Notes under the pieces: generated by a model
Databases searched by the model: none
The model's input: only the letters and a program-made list of their open reading frames with translations
What the model was told of the DNA's origin: nothing
Program-made: the position numbers and the translations under genes
Shown here: positions 1 through 41,422 of the stretch, one piece after another
Layout: every line of letters starts with the position of its first letter
Position numbering within the stretch: the stretch's first letter is position 1
NCBI GenBank assembly: GCA_903856805.1
Contig: CAIOCZ010000121.1
Span: 1 to 41,422 of the forward strand
Length of the DNA stretch: 41,422 nt
From: an uncultured cyanobacterium
Lineage (GTDB): Bacteria; Cyanobacteriota; Cyanobacteriia; PCC-6307; Cyanobiaceae
Direction: 5' to 3'

Positions 1-1491
1 AAAAAGAAGCTCCAGCAGCTTCTCGAGGTTCATCACCAGCACATTCAGTGCAATGGTTGAACCCTGAGTGACAGCGAGCTTCTCGCGGATCAGACCCAAT
101 CCAAACCGTCGTTTGCCCTGGCCGATCTTTCCTTCGACAGCGTTGCGTTGCCTCTGATCATCTAGAAACTGGCGTTTCTCTTCAGCCAATAACTCTGAAT
201 CGCTCTTGGGACGACCGAGCTTTGGACCACTCAAGCGAATGCCATGGTGCAGGCAGAAGGCTCGATTGGCGCGTGTTCGATAGATCTGATCGGCGAAGAT
301 CACTTTGGGGTAGTGACCATGACGGCGGCGATAGGCCTTTGCCTGGGCCTTCAGGTCTTCTCCTTCGTTGTATCGATCAAAGCTGAGTCGATCCAGGAAG
401 GTAAAGCCTTCACCTGTCACCGAGATCGAAATTCTTGCTCCAAACTCAACGTTGCACCTTGCCTTGCCACGCACGATCGGCCTGATATGAGCCTGTCTAA
501 GGCTGACGATACGGTCAGAAATACTTCTGCTATCAGAGTGGTAAAGAATGTTCTGCTGACGAACCAGCTCGCTGACAACCAAAAGCTTCTGGTAGACGTA
601 TCGTCCAGCAGCCAGAAGGCTTGCACCACATGCTGTTAGGGCATCGATACTGGTGAGATTGCGCTTGAGATGAGCAAGCTGCTGCATGATCGCTTGACGG
701 ATTTTGTTGATTCGTGGTCGCTTCTTTTTGGCCACGGCCAGAAACTGCGGCCTGGCTTGATTGCGGTGTGTTCGAGGCTTATGGCCAAAGGCATCTCGGA
801 CCTGAGCATGCATCGCATCGATGAGTATCTCGGACAACTCTCTGCCTTCATTGAGCAGCGAGAGATCAGTGGATTGGAGAATATCTGCAGTTGCAAATGT
901 TGCATCAATCAGCAATGAGCCCTGATTGGTCCGTGGCATGTCGGATCTGGTCTGCTGATTATCTGCGCGGCCGGTTTCACCTCCTTGGCTACCGTCGTCA
1001 TCATCGTGATCGTTGGCAGCAGAAGAATGGATCACATTCTGACCATGCCGGACGATTCGTTCAATGCATTCATTCACCACTGATTCCGGAAGCCGTTTCC
1101 GGAAGTACACCATCATCGATGGGTCAAATGGTGACGAATACTGAAACCCTTCCAAGCCTAGGAAGAACTGGAGGTATGGGTTTTCTTTGATCTGCTCAAC
1201 GAGTTCTTCATCCGTGAGACCCAAGCGGGCTTTGATGATCAAAGCTCCCAATGCCATGCGAAATGGCTTCGATGGAGCTCCAAACCCCTTGCAGAAATGG
1301 GATGCATAGTCATCTTCCAATTCGTCCCACGGGATCAGCTCGGCCAGTTTGATCCAGCGATTGTCACCTGAGAGTTGTCCGCCAAATGGCAGGAAGAAAT
1401 CCTTGAACGAGAGCTGATCACGATGCTCACGCCGAACTATGTGGAAAACTCTGGGCGGCTTTTGGGCGAATTTGCGCCCGTTTGGTAACAT
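1..1491 (-). CDS. IS5-family DDE transposase (C-terminus outside window)
   Basis: The frame is open from an ATG at 1491 to the window edge, 497 residues with no internal stop. The N-terminal part has the DUF772-type block typical of IS5/IS1182 transposases (FRMALGALIIKARLGL around residue 80, then a PYLQFFLGLEGF stretch). The DDE catalytic residues can be placed: Asp in LLIDATFATADI near residue 196, Asp in VIFADQIYRTRANR near 400, and Glu in RNAVEGKIGQGKRRFG near 452. Little beyond the catalytic core should be missing. The gene appears intact within the window, so this copy may still be active. It catalyses cut-and-paste movement of its own element and has no host role. Confidence 0.9.
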   Translation of the reverse strand, partial: MLPNGRKFAQKPPRVFHIVRREHRDQLSFKDFFLPFGGQLSGDNRWIKLAELIPWDELEDDYASHFCKGFGAPSKPFRMALGALIIKARLGLTDEELVEQIKENPYLQFFLGLEGFQYSSPFDPSMMVYFRKRLPESVVNECIERIVRHGQNVIHSSAANDHDDDDGSQGGETGRADNQQTRSDMPRTNQGSLLIDATFATADILQSTDLSLLNEGRELSEILIDAMHAQVRDAFGHKPRTHRNQARPQFLAVAKKKRPRINKIRQAIMQQLAHLKRNLTSIDALTACGASLLAAGRYVYQKLLVVSELVRQQNILYHSDSRSISDRIVSLRQAHIRPIVRGKARCNVEFGARISISVTGEGFTFLDRLSFDRYNEGEDLKAQAKAYRRRHGHYPKVIFADQIYRTRANRAFCLHHGIRLSGPKLGRPKSDSELLAEEKRQFLDDQRQRNAVEGKIGQGKRRFGLGLIREKLAVTQGSTIALNVLVMNLEKLLELLF

Positions 1492-1556
1492 TCTACCGTC
1501 TAAAAATGCCAAAGTCCACTGCAGTGCAGTTGGTCTGTCCTTTTTCAGGAAGCCCT
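1..1556 (-). mobile_element. IS5-family insertion sequence, partial (runs off left edge)
   Basis: The element consists of a transposase gene read leftward plus about 65 bases of leader. The probable right end is near 1540-1556, where the minus strand reads GGGCTTCCTGAAAAAGG, a plausible terminal inverted repeat. The opposite end lies outside the window, so neither the repeat pair nor a target duplication can be checked. Directly beyond the end, the reading frame of a SLOG-domain gene begins without its own start, so the insertion probably cut that gene. Confidence 0.75.
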
Positions 1557-1999
1557 ATGTATTCCATCGCGGCCAGAGATCGTTCCGGCCCGCTCTCTGG
1601 TGATTGCGGCCGGCGGCGGTCGTGATCTGGCCTGGCCTCATCAGCGCGTGGCCGCTGAGCTGCTGGCCCGCAGTGGCGGCCGGCTGGTGCATCTGCTGCT
1701 CCACGGCGGGGCCCGTGGTGCCGATGCCGCCATTGGCCGTGCTGCCCATCTGCTGGGCTGGTCTTCCGTGGTGATGCCAGCCCGGTGGGAGCGGCATGGC
1801 CGGGCCGCTGGGCCGATCCGTAATCGGGAGCTGCTCGAGCAGGCCATTGCCCAGGCCGTGGCCCACAACCTCCCCGGTCTCGATCGCCTCGGTGCTGGTG
1901 GTGGCGTTCCCCGGTGGCGTTGGCACCGCCTCGCTCGTGCAGCAGGCCCGCCGCATGGCCTCCCGTTCGCCGGCGGACCAAAAGCGGATGTCGCTTGAC
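1557..1999 (+). pseudogene. SLOG/DUF2493 (YspA-like) nucleotide-binding protein, 5'-truncated and frameshifted
   Basis: The first frame carries VIAAGGGRDL at 1600, then LLHGGARGADAAIG and PARWERHGRAAGPIRN. This is the usual DUF2493 order: a glycine-rich nucleotide loop, the GARGAD motif, and the WxxxGxxAGPIRN motif. The rest of the fold, VLVVAFPGGVGTASLV, is in the next frame starting near 1890, so a single frameshift lies between about 1855 and 1890. No ATG precedes the domain; the frame runs into the IS end near 1556, so the start was probably removed by the insertion. DUF2493 proteins are SLOG-family nucleotide or ligand sensors common in phages and plasmids. The biochemical role is unknown. 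Confidence 0.75.
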
Positions 2000-2362
2000 A
2001 CCACCTGCTGGGTGATTGAGCACCTGCGCGGCCAGGCCGCCTACCGGCAGCAGCAGGCCAAGCGCCTCGCTGATTTGGCCCGCTCTGATGCCAGCCGGGC
2101 CGATGCCCTGGAGGAGTCGCTGATCTTTGTCCTCAACCAGCTGCAGCCGACCGCCACCCGTTTCTCGTTTCCGAATCACGAGCTCAGCAGCCGCAGGTCC
2201 TCCGCCGTCGTGATCGTCGACAAACAGGCCCTCGATTGCGAGTGGGTCACCGTCACCACCACCAGCAAGCCAAATAAGGCCGCCATCAACGAGGCCCTCA
2301 AGGCTGGCCGCCAGATCACCGGCGCCAAGCTCCTCTCCCGCCGCAGCTGGCGCATCCACTGA
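1988..2362 (+). CDS. Siphovirus Gp157-like protein, C-terminal part
   Basis: From an ATG at 1988 the frame encodes 124 residues. It has a charged helical segment (EHLRGQAAYRQQQAKRLADLA), then the strand-rich tail seen in Gp157 proteins, with VIVDKQALDCEWVTV and a conserved ending like EALKAGRQITGAKLLSRRSW. Gp157 proteins are phage or plasmid proteins of unsettled function, found among early and replication genes. The family is usually longer, with an N-terminal acidic helix that is missing here. The frame also continues upstream into the second half of the SLOG domain, so this could be the tail of a SLOG-Gp157 fusion or the product of a deletion joining two neighbouring genes. The start at 1988 is a choice among several possibilities. 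Confidence 0.6.
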   Translation: MSLDTTCWVIEHLRGQAAYRQQQAKRLADLARSDASRADALEESLIFVLNQLQPTATRFSFPNHELSSRRSSAVVIVDKQALDCEWVTVTTTSKPNKAAINEALKAGRQITGAKLLSRRSWRIH

Positions 2363-2459
2363 CGGCCTCAGGCCACCTGTAAGTGGGGTTCCGGTGGTGC
2401 AGCCGGGATCATTCCCCTCTTCACACCATTGCTTCCATCGCCATGACCGTCGCCGCTCC

Positions 2460-2902
2460 TTACGCCAACGGGTCCCGCATCACGAGCCGCCCGCCATTGG
2501 CTCCGCCCACCTTTTCAAACTCGTTGACCGTCATCGTCAAACCGCCAGACGTGATGCTGCTGGCGGTGATGGTGTGTGTTCCATGCCCGATCAGAATCCT
2601 GCCAGTCTTCCCGCCACAACAAACCCCTTCAGGGTGTCATCGCCGGTGCCTGTGTTGATGTTGCCGTTGTTGTAGATGCCGGCGCCATTGGCATCGGCAC
2701 TGGTGCCGGAGACCTTGCCATTACCGGATCCGGTGTCGAGCTTGCCTTCGATCTGAATGCCTACAATGCCGCCACGACCTGTGATCTCGTCGTTGCCGGC
2801 AAGGGCATGGACGGTCTGATTCGAGATGATATGCCATCCGGCTTTGGAGATGGCTGCATCTGTGAAGTTGTCAAAGGAGAATGTCTCAGGATTCCTGAAC
2901 AT
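2460..2902 (-). pseudogene. RTX-like calcium-binding repeat protein fragment, frameshifted
   Basis: The minus frame from 2902 encodes FRNPETFSFDNFTDAAIS, then NQTVHALAGNDEITG and NTGTGDDTLKGF, which match the GNDxITG / GxGDDxLKG style of cyanobacterial hemolysin-type repeats. That frame stops at 2591. The expected continuation (GHGTHTITASSITSGG, then a VNEFEKVGGANGG segment) lies in another frame and ends at a TAA at 2460-2462, so a frameshift sits near 2600-2625. The open frame extends upstream of the ATG without a natural start and lies 65 bases after the giant gene. It looks like the tail of another large secreted protein, or a detached module of the giant protein, rather than a functional gene. 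Confidence 0.65.
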
Positions 2903-2967
2903 GAGCTTCGATGGGTTGGAATTTTGGGGGTCTGCTGTGTGCGGCCTCAGATGGCAGCTTCTTTCGC

Positions 2968-5900
2968 TCAGAAGATCCCCAGCGAGATCCCGCTGAGGAT
3001 CACGATGTTGTCGTTGAAGTCCCTGTCTCCATGTTCGGAGGCAACGGCGATGTCCTCGATGCCGAGCACGAAGCGCGAACGATCGGAGCCGAGGCGAACC
3101 ATCTGGGTTTCAGCGCCGGGGTTGGCGTCGCTGAAGGAGGAGAAGATGGTGCTGCGGCTGCCGTTTTGTAGGAGGAGAACGCCGTAGCGCTTCTGGGTGT
3201 CGAGGGGCAGCGAGTTGTAGATGGCGGTTTTCCCGAAGGCTGGCAGCTCGGCGGCAGTGAGGAGGAGATCCTCAGCCTCTGAGCGTGCGAGGGCGGCCTG
3301 GAGGTAACCGGGATCGCGAGGGTTGAGGCCGTCGACCATGCCGGTGATGCCATCAACGGAATAGAGGCCGATGTGGTTGTTGAACCCGGCTAGGCGCTGC
3401 ACCTCCAGCGAGGGTGCGACGGGGAGCTTGGCCGGGGCGCTACCGCTGGCCTGCCAGAGCTCAGCGGTGACGCCACCGGCAAAGCGAGCGGTGACCTGGT
3501 TGCCGTTGACGGTGAGCCCGAGGAGAGGGAGATCAATTCCGTCGCGGGTTGCAGTGGGTGTCCAGGTTTGGGTGGTGAGGTTGGGAACGGTGCTGATGGA
3601 ACTGCTGCCGATGGCGCGGCCCTCACTGCCCTGCCAGCCGCTGGTGGGGTTGTTGTTGATGGCGATGGCTGGGTTAATCGAGCCGGCGCTTCCACCGATG
3701 GCATTGGTCAGGAGGGATTGTCTGGTGGCTCCCGCCTGCAGAGCGAAGGTCACCTTGCCGCTGCCACTGTCGGAGCGCCAAGTGGTGAGGGGGGCATCCT
3801 GCAGGAAGCGCACCTGGTTGGTACCCACGGATTCCACGGAGGCGGTGGGGCGGAATTCGGGGCCGAGCAGGGAGACGCTGGGCCGACCAGCAAGGGGATT
3901 GAAATGAAGCCGTAGGCTGGCCTGCACCTGCTGATTTTGCAGGCCATCGGCATCAAGATGCAGGCTTGCATCTGCGCTGCCGAGGGCCGCCAGGTGCTGG
4001 CTGCCCCGGAAGTCGCTGATTGAGATCTGGCGGCTGTTGGATGATGTCAGAACGTTGGAGTCTATGCGGGTGCTGACGCGTAGGTTCAGCTTGCTAAGCT
4101 GATCAGAACTGATCTCGTTGGTGTCGATTCGGAAGCTGAGTGTTCCGTAGTTGACGGAGTGTGGATCGAGTTTGAGTTCCAAGCCGGACACCACTGGCGT
4201 GCGTCCTGTCGCGGCATCTTGAGTGGGTTCGAGTAGAAAATGAACGGCCTTCTGCTTGATGTCAGGGATCTCCTCAACGGCAAGGGAGACGGATGCTGCG
4301 CCCCTCTTGGCCAGCGATTCGGGGTTCAGGGGGATGAGGATGTCTTTGGCAGTTTCGCCCGGCTCGAACACCACCAAGCCAGTGGCCACGGTGAAATCCA
4401 CACCGGCTATTGCCTTAGAATCGTTGCCCTTGGTGATGTAGGTGACCACCTGCCTGGAGTTGGGATCGAGGCGATGAACCTTGAAACGGGCCATGGTGCT
4501 ACCACCGGTGACTGGGTAAGCCTCGAGGGTGAGGTTGTTGCCAAAGGCCATGGTGTTGGGCCGGGGGCTTGGCAGGGACAGCGGAAGTTGCTGTGTCTGT
4601 GCCTGCGGTGTGCTGGCCTGGAGGGTTGGAGTGGCCTGCTGCTCCGTGCTGAAGAGAGAAGCGACCGTTGCCGCTGACGTTGATGTGTCCAGGGTGAGCA
4701 CCTGGGTGTCGAGCCAGGTTGTGGCGGCGGCGCCCTCGGGGTTGAGGAGATAGATCAGTGTTGGGCTGGACTGGTCTGGTGTGGTGGCGGTGCCTGCGGC
4801 ATAGGCATTCCAGAGCGCCCCGCCATAGGTGGTGTCAAAGGCGGGATTGCGTTTGAATTCGCTGCTGAGTACGACCGAATCGAACTTGTCGGGCGTGAGG
4901 AAGAGGATGCGATCTGGGTTGATTGCGTTGACTGCGGCGGCATCAAAGCGGAGGGTGTTGGCGCCGTAGTCGGTTGAGCTGATGAGCTCAATGTCGCGGA
5001 GCTTGGTGCCGGGGAAATATTCAGGGGAGGGCTCATTGAGGCGGAAGTCGTACGACTGCCCGGCCCGGCCCTGAAGCCGCAGAGCATCAAATCCCGATCC
5101 TGCATCGATGCGGATGAAGGCGTTGTCGGCAATCGAGATGGCATCATCACCGGCACCGGTGTAGATCACATCAGCGCCGCCGTTGCTGATCACCTGATCG
5201 GCACCCTGGATGGTGTAGATCACATCCACCAGGGGTGTGCCAACGATCACATCGTCACCGCTAGTGCCCACCTGGGAGGCGATGTTGAGGTAGTCGCCAC
5301 CAAAGAGTGCGTATTGGTTATTGTCGTTTTGTTCAGGATCACTGGGATCCGAGATCAGGATATCCTTGAAGCCATCGCCGTTGATGTCGATGTTGCCATC
5401 GAGGGAGAAGCCGGCGAGGGACGACTGGGTGGGTGGGCTGATTATGGCGCTGAGATCAGTGATATGAAGGGTTCCGCGGGTAGAAGCATCGAAGCCTTTC
5501 AAATTATTGTTGTTCCAGGCGGCCATCAGGCGACCATTGACCAGGAAGGGTTTAACCCCTTCTGTATTGTATTCATCGACCAAATCTGGAGCGCTGATCT
5601 CGGCATCGGTGGGGTCAATGGACCAGCTACCCTTCTCATCGGCAATCGGCCTCAGACTTGTGATGGTATGTTTGGTGATATCCTCAAACCCAGTTGTATC
5701 TTTTTTGGTTTTGTAATATGATGTGATGTAAAGCAGTGACTGATCCGTGGCGAGACCGGTCACCCATGATTCATTCCCTCCGCCAATGGCAATGCCGGTA
5801 TCGGTGCTCACCCACGAGAGGGATTGGTTCAGATTGGCGGCACTGGGGGCGCTGGCTATCTGGGTTAATAATGTAATGTTGCCAGTAGTAGAATATGATC

Positions 5901-8900
5901 CATTGAAGGCAAGAGCCGTGCGACCTTGGTAGCTTATTGCCTCTAGCCCACTGAAAGGGTGGGCCATTGGAGTGCTGTTGCCAGCGTTGATCTCACCGCT
6001 GACGCCGCTGTAGCCATTGGTCGCATCGGGGCTGCCGCCCCAGTTTCCATTGGCAGCGCTATTGAATGGATTCGTGCTGTAGAGATAACGGATCGTTTTC
6101 TCGCCCGTGCCATTGGAGAAGAAATACATGGCCAGGCGACCCTGCTCCTCCACCAAGACGGGGCCGCCTTGGCTCATTTCAGCGACAGTGGTCGAATCGA
6201 CAGTGGTGATCACCTGGTAGCGCTGCCAGCTGCTGGCAGCGTCCGGGGGCTGAGCCTCGCACCAGGCCACATGGATGTTGTTGTTGTCATCCAGATAGGC
6301 AACAACGAGCTTGCCTTTGTGGAAGATGGCACTGGGCTCCCGAACGGGGCCCGCGAGCACTTTGGTCTGCTGCCAGGAGCCAGAAGCATTCTGATCTGCC
6401 ATCCAAAGTCCCTGGGGCGTTATGCTCGTCCCCATAAGATCCTCGGCAGTCAGCACATAGGGTTTGCCGTTGGGGCTGATGGCAACAGACGGCGGGCTGC
6501 CCGTTTGGCTCGCCCCAGTGTTCAAGCTGTTTGCGGTGGCGACCGCCGTCAGTGCGCCCGGCTGGAAGGTGAGGATCGGCTCGAACCAGTTCTGCAGCCC
6601 GGGCATGTAGGCAGTCGGGGAGGTGCTGGCGAGGTCGTAGAGCTGGCTGCGGTTGTAGGGATTGAGGGGTGTCTTGAGACCGGCAGAGGTCCAGCCTTCC
6701 TTGGGGGATCCTGCCGCTGCGGCCAGGCTGAATGTGTTGCGGTTGGGATCCACATGAAAGAGCGATCCATCCAGCAGCACCGATTGCAGTGCCATGGGCA
6801 GTCCGTTGCTGTCCAGCGCGTAGCTCGGCCCTTGCGGTGCAAGGGAAAGCAGCACATCATCCACGCCATTGCCATTCACATCGCCAGCGGGGCGGATGCT
6901 CCAGAGGCTGTACGCCAATCCCTCCACCGCGGGGATGGAGCTGTTGGTGAATGGATCGAGGAAATCCTGGCGGCCATCGCCATTGAGATCGCCGTAGCTA
7001 CCGCCGGCATTGAGCTCTGGCTTGCCCCAGCCGTTGGCGGTGTTGAGGCTGGTGGTGCTGGGGCTCATGGCGGCCAGCAGCGTGCTGGCCTGCTCCACAT
7101 CCGACACGAGTGCGCTCAGGCTCTTGCTGGGCACAATCGCGCTGAGGCTGTTGATCGAGCCGCCACTGGCGGTGCTGAGGTTGAGGCTGAGGTTGCCAGC
7201 AGCTGGATCGGCACCAGTGATTGACGACACCGGCGTGGCACTGCTATCCCGGATGAAGGGGGCAGCAAGCTGCACGCTCTGGCTGGGGGCTGTGTTGTCG
7301 TTGTTGGCGAGGATCTGGCTGCTGGTGGCAGCGCCGCTGATGACCCGCAGGCCGGTGGCCAGCTTGAAGCCGGTCACCGCGTTGGCATCCACGTTGTTGA
7401 CAACCACGTTGTTGGCGGTCAGCAGGAGATCGGCATAGCCGTCGTTGTCGAGATCGCCCACGGGCGTGAGGGTGGACCCGGTCTGTCCGGGCGTGAGCAC
7501 CAGCGAGGGTGGCAGAGGGTCGGCCCAGACGTTGGTGATCGCCTCATTGGCATTGGGATTGATCCTTCCCACAAGCACCTGGTCGCTGCTCGTCCGGGCG
7601 TAGAGGCTGTTGGCGCCGTCGTTGCGGGCGCTGCTGTTGCCTGGGGTCTGTAGCACGGTGTAGGGGGAGAAGCTCCAGCTCGTGCCTGAGCCTGTGCCCT
7701 GCTGCACCGACACAACGTTTTTGCCGTTGACCACATCGCTGTAGCTGAGCACCAGCCCCTTGCTGTTGGCGGTGAGCCCCACGCCGGTGTGGTCGGCTGA
7801 GGCTGGCTGGGGCACAGGGTTCAGCAGGGTCCAGTCCGTGGCTTTGGCGCTGCCGGTGGTGAGGAAGATCTGGTTGGATTTGCCTGCCAGACCCTTGCCG
7901 GATTGATAAGTGCCGCCCTGGTAGGTGAGATAGGTCTTGCCGTTCAGGCGTGCTGCGGCTAGGGGCCCTGAAGCGGTCTGGGTGTCACGGTTGTTGTTGT
8001 ATTTGATGACGGTGGACGGGCTGAACGTGCCGTTGAGACCGGCGCCAACGAACACCTGTGGATCGTCGGCGGAGGAACTGGTGCTGTAGAGCTCGTTTTT
8101 GACGGTGCCAACGTAATAAAGGGCCAGCTGATTTCCTTCATTGAGCAGCGTGGCGAATTCGGCGCTCTGATTGGAGGCGTTACTGCTGCCAGCCCGCACC
8201 GGAATCTGAGAAGCCCACTGGTTGGTGTCGGCGTTTTCGAGCTTGGTGAGGTAGAGGCTCTGGGCGTTGTCCTGGCCGATGAAGGCGAGGTAGAGCCTGC
8301 CGTTGTACGCGGCGATGGTGGGTGGCTTGTCGGAGGTCATGCCACCGGGCAGTTGCTGCCAGGGACTCCAGGTGCGGCCGTTGTCGGTGCTGCGGTTCCA
8401 GTAGAGCTGTCGGTTGTTGTTGGCGCTGTTCCAGCCGCGCACGGCGGAATAGAGCACGCCATTGAGCTCCGCGTAGGAGGGTGCCCAGGGTGAGAGCCCG
8501 CCGTTGGGCTCCTGCCACCCGGGATTGATCACCCCGAAGGCGACGGGATGGTTGGCGCCGGCCTGCTGGCTGATGGCCCAGCCACCCTTGCCATCGGGCA
8601 ATTGCACACTGGTGTTGAGCCAGGTGGTGCTGTCGGGATCGCTGCTGTTGGGCAACGCATTGACCCAGATCTGGGTGTTGGCGTTGGTGCTGTTGCGCAC
8701 ATTGGCCAGCAACAGGGTGCCATCCACGCTCACGGGCGTACTGGCCAGGGAGGAGCTGATGCCGCTGGTGCCGGCATCGAGGGTGGTGCTGAGCCACTGC
8801 AAATTGGCCTTGCTGACATCAATGCTGCCGTCGTCTTGAAGCTGCACCCCAGCAATGGGCGTGCCGTTGGCGTTGAGCAGATTGAGGCGCTGGAGGGTGA

Positions 8901-11900
8901 TCGAGCCGTCGCTGTTGGTATAGGTGAGGGCCAGGCCGGTGTCGGTGCTGGTGATCACCGGAGCAGAGGCGATGGCCGGCCCGCCAGGTTGGGGCGAGAA
9001 GCTGGAGGTGAGCTGCAGGCTGGAGCCGCCGTCGAGGACGGCGTACACATTGATCTCTGCCCCCTGCTTGACCGCGAGGACGGCGGTGGTGCCCAGCCAG
9101 GTGAAGGATGGCGTGGCATCGGCGGCGATGTCGACCCCCTCGTTGTTGAGGAGTTGCTGCAGGGCCAGAGGTGTGCTCCAGCTGCTATTGACCTGGGCGC
9201 GATAGACGAGGCTGGTCTCGACGGCGTTCGAGCTGCTGAGGCCGGCGAACAACTGGCTGGAGATCCCGTTGCTGACCCCGTTGAGGAGGGTGATGTTGGC
9301 ACTGAGGCCGGCGGGCAGGGGCAGGGCCGGATCGGAGGCCTGACTGAGGTTCAAGCTGCCCGACTGGGGCGTGAGGTTGAGCAGTTGCAGTTGGCCGCTC
9401 TGGCTGGCAGCGCTGTAACTGAGCTGCAGGCCGCTGGCGGTGCTGGCGAGGCCAAGGCCGGTGCGCTGGCCGGGGTCCAGGAGGCGCTGGGCGGCCCATT
9501 TGGAGCCGTTGTTCAGGTCAGTGCTGAGGCTGGTGCCGATGTAGATCGCCTTGTCGGGGCGGCTAATGGTGCCCCCCTGGTAGGCCAGGTAGGTCTGGCC
9601 GTTGAACTGGCCCACGGTGAGGGGGCCGGAGGCGGTTTGGACACCTGTTTGGTCACCCGATGTGCTGTATTTGATCTCCGAGAGCGCCGACCAGCCGGCG
9701 GCCGTGGCTGGGGTGCTGCTTTGGGTCTTGAGGATCCGGTTGCTGCTGTCGCCCGATACGTAGTAGACAGCCAGCTGCTCGCTACCATTCACAACCTCAC
9801 TTGCGAGGCTGGCGAACTCGGCCGTCTGCATCGTGCTGGAGCCCGGGGCGACCGGGATCTGATAGGCGGTGCTCCACTTGTTGGCGTTGGCGTCGGTGAG
9901 CGAAATGATGTGGATCTTGCGCGCGGTGAGATCGGAGATGCTCTCGTTCGAACCAGCAGTCAGATAGCTCAGATAGCTCAGATAGAGCGTGCCATTCACC
10001 ACTGCAAGGGAGGGTGGCTTCTCGGAGGTGACGGCGTTGGGGAGCGCCTCCCAAGCGGCCCAGCTGGCGCCACCATCCAGGCTGGAAGTCCAGTAGATGG
10101 CGCTCTCGCCTGGGCCGCCCTGCACCGCCATGTAGGTGGTGCCGCCGATGCGGGCCAGGGCCGGTGTGGCCAGCGAGGAGCGGCCATTGACCGCCTCCCA
10201 AGGGCTGTTGGCCGGGGTGGTATCTGGGGTGGTGCTGCTGGCGGCCTGGACTATGCCGCCGTTCACCCACAACACGCCGAGGGCATCGCCGCGATCGACG
10301 AGCTGGAGGCCTGCGCTGGTGGAGAAGGCTGTGGAGCCGGAGCTGCTGCTGAGCAGGCTAGGGGTGCTCCAGGCGAGGGGATTGTTGCTGCTGGGATCCC
10401 AGCTGGAGAGGGAGAGCATGCCGGTACCGTTGACGAAGCCCAGGTAGAGCCGGTTGTTGCTGAAAGCCAGGGAGGGGCTGGTGCCGGGCTTGAGCGCAAA
10501 AGCCTGGCTGCCTCCGCTGAGGTTGGTCCAGTTGTTCCAGCTGTTGCCGCCATCAAGGCTTTGGCTGAACCAGAGGCTGGTGCTGTTGCTACCGACCCCC
10601 TTGACCGCCGCGTAGAGCGTGTTGCCGACGGCGATGACGCTCGGGGCGGTATCGGTGAGGCCGCCTGCCACATTCACTCCGGGTAGAGATTCCAGTGGAG
10701 CGCTAGTGGTTGGATCCACCGGCGCCAGGAAGCCGAGGCTGGAGCCGACGGGGAGATCGCTGCTGCTGCGGCCATACAGGATGCCGGTGGTGCTGCCGGC
10801 CCCCTGATTTCCGTCGGCGCTGCTGCTCAGGTTGCGATCAAAGAACAGGGCGATGTCATCCATGCCATCACCATTCAGATCGCCAGCTGGGAGGATCTGA
10901 GTGCCGTTGGCCACCGTGAAGGTGTAATAGTTGTAAGGGGCATTGGCCAGGATTTCCTGGGTGTTGGCTCCGAGTTCAATGCAAATTGTCGTGAGTGCAG
11001 CGCCCGGCTTGATCGACATGAAGTCGCCATAGCCATCGTGATTGAAATCACCGATCGAGCGGAGGGATCCCTCGGTGGTGCTGGCGAGTCCCTGCAGAAT
11101 GAAGCCGTTGTCGCTGGCGAGGCGCTCAAGCTGCAAGTTGTTGATGGCTTCGAGGTAGGACTGGCCATAGGTGATATAAGCCTCGCTATTGGTACCTGAG
11201 CCCAACTGGATATCATTAAAGCCATCCGCATCCACATCGCCTGCCCCAAAGCTCCCAAGCCCTGTTGTCGCTGAAATTCCGTGTCCCATTAACGAAAGAA
11301 TGGGATTGGAAAACCGGTTGTTAACTTCTGGATCGTCAACTGCAGATTCTGGATCGTCAACTGCAGATGTGAGCACCCCGATGTTGCCAGGCCTCACACT
11401 TCCCACGGACGGCTTATCGTTATTGTCCATCCCATCGATCAGCTGGTCTGAGCCAAACAAGACATAGCCATTCCCAGCGCCGGCTGAGGCACTAGGTGCC
11501 TGAATCAAGAGGTCTTCGTAGCCATCTCCATTGGTATCACCTAGATTGGTTACGCCAAAACCAAACTGGTCGAGATTCTCGGATCCGTACAGTGTCAGCG
11601 CACTTGTAAGATAGGCTAGATATTGATCACCAGTGTTGGTGTTGCCTAGATTGGCGTTCCGAATCCAGTCAGGCGTATCACTGCTTTCAGGGTTGGCGAA
11701 TGGCTGGCTTGTGTTAATCAGATAAACAGCGCCCGGGCCACCGGCACTGGCTGCGCCAACTGCCAGCGTATTCTTCTTATTTGTATTATTGTGGTCCCCA
11801 AAGCTAAGGCTGGAGCCAAAGTCTGTTGGCCCGGTAGTGTTCCAAGGGTTTGGACCATAGAACGTCGCCGAGGCCTTATTCGGAAGCAGGGTACCCGACG

Positions 11901-14900
11901 CCATAGGATTGACTGCATCGAACCAATAAACACTGCCAACGGCACCTGTCTGGATGGCGGGGTTATTGACTTCATTCGCCTTGGCTATCGGCTTGGCCTG
12001 CTGTTCCTTCAGTGCCTGCATATAGACACTTTGAGGATCCGCAAGCGCATTCGTCTCCTTGGTATTGTTGTTGATAACGATATCCACTAACTCGCCGTTG
12101 TTTGTGCCTTCGCTGCTGCTGACGTAAACATCCAGACCTGTTCCAGCAGTGGCTGAGATTGCCGGTAGCATGACTTTGATTAGTGCTCCTTGGCCATAGG
12201 GGTTGGAGGGATCTCGATCACCAGCCACTAACTTCTCAACCGACTCCGTGCCGCTGTAAAGAAGAGAAGCCTGCACACCTGGAGCACCAACAGCTAGTGC
12301 TCCTGTGTCACTGACAGCCAGCGAGGCCCCGAGACTGGCGCCCCAGTAGCTCGTCGCAGGCCCGCTCACATCATTTGTGTCTGTACGACCTGCGATGCCA
12401 AGAGTTGGATCGCTCAGCGTATGGTTTCCGGCATTGAAGACCGTGCTCGACCTCGAAAGCTGATACTGATAGACGGCACCGATCGGTACGGATTCAAGAT
12501 CGGGTCCAACCTTGCGCGAATAATTGGGCGCGCCGATGAATAGGGTCTTCGATTCGGTATCAAAGGCAAGGGCCCAGCCGAATGCTGACTGGCTTGAATC
12601 CTCGTTACCGCTTGCCATTGCAGGCGATAGCACGGTGACATGGTCAGCAAGACTATCGGGACTGGCCAGATTGAGAATCGTTCTTCCTGTTGAACTGGTG
12701 AGGTTATCCTTGATCCAATTACCGTCAACAATCACAACTTTGCCGCCGCCATTGGCGGCAGGAGCGCTGATCACCAAATCCTTCACGCCATCACCATTCA
12801 GGTCCTCCACCAACATGGTTTGGGCGAAACTCTGCCCCCAGCCGGCTGTTGGATCCGCTTTGATCAGCAATCCGCCATAGGATGTGGGGTATGTTGCATC
12901 ATTAAGAAGTGGACGGTTAGGAGACTCCGGTGAGAATTTGCTGTTGGCTAGTGCATTGAGCCACGTCTTGGGTTTCTCTTGAGCATTGATGTTTTTGTTT
13001 TGCTCTGTAGAAGCAATGCTGAAGTCGCCTGTGTATTGAATCCACACACGCCCTGCGGGATTGCTGATGGCATTGTCGGAGGTTGGCTGTGCAATCGCCA
13101 ACCAGCCGCTGTTCAGTTTGGGGGTGTCGGCGCCGGTGTCGGGTTTCGATGGTTTTTCAAACCATCCGTAGGCTGTCGATTGGCCAAAGCTGAGAGCTGG
13201 CGATGCGGTGGCCGGGCTCCCTGCAACATCCGGCGATGAAGTGCTGTTGAGCACAATGCCACTGTCGATGTACTCGAGTTGCAGCGGTGCAGCCTCAATG
13301 ACAGCGGCTGTCGCCAGTGCCTTGCTTCTGTTGCCATTCGTCGGCGCAGAAATAAAGCTGGATATCTCAGTGGTGTAGTCCTGCAGTGATGCTGTTGACG
13401 AGTTAGGGTCGTCGACGGTTATTGTGACCTTTGAAGTGTAACTCTTGCTGGGATCAAGGTCGCCAGTATCACCCTTCGCGCTGTCTGGTTTTCTCGATAT
13501 CAGCAGGCCGAGCTCAGGCTTGTTGGAGAGAAAAGTGTAATTCAGGTCGTCTAGCGTTGCCCTGGGCTGGAGCGTGGCGAGAGTGGACTCCTTGCCCATT
13601 AAGATCTGTTCGGGCGCAAGGTAACGTTTGACCGATGTACCTTCCTTAGGCGTTAGTTCGACCAAAATCTTCCGTAGCTTATCGCCCCCAGGATTGAATT
13701 GAATTTTCGTCGCCGTTCCCTTTGTCCATGTTGCTCCCTTCCAGACCGTCTTATCGATCACAACCACCAAGTCCTGCTGCAGTGAGTCTGCATTGGCGGT
13801 TGCGGCTGTTGCCAGTGGTTGGGTGATCGGGTTGAGGGGCGCGGCCTCAGACCAGCTGCCCGTCAGTGATGTGCGGCTCGAGGGAGTGAAGGTGGAGCTG
13901 AACGTGGCGAGCACGGCAGCGTTTGGGTTGACGTTGCGCGAACGCCAATGCTCGGTGATTGCTGATTCAATCGCACCGGGATTGGGAGTGTCTTCGGTTG
14001 CTGGGTAGCCCAGTTGTTTAAGAATAACCAAGGCGTCTTCTGCACTTGGTTGAGGCCATGCATCACCGAGACTCCCCGTTTGCGGTGGAGCTGAAAGTAG
14101 GGCTTTGTTGTAGAGGGCAAATTGATCAATGGCCCCGCCAGCATTATTGGGTAACAGCAGAGCGATGTCGTTGATGTTTGTGGCAAGAAAAGCATTGGTT
14201 ACACCATCTTTTGACGCCACCAATTGGTTGTCAACAAACAGGCTAGCGGTTCCGCTATTGGTTGGGATTTGCGTCACAACACCGTTGATGGTGTATTTCC
14301 GATAGTGAGGAAGATACGTGGCCACTACGTGGTGCCATTCACCATCACGCAGATCAGCCGCCAATGGAATCTGACGTTTGTCGCTGGGCGTGGTGGCAGA
14401 GGATGTCAGGGATATTCCATCGGCAACATCAAACACGAGATTGCCGTTGCTGTTGACCGAAATAGCAGGTCCAGGTGAAACGGCAAATTCAAGAGGTAGG
14501 CCGCCATACTGTTCAAACCCTGATGCCGAGCTTGTGCTTGTATCTGCCGGATCCAGCGTAAAAGCTACTTTTGCAGAAGCGAACAACCCTTGATAGTCCC
14601 ATAGCGACTGAAACATCGACTGAAGTCTTTGGTTCTTTGCTGCATCACTAGACAATTGGCCGGCCGGATTTGTGAACACCATTCCACTGTTCAGCTGCGC
14701 ACTCGCAGTGTTGATGCTGACAGCATTGAGCTCCGACACAGGCCGGCCCGTGTTTTGATCTAGCGAACGATTGAATTCCAGGGAGGTGGTGGGAACCAAA
14801 TCGATCGTGTTGGCGGCTAGACCATCACCGCCAACCAGGTCTTCAGGCGTGAGTCCATAGCTGGCGAGGAACGTATTGACTCCGCTGATGGTTTGGCCGT

Positions 14901-17900
14901 TGTAGAGATTGGTAAGGGTGAGGGCATTGCTATAAAGATTGCTGCCGCCATCGCCTCCCAACGCTGTTGTATTTGCACCGGTTGCGTCTAAACTCCAGGC
15001 CCAGGCATAAAGCTCATTGGCCTTAGATGTGCCGGTGCTTAGAGCGTTGTAAGCATCCTCGAACCCATCAGTAGCGGCTTGCTGATAGGTGATCCGCTGC
15101 ACTGTGAAGGTCGACGTAAGTAGCCAACCGCTTGGAGCAATGGCCGGACCCACGGCTTGTTCGCTGGGTTGCCCAAAGGCCACAAGGCCAGCACCTTGGG
15201 TGGCATTGGAGCCGGCGGGCAGTTTGGCCCAGAATTCAATCGTGTAGGGGTTTGAGCTGCTGGGGGTGCCAATCAGTGCGGATGGGGCGAGTTGATCTCC
15301 CTGCTCAATGGGATCTGCGCTGAGTTGATAGTCGCCAGTGCCGGTGGCTGGATCGAAGTGGATCACTGCGTTGATGGTCGTGCCGAGCCTGATCCCTTCA
15401 CCCACGATCTGGTCACCCACTGTCAGGCTTCCGATCAACTGAGAGACGCTGAGGATTGTTCCTGTGATGCTTCCGCTGAAACTCGAGTAAGGCAGTCCAA
15501 GCTCCTTGCTTGAGATGGGTGCGGGATTGCTCACAGCCTCAAGGGTGCTACTGGTGAGACTCTGACTGCGGTTGATGCTGTAACTGCCGGTGCCCGTGGA
15601 CGGATCGAAGGAGCTCAGTACTTCGCTGATCTTGGTGTCTGGAGCGAGTCCGGGGCCCGTGAGCAGGTCACCGATTGCCAGGTTGCCGGTGAGGGCCGTC
15701 ACCGTGAGGGTGGTGCCATCGATGCTGCCGATCAGCTCGCTGAAGGGGCTAGCGGGCAATTGATCGATCGGTGTGCTGTTGGCGAAGCTGGTGAACAGGC
15801 TGTTCTCACTGCCAGTGCCGGTTTCAATTACACCAGTGCCGTCGATGTTCTGCACGGCGCTGCCACTGGATTTGGACAGGGCGCTGGCAATGACGAAATT
15901 GAGCCCAGTTTCGGAGGCAACTGTGCCGGTTGTTGTGCTTGAGGCCGTGCTGCCGATATTGATATCATTGAAACCAGGCCCGAGATCTGAGAATTGGAGG
16001 TAAATCAGCGGCTCGTCATTCAGCACCGACTCCACATAGGGTGTGCGTACGTTTTCACTCCAAGTCAGAACAGCGGCATTATCAACCTGGCCACTATCGG
16101 CATTGATCTGCTGCTGAGAAGCTACCGAAAGGGATTCGATACCCACACCGATATCATTTGTCTGATCCCAGGGAATCGTCGTGATCGTTGACCTGCCGTT
16201 CGCATCCTTGAACAGGTCGTTCCACTGCACAGTTGCTGCGTTGGGGTTCAGGAAACCAGCCTTAAGGAATGTCGGAGGCACCAGAGGCGTGGCGTCGAGC
16301 CGGACTGGCTGGCTGCTGCTGCCAACGATCTGGCTCGTGTTGAGCCTGTAGACAGCACTGCCTGTGTTCGGATCGAAAGCATTGATAATCCCTGTGATCA
16401 GTGTGCCTTGCTTAACACCATCTCCCGTAATCAGGTCACCGATTCGTAGACCGCTGCTGGCGCCACTGAGGCTGAGGCTGTTGCCAGCGATCCAGCCATG
16501 GATCGGAAGTGCTTCGGGTAGCGATCCCTTAATGGAAGCAATGGACGTTTCGTCCCATACCAATAGGGTGCGGATGCTATCGCCAACCCTTACATTAAAA
16601 GCTTTCAGATGCCTGATAATGGCATCGTCAGGTTTATAAAACGACGTTCCAGGGGTTGGAGAGTCCCAGTCATTAATAGAACTATTGTAAAGCCTGTAAT
16701 TAATGCGCTGACTTCCATAAAGTGATGTCAGGTAGTTCTGATAGCTTATGCTGCCATCTGATGACGAGACGGGTATGACCGTGTCGCTGGCTTCCACCCA
16801 AAATACTGCGCTTGTAAACTTCTTACCACCTGCGATATCGATGGCCACAGGCGTGCTCGCCACGCTGAAGTGAGGGAAGTCGATCCCATTTGCTGCCTTG
16901 GTATAAAGACTTTCAAGGTCCACGTCGGCAGGTCCGACCACCTCATAGCGTCGATTACCGTTCGCGTCCAATGTAAAAGCATTAAGGTATCGGAGAGCGC
17001 CTGTACTTGACTGCACAACCACACGATTGAAGACAGGCCATGCACCTTGAGATGGCGACTGTTGCCATTGATCGTTAATTCCATCTGAAAGCCAAACAGC
17101 TTGCGCGTTCCGGGTTGCCCCAGCGGGTGCTGAATCTGCATTCTGCGGGAATCCAGGGTTGGCGCTGTACGAATGTTCTTCAACAACATTGTTGAATCCT
17201 AGATTCTGTGGCGCAACGCTGAAGGATGGATCAGGGCCAGTCCATGTCGAAGCGATCGACAGTGACTGCGCATCAAGTGTGAGAGTAACGTTCGGCCATG
17301 GAGACAGCACATCAACATTGGGTGAGCTTAGGTACATGGGATTTTCCATCACAACCCTCACGATCTTTCCGTTGCTGACCCCAACAGTGGCCGTCGTCTG
17401 ATTTAAGGGGGTTAGGCTGTATTCAGCAATGCTGGATCCAGCAATCCTGATCGGAATCCCTGTATAGGTTTGCAGACTGTTGTCTGATGGAGAGGGATTT
17501 GTTAGTCCTGGCGCGGAATCAGTGCCCCCTAGACTTGAATCCGAAATTGGGATCGCTTGGGGAATAACGCCAATCGCTTCTCTTGTGAGGGGCGCATCAT
17601 CTAAAAACGTGCGGACCGTGATCACCGGAATTTCATTAAGAAGATCACGGAATCCCTGGCCGCTTGCCTTTGGTGATGAGGCGAGGATCCCTTGTTGGAA
17701 GACATCCGGAATCAGGACATAGGCGCCACTGCTGGGTTTCGTCTCTGGTAGCAGCAGATATCTGCCATCACCAGTTGCTGGTATTCCGATCTCTATTGAC
17801 TCAGCTTGAACCTTTCCATTTAAGACAGTAAAGCTAACCGTCGCTGGCGCAGAGCCAGGGAGAAGATCACCCAAAATGGGCACATTTTTCCAGACACCAT

Positions 17901-20058
17901 CCTTCAGACCCGAACCAGGATTCGTCAGAATGACCGGAGATGTAGATGTGACTGAGCTCCCAACCTGGCCCTTGGCATACCCATCTAGTAAGAACAAATA
18001 AAGCTGACTTGTCTCGTCTAAGCCTTCGGATCCACTACCCAGGCCTGTGGCGCGCACGGTTGAGGCGGGCAACAGTACTGATCCGGAGGCGGGAAGATAC
18101 TCATAGGCCAACGAGTTGGTATCACCTGTATCGGCTAATCCCAGTGGTGACCCCGCGGATAACAGACGTGCTTGCGACGGCGGCTTTGGAAATACATGTT
18201 TGTATGCAAGAAGAGGGACGCTGACTCCAAAAGGAAAGGCAAGGCCCAGGTCGAATGTTAAAGTGTCTTCCCAGTTCGAAGTATTGCCGGCGTAAGCATT
18301 ACTTTTGCCGACGATATACTTATTGCTCAAGGACGCATAGCCGCCAAATAATCCCTTCCACAGATAACGCCCATTAACGAGTATATTCCATACGAATCCA
18401 CTATTGAACGCAGCTGTCTCGCCGTTCGCGAAATCTGGCGCCACTGCCGTGGCGAGGCCGGCTGAAGCATTCAGGAATTGGACAGGGTAATAGAGCTTAC
18501 CAGGTGAGCCATTTTCGGACCATTTCTTGTATCGATTAGTCCTCTGATAACCCGCATTTGCCATGCTTAGATAGGCTTCTGCCGGGCCCAATGAGCCAAT
18601 CGTAAGCCCCCACGTCTTCAGCCAGCTGGGCATGGAAGAAGGAGATTCATCGTCCCTATGTGGAGCCTTTATTTGCCTCTGAAGGGAATATCCTACGGAA
18701 CTGCCTAATGACGCTTGGAAATAACTACCAGTTGCATACCTATTCCTCGTATCACCTTCAAAGCCCAATGAGAAAATAAAATTATCTGACAACGACTTTA
18801 ATTCGATCTGGCTTCGGTCTCTGATATGTAGGCTGTTGTAATTGAATGTTGTTGTCCGGTTGGCGACAAATGTCCCGATCCTACGATTTTGATTAATCAC
18901 GCTAATGGGATAACCATTTCCGGCATGAAGCAATGCTTTCTTGTAATCTCCTCTCTCGGAAAGCCTTTCCAGAATTATTGCAGCTCCAAACGTGTTCTTG
19001 ACTGTCTTGCCTCCATAGCCACCGAAGCCGAAACTGCCTTCTAAGGCAATTTTCCACTTTGGATCTTTGACGCGAAAGCCCTCAGTCAAGGCTTCCTCAT
19101 TATTCCCTTTAACCAGATTTCTATAGACGGGGTTTGGTCCGTATTCCGGTTGTTTCCATGCCCCCCAGTCCAAGGGCGGCGATGAAGTTGGATACTGCAA
19201 TTTCCATTTCGTCTTGAGACCCGACAGCAACGGACCAACCAGCAGCTTGCTGTTCGAGCCAAATTTCCAGACGAAAGATGTGCCGCTTCTGGTCTTCCCA
19301 TCGCTCGTGCTTGCCAGCGAGCTCAGCGATTGGGGAGACTGAACCGACTGAACCGACTGAACTTCCAGTTGCTGGCTTTTTAACAGTGGCTCAGCGGCCG
19401 CAGGCTGCTGTTGTGCAATGAATAAATCACTCCGGTTAAACTGAAGAGAATTGCTTACTGCACCGGAAGCCGCCACCGGGGCTGGAGACGTAGCAAACGT
19501 GATCTCCTGGTCGTTTAGCCTGTAGTCATCATCGTCGCTGCCACTCAGGGCGAATTTCTGCTCCACCAGCTCGCTGTCGGAACGGGCTCCGGTGATGGTC
19601 GTCAGGCGACTGCCCTCAACTGCTGCTAAGGGTTCACGCCTCTGGGTCACCAGCTCAAAGCCGCCAGCGTCTGTTGCTCTGAGCGCAAGTTCTTCGGTGG
19701 CCGTGCCGCTATTGCTGAGCAGCAGGGGGAGGCTCCATTCCAGCTGACCGTCGCTCGCCCAACGCCCGAGCGTGCCAAATACCTTGGCCCCTTCGCCCGA
19801 CCCCATGCGGTAGGCCAGCACGATCCCCGGTGTGTTGCCCGCCTGGTTGCCCGTGGCTCCGCTGGTGGTCCAGAGGTTGTCCACCATCACGGCCTGGAGC
19901 TTCTCGCCGCCGAACGCCTCGGGCACGATCGTTCCCTTGTCCCAGCGCTGGGCCTCGGCATTCCATTGGCAATGCCACAGCAGGCCGTTATCAGCCAGGA
20001 AGGCGTGGGCGGTGCCGTTGGCGTCGTTGATGATCTGGATGCTGCTGGAGTAGGGCAT
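2968..20058 (-). CDS. Giant multidomain extracellular-type protein (FG-GAP, Asp-box, LamG, RTX-like, Calx-beta, DUF4114)
   Basis: One frame of 5,696 codons without interruption. Approximate residue map: 1-250 unknown with a short VQS repeat; 257-660 unknown, glycine and aromatic rich, beta-like; 1186-1590 three copies of a GSIxGTTLTV...GDxxTGxG module; 1600-1990 LamG-like (IEFWAKLPAGS ... SLFVDNQLVAS ... AIDQFALYNKALL); 2405-3065 integrin-like FG-GAP repeats with DLNGDGVKD, DTNGDGYED, DVDADGFND, DFNHDGYGD and DLNGDGMDD calcium loops; 3130-4130 duplicated BNR-like blocks with three Asp-box motifs (SLDGGNSW, SLDGGASW, STDNGRTW); 4198-4400 and 4886-4903 further FG-GAP loops; 4520-4700 a third BNR-like stretch; 4926-5000 RTX-like GDD/GAD repeats; 5173-5271 Calx-beta-like; 5620-5696 DUF4114-like ending, with GDRDFNDNIVIL. 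The ATG at 20058 is the first in frame. No signal peptide is visible, which fits type I secretion, but no transporter genes lie in the window. A surface adhesin or matrix protein is inferred; enzymatic sialidase activity is not supported. Confidence 0.9.
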   Translation of the reverse strand: MPYSSSIQIINDANGTAHAFLADNGLLWHCQWNAEAQRWDKGTIVPEAFGGEKLQAVMVDNLWTTSGATGNQAGNTPGIVLAYRMGSGEGAKVFGTLGRWASDGQLEWSLPLLLSNSGTATEELALRATDAGGFELVTQRREPLAAVEGSRLTTITGARSDSELVEQKFALSGSDDDDYRLNDQEITFATSPAPVAASGAVSNSLQFNRSDLFIAQQQPAAAEPLLKSQQLEVQSVQSVQSPQSLSSLASTSDGKTRSGTSFVWKFGSNSKLLVGPLLSGLKTKWKLQYPTSSPPLDWGAWKQPEYGPNPVYRNLVKGNNEEALTEGFRVKDPKWKIALEGSFGFGGYGGKTVKNTFGAAIILERLSERGDYKKALLHAGNGYPISVINQNRRIGTFVANRTTTFNYNSLHIRDRSQIELKSLSDNFIFSLGFEGDTRNRYATGSYFQASLGSSVGYSLQRQIKAPHRDDESPSSMPSWLKTWGLTIGSLGPAEAYLSMANAGYQRTNRYKKWSENGSPGKLYYPVQFLNASAGLATAVAPDFANGETAAFNSGFVWNILVNGRYLWKGLFGGYASLSNKYIVGKSNAYAGNTSNWEDTLTFDLGLAFPFGVSVPLLAYKHVFPKPPSQARLLSAGSPLGLADTGDTNSLAYEYLPASGSVLLPASTVRATGLGSGSEGLDETSQLYLFLLDGYAKGQVGSSVTSTSPVILTNPGSGLKDGVWKNVPILGDLLPGSAPATVSFTVLNGKVQAESIEIGIPATGDGRYLLLPETKPSSGAYVLIPDVFQQGILASSPKASGQGFRDLLNEIPVITVRTFLDDAPLTREAIGVIPQAIPISDSSLGGTDSAPGLTNPSPSDNSLQTYTGIPIRIAGSSIAEYSLTPLNQTTATVGVSNGKIVRVVMENPMYLSSPNVDVLSPWPNVTLTLDAQSLSIASTWTGPDPSFSVAPQNLGFNNVVEEHSYSANPGFPQNADSAPAGATRNAQAVWLSDGINDQWQQSPSQGAWPVFNRVVVQSSTGALRYLNAFTLDANGNRRYEVVGPADVDLESLYTKAANGIDFPHFSVASTPVAIDIAGGKKFTSAVFWVEASDTVIPVSSSDGSISYQNYLTSLYGSQRINYRLYNSSINDWDSPTPGTSFYKPDDAIIRHLKAFNVRVGDSIRTLLVWDETSIASIKGSLPEALPIHGWIAGNSLSLSGASSGLRIGDLITGDGVKQGTLITGIINAFDPNTGSAVYRLNTSQIVGSSSQPVRLDATPLVPPTFLKAGFLNPNAATVQWNDLFKDANGRSTITTIPWDQTNDIGVGIESLSVASQQQINADSGQVDNAAVLTWSENVRTPYVESVLNDEPLIYLQFSDLGPGFNDINIGSTASSTTTGTVASETGLNFVIASALSKSSGSAVQNIDGTGVIETGTGSENSLFTSFANSTPIDQLPASPFSELIGSIDGTTLTVTALTGNLAIGDLLTGPGLAPDTKISEVLSSFDPSTGTGSYSINRSQSLTSSTLEAVSNPAPISSKELGLPYSSFSGSITGTILSVSQLIGSLTVGDQIVGEGIRLGTTINAVIHFDPATGTGDYQLSADPIEQGDQLAPSALIGTPSSSNPYTIEFWAKLPAGSNATQGAGLVAFGQPSEQAVGPAIAPSGWLLTSTFTVQRITYQQAATDGFEDAYNALSTGTSKANELYAWAWSLDATGANTTALGGDGGSNLYSNALTLTNLYNGQTISGVNTFLASYGLTPEDLVGGDGLAANTIDLVPTTSLEFNRSLDQNTGRPVSELNAVSINTASAQLNSGMVFTNPAGQLSSDAAKNQRLQSMFQSLWDYQGLFASAKVAFTLDPADTSTSSASGFEQYGGLPLEFAVSPGPAISVNSNGNLVFDVADGISLTSSATTPSDKRQIPLAADLRDGEWHHVVATYLPHYRKYTINGVVTQIPTNSGTASLFVDNQLVASKDGVTNAFLATNINDIALLLPNNAGGAIDQFALYNKALLSAPPQTGSLGDAWPQPSAEDALVILKQLGYPATEDTPNPGAIESAITEHWRSRNVNPNAAVLATFSSTFTPSSRTSLTGSWSEAAPLNPITQPLATAATANADSLQQDLVVVIDKTVWKGATWTKGTATKIQFNPGGDKLRKILVELTPKEGTSVKRYLAPEQILMGKESTLATLQPRATLDDLNYTFLSNKPELGLLISRKPDSAKGDTGDLDPSKSYTSKVTITVDDPNSSTASLQDYTTEISSFISAPTNGNRSKALATAAVIEAAPLQLEYIDSGIVLNSTSSPDVAGSPATASPALSFGQSTAYGWFEKPSKPDTGADTPKLNSGWLAIAQPTSDNAISNPAGRVWIQYTGDFSIASTEQNKNINAQEKPKTWLNALANSKFSPESPNRPLLNDATYPTSYGGLLIKADPTAGWGQSFAQTMLVEDLNGDGVKDLVISAPAANGGGKVVIVDGNWIKDNLTSSTGRTILNLASPDSLADHVTVLSPAMASGNEDSSQSAFGWALAFDTESKTLFIGAPNYSRKVGPDLESVPIGAVYQYQLSRSSTVFNAGNHTLSDPTLGIAGRTDTNDVSGPATSYWGASLGASLAVSDTGALAVGAPGVQASLLYSGTESVEKLVAGDRDPSNPYGQGALIKVMLPAISATAGTGLDVYVSSSEGTNNGELVDIVINNNTKETNALADPQSVYMQALKEQQAKPIAKANEVNNPAIQTGAVGSVYWFDAVNPMASGTLLPNKASATFYGPNPWNTTGPTDFGSSLSFGDHNNTNKKNTLAVGAASAGGPGAVYLINTSQPFANPESSDTPDWIRNANLGNTNTGDQYLAYLTSALTLYGSENLDQFGFGVTNLGDTNGDGYEDLLIQAPSASAGAGNGYVLFGSDQLIDGMDNNDKPSVGSVRPGNIGVLTSAVDDPESAVDDPEVNNRFSNPILSLMGHGISATTGLGSFGAGDVDADGFNDIQLGSGTNSEAYITYGQSYLEAINNLQLERLASDNGFILQGLASTTEGSLRSIGDFNHDGYGDFMSIKPGAALTTICIELGANTQEILANAPYNYYTFTVANGTQILPAGDLNGDGMDDIALFFDRNLSSSADGNQGAGSTTGILYGRSSSDLPVGSSLGFLAPVDPTTSAPLESLPGVNVAGGLTDTAPSVIAVGNTLYAAVKGVGSNSTSLWFSQSLDGGNSWNNWTNLSGGSQAFALKPGTSPSLAFSNNRLYLGFVNGTGMLSLSSWDPSSNNPLAWSTPSLLSSSSGSTAFSTSAGLQLVDRGDALGVLWVNGGIVQAASSTTPDTTPANSPWEAVNGRSSLATPALARIGGTTYMAVQGGPGESAIYWTSSLDGGASWAAWEALPNAVTSEKPPSLAVVNGTLYLSYLSYLTAGSNESISDLTARKIHIISLTDANANKWSTAYQIPVAPGSSTMQTAEFASLASEVVNGSEQLAVYYVSGDSSNRILKTQSSTPATAAGWSALSEIKYSTSGDQTGVQTASGPLTVGQFNGQTYLAYQGGTISRPDKAIYIGTSLSTDLNNGSKWAAQRLLDPGQRTGLGLASTASGLQLSYSAASQSGQLQLLNLTPQSGSLNLSQASDPALPLPAGLSANITLLNGVSNGISSQLFAGLSSSNAVETSLVYRAQVNSSWSTPLALQQLLNNEGVDIAADATPSFTWLGTTAVLAVKQGAEINVYAVLDGGSSLQLTSSFSPQPGGPAIASAPVITSTDTGLALTYTNSDGSITLQRLNLLNANGTPIAGVQLQDDGSIDVSKANLQWLSTTLDAGTSGISSSLASTPVSVDGTLLLANVRNSTNANTQIWVNALPNSSDPDSTTWLNTSVQLPDGKGGWAISQQAGANHPVAFGVINPGWQEPNGGLSPWAPSYAELNGVLYSAVRGWNSANNNRQLYWNRSTDNGRTWSPWQQLPGGMTSDKPPTIAAYNGRLYLAFIGQDNAQSLYLTKLENADTNQWASQIPVRAGSSNASNQSAEFATLLNEGNQLALYYVGTVKNELYSTSSSADDPQVFVGAGLNGTFSPSTVIKYNNNRDTQTASGPLAAARLNGKTYLTYQGGTYQSGKGLAGKSNQIFLTTGSAKATDWTLLNPVPQPASADHTGVGLTANSKGLVLSYSDVVNGKNVVSVQQGTGSGTSWSFSPYTVLQTPGNSSARNDGANSLYARTSSDQVLVGRINPNANEAITNVWADPLPPSLVLTPGQTGSTLTPVGDLDNDGYADLLLTANNVVVNNVDANAVTGFKLATGLRVISGAATSSQILANNDNTAPSQSVQLAAPFIRDSSATPVSSITGADPAAGNLSLNLSTASGGSINSLSAIVPSKSLSALVSDVEQASTLLAAMSPSTTSLNTANGWGKPELNAGGSYGDLNGDGRQDFLDPFTNSSIPAVEGLAYSLWSIRPAGDVNGNGVDDVLLSLAPQGPSYALDSNGLPMALQSVLLDGSLFHVDPNRNTFSLAAAAGSPKEGWTSAGLKTPLNPYNRSQLYDLASTSPTAYMPGLQNWFEPILTFQPGALTAVATANSLNTGASQTGSPPSVAISPNGKPYVLTAEDLMGTSITPQGLWMADQNASGSWQQTKVLAGPVREPSAIFHKGKLVVAYLDDNNNIHVAWCEAQPPDAASSWQRYQVITTVDSTTVAEMSQGGPVLVEEQGRLAMYFFSNGTGEKTIRYLYSTNPFNSAANGNWGGSPDATNGYSGVSGEINAGNSTPMAHPFSGLEAISYQGRTALAFNGSYSTTGNITLLTQIASAPSAANLNQSLSWVSTDTGIAIGGGNESWVTGLATDQSLLYITSYYKTKKDTTGFEDITKHTITSLRPIADEKGSWSIDPTDAEISAPDLVDEYNTEGVKPFLVNGRLMAAWNNNNLKGFDASTRGTLHITDLSAIISPPTQSSLAGFSLDGNIDINGDGFKDILISDPSDPEQNDNNQYALFGGDYLNIASQVGTSGDDVIVGTPLVDVIYTIQGADQVISNGGADVIYTGAGDDAISIADNAFIRIDAGSGFDALRLQGRAGQSYDFRLNEPSPEYFPGTKLRDIELISSTDYGANTLRFDAAAVNAINPDRILFLTPDKFDSVVLSSEFKRNPAFDTTYGGALWNAYAAGTATTPDQSSPTLIYLLNPEGAAATTWLDTQVLTLDTSTSAATVASLFSTEQQATPTLQASTPQAQTQQLPLSLPSPRPNTMAFGNNLTLEAYPVTGGSTMARFKVHRLDPNSRQVVTYITKGNDSKAIAGVDFTVATGLVVFEPGETAKDILIPLNPESLAKRGAASVSLAVEEIPDIKQKAVHFLLEPTQDAATGRTPVVSGLELKLDPHSVNYGTLSFRIDTNEISSDQLSKLNLRVSTRIDSNVLTSSNSRQISISDFRGSQHLAALGSADASLHLDADGLQNQQVQASLRLHFNPLAGRPSVSLLGPEFRPTASVESVGTNQVRFLQDAPLTTWRSDSGSGKVTFALQAGATRQSLLTNAIGGSAGSINPAIAINNNPTSGWQGSEGRAIGSSSISTVPNLTTQTWTPTATRDGIDLPLLGLTVNGNQVTARFAGGVTAELWQASGSAPAKLPVAPSLEVQRLAGFNNHIGLYSVDGITGMVDGLNPRDPGYLQAALARSEAEDLLLTAAELPAFGKTAIYNSLPLDTQKRYGVLLLQNGSRSTIFSSFSDANPGAETQMVRLGSDRSRFVLGIEDIAVASEHGDRDFNDNIVILSGISLGIF
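7690..10165 (-). repeat. Duplicated ~265-residue BNR-like block inside the giant gene
   Basis: Blocks at about 10165-9370 and 8490-7690 run in parallel. Each has an opening LNGVLYSAVRGW-like segment (IGGTTYMAVQGG in the other), an Asp box (SLDGGASW against STDNGRTW), TSEKPPSLAVVNGTLYL against TSDKPPTIAAYNGRLYL, then SAEFATL-type, QLALYYVG-type and TASGPLAAARLNGKTYL-type segments. The order and spacing are kept, which shows an internal duplication of a propeller-sized unit. Confidence 0.85.
9961..9985 (-). repeat. 9-bp tandem repeat in the giant gene
   Basis: The unit CAGATAGCT occurs 2.8 times, giving LSYLSYL on the coding strand. The period is a multiple of three, so length changes would keep the frame. 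Confidence 0.9.
11326..11367 (-). repeat. Perfect 21-bp tandem duplication in the giant gene
   Basis: Two adjacent identical copies (11326-11346 and 11347-11367), each containing GGATCGTCAACTGCAGA. The duplication adds seven residues (an ESAVDDP repeat) and keeps the frame. It sits between two FG-GAP blades, presumably in a loop. Perfect identity suggests a recent slippage or duplication event. Confidence 0.95.
15285..16505 (-). repeat. Three copies of a ~65-residue beta module inside the giant gene
   Basis: Copies lie at about 16505-16290, 15745-15525 and 15480-15285. Shared features are a start like GSIDGTTLTVTAL, a middle IGDLLTGPGLAPDTKI, and an ending FDPSTGTGSYSINRSQ. The three copies are clearly related but divergent, so they are old. 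Similar GTTLTV / VGQxVSGxGV modules are common in phage tail and cyanobacterial surface proteins (recalled knowledge, not searched). Confidence 0.75.
19337..19362 (-). repeat. 9-bp tandem repeat in the giant gene
   Basis: The unit GACTGAACC occurs 2.9 times and encodes the VQSVQSVQ stretch near residue 235. It marks the linker between the N-terminal region and the following beta-like region. Confidence 0.9.
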
Positions 20059-20225
20059 GGCGGGCGCCCCGGGCGGGCTTTAAAGAACCTGTGGCAATGG
20101 TGCAGCAACTTGACCTTTGCCTGCTAGCTACATTTGTCGTGGTTTCGCGGGCCGAGCATCGACGTTGCCGGCTCGGCTGCTGCTCTCGGCAGGGAGCCCG
20201 CATAGGCATGGGGCTCTCCTAGTCT

Positions 20226-20246
20226 GACCAGATCGACCAGACCAGA
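20226..20246 (+). promoter_or_regulatory. Repeated GACCAGA motif before the Phd/PIN operon
   Basis: GACCAGA occurs at 20226-20232, 20235-20241 and 20240-20246, ending two bases before the antitoxin ATG. Repeated short motifs at the start of a toxin-antitoxin operon are typical places for autoregulatory binding, which is the inferred role. There is no Shine-Dalgarno sequence before the ATG. The rest of the 190-base gap to the divergent giant gene (20059-20248) shows no clear promoter. Confidence 0.35.
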
Positions 20247-20248
20247 CC

Positions 20249-20521
20249 ATGGCTTCTGCTCAGGGCGCTCCCTCGCCCGTCCCATCGGGCTCCGCCGCCC
20301 CCCGCTGCGTCAACGTTCAGGAGGCCAAGACCCACCTTTCGGCCCTGCTGGCCCGGGTCGCGGCCGGTGAGCGCATCGTGCTGGCCCGCCATGGCAAGCC
20401 GATCGCCCAGCTGGTGCCGCTCGATCCCCGCCCCCGTCGGCAGCTCGGCTTCCTGCAGGGTTGCGTGGATGAGGCGTTCTTCGAGCCCCTGTCCGATGAG
20501 GAACTGGAGCGCTGGGGCTGA
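20249..20521 (+). CDS. Phd/YefM-type antitoxin
   Basis: The protein has 90 residues. After a proline- and alanine-rich 22-residue lead it shows the family core CVNVQEAKTHLSALLARV, followed by GERIVLARHGKPIAQLVPL. This is the Phd/YefM DNA-binding fold, in which the N-terminal part binds DNA and the C-terminal part (here EAFFEPLSDEELERWG) wraps the toxin. The stop overlaps the toxin ATG by one base (TGATG), so the two are translated together. The antitoxin would neutralise the PIN toxin and, with it, repress this promoter; the GACCAGA repeats just upstream are a candidate site. The ATG at 20249 is used because it directly follows those repeats, though an internal start closer to the core is possible. 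Confidence 0.85.
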   Translation: MASAQGAPSPVPSGSAAPRCVNVQEAKTHLSALLARVAAGERIVLARHGKPIAQLVPLDPRPRRQLGFLQGCVDEAFFEPLSDEELERWG

Positions 20522-20910
20522 TGAACCTGCTGCTCGACACCCATGTGCTGCTGTGGGCCCTGCTGGAACCTCAGAAGCTCTCGCCGCCGTTGCGCAGCGC
20601 CCTGGAGGACAGCAACAACACGCTCGTCGTGAGCGCCGCTTCCGCCTGGGAGATCGCCACCAAGTGGAGGCTTGGAAAACTGCAACAGGCCAGCGCCGTC
20701 GTTGAGAACTACCCCATGGCTCTGCACCGTCTGGCGGCGGTGGATCTGCCGATCAGCGCCGCCGTGGCCCGGCAGGCCGGCCTCTGGGATGTGCCGCACC
20801 GCGATCCCTTTGATCGCCTGCTGGCGGCCCAGGCCCGGTCTGACCACCTTCTGCTCGCCAGCATGGATCCTGCGTTCGCCTTGTTCGAGGGGGTGATGAC
20901 GCTGGGATGA
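20521..20910 (+). CDS. PIN-domain ribonuclease toxin (VapC-like)
   Basis: The protein has 129 residues, normal for the family. The acidic PIN active-site residues are visible: Asp in NLLLDTHVLLWAL at the N-terminus, Glu in SAASAWEIATKWRLGKL near residue 45, and the HRDPFDRLLAAQA motif near residue 95, with a last Asp in LLASMDPAF. PIN toxins cut RNA with metal ions bound by these acids. The pairing with a Phd-type antitoxin and the one-base overlap are the usual arrangement for this PIN subgroup in cyanobacteria. All key residues are present, so the toxin should be active. The gene ends 16 bases before the convergent LuxR gene. Confidence 0.9.
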   Translation: MNLLLDTHVLLWALLEPQKLSPPLRSALEDSNNTLVVSAASAWEIATKWRLGKLQQASAVVENYPMALHRLAAVDLPISAAVARQAGLWDVPHRDPFDRLLAAQARSDHLLLASMDPAFALFEGVMTLG

Positions 20911-20926
20911 ACGGTGTTAGCAGCCG

Positions 20927-21685
20927 TCAGCCCCGGTGCTCCACCAGGCCCAGGGCGATCGCGTGGGTCACCACCTGGGTGCGGTTGGCGGCACCCAGCC
21001 GGCGGCAGAGGCGGCTCACGTAATCGCGCGCGGTGGTGGTGGCGATCTCGGCCTCCTGGGCGATCTGCTTGTTGGAGAGGCCCCGCACCAGGCCCTGCAG
21101 CACCTGCTGCTCCCGGCGGCTCAGCTGGATTGCCCGCGTGTTGTCCAGCCGCTCGCGGATGCGCGGATCGCGGTAGGTCTGCCCCCGCCGCAGGGCCTGC
21201 AGCGCGCGGATCACCACGCCGGTGCCGAAGCTCTCGCCATGCACGATCGCCTGGGCCTGGCAGTCGGCCAGGGTGTCGGCCGTGAGCCACTGATCGTTCT
21301 GCACCAGCACCAGGATCTGCACCGCCGGGTTGAGTGTGCGCAGCCGCTGCGTCAAGGCGCTGCCCTGATCCTCGCCGAGCGAATCGCAGAGCACCACCAG
21401 CGGGGCTCCGCGGTTGCCCTCCTCCAGCTCCTGCGCCACCAGATCCCACACCTCCTGCTCCGTGATGCCGCAGCCGCGCAGGTTCGGCTGGCGCGAGGCC
21501 ACGGCCAGGCGCGCCACCAGATGGGCCTCCAGCCAGGAGCCGCTGCCGAACACGATCGGCCAGCCCCCCAGCAGGCTGTTTACCAGGCGGGTGCGGCGCA
21601 GGAAGGCCCGGCTGCCGGGCAGGAAGCGGTGGGCTTCGCCGGGGGTAGCAAAGAGCAGCAACTCGTGATTTGGCTCACCGCCCAA
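20927..21685 (-). CDS. LuxR-family response regulator
   Basis: The protein has 252 residues. The C-terminal 65 residues form a LuxR/GerE helix-turn-helix (LSRREQQVLQGLVRGLSNKQIAQEA... then a TARDYVSRLCRRLGAANRTQ-like end). The N-terminal half is receiver-like: LVVLCDSLGEDQG holds a possible phospho-acceptor Asp, and VQILVLVQND resembles a later strand. It is divergent from classic receivers. No histidine kinase is nearby, so the signal is unknown. The track start is a TTG at 21685 with no clear ribosome site, and it lies 11 bases after the TVP38 stop, so the two genes are probably cotranscribed. Another start further in is possible. Confidence 0.8.
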   Translation of the reverse strand: MGGEPNHELLLFATPGEAHRFLPGSRAFLRRTRLVNSLLGGWPIVFGSGSWLEAHLVARLAVASRQPNLRGCGITEQEVWDLVAQELEEGNRGAPLVVLCDSLGEDQGSALTQRLRTLNPAVQILVLVQNDQWLTADTLADCQAQAIVHGESFGTGVVIRALQALRRGQTYRDPRIRERLDNTRAIQLSRREQQVLQGLVRGLSNKQIAQEAEIATTTARDYVSRLCRRLGAANRTQVVTHAIALGLVEHRG

Positions 21686-21696
21686 TTCTTATGGCA

Positions 21697-22272
21697 TCAG
21701 CAGGAGCCCTCGGGATCCGTGGCACTCCGGCGCAACTGCCGGCCCACGCTCCGGGCCGCCAGCAGCAGCGCCGCTCCCGTGGCGATCAGCGCCAGCAGCC
21801 GCAGGGCCAGGGAGACGGGGCTCAGAGAACCGTTCAGGGCCGCCGCACCCAGATCGCCGGCCACCACCAGCAGCGGAAATCGCGGCACCAGCACCAGGCA
21901 GGCCAGGGCGGAGGGAGCGGGGGCGGTCGTGCCCAGGGCGCAGGCGGCGTTCACGAGGACCATCGGAATCAGGGCCATCCGCAGCAGCACCATCAGGCCC
22001 AGGCTGGCCGGCCGCTGCAACAGCCGCTCCAGGCGGCGCCCCCGCCGGCTTGCCGCCAGCCAGCGCTGCAGGCGCCCCCGCAGCACACCGCGGCACAGAT
22101 ACCAGTGGATGGTTAGGCCAACCGCCTGAGCGATCACCACCGTGAGCAGGCCAACGGCGGTTCCGAACAGCGCGCCCGCCAGCACCACCAATGCCCCGCA
22201 GGGCAGGCCCAGGCCCAAGCCAGCAGCCAGCAGCACCCCGAGCACCAGAGGCTGAATCGGTTCCCCCGCCAC
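21697..22272 (-). CDS. TVP38/TMEM64-family membrane protein, 5' end altered
   Basis: From a GTG at 22272 the protein has 191 residues and several membrane spans (PLVLGVLLAAGLGLGL, ALFGTAVGLLTVVIAQAVGL, a span after LRMALIPMVLVNAACAL, and LALRLLALIATGAALLLAA). The ALFG loop and the RMALIPMVLVN motif are typical of the SNARE-associated TVP38/TMEM64/DedA group, implicated in lipid transport or envelope maintenance. Family members usually have more residues before the first span. Here the sequence just upstream belongs to a phage primase read in another frame, so the native start was probably replaced when the island joined. Whether the GTG is used is unknown. The LuxR gene follows after 11 bases. 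Confidence 0.75.
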   Translation of the reverse strand: MAGEPIQPLVLGVLLAAGLGLGLPCGALVVLAGALFGTAVGLLTVVIAQAVGLTIHWYLCRGVLRGRLQRWLAASRRGRRLERLLQRPASLGLMVLLRMALIPMVLVNAACALGTTAPAPSALACLVLVPRFPLLVVAGDLGAAALNGSLSPVSLALRLLALIATGAALLLAARSVGRQLRRSATDPEGSC

Positions 22273-22483
22273 CCAGGTGGTCCTTGCCGCCGCACTGGTT
22301 GCAGAACCAGGAGCCACTGCCGTCCCGGTCGTCAAAGCGATACCGGTCCCGCCCCCCGCAGGCGGGGCAGGGCTGATGGCGGTTGCTGAGCTGCTCGGCG
22401 TGCAGCCCCCCAAGCACCTCAAGGATGTCCCGCCAGCGGCCCGAGGCCGCCGTCATCACGTCGCTTGCCATGGGTGTCTCCAC
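22273..22483 (-). pseudogene. Phage/plasmid primase zinc-finger fragment
   Basis: The frame begins with GTG at 22483 (an ATG follows at 22471). It encodes ASGRWRDILEVLGGL, then HQPCPACGGRDRYRFDD and a second pair in GSWFCNQCGGKDH. The CPxCGG...CxxCGG zinc ribbon with an RYRFDD centre is the N-terminal domain of P4-alpha-type and related primases that start replication of phages and plasmids. A complete protein would continue with Toprim or primase and helicase domains for several hundred residues. Here homology ends near 22280 and the DNA becomes the TVP38 gene in another frame. The fragment cannot prime DNA, though it might still be translated as a short zinc protein. Confidence 0.8.
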
Positions 22484-22486
22484 GGC

Positions 22487-22624
22487 TCAACGACGATGGG
22501 CTGCTGCCGCCAACAAGGGCCCTGGCATGGCCATGCCAGTCCGCTCTGCCGCGATCACGGCATCGATCACCTGGCGCAGCACCGCCGTGATGGAGACGCT
22601 CAGAGGCGGCGCAAAGGAAGTCAT
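22487..22624 (-). CDS. Small ORF before the primase fragment
   Basis: A 45-residue frame starts MTSFAPPLSVSITAVLRQV and ends LLAAAAHRR, stopping three bases before the primase GTG. It has an alanine-rich helical look and no recognised domain. Tight spacing to the primase remnant suggests it was the first gene of that operon. There is no clear ribosome site, so it may be spurious. The remainder of the divergent gap (22625-22721) should hold the promoters for both directions, but no convincing -10/-35 pair was seen. Confidence 0.35.
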   Translation of the reverse strand: MTSFAPPLSVSITAVLRQVIDAVIAAERTGMAMPGPLLAAAAHRR

Positions 22625-22721
22625 GGATGCCTGAAACTCTGAGCACAGCCTGAGCGTACCCGGCAAGGCTTGATAAGTTGAACATTGCTGAGCCCCTCTG
22701 CTCAGCGCAAAGCCTGTCGTC

Positions 22722-24155
22722 ATGCCCATGGCCCCGATCGTCCTGCGCGACTACCAGCAGCAGCTGCTGAGCGATCTCCGCGCCGCCCTCAAGCTCCACC
22801 GTCGGGTCTGCGCCGTCATGCCCACCGGTGCAGGCAAGGGTCAGACCATCGGCGCCATCGTTCAGGGTGCTGCAGGCAAGGGCCGGCGGGTGCTGGTGCT
22901 CGCCCACCGGGCCGAGCTCATCGAGCAGCTCACCGGCACCGTGCGGGCCTGGGGGTTGGAGCCCGACGTGGTCTCCCCCGGCATGCGGCTACAGGGGCGC
23001 CAGGTGGCGGTGGGCTCGGTGCAGACCGTGGCCCGGCGGCTGGAGCAGTTGCCGCCGCCGGATCTGATCATTCAGGACGAGGCCCACCACCTGGTGGTAG
23101 GCAACGTCTGGGGCCGGATCATCGAGGCCTGGCCAGGTGCCCATCTGATCGGCAAGACCGCCACCCCCGAGCGCCTCGACGGCAAGGGGTTGGGCGTAGA
23201 GGCCGGCGGCTATTTCCAGGCCCTGGTGCTGGGTCCCTCAGCGGCCTGGCTGGTGGAGCAGGGCTGGCTGGCAAAACCCCGAGTCTTCTCCTGGCCAGGA
23301 GCCAGGAACAGCAAGCTCCGTCGCCGCATGGGCGAGTACGACCTGGAGCAGGCGGCACGCGCCTTCGGGGACCGGGCCGCCATCGGCGATGCGGTGTCCC
23401 ACTACCGCCGTCGACTGCACCCGGGTACGGCGATCTGCTTCTGCTGCACCATCGAGCACGCCGAGCAGATGGCCGGCGCCTTCCGCGCTGCGGGAATCCG
23501 GGCCGCATCGGTGAGCGGCGGCACCCCTGCCGATGAACGCAAACGCCTGATCGCCGGGCTCGGTCCCGGCGAGGTGGAGGTGCTCACCAGCTGCATGATC
23601 ATTTCCGAGGGCACTGACATCCCCTCAGTCGGCGGCGCAATCCTGATGCGGCCCACCGCTTCCTTGGGCCTCTATCTGCAGATGGTTGGCCGGGCCTTGC
23701 GTCCCGCGCCAGGGAAGAGCGAGGCGGTGATCCTTGATCACGTGGGCAACGCCCATCGCCACGGCCTGCCCACCGATGAGCGCGAATGGAACCTGGCCGG
23801 CCGCAGGCGCCGCGAAGGAGTCTCGATCACGATCAAGGACTGCCCGGTGTGTTTCTGCAGCTGCCCCAGTACTGCACAGGTGTGCCCGGACTGTGGCCAC
23901 CTGTTCCTCACAGGCGAGCACGATGAGCAGCGCCGCGGGCTCCAGCAGCTTGAGGGCGAGCTTGTTGAAGTCACTGGAAGTCGCCACCGGCCCAAGCCCC
24001 AGCAACAGCGGCCCCAGAGGAGGCACCCGGCAGCTGGCTGCCGCACCTTCGAGCAGCTGCTGCAGCGCGAGCAGGAGCGCGGCTACAAACCCGGCTGGGC
24101 CAGACACGTCTGGGCTGCCAGGCAGCACAACAAGGCAAACAGCAGTACGCTTTGA
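22722..24155 (+). CDS. SF2 DEAD/DEAH-box helicase, phage/plasmid type
   Basis: The protein has 477 residues. Visible motifs: Q-like LRDYQQQLL (8-16), Walker A MPTGAGKG (33-40), DEAH (119-122), KTATP (145-149), motif V-like SEGTDIP and motif VI QMVGRALRP near 320. A zinc ribbon follows (CPVC ... CPDCG, about 375-395), and the tail has GYKPGWARHVW, as seen in phage helicases of this class. The enzyme uses ATP to unwind or remodel nucleic acids, most likely in replication or recombination of the mobile element. The start MPMAP at 22722 places the Q-like motif at the usual distance. The toxin-antitoxin operon starts 21 bases downstream, and its operator overlaps the end of this gene. Confidence 0.9.
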   Translation: MPMAPIVLRDYQQQLLSDLRAALKLHRRVCAVMPTGAGKGQTIGAIVQGAAGKGRRVLVLAHRAELIEQLTGTVRAWGLEPDVVSPGMRLQGRQVAVGSVQTVARRLEQLPPPDLIIQDEAHHLVVGNVWGRIIEAWPGAHLIGKTATPERLDGKGLGVEAGGYFQALVLGPSAAWLVEQGWLAKPRVFSWPGARNSKLRRRMGEYDLEQAARAFGDRAAIGDAVSHYRRRLHPGTAICFCCTIEHAEQMAGAFRAAGIRAASVSGGTPADERKRLIAGLGPGEVEVLTSCMIISEGTDIPSVGGAILMRPTASLGLYLQMVGRALRPAPGKSEAVILDHVGNAHRHGLPTDEREWNLAGRRRREGVSITIKDCPVCFCSCPSTAQVCPDCGHLFLTGEHDEQRRGLQQLEGELVEVTGSRHRPKPQQQRPQRRHPAAGCRTFEQLLQREQERGYKPGWARHVWAARQHNKANSSTL

Positions 24156-24161
24156 CGTACG
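24144..24161 (+). promoter_or_regulatory. Paired GTAC palindromes: candidate YefM operator
   Basis: AGTACG at 24144-24149 and CGTACG at 24156-24161 each contain the core GTAC, with centres 12 bases apart. The YefM-YoeB operator of E. coli has two TGTACA-core palindromes with the same centre spacing (recalled knowledge). The site lies 16 bases before the antitoxin ATG, in the last codons of the helicase gene, so it would let the pair control itself independently. Confidence 0.6.
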
Positions 24162-24176
24162 GGTGAAGGCCATGTC

Positions 24177-24419
24177 ATGACCACCGTGTCCGCCACAGAA
24201 GCCCGCAAGCGGCTCTATGCCCTGATCGACGAGGTGGGGCAGTCCCACGAGCCTGTGCAGATCACCGGCAAGCGCAGCAACGCCGTGCTGCTGTCCGAAG
24301 ACGACTGGCGCGCCATCCAGGAGACCCTGCATCTGGTCTCGATCCCGGGCATGCGTGAGTCGATCCTTGAAGGCATGGCCACTGAGGTGAGCGAACTGAG
24401 CAGCGAACCGGGCTGGTGA
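24177..24419 (+). CDS. yefM: YefM-type antitoxin
   Basis: The protein has 80 residues. It opens with TVSATEARKRLYALIDEV and continues with QSHEPVQITGKRSNAVLLSE and DDWRAIQETL, a near-textbook YefM/Phd N-terminal DNA-binding domain with a linker helix. The C-terminal tail (LEGMATEVSELSSEPGW) is acidic and should mask the toxin active site. The stop codon overlaps the toxin GTG start by four bases (GTGA), so translation is coupled. The paired GTAC sites upstream are the likely autoregulatory operator. Inside a mobile island, the pair could act as a maintenance module. The ATG at 24177 follows a weak purine stretch. Confidence 0.9.
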   Translation: MTTVSATEARKRLYALIDEVGQSHEPVQITGKRSNAVLLSEDDWRAIQETLHLVSIPGMRESILEGMATEVSELSSEPGW

Positions 24420-24685
24420 GCTGGACTGTTCTTTTCACCAAGCAGGCCCAGAAGGACGCCCGCAAACTCGCTTCCGCATCCCCTGCTCTCAAGCAGAAAG
24501 CTCAGGGCCTGCTGGACATCCTGGCCGTTGACCCCTATCAGCAGCCACCTCCCTACGAGGCCCTGGTCGGCGATCTGCGAGGGGCCTGCTCAAGGCGCAT
24601 CAACATCCAGCACCGTCTCGTCTACCAGGTGCTGGAGGAGGAGCGGATCGTGAAGGTGCTGCGCCTCTGGAGCCACTACGAGTAA
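24416..24685 (+). CDS. yoeB: YoeB-type mRNA interferase toxin
   Basis: The protein has 89 residues, close to the usual 84-90. It starts SWTVLFTKQAQKDARKL and ends with RRINIQHRLVYQVLEEERIV and LRLWSHYE. The Txe/YoeB signatures are there: Glu in the PPYEALVG region, Arg in RRINIQHRLVY, and the HYE ending with His and Tyr, as in the catalytic C-terminus of YoeB. YoeB binds ribosomes and cuts mRNA at the A site. All these residues are present, so the toxin looks functional. The start is a GTG inside the antitoxin stop region. The next gene begins 21 bases downstream. Confidence 0.92.
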   Translation: MSWTVLFTKQAQKDARKLASASPALKQKAQGLLDILAVDPYQQPPPYEALVGDLRGACSRRINIQHRLVYQVLEEERIVKVLRLWSHYE

Positions 24686-24706
24686 TCCCGCCCGGCAACA
24701 GGAGGC

Positions 24707-25084
24707 ATGGCCTCCTCCCCTAGCGAACACGAGATCCAGCAGCGCATTCGCCTGGCCTGCGGCCGCGGTCCGGTGCGGCTCTGGCGCAACAACACCGGCG
24801 CCCTAGTCGACCAGCAGGGGCGCTTCGTGCGCTTCGGGCTGTGCAAGGGCAGCAGTGACCTGATCGGCCTGCGCGCGCTGGAGATCACGCCCGAGCTGGT
24901 CGGCCAGCGGCTCGCCCAGTTCGTCGCTCTGGAGGTCAAGACAGCCCAGGGCGTACTCAGCTCGGAGCAGCGGGCCTTCCTGAGGCTCGTTCAGGAGCTC
25001 GGTGGCGTAGCAGCGGTCTGCCGCTCCGTGGAGGAGGCCGAGCAGCTGCTTGGCACCCCGAGGCAAGTGCTGCTGGGACACTGA
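24707..25084 (+). CDS. VRR-NUC domain nuclease
   Basis: The protein has 125 residues, one VRR-NUC domain. Visible motifs are SEHEIQQRIRLACG at the N-terminus, RLWRNNTGALVD, the acidic GSSDLIGL turn near residue 50, and VALEVKTAQG near residue 75, in which Glu and Lys of ExK complete the PD-(D/E)XK-type active site. Stand-alone VRR-NUC proteins are common beside SF2 helicases in phage genomes, where they are thought to act on branched or structured DNA. The helicase about 550 bases upstream fits this pairing, with a toxin-antitoxin operon placed between. The stop overlaps the next ORF by one base. Confidence 0.88.
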   Translation: MASSPSEHEIQQRIRLACGRGPVRLWRNNTGALVDQQGRFVRFGLCKGSSDLIGLRALEITPELVGQRLAQFVALEVKTAQGVLSSEQRAFLRLVQELGGVAAVCRSVEEAEQLLGTPRQVLLGH

Positions 25085-25248
25085 TGGATCCGGCAGAACT
25101 GCAGCAGCGGCTGAGGCGGCTCGCCCAGGCCCACCCAGACGAGCACCCCTACACCCTTGCTCTGAGATTGCAGGCAGAGACAGGGAAGGTGATGACTGGG
25201 CAGCTTGCCAAGCACATCCTGCAGAGGCTCGGACAGGATCGGACCTGA
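25084..25248 (+). CDS. Small hypothetical protein coupled to the VRR-NUC gene
   Basis: A 54-residue frame starts with an ATG that shares its A with the VRR-NUC stop (TGATG). It begins MDPAELQQRLRRLAQAHP and ends LAKHILQRLGQD. Two amphipathic helices are likely, with no known domain. Translational coupling and ordinary codon use for this region support it as real. It may be a partner or a small DNA-binding protein of the same module; nothing in the sequence decides this. Confidence 0.6.
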   Translation: MDPAELQQRLRRLAQAHPDEHPYTLALRLQAETGKVMTGQLAKHILQRLGQDRT

Positions 25249-25250
25249 TA

Positions 25251-25290
25251 TGCCAGGACGTGTCAGGAAGTGACTAGGAGTGCCAAGCTT
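25251..25290 (+). repeat. Phased 10-bp direct repeats
   Basis: Four consecutive decamers: TGCCAGGACG, TGTCAGGAAG, TGACTAGGAG and TGCCAAGCTT. The first three agree with TGNCAGGANG with few differences; the fourth is weaker. A 10-base period puts each copy on the same face of the helix. They lie directly before the next gene (ATG at 25296), so they could be binding sites for its product or a small iteron-like array. Confidence 0.6.
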
Positions 25291-25295
25291 GCCGT

Positions 25296-26048
25296 ATGGT
25301 TCGGAAAATCCCATTCAGGATCCTGAACGTGGCCATCACCTACGCGGAGCTGCTTGAGCGCCAGGAGGAGAACCGCACAGCGTTCGGTCGGATGCTGCTG
25401 AACTGGCGAAGAACCAACGGCTGGACCCAGTACACCGCCTGCAGCTGGGCGGAAGAGGCCGGCTTCGATGCGATCTCCTACGGCAACCTCTCGGTCATCG
25501 AGCAGGGCAAGGCCGGTGAGCTGCGGCAGAAGGCCTTCTGGCAGCTGGGCGAGCTGAACCGCCGCATCGCCGAGAAGGACTGGGGCCCGATCAAGAGCCA
25601 GGCGATCAAGGAGAAGCTCGAGAACGCCATCCCGCTGGGAGACGACGAATCCCCGGCTTGGACGCCCCTGGAGCTCTGGGCCTGCTACTGCGGCCTAAGA
25701 GATGTGCCGGCAGCGTTCCGCACCACGCCCGCACCGACCGTTGGTCAGCGCAAGGCCACGGAGCTTTCCAGCAAGTGGCGCAACCAGATGCGCCGGGTCG
25801 TTGACGAATGCGGCCTCGAACCAAGCGATGCCCTCAGCTCCCTGGCGGTTGAGGCGAGCGAAGAGCATCGCAAGCGCTTCTTTGCCGTCCTCACGGGCTT
25901 CGGTGACTACAAGCCGGAGGAGCTTGCCCCACTGTGGGTCGAGAGCGACCTTTACCTGCCCAAGCGCTGGCTGGACCAGTGGGAGGCGGCCAACAGGAAA
26001 GACACCAAGCCCAACGGCCGCAGAGGCAAGAAGCCAGTCACGGCCTGA
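25296..26048 (+). CDS. Unknown protein with HTH-like N-terminus
   Basis: The protein has 250 residues and no family recognised with certainty. Residues about 20-90 (AFGRMLLNWRRTNGWTQYTA ... SYGNLSVIEQGKAGELRQ) resemble an XRE-type helix-turn-helix, with the GWTQ turn and an NLSVIEQGK recognition-like helix. The middle has WTPLELWACYCGL and PTVGQRKATELSSKWRNQM, and the tail is basic (NGRRGKKP). A phage-type transcriptional or replication-initiation regulator is the best guess. Phased decamers lie 6-45 bases upstream and are a candidate operator. A start further in, such as the codon before AITYAELLE, cannot be excluded. A short inverted repeat follows the gene. Confidence 0.65.
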   Translation: MVRKIPFRILNVAITYAELLERQEENRTAFGRMLLNWRRTNGWTQYTACSWAEEAGFDAISYGNLSVIEQGKAGELRQKAFWQLGELNRRIAEKDWGPIKSQAIKEKLENAIPLGDDESPAWTPLELWACYCGLRDVPAAFRTTPAPTVGQRKATELSSKWRNQMRRVVDECGLEPSDALSSLAVEASEEHRKRFFAVLTGFGDYKPEELAPLWVESDLYLPKRWLDQWEAANRKDTKPNGRRGKKPVTA

Positions 26049-26063
26049 TGGCTAGGAATTAAC

Positions 26064-26082
26064 AGCCGCTGTGGGTGCGGCT
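26064..26082 (+). terminator. Short inverted repeat after the HTH-like gene
   Basis: AGCCGC (26064-26069) and GCGGCT (26077-26082) form a perfect 6-bp stem with a 7-base loop. There is no T-run right after, so it is a weak terminator candidate or a binding site. Confidence 0.3.
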
Positions 26083-26093
26083 ATCAGGTAACA

Positions 26094-26951
26094 GTGCTAA
26101 TTTTCGGATCAGCGGGCAACCGCCCGATTCGATCCGTCATGGCTCCTCCCCCCAGGCCTCATGTGGCCGGCACTGAAACGCCCGGCTCCGCTGATGCGAC
26201 AAGCATCCCGGCTTCCGAAGCGCTGCCGGCCATCCCGGCCCACGCCACCCCAGAGCAACAGCTCACCCATACCCTGGCCAGCTTCCAGGCCGAGGCGTCC
26301 ACCATCACCGCCGCCGATCTGGCGGAAGTGGTTCACGCAGCCCGCCCCGCGTTCCGCCGCGGGATGTGCTGGTCCGCCCACCTGCGCGAGCAGCAAGGGC
26401 GCTCCAGGCTGCAGGTCACGGTGATGCACGTCGCCGGGGCCGAGCTCTGCAGCGAGTACTGGGCCGATGAGGCCAGCGACCTGGCCGAAACGACCGGCCT
26501 GATGCTGGCGATGCTGCTGGGCATTCCTGTGTCTGCACAAGCTCGGGCTGTACAGCCCAATGCAAATGCAGAAGAGCAGACGACTGAAAAGCCTGATGTG
26601 GATCACCCGCAGCAGGCTTGCCCCGATCAGCAAGCCGACGATCCGTCTCCACAGGATCCAGTCCCCCTGGCTGGCTCCAGGGATGGCGGCACTTCTGCAG
26701 ACGGTGATCCAGCCCTGGCCCCGCTCTCCCCTGAGGAGGTCGGCGAGGTTCACCGCCGCGTGCTCGAGCTGCCCCAGGCCACACGCCGTGAGCTGACCAC
26801 AGCGTTCCGCGAGCACTTCCAGGTGCCGCGCAATGCCCGCTCCATCGGTGATCGCATCACCCAACAGCAGCACAGCGACTTCATCGAGCTCTTCCTCGAG
26901 GAAGCGCAGGGCCAGGAGCAGGCGGCACCTCCTGCGGAACCAGGCCCATGA
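26094..26951 (+). CDS. Unknown phage-type protein with proline/glutamine-rich middle
   Basis: The protein has 285 residues from 26094; an ATG at 26139 is equally plausible. Residues about 60-150 form a compact segment (RRGMCWSAHLREQQGRSRL, VTVMHVAGAELCSEYW, TTGLMLAMLLGIP). Its order faintly recalls the ERF-type single-strand annealing fold, but the similarity is too weak for a call. A low-complexity linker (QACPDQQADDPSPQDPVP) follows, then a helical C-terminal domain (LSPEEVGEVHRRVLELPQ; TTAFREHFQVPRNARSIGDR) that looks like a separate DNA- or protein-binding unit. The stop overlaps the next gene by four bases (ATGA). Position in the island suggests a replication or recombination role, as inference only. 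Confidence 0.6.
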   Translation: MLIFGSAGNRPIRSVMAPPPRPHVAGTETPGSADATSIPASEALPAIPAHATPEQQLTHTLASFQAEASTITAADLAEVVHAARPAFRRGMCWSAHLREQQGRSRLQVTVMHVAGAELCSEYWADEASDLAETTGLMLAMLLGIPVSAQARAVQPNANAEEQTTEKPDVDHPQQACPDQQADDPSPQDPVPLAGSRDGGTSADGDPALAPLSPEEVGEVHRRVLELPQATRRELTTAFREHFQVPRNARSIGDRITQQQHSDFIELFLEEAQGQEQAAPPAEPGP

Positions 26952-27202
26952 GCGAGAGCCATCGCCCCCGGCCGCCACGCCGCTACGGCGTGGTCATCGC
27001 CTTCGACATCTACGACTGGGACGGAGAGAACGGCTGCGGCATGACCTTCCAGCCCCGCGCCGTCCAGGTGGTCGAGTTTGTGCCTTACGAGCAGGTGGAT
27101 CCCACCGATGGCTTCGAGGAGGTCGAGGGCTACACCACCACCGGCGCTGGTGCCGGTGATTGGAGCACTGGCGCTGCCGACGACGGCGAGGAGTTGTTCT
27201 GA
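26948..27202 (+). CDS. Small acidic hypothetical protein
   Basis: The protein has 84 residues and overlaps its upstream neighbour by four bases and its downstream neighbour by one. A basic lead (HRPRPPRRYG) is followed by a strand-like segment (VVIAFDIYDWDGENG) and an acidic end (GAADDGEELF). No known domain was recognised. The coupled arrangement and clean frame support it as a real gene of the island operon. Confidence 0.6.
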   Translation: MSESHRPRPPRRYGVVIAFDIYDWDGENGCGMTFQPRAVQVVEFVPYEQVDPTDGFEEVEGYTTTGAGAGDWSTGAADDGEELF

Positions 27203-27519
27203 TGCCGCTCGATCGTCAGGGCATCCACTCCGGGGCCTGGAGCGGCAGGCCCCCTCACCGGCCCGGCCCCCAGCTGCCTGCGTTCTGCCGCAGCCGCAGG
27301 CCCACCGTCATGGTCACGGCCTCCAGCCTGTCTTGCCTTCGCGGGCTGGTGCTGCTGGGGCTGGCGTTTCAGATCAGCACCTTGCTGCTTGTGCTCGCCG
27401 GGCCGGTGCCGACGCGGCCAGTCACCAGCCCCAGCACCGTCTTCCGCCCCGATGCCGGCACTGACGCCGGCACTGACGCCGGTGAGGTTCCACCTGTCAC
27501 ACCGTTTTCAGACCGATGA
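27202..27519 (+). CDS. Small hypothetical protein with one membrane span
   Basis: From an ATG at 27202 (sharing the preceding stop as TGATG) the protein has 105 residues. After a basic, proline-rich start it shows one hydrophobic stretch (CLRGLVLLGLAFQISTLLLV), then a short tail with a GTDAGTDAG repeat made by a 12-bp tandem duplication at 27454-27477. The frame is open further upstream, but the coupled ATG is the natural start. The stop overlaps the antirepressor ATG by four bases. Function unknown; a small inner-membrane protein is the literal reading. Confidence 0.5.
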   Translation: MPLDRQGIHSGAWSGRPPHRPGPQLPAFCRSRRPTVMVTASSLSCLRGLVLLGLAFQISTLLLVLAGPVPTRPVTSPSTVFRPDAGTDAGTDAGEVPPVTPFSDR

Positions 27520-28295
27520 GCAACACGGCTTCAAGCTCCCTGGTTCCCTTTGACTTCGAAGGCAGCCAGATCCGCATCTTCACCGACGAGCAGGGCGACC
27601 CCTGGTTTGTCGCCACCGACGTCTGCAACGTGGTGGGCATCGGCAATCCTCGTTAGGCCACGACCCGACTGGATGCCGACGAGAAGGGTGTCATTTCAAC
27701 TGACACCCCTGGCGGTGTGCAGTCCGTGGCCACGGTGAATGAATCCGGGCTCTACTCCTTGGTGCTCGGCAGCCGCAAGCCGGAGGCCAAGCGCTTCAAG
27801 CGTTGGGTCACGCACGAGGTTTTGCCAGCGATCCGCCGGACTGGGCGCTACGCACTTCCAGGCCTAGCGCCCACGCCGGCATCCTTGCCCTCAGACAAGC
27901 AGGACAGCGTCGGGGCCCTGTTGCTGATTGGACAGGCCGTCGCCCAGGTCCCCAGCGTGAAACCCGGTATCGCCATGGCCGCAACGCTCACCTGCATTCA
28001 GGAAAACACTGGGCTGGCGACCGAAACCCTGCGGCGAGCCCTGCCGGCAACGGAGGACCCGATCTGCTCACTGAATGCCACAGGGCTCGGGCAGCTGTTG
28101 GGGATGAAAGCCAAGGACACGAACCAACATCTCGCAGCCTGCGGGCTGCAGATCCGCAATCAGCGTGGGGAATGGGAACTAACCAATGCCGGCCTGCATT
28201 GGGCAGAAGCCCTGCCCTATTGCCGCGGCGGCCACAGCGGCTACCAGATCATCTGGAATCCCGCCGTGGTCAGCGTGCTCCGGGAGCTGGCCTGA
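27516..28295 (+). pseudogene. Bro-N family phage antirepressor with in-frame TAG
   Basis: The ATG at 27516 opens a Bro-N domain: VPFDFEGSQIRIFTDEQG, then PWFVATDVCNVVGIGNPR. At codon 47 (27654-27656) a TAG follows, where related proteins continue with a short polar residue and ATxRLD. The same frame then carries on without loss (DADEKGVISTDTPGGVQ, NESGLYSLVLGSRKPEAKRF and RWVTHEVLPAIRRTGRYA). A C-terminal domain of about 130 residues, with LNATGLGQLLGMKAKDTN, ends at 28293-28295. Apart from the TAG the gene looks intact and is coupled on both sides. Antirepressors bind or inactivate phage repressors. Either this copy is newly inactivated, or a shorter protein restarts near 27717. Confidence 0.8.
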
Positions 28296-28516
28296 TGGAG
28301 AACCACACGATGCCACCCCCATCCGGACGTCACCGGATTTGGGTGACGACGGCAGAGGCCTGTGCAGCCCTTGGGATGAGCCGCGAAACCCTCCGCCAGC
28401 TGCGGCTGCGGGGTGTGCTCACCCCGGGCAAGCACTACAGGCGTTGGGGCTGCACCCAGGGCCGGGGGCCCCTGCAGTGGCACCTGGAGAACGTGGAGGC
28501 CACCATCACGGGTTGA
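28295..28516 (+). CDS. Helix-turn-helix DNA-binding protein (excisionase/MerR-like)
   Basis: The ATG shares its A with the antirepressor stop. The protein has 73 residues. Residues 17-45 (VTTAEACAALGMSRETLRQL then RLRGVLTPGKHYRRWG) form a winged-helix reading head as in excisionases and phage HTH_17 proteins, ending with LQWHLENVEATI, a typical pattern for phage-encoded AlpA/Xis-like factors. It may regulate the island or bend DNA during excision; the integrase that would use it is decayed. The assignment rests on the helix pattern only. Confidence 0.75.
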   Translation: MENHTMPPPSGRHRIWVTTAEACAALGMSRETLRQLRLRGVLTPGKHYRRWGCTQGRGPLQWHLENVEATITG

Positions 28517-28607
28517 AGCCGCAGGCATCTGAGGTTCTGAGACCTCAACCTCGGCATGCAGAGGCGGGGAGGGCACCAAGGGAGAATCAAGAACCGCTCC
28601 GATCGTC

Positions 28608-28841
28608 TTGCGCTGCACAAGAGCGGTCGGGTCGATGTTTCAATCGTTGGCCGGTCTCCATGCGAGCCAGAAGAGTGATCTCTACGCCCCCTCGCTCCAT
28701 TTCAAGTTGCTGGCGAGCCAAAGGGTCTACAGCGCCCGAGTCGGGCTGCAGTACCGCACACTTGGTCTGCCAACCGCCGATGGCGTGCATTGGTTCTGGA
28801 TCGGCACCCACGCGGAGTACGACCGCTTGATTGGCGGCTGA
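28608..28841 (+). pseudogene. ParE/RelE-like toxin fragment, N-terminus missing
   Basis: The frame contains APSLHFKLLASQRVYSARVG, then LQYRTLGLP and GVHWFWIGTHAEYDRLIGG. The SLHFK ... YSARVGLQYR ... WFWIGxHAEYDRL order is the second half of a common ParE/RelE-superfamily toxin. The first helices normally found before SLHFK are absent, and the preceding residues do not resemble them. No antitoxin gene is adjacent. It is best read as a remnant of a toxin-antitoxin pair, although a short protein could be made from the ATG at 28608 or 28635. Confidence 0.6.
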
Positions 28842-28960
28842 GTCCACCGCGTTCATCGACCTCTTGACCCCGCCCCGCTATCCCCGCGCTGCTGTATTGG
28901 GTGGGCCGTTAGGGCATCGGTGACGGCGGTGAAAGAAAAGCTGGGGCCGCTCGCCATAGC

Positions 28961-29493
28961 TCAGAGCTCGCCGTTGAACGCCTGGTGCAGGAGGGACTTC
29001 TTCAGTTCCTCCAGGGCGGCGAGTTTGCGTTCGTAGATGCGGGTGAGGTGTTGGGTTTCTTTCGACAAGGTGTCGAGTTGCTCCACCACAAGATCTTGAT
29101 TTGCCACATTAGGTAACGGGATCTTGACCGATAGAATGTCTCCCTTGCTGATATTTAATTGGAGACCACCTGCGCCTTTGCTTTTGTAGAATTATTTCAC
29201 CGAGGGACTGGTCAGAAAATACCTCAAATATGGAGGACGCACGTCAGATGAGAAGCCCTACATTTTCCCGACTCGTTGGTTCATCAGGAAGTTTATGCCG
29301 CCCAGGTTTCCAAAGATTGTGGGTACGCCTAGAATCTTTGGGTCCCCCGCCATGTCGATCATGGCGATAATCAAATCACCTTCACTCAGCAAAAATAAGG
29401 AATATTCCTTGGCAAAAGAATCAGGAAGGAATCTTTGATTATGCTCTGAATCAAAGTTGCCGCCCGGGCGGATACTACTCATTCGAATGTTAA
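28961..29493 (-). pseudogene. hsdS: Type I restriction specificity subunit (HsdS) remnant
   Basis: Two pieces on the minus strand. The first (29482-29258) has MSSIRPGGNFDSE, LLSEGDLIIAMIDMAGDPK and GVPTIFGNLGGINFLMNQRV, part of an HsdS target-recognition domain. The second (29191-28961), in another frame, has FYKSKGAGGLQLNISKGDI, VKIPLPNVANQDLVVEQLD, and the C-terminal coiled-coil end IYERKLAALEELKKSLLHQ followed by FNGEL. At least one frameshift and one stop separate them. The first piece runs directly into the IS element at 29494, which has removed the N-terminal domain. No HsdR or HsdM is present, so this is debris of a lost restriction system. Confidence 0.8.
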
Positions 29494-29663
29494 GGAACCT
29501 CTGGGCAACGAGCCCTCAAAGAGGATCCAAGCTTGCGATTTGCTCGGAATGAGCAATTTATGGGAGATCTGAGGCTTTGATAGGCCTGATTTCACCTTTA
29601 CGGCAGCCAAAATTAGCTTATTTGGTGGAATTCTTGCCCGCAATGGGCACGCTAATCCTCCGA

Positions 29664-30666
29664 TCACGAATTGCATAGCAACCTGCGACGTTCCATGAAT
29701 AGGTTCGAGAGGGCGGCCAGCACATTCACTTTGCAGCGGTTCTTGATCATTCCCCGCAGACGGGTCTTCTGAAAGCCGAACTGCTGTTTGATCACCCGAA
29801 ACGGATGCTCGACCTTGGCGCGGATATGCGCTTTGGCAGTTTCGACCAGATCATCCAGTCGGCCCTCCGGCGTGTCAGGCAGTACTCGACGCTTCCCTGG
29901 TCGCATGGCAACGCGAAAGCCGATCCCCCGGCCTTGCATCTCTTCTCGCTTCTCAATTCCCTGGTAGCCAGCATCCGCATAGACCACGGTTTCCTCGCCG
30001 TGCAGGAGATCAGCGGCTGGGGTGAGGTCATGCCCATGGGCAGCCGTGGTTTCCACTGAGTGGATGAGGCCGCTTTCGCTATCCACACCGATGTGAACCT
30101 ACCGCTTCGCAGGCCTGCGGCTACATCCCGAAGTACCACTGCTTGCCCTTGCAGGTCTGGTGCATTTCCGGATCCCTCTCCTTCCTCTCGTTCTTAGTGG
30201 AGCTGGGTGCCGCGATCAAGGTGGCATCAATGATCGTGCCCTGCTTCATGGCCATGCCGTTGGCCTTGAGGTGGGCTTTGACCACTTCAAAGATCTGTTT
30301 GCCGAGATTGTGCTTCTCCAGCAGGTGCCGGAACGTGAGAATCGTTGTCTCATCAGGGATCCGATCGCTGATCATGTCGATCCCTGCAAATCGGCGCATC
30401 GTCGGCACCTCGATCAGCGCATCCTCCATCGCTGGATCGCTGAGGTCGTACCACTGCTGCAGCAGATGGATGCGCAGCATGGTCGCGAGCTGATAGGGCG
30501 GACGACCACCCTTGGAGCTGGTCTTGGGATAGTGGGGCTCGATTAGATCAATCAGTGCTTTCCACGGCACAACATTTTCCATTTCGCCCAGAAATCGTTC
30601 TCGCCTGGTGCGCTTTTTGGCAGTGGACTGCTCGTAATCACCAAATCCAAGCTACTTACTGCCCAT
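29664..30666 (-). pseudogene. IS5-like transposase broken by an amber codon and a 22-bp insertion
   Basis: The original ATG is probably at 30666 (MGSK), with a TAG at 30652-30654 where a Gln would fit, followed by LGFGDYEQSTAKKRTRRERF and, from 30582, MENVVPWKALIDLIEPHYP. The first DDE Asp is in GTIIDATLIAAPSS. Near 30121 the frame is broken right after KGKQWYFGM by a 22-bp palindromic insertion (30101-30122). It resumes one frame over as VHIGVDSESGLIHSV, with the second Asp in VVYADAGYQGIEKR and Glu in KVEHPFRVIKQQFG, ending at 29664. Apart from these two lesions the protein is well preserved, so the damage is recent. Confidence 0.85.
30101..30122. repeat. 22-bp palindromic insertion inside the transposase gene
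   Basis: The 22 bases contain the perfect 12-bp palindrome CGCAGGCCTGCG (30108-30119). The block lies exactly where the IS5-like protein should read YFGM-K-VHIGVD and shifts the frame. CTA occurs at both borders (30099-30101 and 30121-30123). It resembles the small dispersed palindromic repeats of cyanobacteria, but no second copy was seen in this window. Confidence 0.7.
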
Positions 30667-30734
30667 GAACCCAGTCCTTACCTGTGATTACACGGGTATT
30701 TTCGCGCGGATGGCTCGGGTTTTCCAGAGCCTCC

Positions 30735-31646
30735 CTAGGGACTGCTGGGAAGTGGATTGTCTGGCTGCTGCCTACCCTGGAGTAATTTTTCGTAGGTTTG
30801 ACGAGCAAAACTGTTGTTCAGTTTGATCGCTCCATGATGGACAGCCAGCAGTCTTCTGTCAAATCTGCTGACCAATTCGGCGACGGTTGCTGGACTGCTC
30901 AGTGGGATCGGTGGCTTGTCCGACGGCACTGAAGCACCAGGCTCCTGGGTGATCAGCAGTTGATTGTTGGCCAGGCTGCTCCTGAATTGAGAAAGCAGCT
31001 CAATTCCCATTTGATGGTCGTCCCAATTGGCCTTGACATGCTCATCAGAACCACCAAGTGTGAGAGAACAAACGGTCAGCACCAATAAAGACAGTGAAGA
31101 GGTGAATACAGCTTGTTCGCAACGTGAAATTTCCCCAACCCCCCTCGGCAAGCGGACCACACCCATGATCACGAGAATAACAGCGGCTCCGGTGGCGACT
31201 GCGCTAAGAGCGCCTAACTGAATTCGGTAATGACGCGCCAGATGGCATTGCCTGCTCAACCTCATTGTCAAACTTGCATTCAATTGGTTCAATATCAGCC
31301 TTTGACCCTTAGATGCTCCTTGCAGTTCTCGAATGAGTTCTTCATTCATTCGATAATTCCAGATCAACATATTGGTCGCATCTCCTCTCTTCAGTATAGT
31401 AAGGGAGTCCAGGTTGGCTGTTTGGTATCCCTTTTGCTCGAGCACCGGACAGAATTGGAGCCTTGCAGCCGTGTAGCTGGTAAACACATACGATGCCACA
31501 TAGATGACCAAGCCCATCAGACCGATGCTGCCTGCCAGGAGTGCCTGGCCCCAACGGGTCAACCTTTGCTTGGGTTCTTCCGGTGCGCCGTCAACAGGCA
31601 CAACTTCTATCAGGCGGGGAATCAGAAGACGGAGGACCTTCTCCAT
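30735..31646 (-). CDS. Unknown membrane protein
   Basis: The protein has 303 residues. Three hydrophobic spans are clear: ALLAGSIGLMGLVIYVASYV (about 36-56), IQLGALSAVATGAAVILVIM (about 145-167) and AVFTSSLSLLVLTVCSLTLG (about 180-200). Between spans one and two is a soluble segment of roughly 90 residues; after span three comes a soluble tail of about 100 residues (LLSQFRSSLANNQLLITQEP, RFDRRLLAVHHGAIKLNNSF). No family was recognised. The TAG stop is formed by the CTAG tetramer at the IS border, so the natural C-terminus may have been lost or altered. The start overlaps the small upstream ORF by 25 bases, suggesting coupled translation. Confidence 0.65.
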   Translation of the reverse strand: MEKVLRLLIPRLIEVVPVDGAPEEPKQRLTRWGQALLAGSIGLMGLVIYVASYVFTSYTAARLQFCPVLEQKGYQTANLDSLTILKRGDATNMLIWNYRMNEELIRELQGASKGQRLILNQLNASLTMRLSRQCHLARHYRIQLGALSAVATGAAVILVIMGVVRLPRGVGEISRCEQAVFTSSLSLLVLTVCSLTLGGSDEHVKANWDDHQMGIELLSQFRSSLANNQLLITQEPGASVPSDKPPIPLSSPATVAELVSRFDRRLLAVHHGAIKLNNSFARQTYEKLLQGRQQPDNPLPSSP

Positions 31647-31792
31647 GATCCCGGGAAAGTTCGCTTGTGTAGTTTCTGCTTCATCCTATCGGCTTTTTCT
31701 GTTGCAGCAATGGCCTTACCCTTCCGTGCCAGCTCGGCCAGTTGCTGCCGAAGCTCGGCAAGACGAATACGGCGTGGATCCGGTTCTGGCAT
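31622..31792 (-). CDS. Small basic hypothetical protein
   Basis: A 56-residue frame: MPEPDPRRIRLAELRQQLAE, then LARKGKAIAATEKADRMKQK and a short basic end. It is almost entirely charged helix, like a coiled coil. It lies four bases after the nuclease fragment and overlaps the membrane protein start by 25 bases. No domain is known. Position between two coding segments and a good ATG support it moderately. Confidence 0.45.
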   Translation of the reverse strand: MPEPDPRRIRLAELRQQLAELARKGKAIAATEKADRMKQKLHKRTFPGSWRRSSVF

Positions 31793-31796
31793 CGTT

Positions 31797-32183
31797 TCAC
31801 CTCAGCGCCTCACAAGCCTCTCCATCTCCATCACCATCCAAGTACGTGTGCCCCTCCCGCAGCAGCTGCTGGGCCCGCTCCCAGGAGCCGACATTTGCGC
31901 AGTACCACCGCCGGCCTGGACTGGACGCGGGAGCTGTCCTGTCGTTAATGATCGTCAGCGTCACTGGGCGCTGCGAGGGCTGGCGCGGGGTGCCTCGGTT
32001 GACTGCTCGCCAGTCCCAAGGGCGCTGGATTCCGCCGTCGTACCTCCAGACCCCTACGCGATATCGCTGAGCCAGCTTCTCCCGATCGAGATAGGCCCAT
32101 TCGTCGCACTGCTTCAGGTACTGGCGGTAAGCAAAGGCGTTGCCTTGCTGCACCAGGGTCCTCCCCCCTGCACCTTCCGTGAA
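31797..32183 (-). pseudogene. Thermonuclease (SNase) C-terminal fragment with excalibur-like tail
   Basis: The minus frame has TLVQQGNAFAYRQYLKQCD then AQRYRVGVWRYDGGIQRPWD, the last strands of a staphylococcal-nuclease-type domain. A second unit follows (RWYCANVGSWERAQQLL; REGHTYLDGDGDGEACEAL), an excalibur calcium-binding tail with DGDGDGEAC. The N-terminal half of the nuclease, including the catalytic Arg/Glu region, is absent: upstream the frame meets TAG at 32184-32186. The product cannot be an active nuclease. An intact excalibur domain could still be made from the ATG at 32153. Upstream, 32184-32289 holds no gene that could be recognised. Confidence 0.75.
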
Positions 32184-32289
32184 CTACGAGTCGGCAACTC
32201 TACGAAACATGTCCCAACTCCAATCCTGACAAGGGATCTGAAGTCTGGGCGGCTGGTTTATCCATTCGGTTCACGGGTCCGAGAACCAC

Positions 32290-32734
32290 CTGTTCAAATT
32301 GCTACACAAGGCCTGCTGGGTGGCCTCCCCCCAGGGGGCCGCGGTTGATCCCATGGGTGTCGATCAACGTGGCGCTGACGTCCTAGTGGCCTGGCAGCTC
32401 CTGGCTGGTACGGATGGCCTACCCGTTCCAGAAGGTAAGTGGAGAATGAATGGCTCAAGGTGTCCCATTGAGTCGCTTGGGTTACATCGGCTGCGGTCAG
32501 TGCGCGCTTCAGCGCCTCTTGCACCACGCCACAGGCTGTGCTCGTGGACTACCCATGAGCAGGCCCAGTCTTGATTGGCGTTGGGATCCTTCCTCGCCAG
32601 GGCCTCGGGCCTGAGCAGCCGGCCCCAGCACATCCCTGTTAGAGAACCAACAGTGTGGCCAGGGCCTGGTTCTGGCTGGACGCGCTCACCTGCTCCGCCA
32701 GCTGCCGCCCCCTTCGATTCAGACTGATCTCCAT
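32290..32734 (-). pseudogene. Integron-type tyrosine recombinase, decayed
   Basis: Pieces on the minus strand follow the order of an IntI-like integrase. 32734-32639 has RRGRQLAEQVSASSQNQALA, matching the core-binding VAASTQNQAL segment. About 32640-32540 has ARKDPNANQD and VVHEHSLWRGA. 32527 onward has VQEALKRALTAADV and WDTLSHSFSTYLLERVG, the box-II region. Near 32390-32310 is ELPGH, a TAG (32383-32385), then DVSATLIDTHGINRGPLGG, which matches the GHKDVSTTMIYTHVLNRGG end. Box II reads WDTLSHSF instead of the usual HTLRHSF, so catalytic His and Arg are lost; the middle domain is deleted and frames change at least twice. Homology was judged from memory of the family. Confidence 0.7.
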
Positions 32735-32797
32735 CCCCGGCGCCGGGACGCCCTGATCCCCTCTCCCCCAGCCCCTCTAAGTGGTGGCGCAACCCCT

Positions 32798-34015
32798 GTG
32801 AGCGGTGGCGCCGCCGAGCCCCCCTGGCGGTGGCAGCTGCGCGAGGCCCTCGCCGCCCTGCCCCATGAGCGGCGTCGCCAGCTCCGCAGCCTTGAGCCCG
32901 CCGCCACGGGCTTGTTGCAGGCCCCTGGCTCCGCCGCTCCCCTGCTCGACCTGGCCAGCAACGACTACCTCGGCCTCAGCCGCCACCCCGCCGTCCTGGC
33001 CGCCGCCGCCGCCGAGTTGTCCGCCAGTGGCCTGGGGGCCGGCGCCTCGCGGCTGGTGTGTGGCACCCGGCCCATCCACCTGCGGCTGGAGGCCGAGCTG
33101 GCCGTCTGGCTGGGGCGGGAGCGGGCCTTGCTGTTCCCCAGTGGCTTCCAGGCCAACCTCGCGGCCGTGGTGGCCCTGGCCGATCGCCACAGCCTGGTGG
33201 TGGCGGATCGGCTGATTCACCACTCCCTGCTGGCGGGGGTGCGCTCCAGCGGTGCCACCCTGCAGCGCTTCGCCCACAACGACCCCTCCGACCTGGAGCG
33301 GCGGCTGCGAATCGCCCGTCGTGACCGGCCCGACCGGCGGCTGCTGGTGCTCTGCGAAAGCCTTTACAGCATGGAGGGTTCCAGCCCGCCGCTGGCCGCG
33401 TTGGCGGCCCTCTGCGCCCGCTACGGGGCGCCGCTCTTGGTGGATGAGGCCCATGCCCTCGGGGTGCTCGGCCCCGGCGGCCGGGGCCTGGCCCAGGGGC
33501 TGCCGGAGGTGGCGATCGTGAGCGGCACCTTCGGCAAGGCCTTCGGCAGCGGCGGCGCCTTCCTCGCCTGCGACGGCCTGGTGGGCGACTGGCTGCTGCA
33601 GAGCAGTGGCGCCTTCCGCTACACCACCGCCCTCGCCCCCCCCCTGGCCGCCGGCGCCCTGGCGGCCCTCCATTGGCTTCAGGTCGACTCGGGGGTGGCC
33701 CCGGCCCTGCTGGCGCGCGCCGAGCGCTGGCGTGCCGCCCTGGAGGCGGCCGGCTGGCCCCGGCCCCCCGGCACGGGGCCGATCCTCTCGCTCCGGCTCG
33801 GCGACGACCTCACCGCCCTCGCCGCCCAGGAGCGGCTGGCGGCGGCGGGCCTGCTGGCCCTGGCGATCCGGCCCCCCACCGTGCCGGAGGGCACCGCCCG
33901 GCTGCGGCTGGTGCTGCGCCACGGCCTGCCATCCGGCAGCCTGGGACGACTGCTGACGGCCCTCGGCCCCGGCCCTGGTTCTGCTCCCAATCCCCTCCCG
34001 CCCTCCCCTGGCTGA
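32798..34015 (+). CDS. bioF: 8-amino-7-oxononanoate synthase
   Basis: The protein has 405 residues. It is a PLP-dependent enzyme that joins pimeloyl-ACP (or -CoA) and L-alanine to make 8-amino-7-oxononanoate, the first committed step of the biotin rings. Visible family landmarks are LLDLASNDYLGLSRHP, GAGASRLVCGTRPIHLRLE, LIHHSLLAGVRSSGA, the VDEAHALGVLG loop with the PLP-ring Asp, and VSGTFGKAFGSGGAF with the PLP Lys. The start is a GTG at 32798. The C-terminus ends in a proline-rich tail. The next gene begins four bases after the stop. Upstream lies the integrase remnant, so the native promoter region has been replaced or compressed to about 60 bases. Confidence 0.95.
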   Translation: MSGGAAEPPWRWQLREALAALPHERRRQLRSLEPAATGLLQAPGSAAPLLDLASNDYLGLSRHPAVLAAAAAELSASGLGAGASRLVCGTRPIHLRLEAELAVWLGRERALLFPSGFQANLAAVVALADRHSLVVADRLIHHSLLAGVRSSGATLQRFAHNDPSDLERRLRIARRDRPDRRLLVLCESLYSMEGSSPPLAALAALCARYGAPLLVDEAHALGVLGPGGRGLAQGLPEVAIVSGTFGKAFGSGGAFLACDGLVGDWLLQSSGAFRYTTALAPPLAAGALAALHWLQVDSGVAPALLARAERWRAALEAAGWPRPPGTGPILSLRLGDDLTALAAQERLAAAGLLALAIRPPTVPEGTARLRLVLRHGLPSGSLGRLLTALGPGPGSAPNPLPPSPG

Positions 34016-34019
34016 CCCC

Positions 34020-34754
34020 ATGGCGCCCCCCCCGCCCCCGCCCCTGCAGGTGATCGCCATGCACGGCTGGTCCGGCACGGCCTCCGCCTGGGAGCCCTGG
34101 CGGATCGAGGCGGAGGCCCGCGGCTGGCGTTGGCGCAGCGGGGAACGGGGCTATGGCGCCGCCCCTCCCTCCCTGCCCGCCTGGCAGCCCGAGGGGGTGA
34201 AGGTGGTGATCAGCCATTCGATGGGGATCCATCTGCTGCCCCCTGCACTGCTGGCCGCCGCCGAACGGGTGGTGCTGCTGGCTGGCTTCGGGCGCTTCGT
34301 GCCGCCCGGCCGCGAGGGCCGGCAACGGCGATCCGCCCTGGCGGCCATGGCCGCCGGCCTGGCCGAGGGGGCCGACCCCGAGGAGTCCGCCCTGCGGGCC
34401 CAGGCCTTGCTGCGGGCCTTCCTGGAGCGGGCCGCCGCCCCCGATCCCGTGTCCCTGATGCTGCCCGGTCCCGCTGACCAGCCGGTGGGGCCCCAGGCCC
34501 GCCAGCGGCTGCGGGACGACCTGGCCCTGCTGGAGGCCTGCATCGACCTGCCCGCTGGCTTTCCCGAGGGCGTGCCCGTGCTGCTGGTGGAGGCCGGCAG
34601 CGATCAGATCGTGGGCCCCGAGGTGCGCGAACTGCTGCGGCAACGCCTGCCGGCGGCGGAGCGGCTGCTGTTGCCCTCGGCTGGCCACGCCTTTCTCTCC
34701 ACCCCTCCTTTGGCGGCCGTGCTGCAGTGGTTGGAGCGGACGGCCTCGCCATGA
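34020..34754 (+). CDS. bioK: Alpha/beta hydrolase, pimeloyl-ACP methyl ester esterase (BioK-like)
   Basis: The protein has 244 residues. The alpha/beta-hydrolase landmarks are the oxyanion HGWSGTASAW segment near residue 15, the nucleophile elbow ISHSMGIH near residue 64 (Ser), Asp in VEAGSDQIVGPEV and His in PSAGHAFLSTPP. In the biotin pathway the esterase removes the methyl group from pimeloyl-ACP methyl ester after BioC-dependent chain growth. Synechococcus-type cyanobacteria use a BioK enzyme here in place of BioH (recalled literature). The position between bioF and bioC supports this strongly. The stop overlaps the bioC ATG by four bases. Confidence 0.85.
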   Translation: MAPPPPPPLQVIAMHGWSGTASAWEPWRIEAEARGWRWRSGERGYGAAPPSLPAWQPEGVKVVISHSMGIHLLPPALLAAAERVVLLAGFGRFVPPGREGRQRRSALAAMAAGLAEGADPEESALRAQALLRAFLERAAAPDPVSLMLPGPADQPVGPQARQRLRDDLALLEACIDLPAGFPEGVPVLLVEAGSDQIVGPEVRELLRQRLPAAERLLLPSAGHAFLSTPPLAAVLQWLERTASP

Positions 34755-35548
34755 CGGTGCTCCCCCTGGCCAGCGCCCCGGCTGACCTCAGGGCCACGCC
34801 TGACTTCAGCGCTCAGGTGCGACGGGGGTTCGGACGCCAAGCCGGCAGTTACGAGCACCATGCCCGCCTGCAGCAGGCCGTGGCCTGGCGCCTGGGCCGG
34901 CTCTGCCGCACCCTGCCCCTGGCCGCTGGCCCCTGCGCCGACCTGGGCGCCGGCAGTGGCCTGCTCAGTCGCGCCCTGGTGCAGCACTGGCCCGCCCTGG
35001 CCGGCCGCTCGCCCCTGCAGCTGGATCAGTGTCCAGAGCTGCTGGCCCGCAATCCCCTCGGCCCCGGCCTGCTCTGGGACCTCAACAACGGCCTGCCGCA
35101 GCCGCTGGAGCGGGCGGCGCTGCTGGTGTCCAGCTTCGCCCTGCAGTGGCTCGATGCCCCCGCCCCCCAGCTGCGCCACTGGGCGGAACAATTGCGGCCC
35201 GGGGGCTGGTTGGTGCTGGCCCTGCCCACATCCGGCAGTTTTCCCCAGTGGCATCAGGCCGCCGCCCGCGCCGGGGTGGCCTGCACCGGCTTGGGTCTCC
35301 CCGCGGCCCAGCCCCTGCTGGCGGCGGCCGCCGCCGGCGGGGTGACCCTGGCGCGGCAGCAGGTGCTGCGCTTCAGCCGGCCCCGGCAGGGGGGGCTCGC
35401 CACCCTGCGCCACCTGCGCCAGCTGGGGGCCAGTGCCAGCCGCCAACCGCCGCTGCCGCCCGGGAAGCTGCGACGGTTGCTGGCCCATTGGCCGGCCGGA
35501 ACGCCCCTCACCTGGGAGGTGCTGCTGCTGCTGGGGCGGAAGGACTGA
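34751..35548 (+). CDS. bioC: Malonyl-ACP O-methyltransferase
   Basis: The protein has 265 residues from the ATG that overlaps the bioK stop (ATGA); the frame is open upstream, but this start gives the usual coupling. The N-terminus has VRRGFGRQAGSYEHHARLQQ, the typical BioC FxxAAxxYxxxAxxQ pattern. The SAM-binding loop is CADLGAGSGLLSRAL, and ALLVSSFALQWLDAP is the motif-II region. BioC methylates the free carboxyl of malonyl-ACP so that fatty-acid synthesis can extend it to pimeloyl-ACP methyl ester. The stop overlaps the bioD ATG by one base. Confidence 0.93.
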   Translation: MTVLPLASAPADLRATPDFSAQVRRGFGRQAGSYEHHARLQQAVAWRLGRLCRTLPLAAGPCADLGAGSGLLSRALVQHWPALAGRSPLQLDQCPELLARNPLGPGLLWDLNNGLPQPLERAALLVSSFALQWLDAPAPQLRHWAEQLRPGGWLVLALPTSGSFPQWHQAAARAGVACTGLGLPAAQPLLAAAAAGGVTLARQQVLRFSRPRQGGLATLRHLRQLGASASRQPPLPPGKLRRLLAHWPAGTPLTWEVLLLLGRKD

Positions 35549-36171
35549 TGCGCCTGGTGGTCTGCGGCACCGACACCGACGTGGGCAAGACCGTGGTGAG
35601 TGCCCTGCTGGTGCAAGGCCTCGGGGCCACCTACTGGAAGCCGGTGCAGAGCGGCCTGGAGGGGGGCGGCGACACGGGCCGGGTGCAGCGCCTGCTGGAC
35701 CTGCCGGCGGCGCGGATCCAGCCGGAGGCCTATCGCCTGGCGGCTCCGGTGTCCCCGCACTGGGCGGCCGAACGGCAGGGGGTGACGATCGATCCGGAGC
35801 GGCTGGCCCTGCCCGCCATCGAGGGCCCCCTGGTGGTGGAAACCGCGGGCGGGCTGCTGGTGCCCCTGCGGCGCGACTGGCTGCAGATCGATCAGATCGC
35901 CCGTTGGGGCCTGCCGGTGCTGCTGGTGGCCCGCAGTGGCCTCGGCACCCTCAACCACACCTTGCTGTCGCTGGAGGCCCTGGCCCGGCGCCGGATCCCG
36001 GTGTTGGGCCTGGTGCTGAACGGGCCGCCCCATGCCGACAATCCCCGCACCCTGGCGCAGCTGGGGGGCGTGCCCGTGCTGGCTGTACTGGCCCCCCTGG
36101 ATCCCCTCAATGCCCCTGCCCTGCAAACCATTTGGCAGGCCAGTGGTCTTGCCCGTAGCCTGGGGGCATGA
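35548..36171 (+). CDS. bioD: Dethiobiotin synthetase
   Basis: The protein has 207 residues, somewhat shorter than the roughly 220-240 of many BioD proteins. The P-loop is GTDTDVGKTVVSALL at residues 7-21, followed by YWKPVQSGLEGGGDT with the conserved Lys. VVETAGGLLVPL is the EgaGG-type switch region, here ETAGG. The enzyme closes the ureido ring of dethiobiotin from 7,8-diaminopelargonic acid with CO2 and ATP. The start shares its A with the bioC stop, and the stop overlaps the following small ORF by four bases. Confidence 0.94.
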   Translation: MRLVVCGTDTDVGKTVVSALLVQGLGATYWKPVQSGLEGGGDTGRVQRLLDLPAARIQPEAYRLAAPVSPHWAAERQGVTIDPERLALPAIEGPLVVETAGGLLVPLRRDWLQIDQIARWGLPVLLVARSGLGTLNHTLLSLEALARRRIPVLGLVLNGPPHADNPRTLAQLGGVPVLAVLAPLDPLNAPALQTIWQASGLARSLGA

Positions 36172-36323
36172 GCCGTCGTGACCTGGTGGTGAGCGCCGTG
36201 GTGGCTGGGCTGTGTGCCGCCATCCTGGTGCTGTTCACCGCCATCGAGGACACGCCGATGCGCTGGCTGCACTGTGGCCCCCTGGCCCGTCCGGAGGCCT
36301 GGGCAGACCGCCATTGCCGCTGA
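36168..36323 (+). CDS. Small single-span membrane protein in the bio operon
   Basis: A 51-residue frame begins in the bioD stop (ATGA) with MSRRDLVVSAVVAGLCAAIL and one hydrophobic helix reaching VLFTAI, followed by a short tail with two Cys (LHCGPLARPEAW, DRHC). The coupling and codon use fit the operon. No known function; it may simply be cotranscribed, or anchor something at the membrane. It is too short for confident homology by eye. Confidence 0.6.
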   Translation: MSRRDLVVSAVVAGLCAAILVLFTAIEDTPMRWLHCGPLARPEAWADRHCR

Positions 36324-36363
36324 TGCCAGCGCCGCTCATGGCAGCGCCGCTCATGGCAGCGCG

Positions 36364-36618
36364 TCAGAGCTGGCTGCGGGCCCGCACCGGACAGAAGCCG
36401 CTGATCTGGGCCGCATGGCGCCGGGCGATCTCCAGCGGCCAACCCTGACGGAGCTGGTCGCGCACCAGTTCGATCTGGGCATGGCTCCAGCCTTGCCGCT
36501 CCAGGGCCACGCGAATCCCCTGCCAGTGGCCCTCGGCGAACTGCTCGGAAGGGCCCGTGGCGCGCTGGGGGCGGCCCTGGGCGTGGTCAGGGGGAAGGAA
36601 GCGGTTCGATGGACGCAA
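36364..36618 (-). CDS. Hypothetical protein, divergent to bioA
   Basis: The protein has 84 residues. The central part (EGHWQGIRVALERQGWSHAQ, IELVRDQLRQGWPLEIARRH) looks like two or three helices with a WxxIRxxLxxxGWS pattern, and is not an obvious shadow frame. No domain was recognised. It is transcribed away from bioA, sharing a 29-base gap with it. It may be a small conserved cyanobacterial protein; an antisense artefact is possible. Confidence 0.5.
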   Translation of the reverse strand: MRPSNRFLPPDHAQGRPQRATGPSEQFAEGHWQGIRVALERQGWSHAQIELVRDQLRQGWPLEIARRHAAQISGFCPVRARSQL

Positions 36619-36647
36619 CGTCCCTAGGGGAGAAGCACTGACCCATC

Positions 36648-37955
36648 ATGGCAACTCTGATGTCCGGCGCCATCGCGGCCGTCTCTCCGTTGCCCTGGCA
36701 CCCCCACCTCTGGCATCCAACCACCCAGGTGGCCACCACGGATCCACCCCTGCGGGTGGTGCGGGGGGCCGGGGCGCTGCTGGAGCTCGACGACGGCCGC
36801 CTCTTGATCGATGCGATCAGCAGCTGGTGGGTGACGCTCCATGGCCATGGCGAACCAACAATCGCCGCCGCCATCGCCCGCCAGGCGGCCAACCTGGAGC
36901 AGGTGATCTTCGCCAATTTCCGCCATCCCCCGGCCGAACAGTTGGCGGAGCGGCTCAGTGCCCACACGGGGCTGGAGCGGCTGTTCTTTTCCGACAACGG
37001 CTCCACCGCCGTGGAGGTGGCCCTCAAAATTGCCTGGCAGTGGTGGCGCAACCGCGGGGAGCCCCGCTCCCAGTTCATTGCCTTCGAGGGCGCTTATCAC
37101 GGCGACACCGTGGGGGCGATGGCCCTGGGGGAGCGTTCCCTGTTCTCGGCGCCGTTCGAGCCCTTGCTGTTTGCGGTGGCCCGGGCCCCCTGGCCCGCCA
37201 CCTGGTGGGACGACCCGGGGGTGGAGGAGCGGGAGGCGGCGGCCCTGGCCCGGCTGGACCAGCTGCTCACCACCCCCACCGCCGCCGTGATCCTCGAGCC
37301 CCTGGTGCAGGGGGCCAGCGGCATGGCGATGGTCCGGCCCCAGTTCCTGCGGGCAGTGCAACAGCGGGTGCGGCAGGCCGGGGCCCTGTTGATCGCCGAC
37401 GAGGTGATGATCGGCTTCGGCCGCAGCGGCAACCTGTTCGCCAGCCAGGGGGCCGGCCTGGAGCCGGATCTGATCGCCCTCTCCAAGGGGCTCACCGGCG
37501 GGTTTCTGCCCATGGGCGTCACCCTGGCCCGGGAGAAGCTGTATGAGGCCTTTGTGGGGGAAGACCCGGCGCTCACCCTGTTCCATGGCCACAGCTTCAC
37601 CGCCAATCCCCTCGGCTGTGCGGCCGCCCTGGCCAGCCTCGACCTGCTGGAGGCCCACCCGGAGCGTTATGCCGGTATGGAGGCGCGCCATCGCCCCCAC
37701 CTGGAGACCCTGGCGGCCCGGCCGGGGGTGGGCCGGCCGCGGCTGTTGGGCAGCATCGCCGCCGTGGACATCGCCCAGGGGCCGGCGGGGTATCTCAATC
37801 CGGTGGGGCGGCAGCTGCGGCGTTCGGCCCTGGCGGCGGGGGTGGTGCTGCGACCCTTGGGCCAGGTGGTGTATCTGCTGCCGCCCCTCTGCATCACGGA
37901 TGAGCAGCTGGGGCATTGCTATGCCGCCATCGCCAGCGGCCTGGAGCAGCTCTGA
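36648..37955 (+). CDS. bioA: Adenosylmethionine-8-amino-7-oxononanoate aminotransferase
   Basis: The protein has 435 residues. This class-III PLP aminotransferase converts 8-amino-7-oxononanoate to 7,8-diaminopelargonic acid, with SAM as the amino donor. Landmarks: HLWHPTTQ near residue 20 (substrate side), AISSWWVTLHGHGEP, FFSDNGSTAVEVALKIAWQ, EGAYHGDTVGAMAL, ADEVMIGFGRSGNLF with the PLP-ring Asp, SKGLTGGFLPMGVTL with the PLP Lys, and GHSFTANPLGCAAAL. It is separated from the small ORF by about 320 bases that hold the divergent hypothetical gene, so it has its own promoter or depends on read-through. The ATG at 36648 is used; an ATG at 36660 is an alternative. Confidence 0.95.
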   Translation: MATLMSGAIAAVSPLPWHPHLWHPTTQVATTDPPLRVVRGAGALLELDDGRLLIDAISSWWVTLHGHGEPTIAAAIARQAANLEQVIFANFRHPPAEQLAERLSAHTGLERLFFSDNGSTAVEVALKIAWQWWRNRGEPRSQFIAFEGAYHGDTVGAMALGERSLFSAPFEPLLFAVARAPWPATWWDDPGVEEREAAALARLDQLLTTPTAAVILEPLVQGASGMAMVRPQFLRAVQQRVRQAGALLIADEVMIGFGRSGNLFASQGAGLEPDLIALSKGLTGGFLPMGVTLAREKLYEAFVGEDPALTLFHGHSFTANPLGCAAALASLDLLEAHPERYAGMEARHRPHLETLAARPGVGRPRLLGSIAAVDIAQGPAGYLNPVGRQLRRSALAAGVVLRPLGQVVYLLPPLCITDEQLGHCYAAIASGLEQL

Positions 37956-37967
37956 AGCGAGCCCGCC

Positions 37968-38234
37968 TCAGGGGCCCGCCAAGATCGCCGCCTCCACATC
38001 GGCACGGGAGAGGCCGTAAGGGAAATAGCGCACGTTGTCCTGGCCCTCGTGGTGCCAGCTCACCCGCAGCTCCTCGATCTCCAGCTCGATCCGGGCACTC
38101 CACTCGGTGCGGTGCAGGTCCCAGCGGATGGCATGGGGACCATCCTGGCGGGCTCCCAATTGCCGCAGCCAGGCCTCCAGAGCTGGCAGGGGATGGTGAT
38201 AGAGGGGGGTTTCGGCGGAGGGCAGGGTGGACAT
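37968..38234 (-). CDS. DUF3143 family protein
   Basis: The protein has 88 residues. PLYHHPLPALEAWLRQLGA at the start and WHHEGQDNVRYFPYGLSRAD near the end match the small cyanobacterial DUF3143 family, whose function is unknown. It is convergent with bioA, 12 bases from its stop. The J-domain protein gene starts upstream on the same strand and ends 39 bases before this start, so they are probably cotranscribed, as is frequently seen for these two in cyanobacteria (recalled). Confidence 0.85.
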   Translation of the reverse strand: MSTLPSAETPLYHHPLPALEAWLRQLGARQDGPHAIRWDLHRTEWSARIELEIEELRVSWHHEGQDNVRYFPYGLSRADVEAAILAGP

Positions 38235-38273
38235 CGCGGCGGGCCGGGGGCTCAGGAACTGGAGAGAGAGGGG

Positions 38274-38852
38274 TCAAGACAGCGGCCCGGCGGCCGGCTC
38301 CTGGAGGGGCACGGCCAAGGGCTCAGGGGCCGGCCCGGTGAGCGGCTCAGTGGGGCCAGGCCCCAGGACCGGTCCGGGCGGCCACCAGCTCGGTTGGCGC
38401 ATCAATTCCGTCCCCCGGGCCCAGGCCACCCCGATCCCCAGCACCAGGCTGAGCACCAGGGCCACCGCCAGCAGCAGCAGGGCAAACCATTCCCCGCCCG
38501 ATAGGGCCCGCCGCACCGGCAGGGGCCGGGCCAGGCGTGGACCGGTGGGGTCCCCGGGGGCCGCGGGGCCGACGGTCGAAGGGGCCGGCCTGGGGGTCGC
38601 TCCTGGGGCGGCGGCAGCCAGCTGCCGGTCGTAGGCCAGGCGCCGGCTGGGGTCGTTCAACAGCGCGTAGGCCGCTTGAACTTGTCGAAAGGCCTCGGCG
38701 GCTTCAGAGGACGGCAGGCTGGTGGTATCGGGGTGGTACAGCTTGCTGAGGCTGCGAAAGGCCTGGCGCAGCTGTTGAGGCGTGGCGCTGGACGACACCT
38801 TCAGCAGGCTGTACAGCGTGGGCCGGAAGGGGGGCTGGGCTGGGGCGGGCAT
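38274..38852 (-). CDS. Membrane-anchored J-domain (DnaJ-like) protein
   Basis: The frame is open far upstream, but the protein should start at the ATG at 38852 (192 residues). The J domain occupies about 12-75: [26 protein letters not shown] with the HPD motif needed to stimulate Hsp70 ATPase, and [20 protein letters not shown]. After a proline-rich linker there is one membrane span ([20 protein letters not shown]), so the J domain probably sits at a membrane facing the cytoplasm. A proline-rich tail follows. No zinc-finger or substrate-binding domain, so it is a type III J protein. It is divergent from rsmG with a 72-base shared gap. Confidence 0.88.
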
Positions 38853-38924
38853 GGGTCCGGACGGCGCGGCACCACCCGGCGCGATGTGCGGGATCCTAGG
38901 AAGAATGCTCCTCTGCGACCGCGG

Positions 38925-39764
38925 ATGGCCGCCACCCCCCCGTCGATCCCTGATCCGGATGCTGGCTTGTTCCCTGGCGCGCTCCCTGGCTCGCCCCTCT
39001 GGACGCCGCTCAGTACGCCCCCCAGTCCGCCTCCGGGCCTCTGGGCGGAGCTTGGCTGGAGCCCCTCCCCCACCCAGTTGGATCAGCTGGTGGCCCTGCA
39101 GCGGTTGCTGCGCCAGTGGAATGGCCGGGTCAACCTGACGCGGTTGGTGGAGGGCGACGACTACTGGATTGCCCAGGTGTTCGACAGCCTCTGGCCCCTC
39201 GTGCCCCTGCTCAATGGCGGTAGCGGGGAGGAACCAGCACCGCTGGAGCTGGTGGATGTGGGCACCGGCGGTGGCTTTCCTGGCCTGGCAGTGGCGATTG
39301 CCTTGCCCACGGCCCGGCTCACCCTGGTGGATTCGGTGGGGCGCAAGATCGAGGCCGTGCGCGCGATGGCGGCCGAGCTGGGCTTGGCGGACCGGCTCAG
39401 CCTCCGCTGTGAGCGCATCGAGCGCAGTGGCCAGGAGCGGGCCTGCCGGGGCCGCTTCGATTGGGCGCTGGCCCGGGCGGTGGCCGGTGCTCCGGTGGTG
39501 GCGGAATATCTGGTGCCCTTGCTGGCCCCCCAGGGCCGGGCGCTGCTCTATCGCGGCCAGTGGGGCGATGCGGACGAACACGCGCTGCTGCGGGCCCTCG
39601 GGCCGCTGCGGGCCGAGATTGAGCGGCGCCAACGGCGCGACCTCCCGGGGGGGCGGGGGGTGCGCCATGCCCTGGTGCTGCGGCCCACGGCCCCGTGCCC
39701 GAAGGCCTACCCCCGGGCCGTGGGGGTACCCGGCAAGCAACCCCTCGGCGGCGGGGCCGCCTAA
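38925..39764 (+). CDS. rsmG: 16S rRNA (guanine527-N7)-methyltransferase
   Basis: The protein has 279 residues from an ATG at 38925; a long upstream extension of the frame is ignored because it crosses the divergent J-protein start. The family pattern is clear: [20 protein letters not shown] near residue 62, [15 protein letters not shown], the SAM-binding [40 protein letters not shown] and [15 protein letters not shown]. RsmG methylates G527 of 16S rRNA; its loss gives low-level streptomycin resistance in other bacteria. The stop overlaps the convergent aldo/keto reductase stop by four bases. Confidence 0.95.
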
Positions 39765-41020
39765 GGATCGACCTGCAGTCGGCGTTGGGGGGCGTTGCCC
39801 AGGCGCTGGCGCAACGCCCGCAGGATCGCCGGAATCTCCCGGGCCCAGGGGCTGGCCTGCAACACCTCCAGCAGGTCGGCCTCGCTCACCGTGGCATCGA
39901 GGCCATCGGCGTTGGCCCCCGGGAACCAGTGGTCGCCGTTGCCGAGCAGGCCGTAGCGGGCTCGGGCATAGCCCTCCAGATCCCAAGCCTCCAGCAGGTT
40001 ATGGAGCCAGAGCAGCTGGGGCAGGTTGATGCCCCCGGGGGTGGCCTCCCACTCCGGCAGGCCCTGGTGCCAGCTGTTCAACCAGGCACTGCCCAGGGCC
40101 CCGTGACGGGCCTGCTCCAGGCGGGCCAGGATCGGTGGCAGCAGCACCTCCGCCTGGGGCAGCAAGGCCACGGCCTCCAGGTGGCGCTCCAGATCCTCCG
40201 GGCGGGCCGCCCCCACGCTGAGGGTGTGGATGGCGGGATGGCTGAGGCAGAACAGGTCGTTCACCACGATCGGATGCAGGGGGCTGCACAGCTCCACCAA
40301 CCGGGCCGAAGGGGTGTGGAGATGCCCCCCCTTGTCGGTGGGGCTGATCACGAACACCCCCATGTCGTGGTCGCGGGCCGCCACGAGGGCCGGACTGTTG
40401 TCCTGCCGGATGTAGTACCAGTGGAGATTGATGTAATCGAAGCGATCGCTGGCGATCGCCTCCAGGATCACCGGCAGCGGCGCGTGGGTGGAGAAGCCGA
40501 TGTGGCCGATGCGGCCGTAGGTGCGCCAGCGTTCGGCCACCTCGAGGCAGCCACCGGGGCGCAGGCTCTGCTCCAGCAACTCGGCGGTGTTCACCCCATG
40601 GAGGGCGAGCAGATCCAGGCGGCCGGGACCGTCGGCGGCGTCGATCGCCAGACGCTCAAAGCTGCAGGCCAGTTCCGCCTCGAAGGCGGCCGGATCGGCC
40701 TTGGGGGGCACCTTGGTCTGGAGGATGCGGGCCGGATCGGGCCGGCCGTTGAGCAGCCAGCCGAGTTGCCGTTCGGAGGTGCCGTAATAGCGGGCGGTTT
40801 CGAGGTGGTGCAGGCCCGCCGCCGTGGCCGCGCTGAGCAGGGCGCCCAGCTGCTCCTGTCGGTCGGCCGTGATCTCGGCCGCCGGCAAATCCGTCCAGCT
40901 CTGCTGAAAACGCATCCCCCCCAGGGACAGCACTGGCATCGCCAGCTCCGTACGCCCGAAGCGTCGCGTCGGCAGAGGCGGCTGGGGAAGGGGTGGGGCC
41001 ATGGTCATGTCGCCCGTCAC
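39761..41020 (-). CDS. Aldo/keto reductase
   Basis: The protein has 419 residues from a GTG at 41020 that overlaps the ferredoxin stop (GTGA); an ATG at 41002 is the alternative. The TIM-barrel reductase pattern includes [20 protein letters not shown], the catalytic Tyr in [19 protein letters not shown], the Lys in [12 protein letters not shown], and [13 protein letters not shown]. The C-terminal region ([33 protein letters not shown]) is an extension found in cyanobacterial homologues, with no Cys cluster visible. NAD(P)H-dependent carbonyl reduction is predicted; the substrate is unknown. Coupling to the upstream ferredoxin gene suggests the two work together or are simply coexpressed. Confidence 0.9.
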
Positions 41021-41422
41021 GCCGCCGGACCGGAGCGGGGCAGCAGGCGCTTGCGGCGGCCCGGGCTGGGCAGGCCCAGGGGCTGGATCTCCAGCTGTTG
41101 CAGCTGGGCCTCCAGCCCTGGCAGCTGCTCATAGGCCACCCAGTGGATGCAGTCCACCGGGCAGGTGTCGATCGCCTCCTGGATGCGTTCGGTGCTGTCG
41201 CCGTCCTGGCGGATCGCCCGGGAGCGCCCCCAGGTGGGTTCCACCACGAAGGTGTGGGTGGCCACGTTGGCGCAATAGCGGCAGCCGATGCACACGGCCT
41301 CGTCCACCCAGACGGCCCGCTGCCGCAACTGGCCCCCGAGAAGGGGCTCAAAACCGGTGGGCTGGGGGGTGTCCGGTTGGACCGTGAAGGCCAGGGAGGG
41401 ATCGACGGCGCCGGCGCCTGGG
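41017..41422 (-). CDS. 4Fe-4S ferredoxin, N-terminus outside window
   Basis: The frame is open to the right edge (135 residues visible) and has no fixed start. Visible: QLRQRAVWVDEAVCIGCRYC, ANVATHTFVVEPTWGRSRAI, and AIDTCPVDCIHWVAYEQLPG. The CIGCRYC set plus the Cys of TCPVDC bind one iron-sulfur cluster. The residues before (AFTVQPDTPQPTGFEPLLGG) look like the natural N-terminal part rather than shadow, so the start is beyond 41422. A basic tail (PGRRKRLLPRSG) is present. It is an electron carrier of the type encoded in cyanobacteria next to aldo/keto reductase genes. Confidence 0.88.
   Translation of the reverse strand, partial: PGAGAVDPSLAFTVQPDTPQPTGFEPLLGGQLRQRAVWVDEAVCIGCRYCANVATHTFVVEPTWGRSRAIRQDGDSTERIQEAIDTCPVDCIHWVAYEQLPGLEAQLQQLEIQPLGLPSPGRRKRLLPRSGPAA

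Follow-up and report, generated by a model that had tools for sequence, protein, structure and literature searches.

A 22-nucleotide insert in an IS5-like transposase as a probable member of a mobile double mini-hairpin family of picocyanobacteria

Small dispersed repeats (SDRs) of Nostoc, SDR1-SDR8, were reportedly described by Elhai et al. in 2008, and are said to measure 21-27 nt, to show compensatory changes, to occupy exact insertion sites and to belong to one cyanobacterial subgroup. Mitochondrial double-hairpin elements of fungi and algae consist of two tandem hairpins and are thought to be mobile, and Rickettsia palindromic elements are palindromes that lie inside genes. A passage in PMC4390886 states that SDR5 inserts precisely between nucleotides 3 and 4 of HIP1, and passages in PMC3733652 place GTAG-class REPs in cyanobacteria and inside genes and mention the Rickettsia palindromic elements.

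We examined a 22-bp insert in a stretch of DNA from an uncultured cyanobacterium of the Cyanobiaceae; the whole stretch of 41,422 nt is called the window below. The insert belongs to one of two related families that resemble the Nostoc SDRs in size, compensatory changes, exact insertion sites and restriction to one cyanobacterial subgroup. SDR-like features found here were net lengths of 22 and 24 nt, 26 and 69 matches in 42 genomes, unrelated gene families as hosts, empty sites, and compensatory changes, which were strong for the sister elements and modest for the 22-nt ones. In contrast to the Nostoc SDRs, these elements occur in another lineage (Cyanobium/Synechococcus type), enter a G-AA-R target rather than HIP1, carry tandem GNA mini-hairpins and exchange an A. 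We provisionally file them as a variant of SDR-like elements and not as REPs, setting them beside the SDRs by description and not by sequence. Their two hairpins recall the mitochondrial double-hairpin elements, which are organellar and to which we know of no link. Like the Rickettsia elements they can lie in genes, where the +24 sister family can be in frame, whereas those elements are longer, have other hosts, and differ from the 22-nt family, which shifts the frame. GTAG REPs and REPINs with their RAYT transposases (PMC3733652) are also short hairpin repeats with a GTAG-like start that can lie in genes. A MITE was rejected as a candidate, 22-24 nt leaving no room for IS-type ends and the target A being exchanged, not simply duplicated. 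A literature search, whose reach did not take in the 2008 report on SDRs, returned no description of either family, so that novelty is weakly supported.

The insert and its host transposase

The insert (positions 30101-30122) interrupts an IS5-like transposase on the minus strand, separating an N-terminal part that matches DUF772 (30121-30582) from a C-terminal part that matches DDE_Tnp_1 (29664-30086) and is thrown out of frame through the insert. Judged by eye from the end sequences and match limits, imperfect terminal repeats suggest an approximate IS extent of 29571-30733. The first-pass annotation had described this split, and once the 22 nt are removed the gene aligns with copies of the same IS that are not interrupted (with L023, at 89.5% over 400 nt); such copies, which it had proposed for comparison, do exist and lack the 22 nt. 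It had also pointed to CTA at both borders. This trinucleotide is indeed present on both sides of the insert (plus strand), but it is not a plain target duplication: empty IS copies read CTT where the filled window copy has CTA, an A to T change on the transposase strand. On that strand the window reads ATG-TAGCCGCAGGCCTGCGAAGCGG-TAG, whereas most other IS copies read straight through (FGM-K-VHIG, with ATG AAG or ATG AAA), so that TAG (30099-30101, minus strand) stands in place of the Lys codon AAG or AAA that follows the ATG (30124-30126) in empty copies. The host protein, described as otherwise well preserved, carries a second lesion. Codon 5 of the transposase (30652-30654, minus strand) is TAG where other copies have Gln (MGSK and a stop, against MGSKQ), and because of this early stop the window IS copy is dead a second way. 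Contig C39 of the window's genome (G000) breaks off at 4073 (L018) within a stretch 99% identical to the start of this IS, and that genome may therefore hold more copies of it that were not assembled.

The palindrome CGCAGGCCTGCG (positions 30108-30119), which lies within the insert and had been taken as its defining feature, turned out to be incidental. By chance, 0.67 matches with at most one mismatch are expected in the window, and the palindrome itself is therefore not beyond chance. Its 10-bp core GCAGGCCTGC occurs 18 times in the genome, insert included, and 15 of these sites (again including the insert), read with their flanks, showed by eye no flanks in common. Since only 2 of 37 copies of the element carry the palindrome, and the core sites lack common flanks, we rejected it as the mobile unit; the conserved form is two GNA-loop hairpins. 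The perfect palindrome in the window results from a C-to-T change in stem 2, which sets T opposite G at the second pair, and is an accident, not a family trait.

In the window's 3.0-Mb genome, a 25-mer with up to three mismatches was found once. The genome-wide count suggested by the first-pass annotation thus gave a single copy of the 22-nt element, and dispersal within its own genome was rejected. The sister family was not found in this genome either, and a copy count confined to it would wrongly have dismissed the element. Among 149 genomes, the 22-mer with up to three mismatches matched in 39, many of the three-mismatch matches resembling unrelated coding sequence. With a structural pattern of the 22-nt family, 17 of 42 genus genomes yielded 26 matches and the reversed control one, and the pattern with stems fixed and loops free likewise gave 26 and one. 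Applied to about 85,000 species genomes, a 20-letter pattern picked out 33 stretches, all with cyanobacterial titles, and those named to genus belonged to Cyanobium, Synechococcus or 'Microcystis elabens'; the same pattern gave no matches in the viral contigs searched. The set of 37 copies includes one from another cyanobacterial family (L054) that is probably unrelated. Inserts were hosted by IS5 transposases, Rad52-like genes (PF04098), a TPR protein, DUF4236 and genes of unassigned family, and the loci examined held no nested or neighbouring element pairs at most 400 nt apart. A search of window positions 29400-30900 against Rfam returned no match to any curated family up to E 1.

Rad52-like genes are strikingly multicopy in G040 and other genus genomes; a single genome can have as many as 20 matches if fragments are included. 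In the window itself, a 300-aa open frame at 26049-26951 (plus strand) matches positions 177-257 of the Rad52-like protein, beyond the Rad52 domain.

Two mini-hairpins and a sister family

On the transposase strand the window copy reads TA-GCC-GCA-GGC-CTGC-GAA-GCGG-TA (30100-30123, minus strand; net +22 nt), as traced by its sequence, the pattern matches and the comparison of empty and filled sites. Hairpin 1 (30113-30121) consists of GCC, the loop GCA and GGC, and hairpin 2 (30102-30112) of CTGC, the loop GAA and GCGG, where the family consensus has CCGC/GCGG. The family form is TA-GCC-GNA-GGC-NNNN-GNA-NNNN-TA, two tandem mini-hairpins. A pattern that fixed the stems but not the loops recovered 26 copies, all 26 with GNA as loop 1 and 25 with GNA as loop 2. 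GNA triloops are unusually stable in DNA, as in d(GCGAAGC).

Compensatory stem changes in the 22-nt family are modest. Among 18 distinct sequences (of 19, that of L054 being left out), the second pair of stem 2 was CG in 9, GC in 3, UG in 2, UA in one and unpaired in 3, and the remaining pairs barely varied. The covariation score was 0.103 against 0.033 in shuffles, none of 500 reaching it. Both-sided changes were seen in only 4 of 126 cells, 3 of the 18 sequences break the one variable pair, and the number of pairs with both-sided change was not above that in shuffles for these 18 sequences (386 of 500). Folds of single sequences did not outdo those of shuffles (z from -0.04 to -1.23), and the lowest-energy fold of the window copy is another fold, not the double hairpin, so that folding of this sort proves nothing here.

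A sister family with a net gain of 24 nt, TAGGCGNAGCCTT-CCGCGNAGCGG, was first spotted in two IS copies. With up to two mismatches its pattern was found at 69 places in 26 of 42 genomes and nowhere in the reversed control; in a class-wide draw it matched in 3 of 194 genomes, one of them congeneric and another from the same family, and the match in the third, from elsewhere, does not resemble the element. Compensatory stem changes are strong in this family. When all 69 matches were taken, 32 of the 38 with two mismatches changed both sides of one base pair with pairing kept, where 1.1% would be expected; 31 of these 32 concern the same pair, and many repeat one variant. For 41 of 45 distinct sequences, covariation scored 0.181, compared with 0.047 for shuffles, none of 500 coming as high; the four odd two-mismatch sequences were left out, a choice that favours structure. 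In each family covariation rests mainly on one variable pair.

A net gain of 22 nt shifts the frame, whereas one of 24 need not, and the sister element is in frame in several IS copies. In the IS copies L037 (G038) and L038 (G009), the DDE domain contains a sister-type element that keeps the frame and lies close to the usual YADAGYQG motif, and L038 also has a HRFAEGFAY-like in-frame insert near the N-terminus.

Exchange of an A at the insertion site

For comparison of occupied with unoccupied sites, the element was cut out of each locus and the loci were searched for homologues without the insert. The 22-nt family contributed 21 usable pairs: of 36 copies, 11 had no insert-free homologue among the loci examined, and of the remaining 25 rows four (L127, L106, L132 and L117) were judged not to be true empties. 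The sister family contributed 17 (26 copies, 9 without an insert-free homologue), four of its comparators being only 71-77% alike. All 38 pairs had A in the empty copy and T in the filled copy, several pairs having one comparator in common and so not being independent. In the best pair, filled L124 and empty L191, both Rad52-like, are 98.0% identical over 400 nt, and their junction differs only by the 22 nt and the A to T change, and in the best sister pair (L194/L188; 98.3% over 298 nt) the junction differs by the insert and the same change. The net gain was +22 in the 22-nt family and +24 in the sister family. In these alignments T-hairpin-hairpin-T thus takes the place of one A. For the sister family this one-base rule is incomplete: 7 of its 17 pairs also differ at the position following the exchanged A (A to G), so this family may bring or change one additional base. 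Target sites of the 22-nt family had G before the insertion in 35 of 37 copies and G or A after it in 37 of 37.

The G before the insertion gives the element the appearance of a GTAG-class REP or REPIN, which would be moved by a REP-associated tyrosine (Y1) transposase, since together with the target's G it begins GTAG. That G, however, is the target's own: empty sites already have it, and 7 of 24 sister-type copies have C or A there. The tag is moreover partly paired, the G of TAG pairing in stem 1, which leaves no unpaired tag of the element's own, and the stems are 3 and 4 bp long, against 5-13 bp for GTAG REPs in Table 1 of PMC3733652. Y1 transposases showed no association with the elements across the 42 genomes, either in presence (p = 0.64) or in copy number (p = 0.68). 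A REP-type Y1_Tnp was matched in 6 of the 42 genomes, many of them draft; neither the window's genome nor G030, which carries the heaviest load with 18 counted copies of the two families, gave a match. GTAG REPs do occur in cyanobacteria and inside genes, but we consider this origin improbable.

Probable recurrent insertion and mobility

Four sequence-diverged IS copies, the window's included, and later 7 of 36, proved to be filled at the same site, for which shared ancestry is the simplest first guess. A single entry into the IS family could have been followed by inheritance or gene conversion with no ongoing mobility, and gene conversion between IS or Rad52 copies, which could move the insert without new transposition, is the main alternative to recurrent insertion. 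We masked the element and built a tree from 36 IS copies, leaving out L039, L043, L044, the more distant L046-L051 and some short matches. The 7 filled copies required 6 changes, 4 of which well-supported branches make unavoidable, and were as scattered as shuffled labels (mean 6.6 changes); a single clade of filled copies was rejected (p-AU = 3.6e-67). Since the filled copies do not form one clade, the same nucleotide was probably targeted several times. An empty IS copy offers 19 to 22 GAAR sites over both strands (three copies counted) and all 7 filled copies use the same one; for four gains among about 20 equal sites, chance agreement would be about 1 in 8,000. The Rad52-like genes point the same way, with 4 of 29 rows filled (two, L111 and L194, being the same place), 3 changes and p-AU = 0.017; L193, L195-L199 and the filled L123, L124 and L115 fell below the score limit for this tree, and L122 has a long branch. 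Against a single entry also stand the near flanks of L118 and L138, which by eye follow their own clades, the presence of the same 22-nt family in unrelated genes, and the existence of near-identical empty alleles. We regard a single entry as unlikely, if somewhat less so than a REP origin.

Another possibility is that the insert is a translational bypassing element, skipped by ribosomes so that filled genes stay functional. In the bypass of T4 gene 60, a stop directly follows a codon. In one orientation the insert likewise begins with a stop directly after a codon, in the other the codons before and after it are both TAC, and in several filled genes long open frames persist to either side of it. 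In the ATG-TAG orientation, however, the take-off and landing codons differ, some filled IS copies contain further stops (the window, L118 and L129), as do some empty ones (L041 and L139), and the many uninterrupted copies of Rad52-like genes mean that loss is affordable. Bypassing is the least probable of the explanations weighed here, and we give it very little credence.

Our preferred reading, to which we assign a probability of roughly 0.8, is that the insert is one copy of a dispersed, non-coding, mobile family of double mini-hairpins in Cyanobium/Synechococcus-type picocyanobacteria that spreads in trans as a folded strand. The empty sites, the dispersed family in relatives and the recurrent insertion bear out the first-pass annotation in part: they support a mobile cyanobacterial repeat of very small size, caught at a site that can be defined exactly, but not the palindrome as its hallmark. 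The element carries no gene and shows no sign of benefit to the gene entered. That a structured non-coding unit inserts precisely and repeatedly suggests that its folded strand and a short target are both recognised. Copies would spread in trans as a short folded single strand, of RNA or DNA; a putative enzyme would recognise this strand by its two hairpins and copy the element into a target, usually G-AA-R, consuming one A. In the window IS such an event would account for the frameshift and for the TAG that stands in place of the Lys codon behind FGM.

Y1 transposases and reverse transcriptases were checked as candidates in the 42 genomes, and no mobilising enzyme was found among them. Reverse transcriptases, present in 11 of 42 genomes, were not associated with element presence (p = 0.70). 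Genomes with reverse transcriptases had a higher element copy number (p = 0.0096), but copy number also tracks genome size (rho = 0.58); in the association tests, counts for the 22-nt family merge two pattern searches (27 copies in 18 genomes). At L207 (G030:C63:105500-111000), a sister element at about 3363-3387 lies upstream of a reverse-transcriptase frame (2030-3196, minus strand), about 170 nt from its start, perhaps by coincidence.

To our knowledge, how repeats of about 20 nt move has been an open question since the Nostoc SDRs. The elements described here would rank among the smallest mobile DNA known, and form two related families in freshwater picocyanobacteria, isolates included. 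Almost identical filled and empty alleles are available, the exchange follows a simple rule and the same nucleotide is reused, which together make the mechanism directly testable. More tentatively, and with odds that we place somewhat below even, they could constitute a new class of mobile elements of about 22-24 nt with two GNA triloop mini-hairpins, in which an A is swapped for T-hairpin-hairpin-T at fixed nucleotides by an enzyme other than a known REP-type transposase. If true, this would make them possibly the smallest sequence-specific mobile DNA known, and would imply a new integration chemistry.
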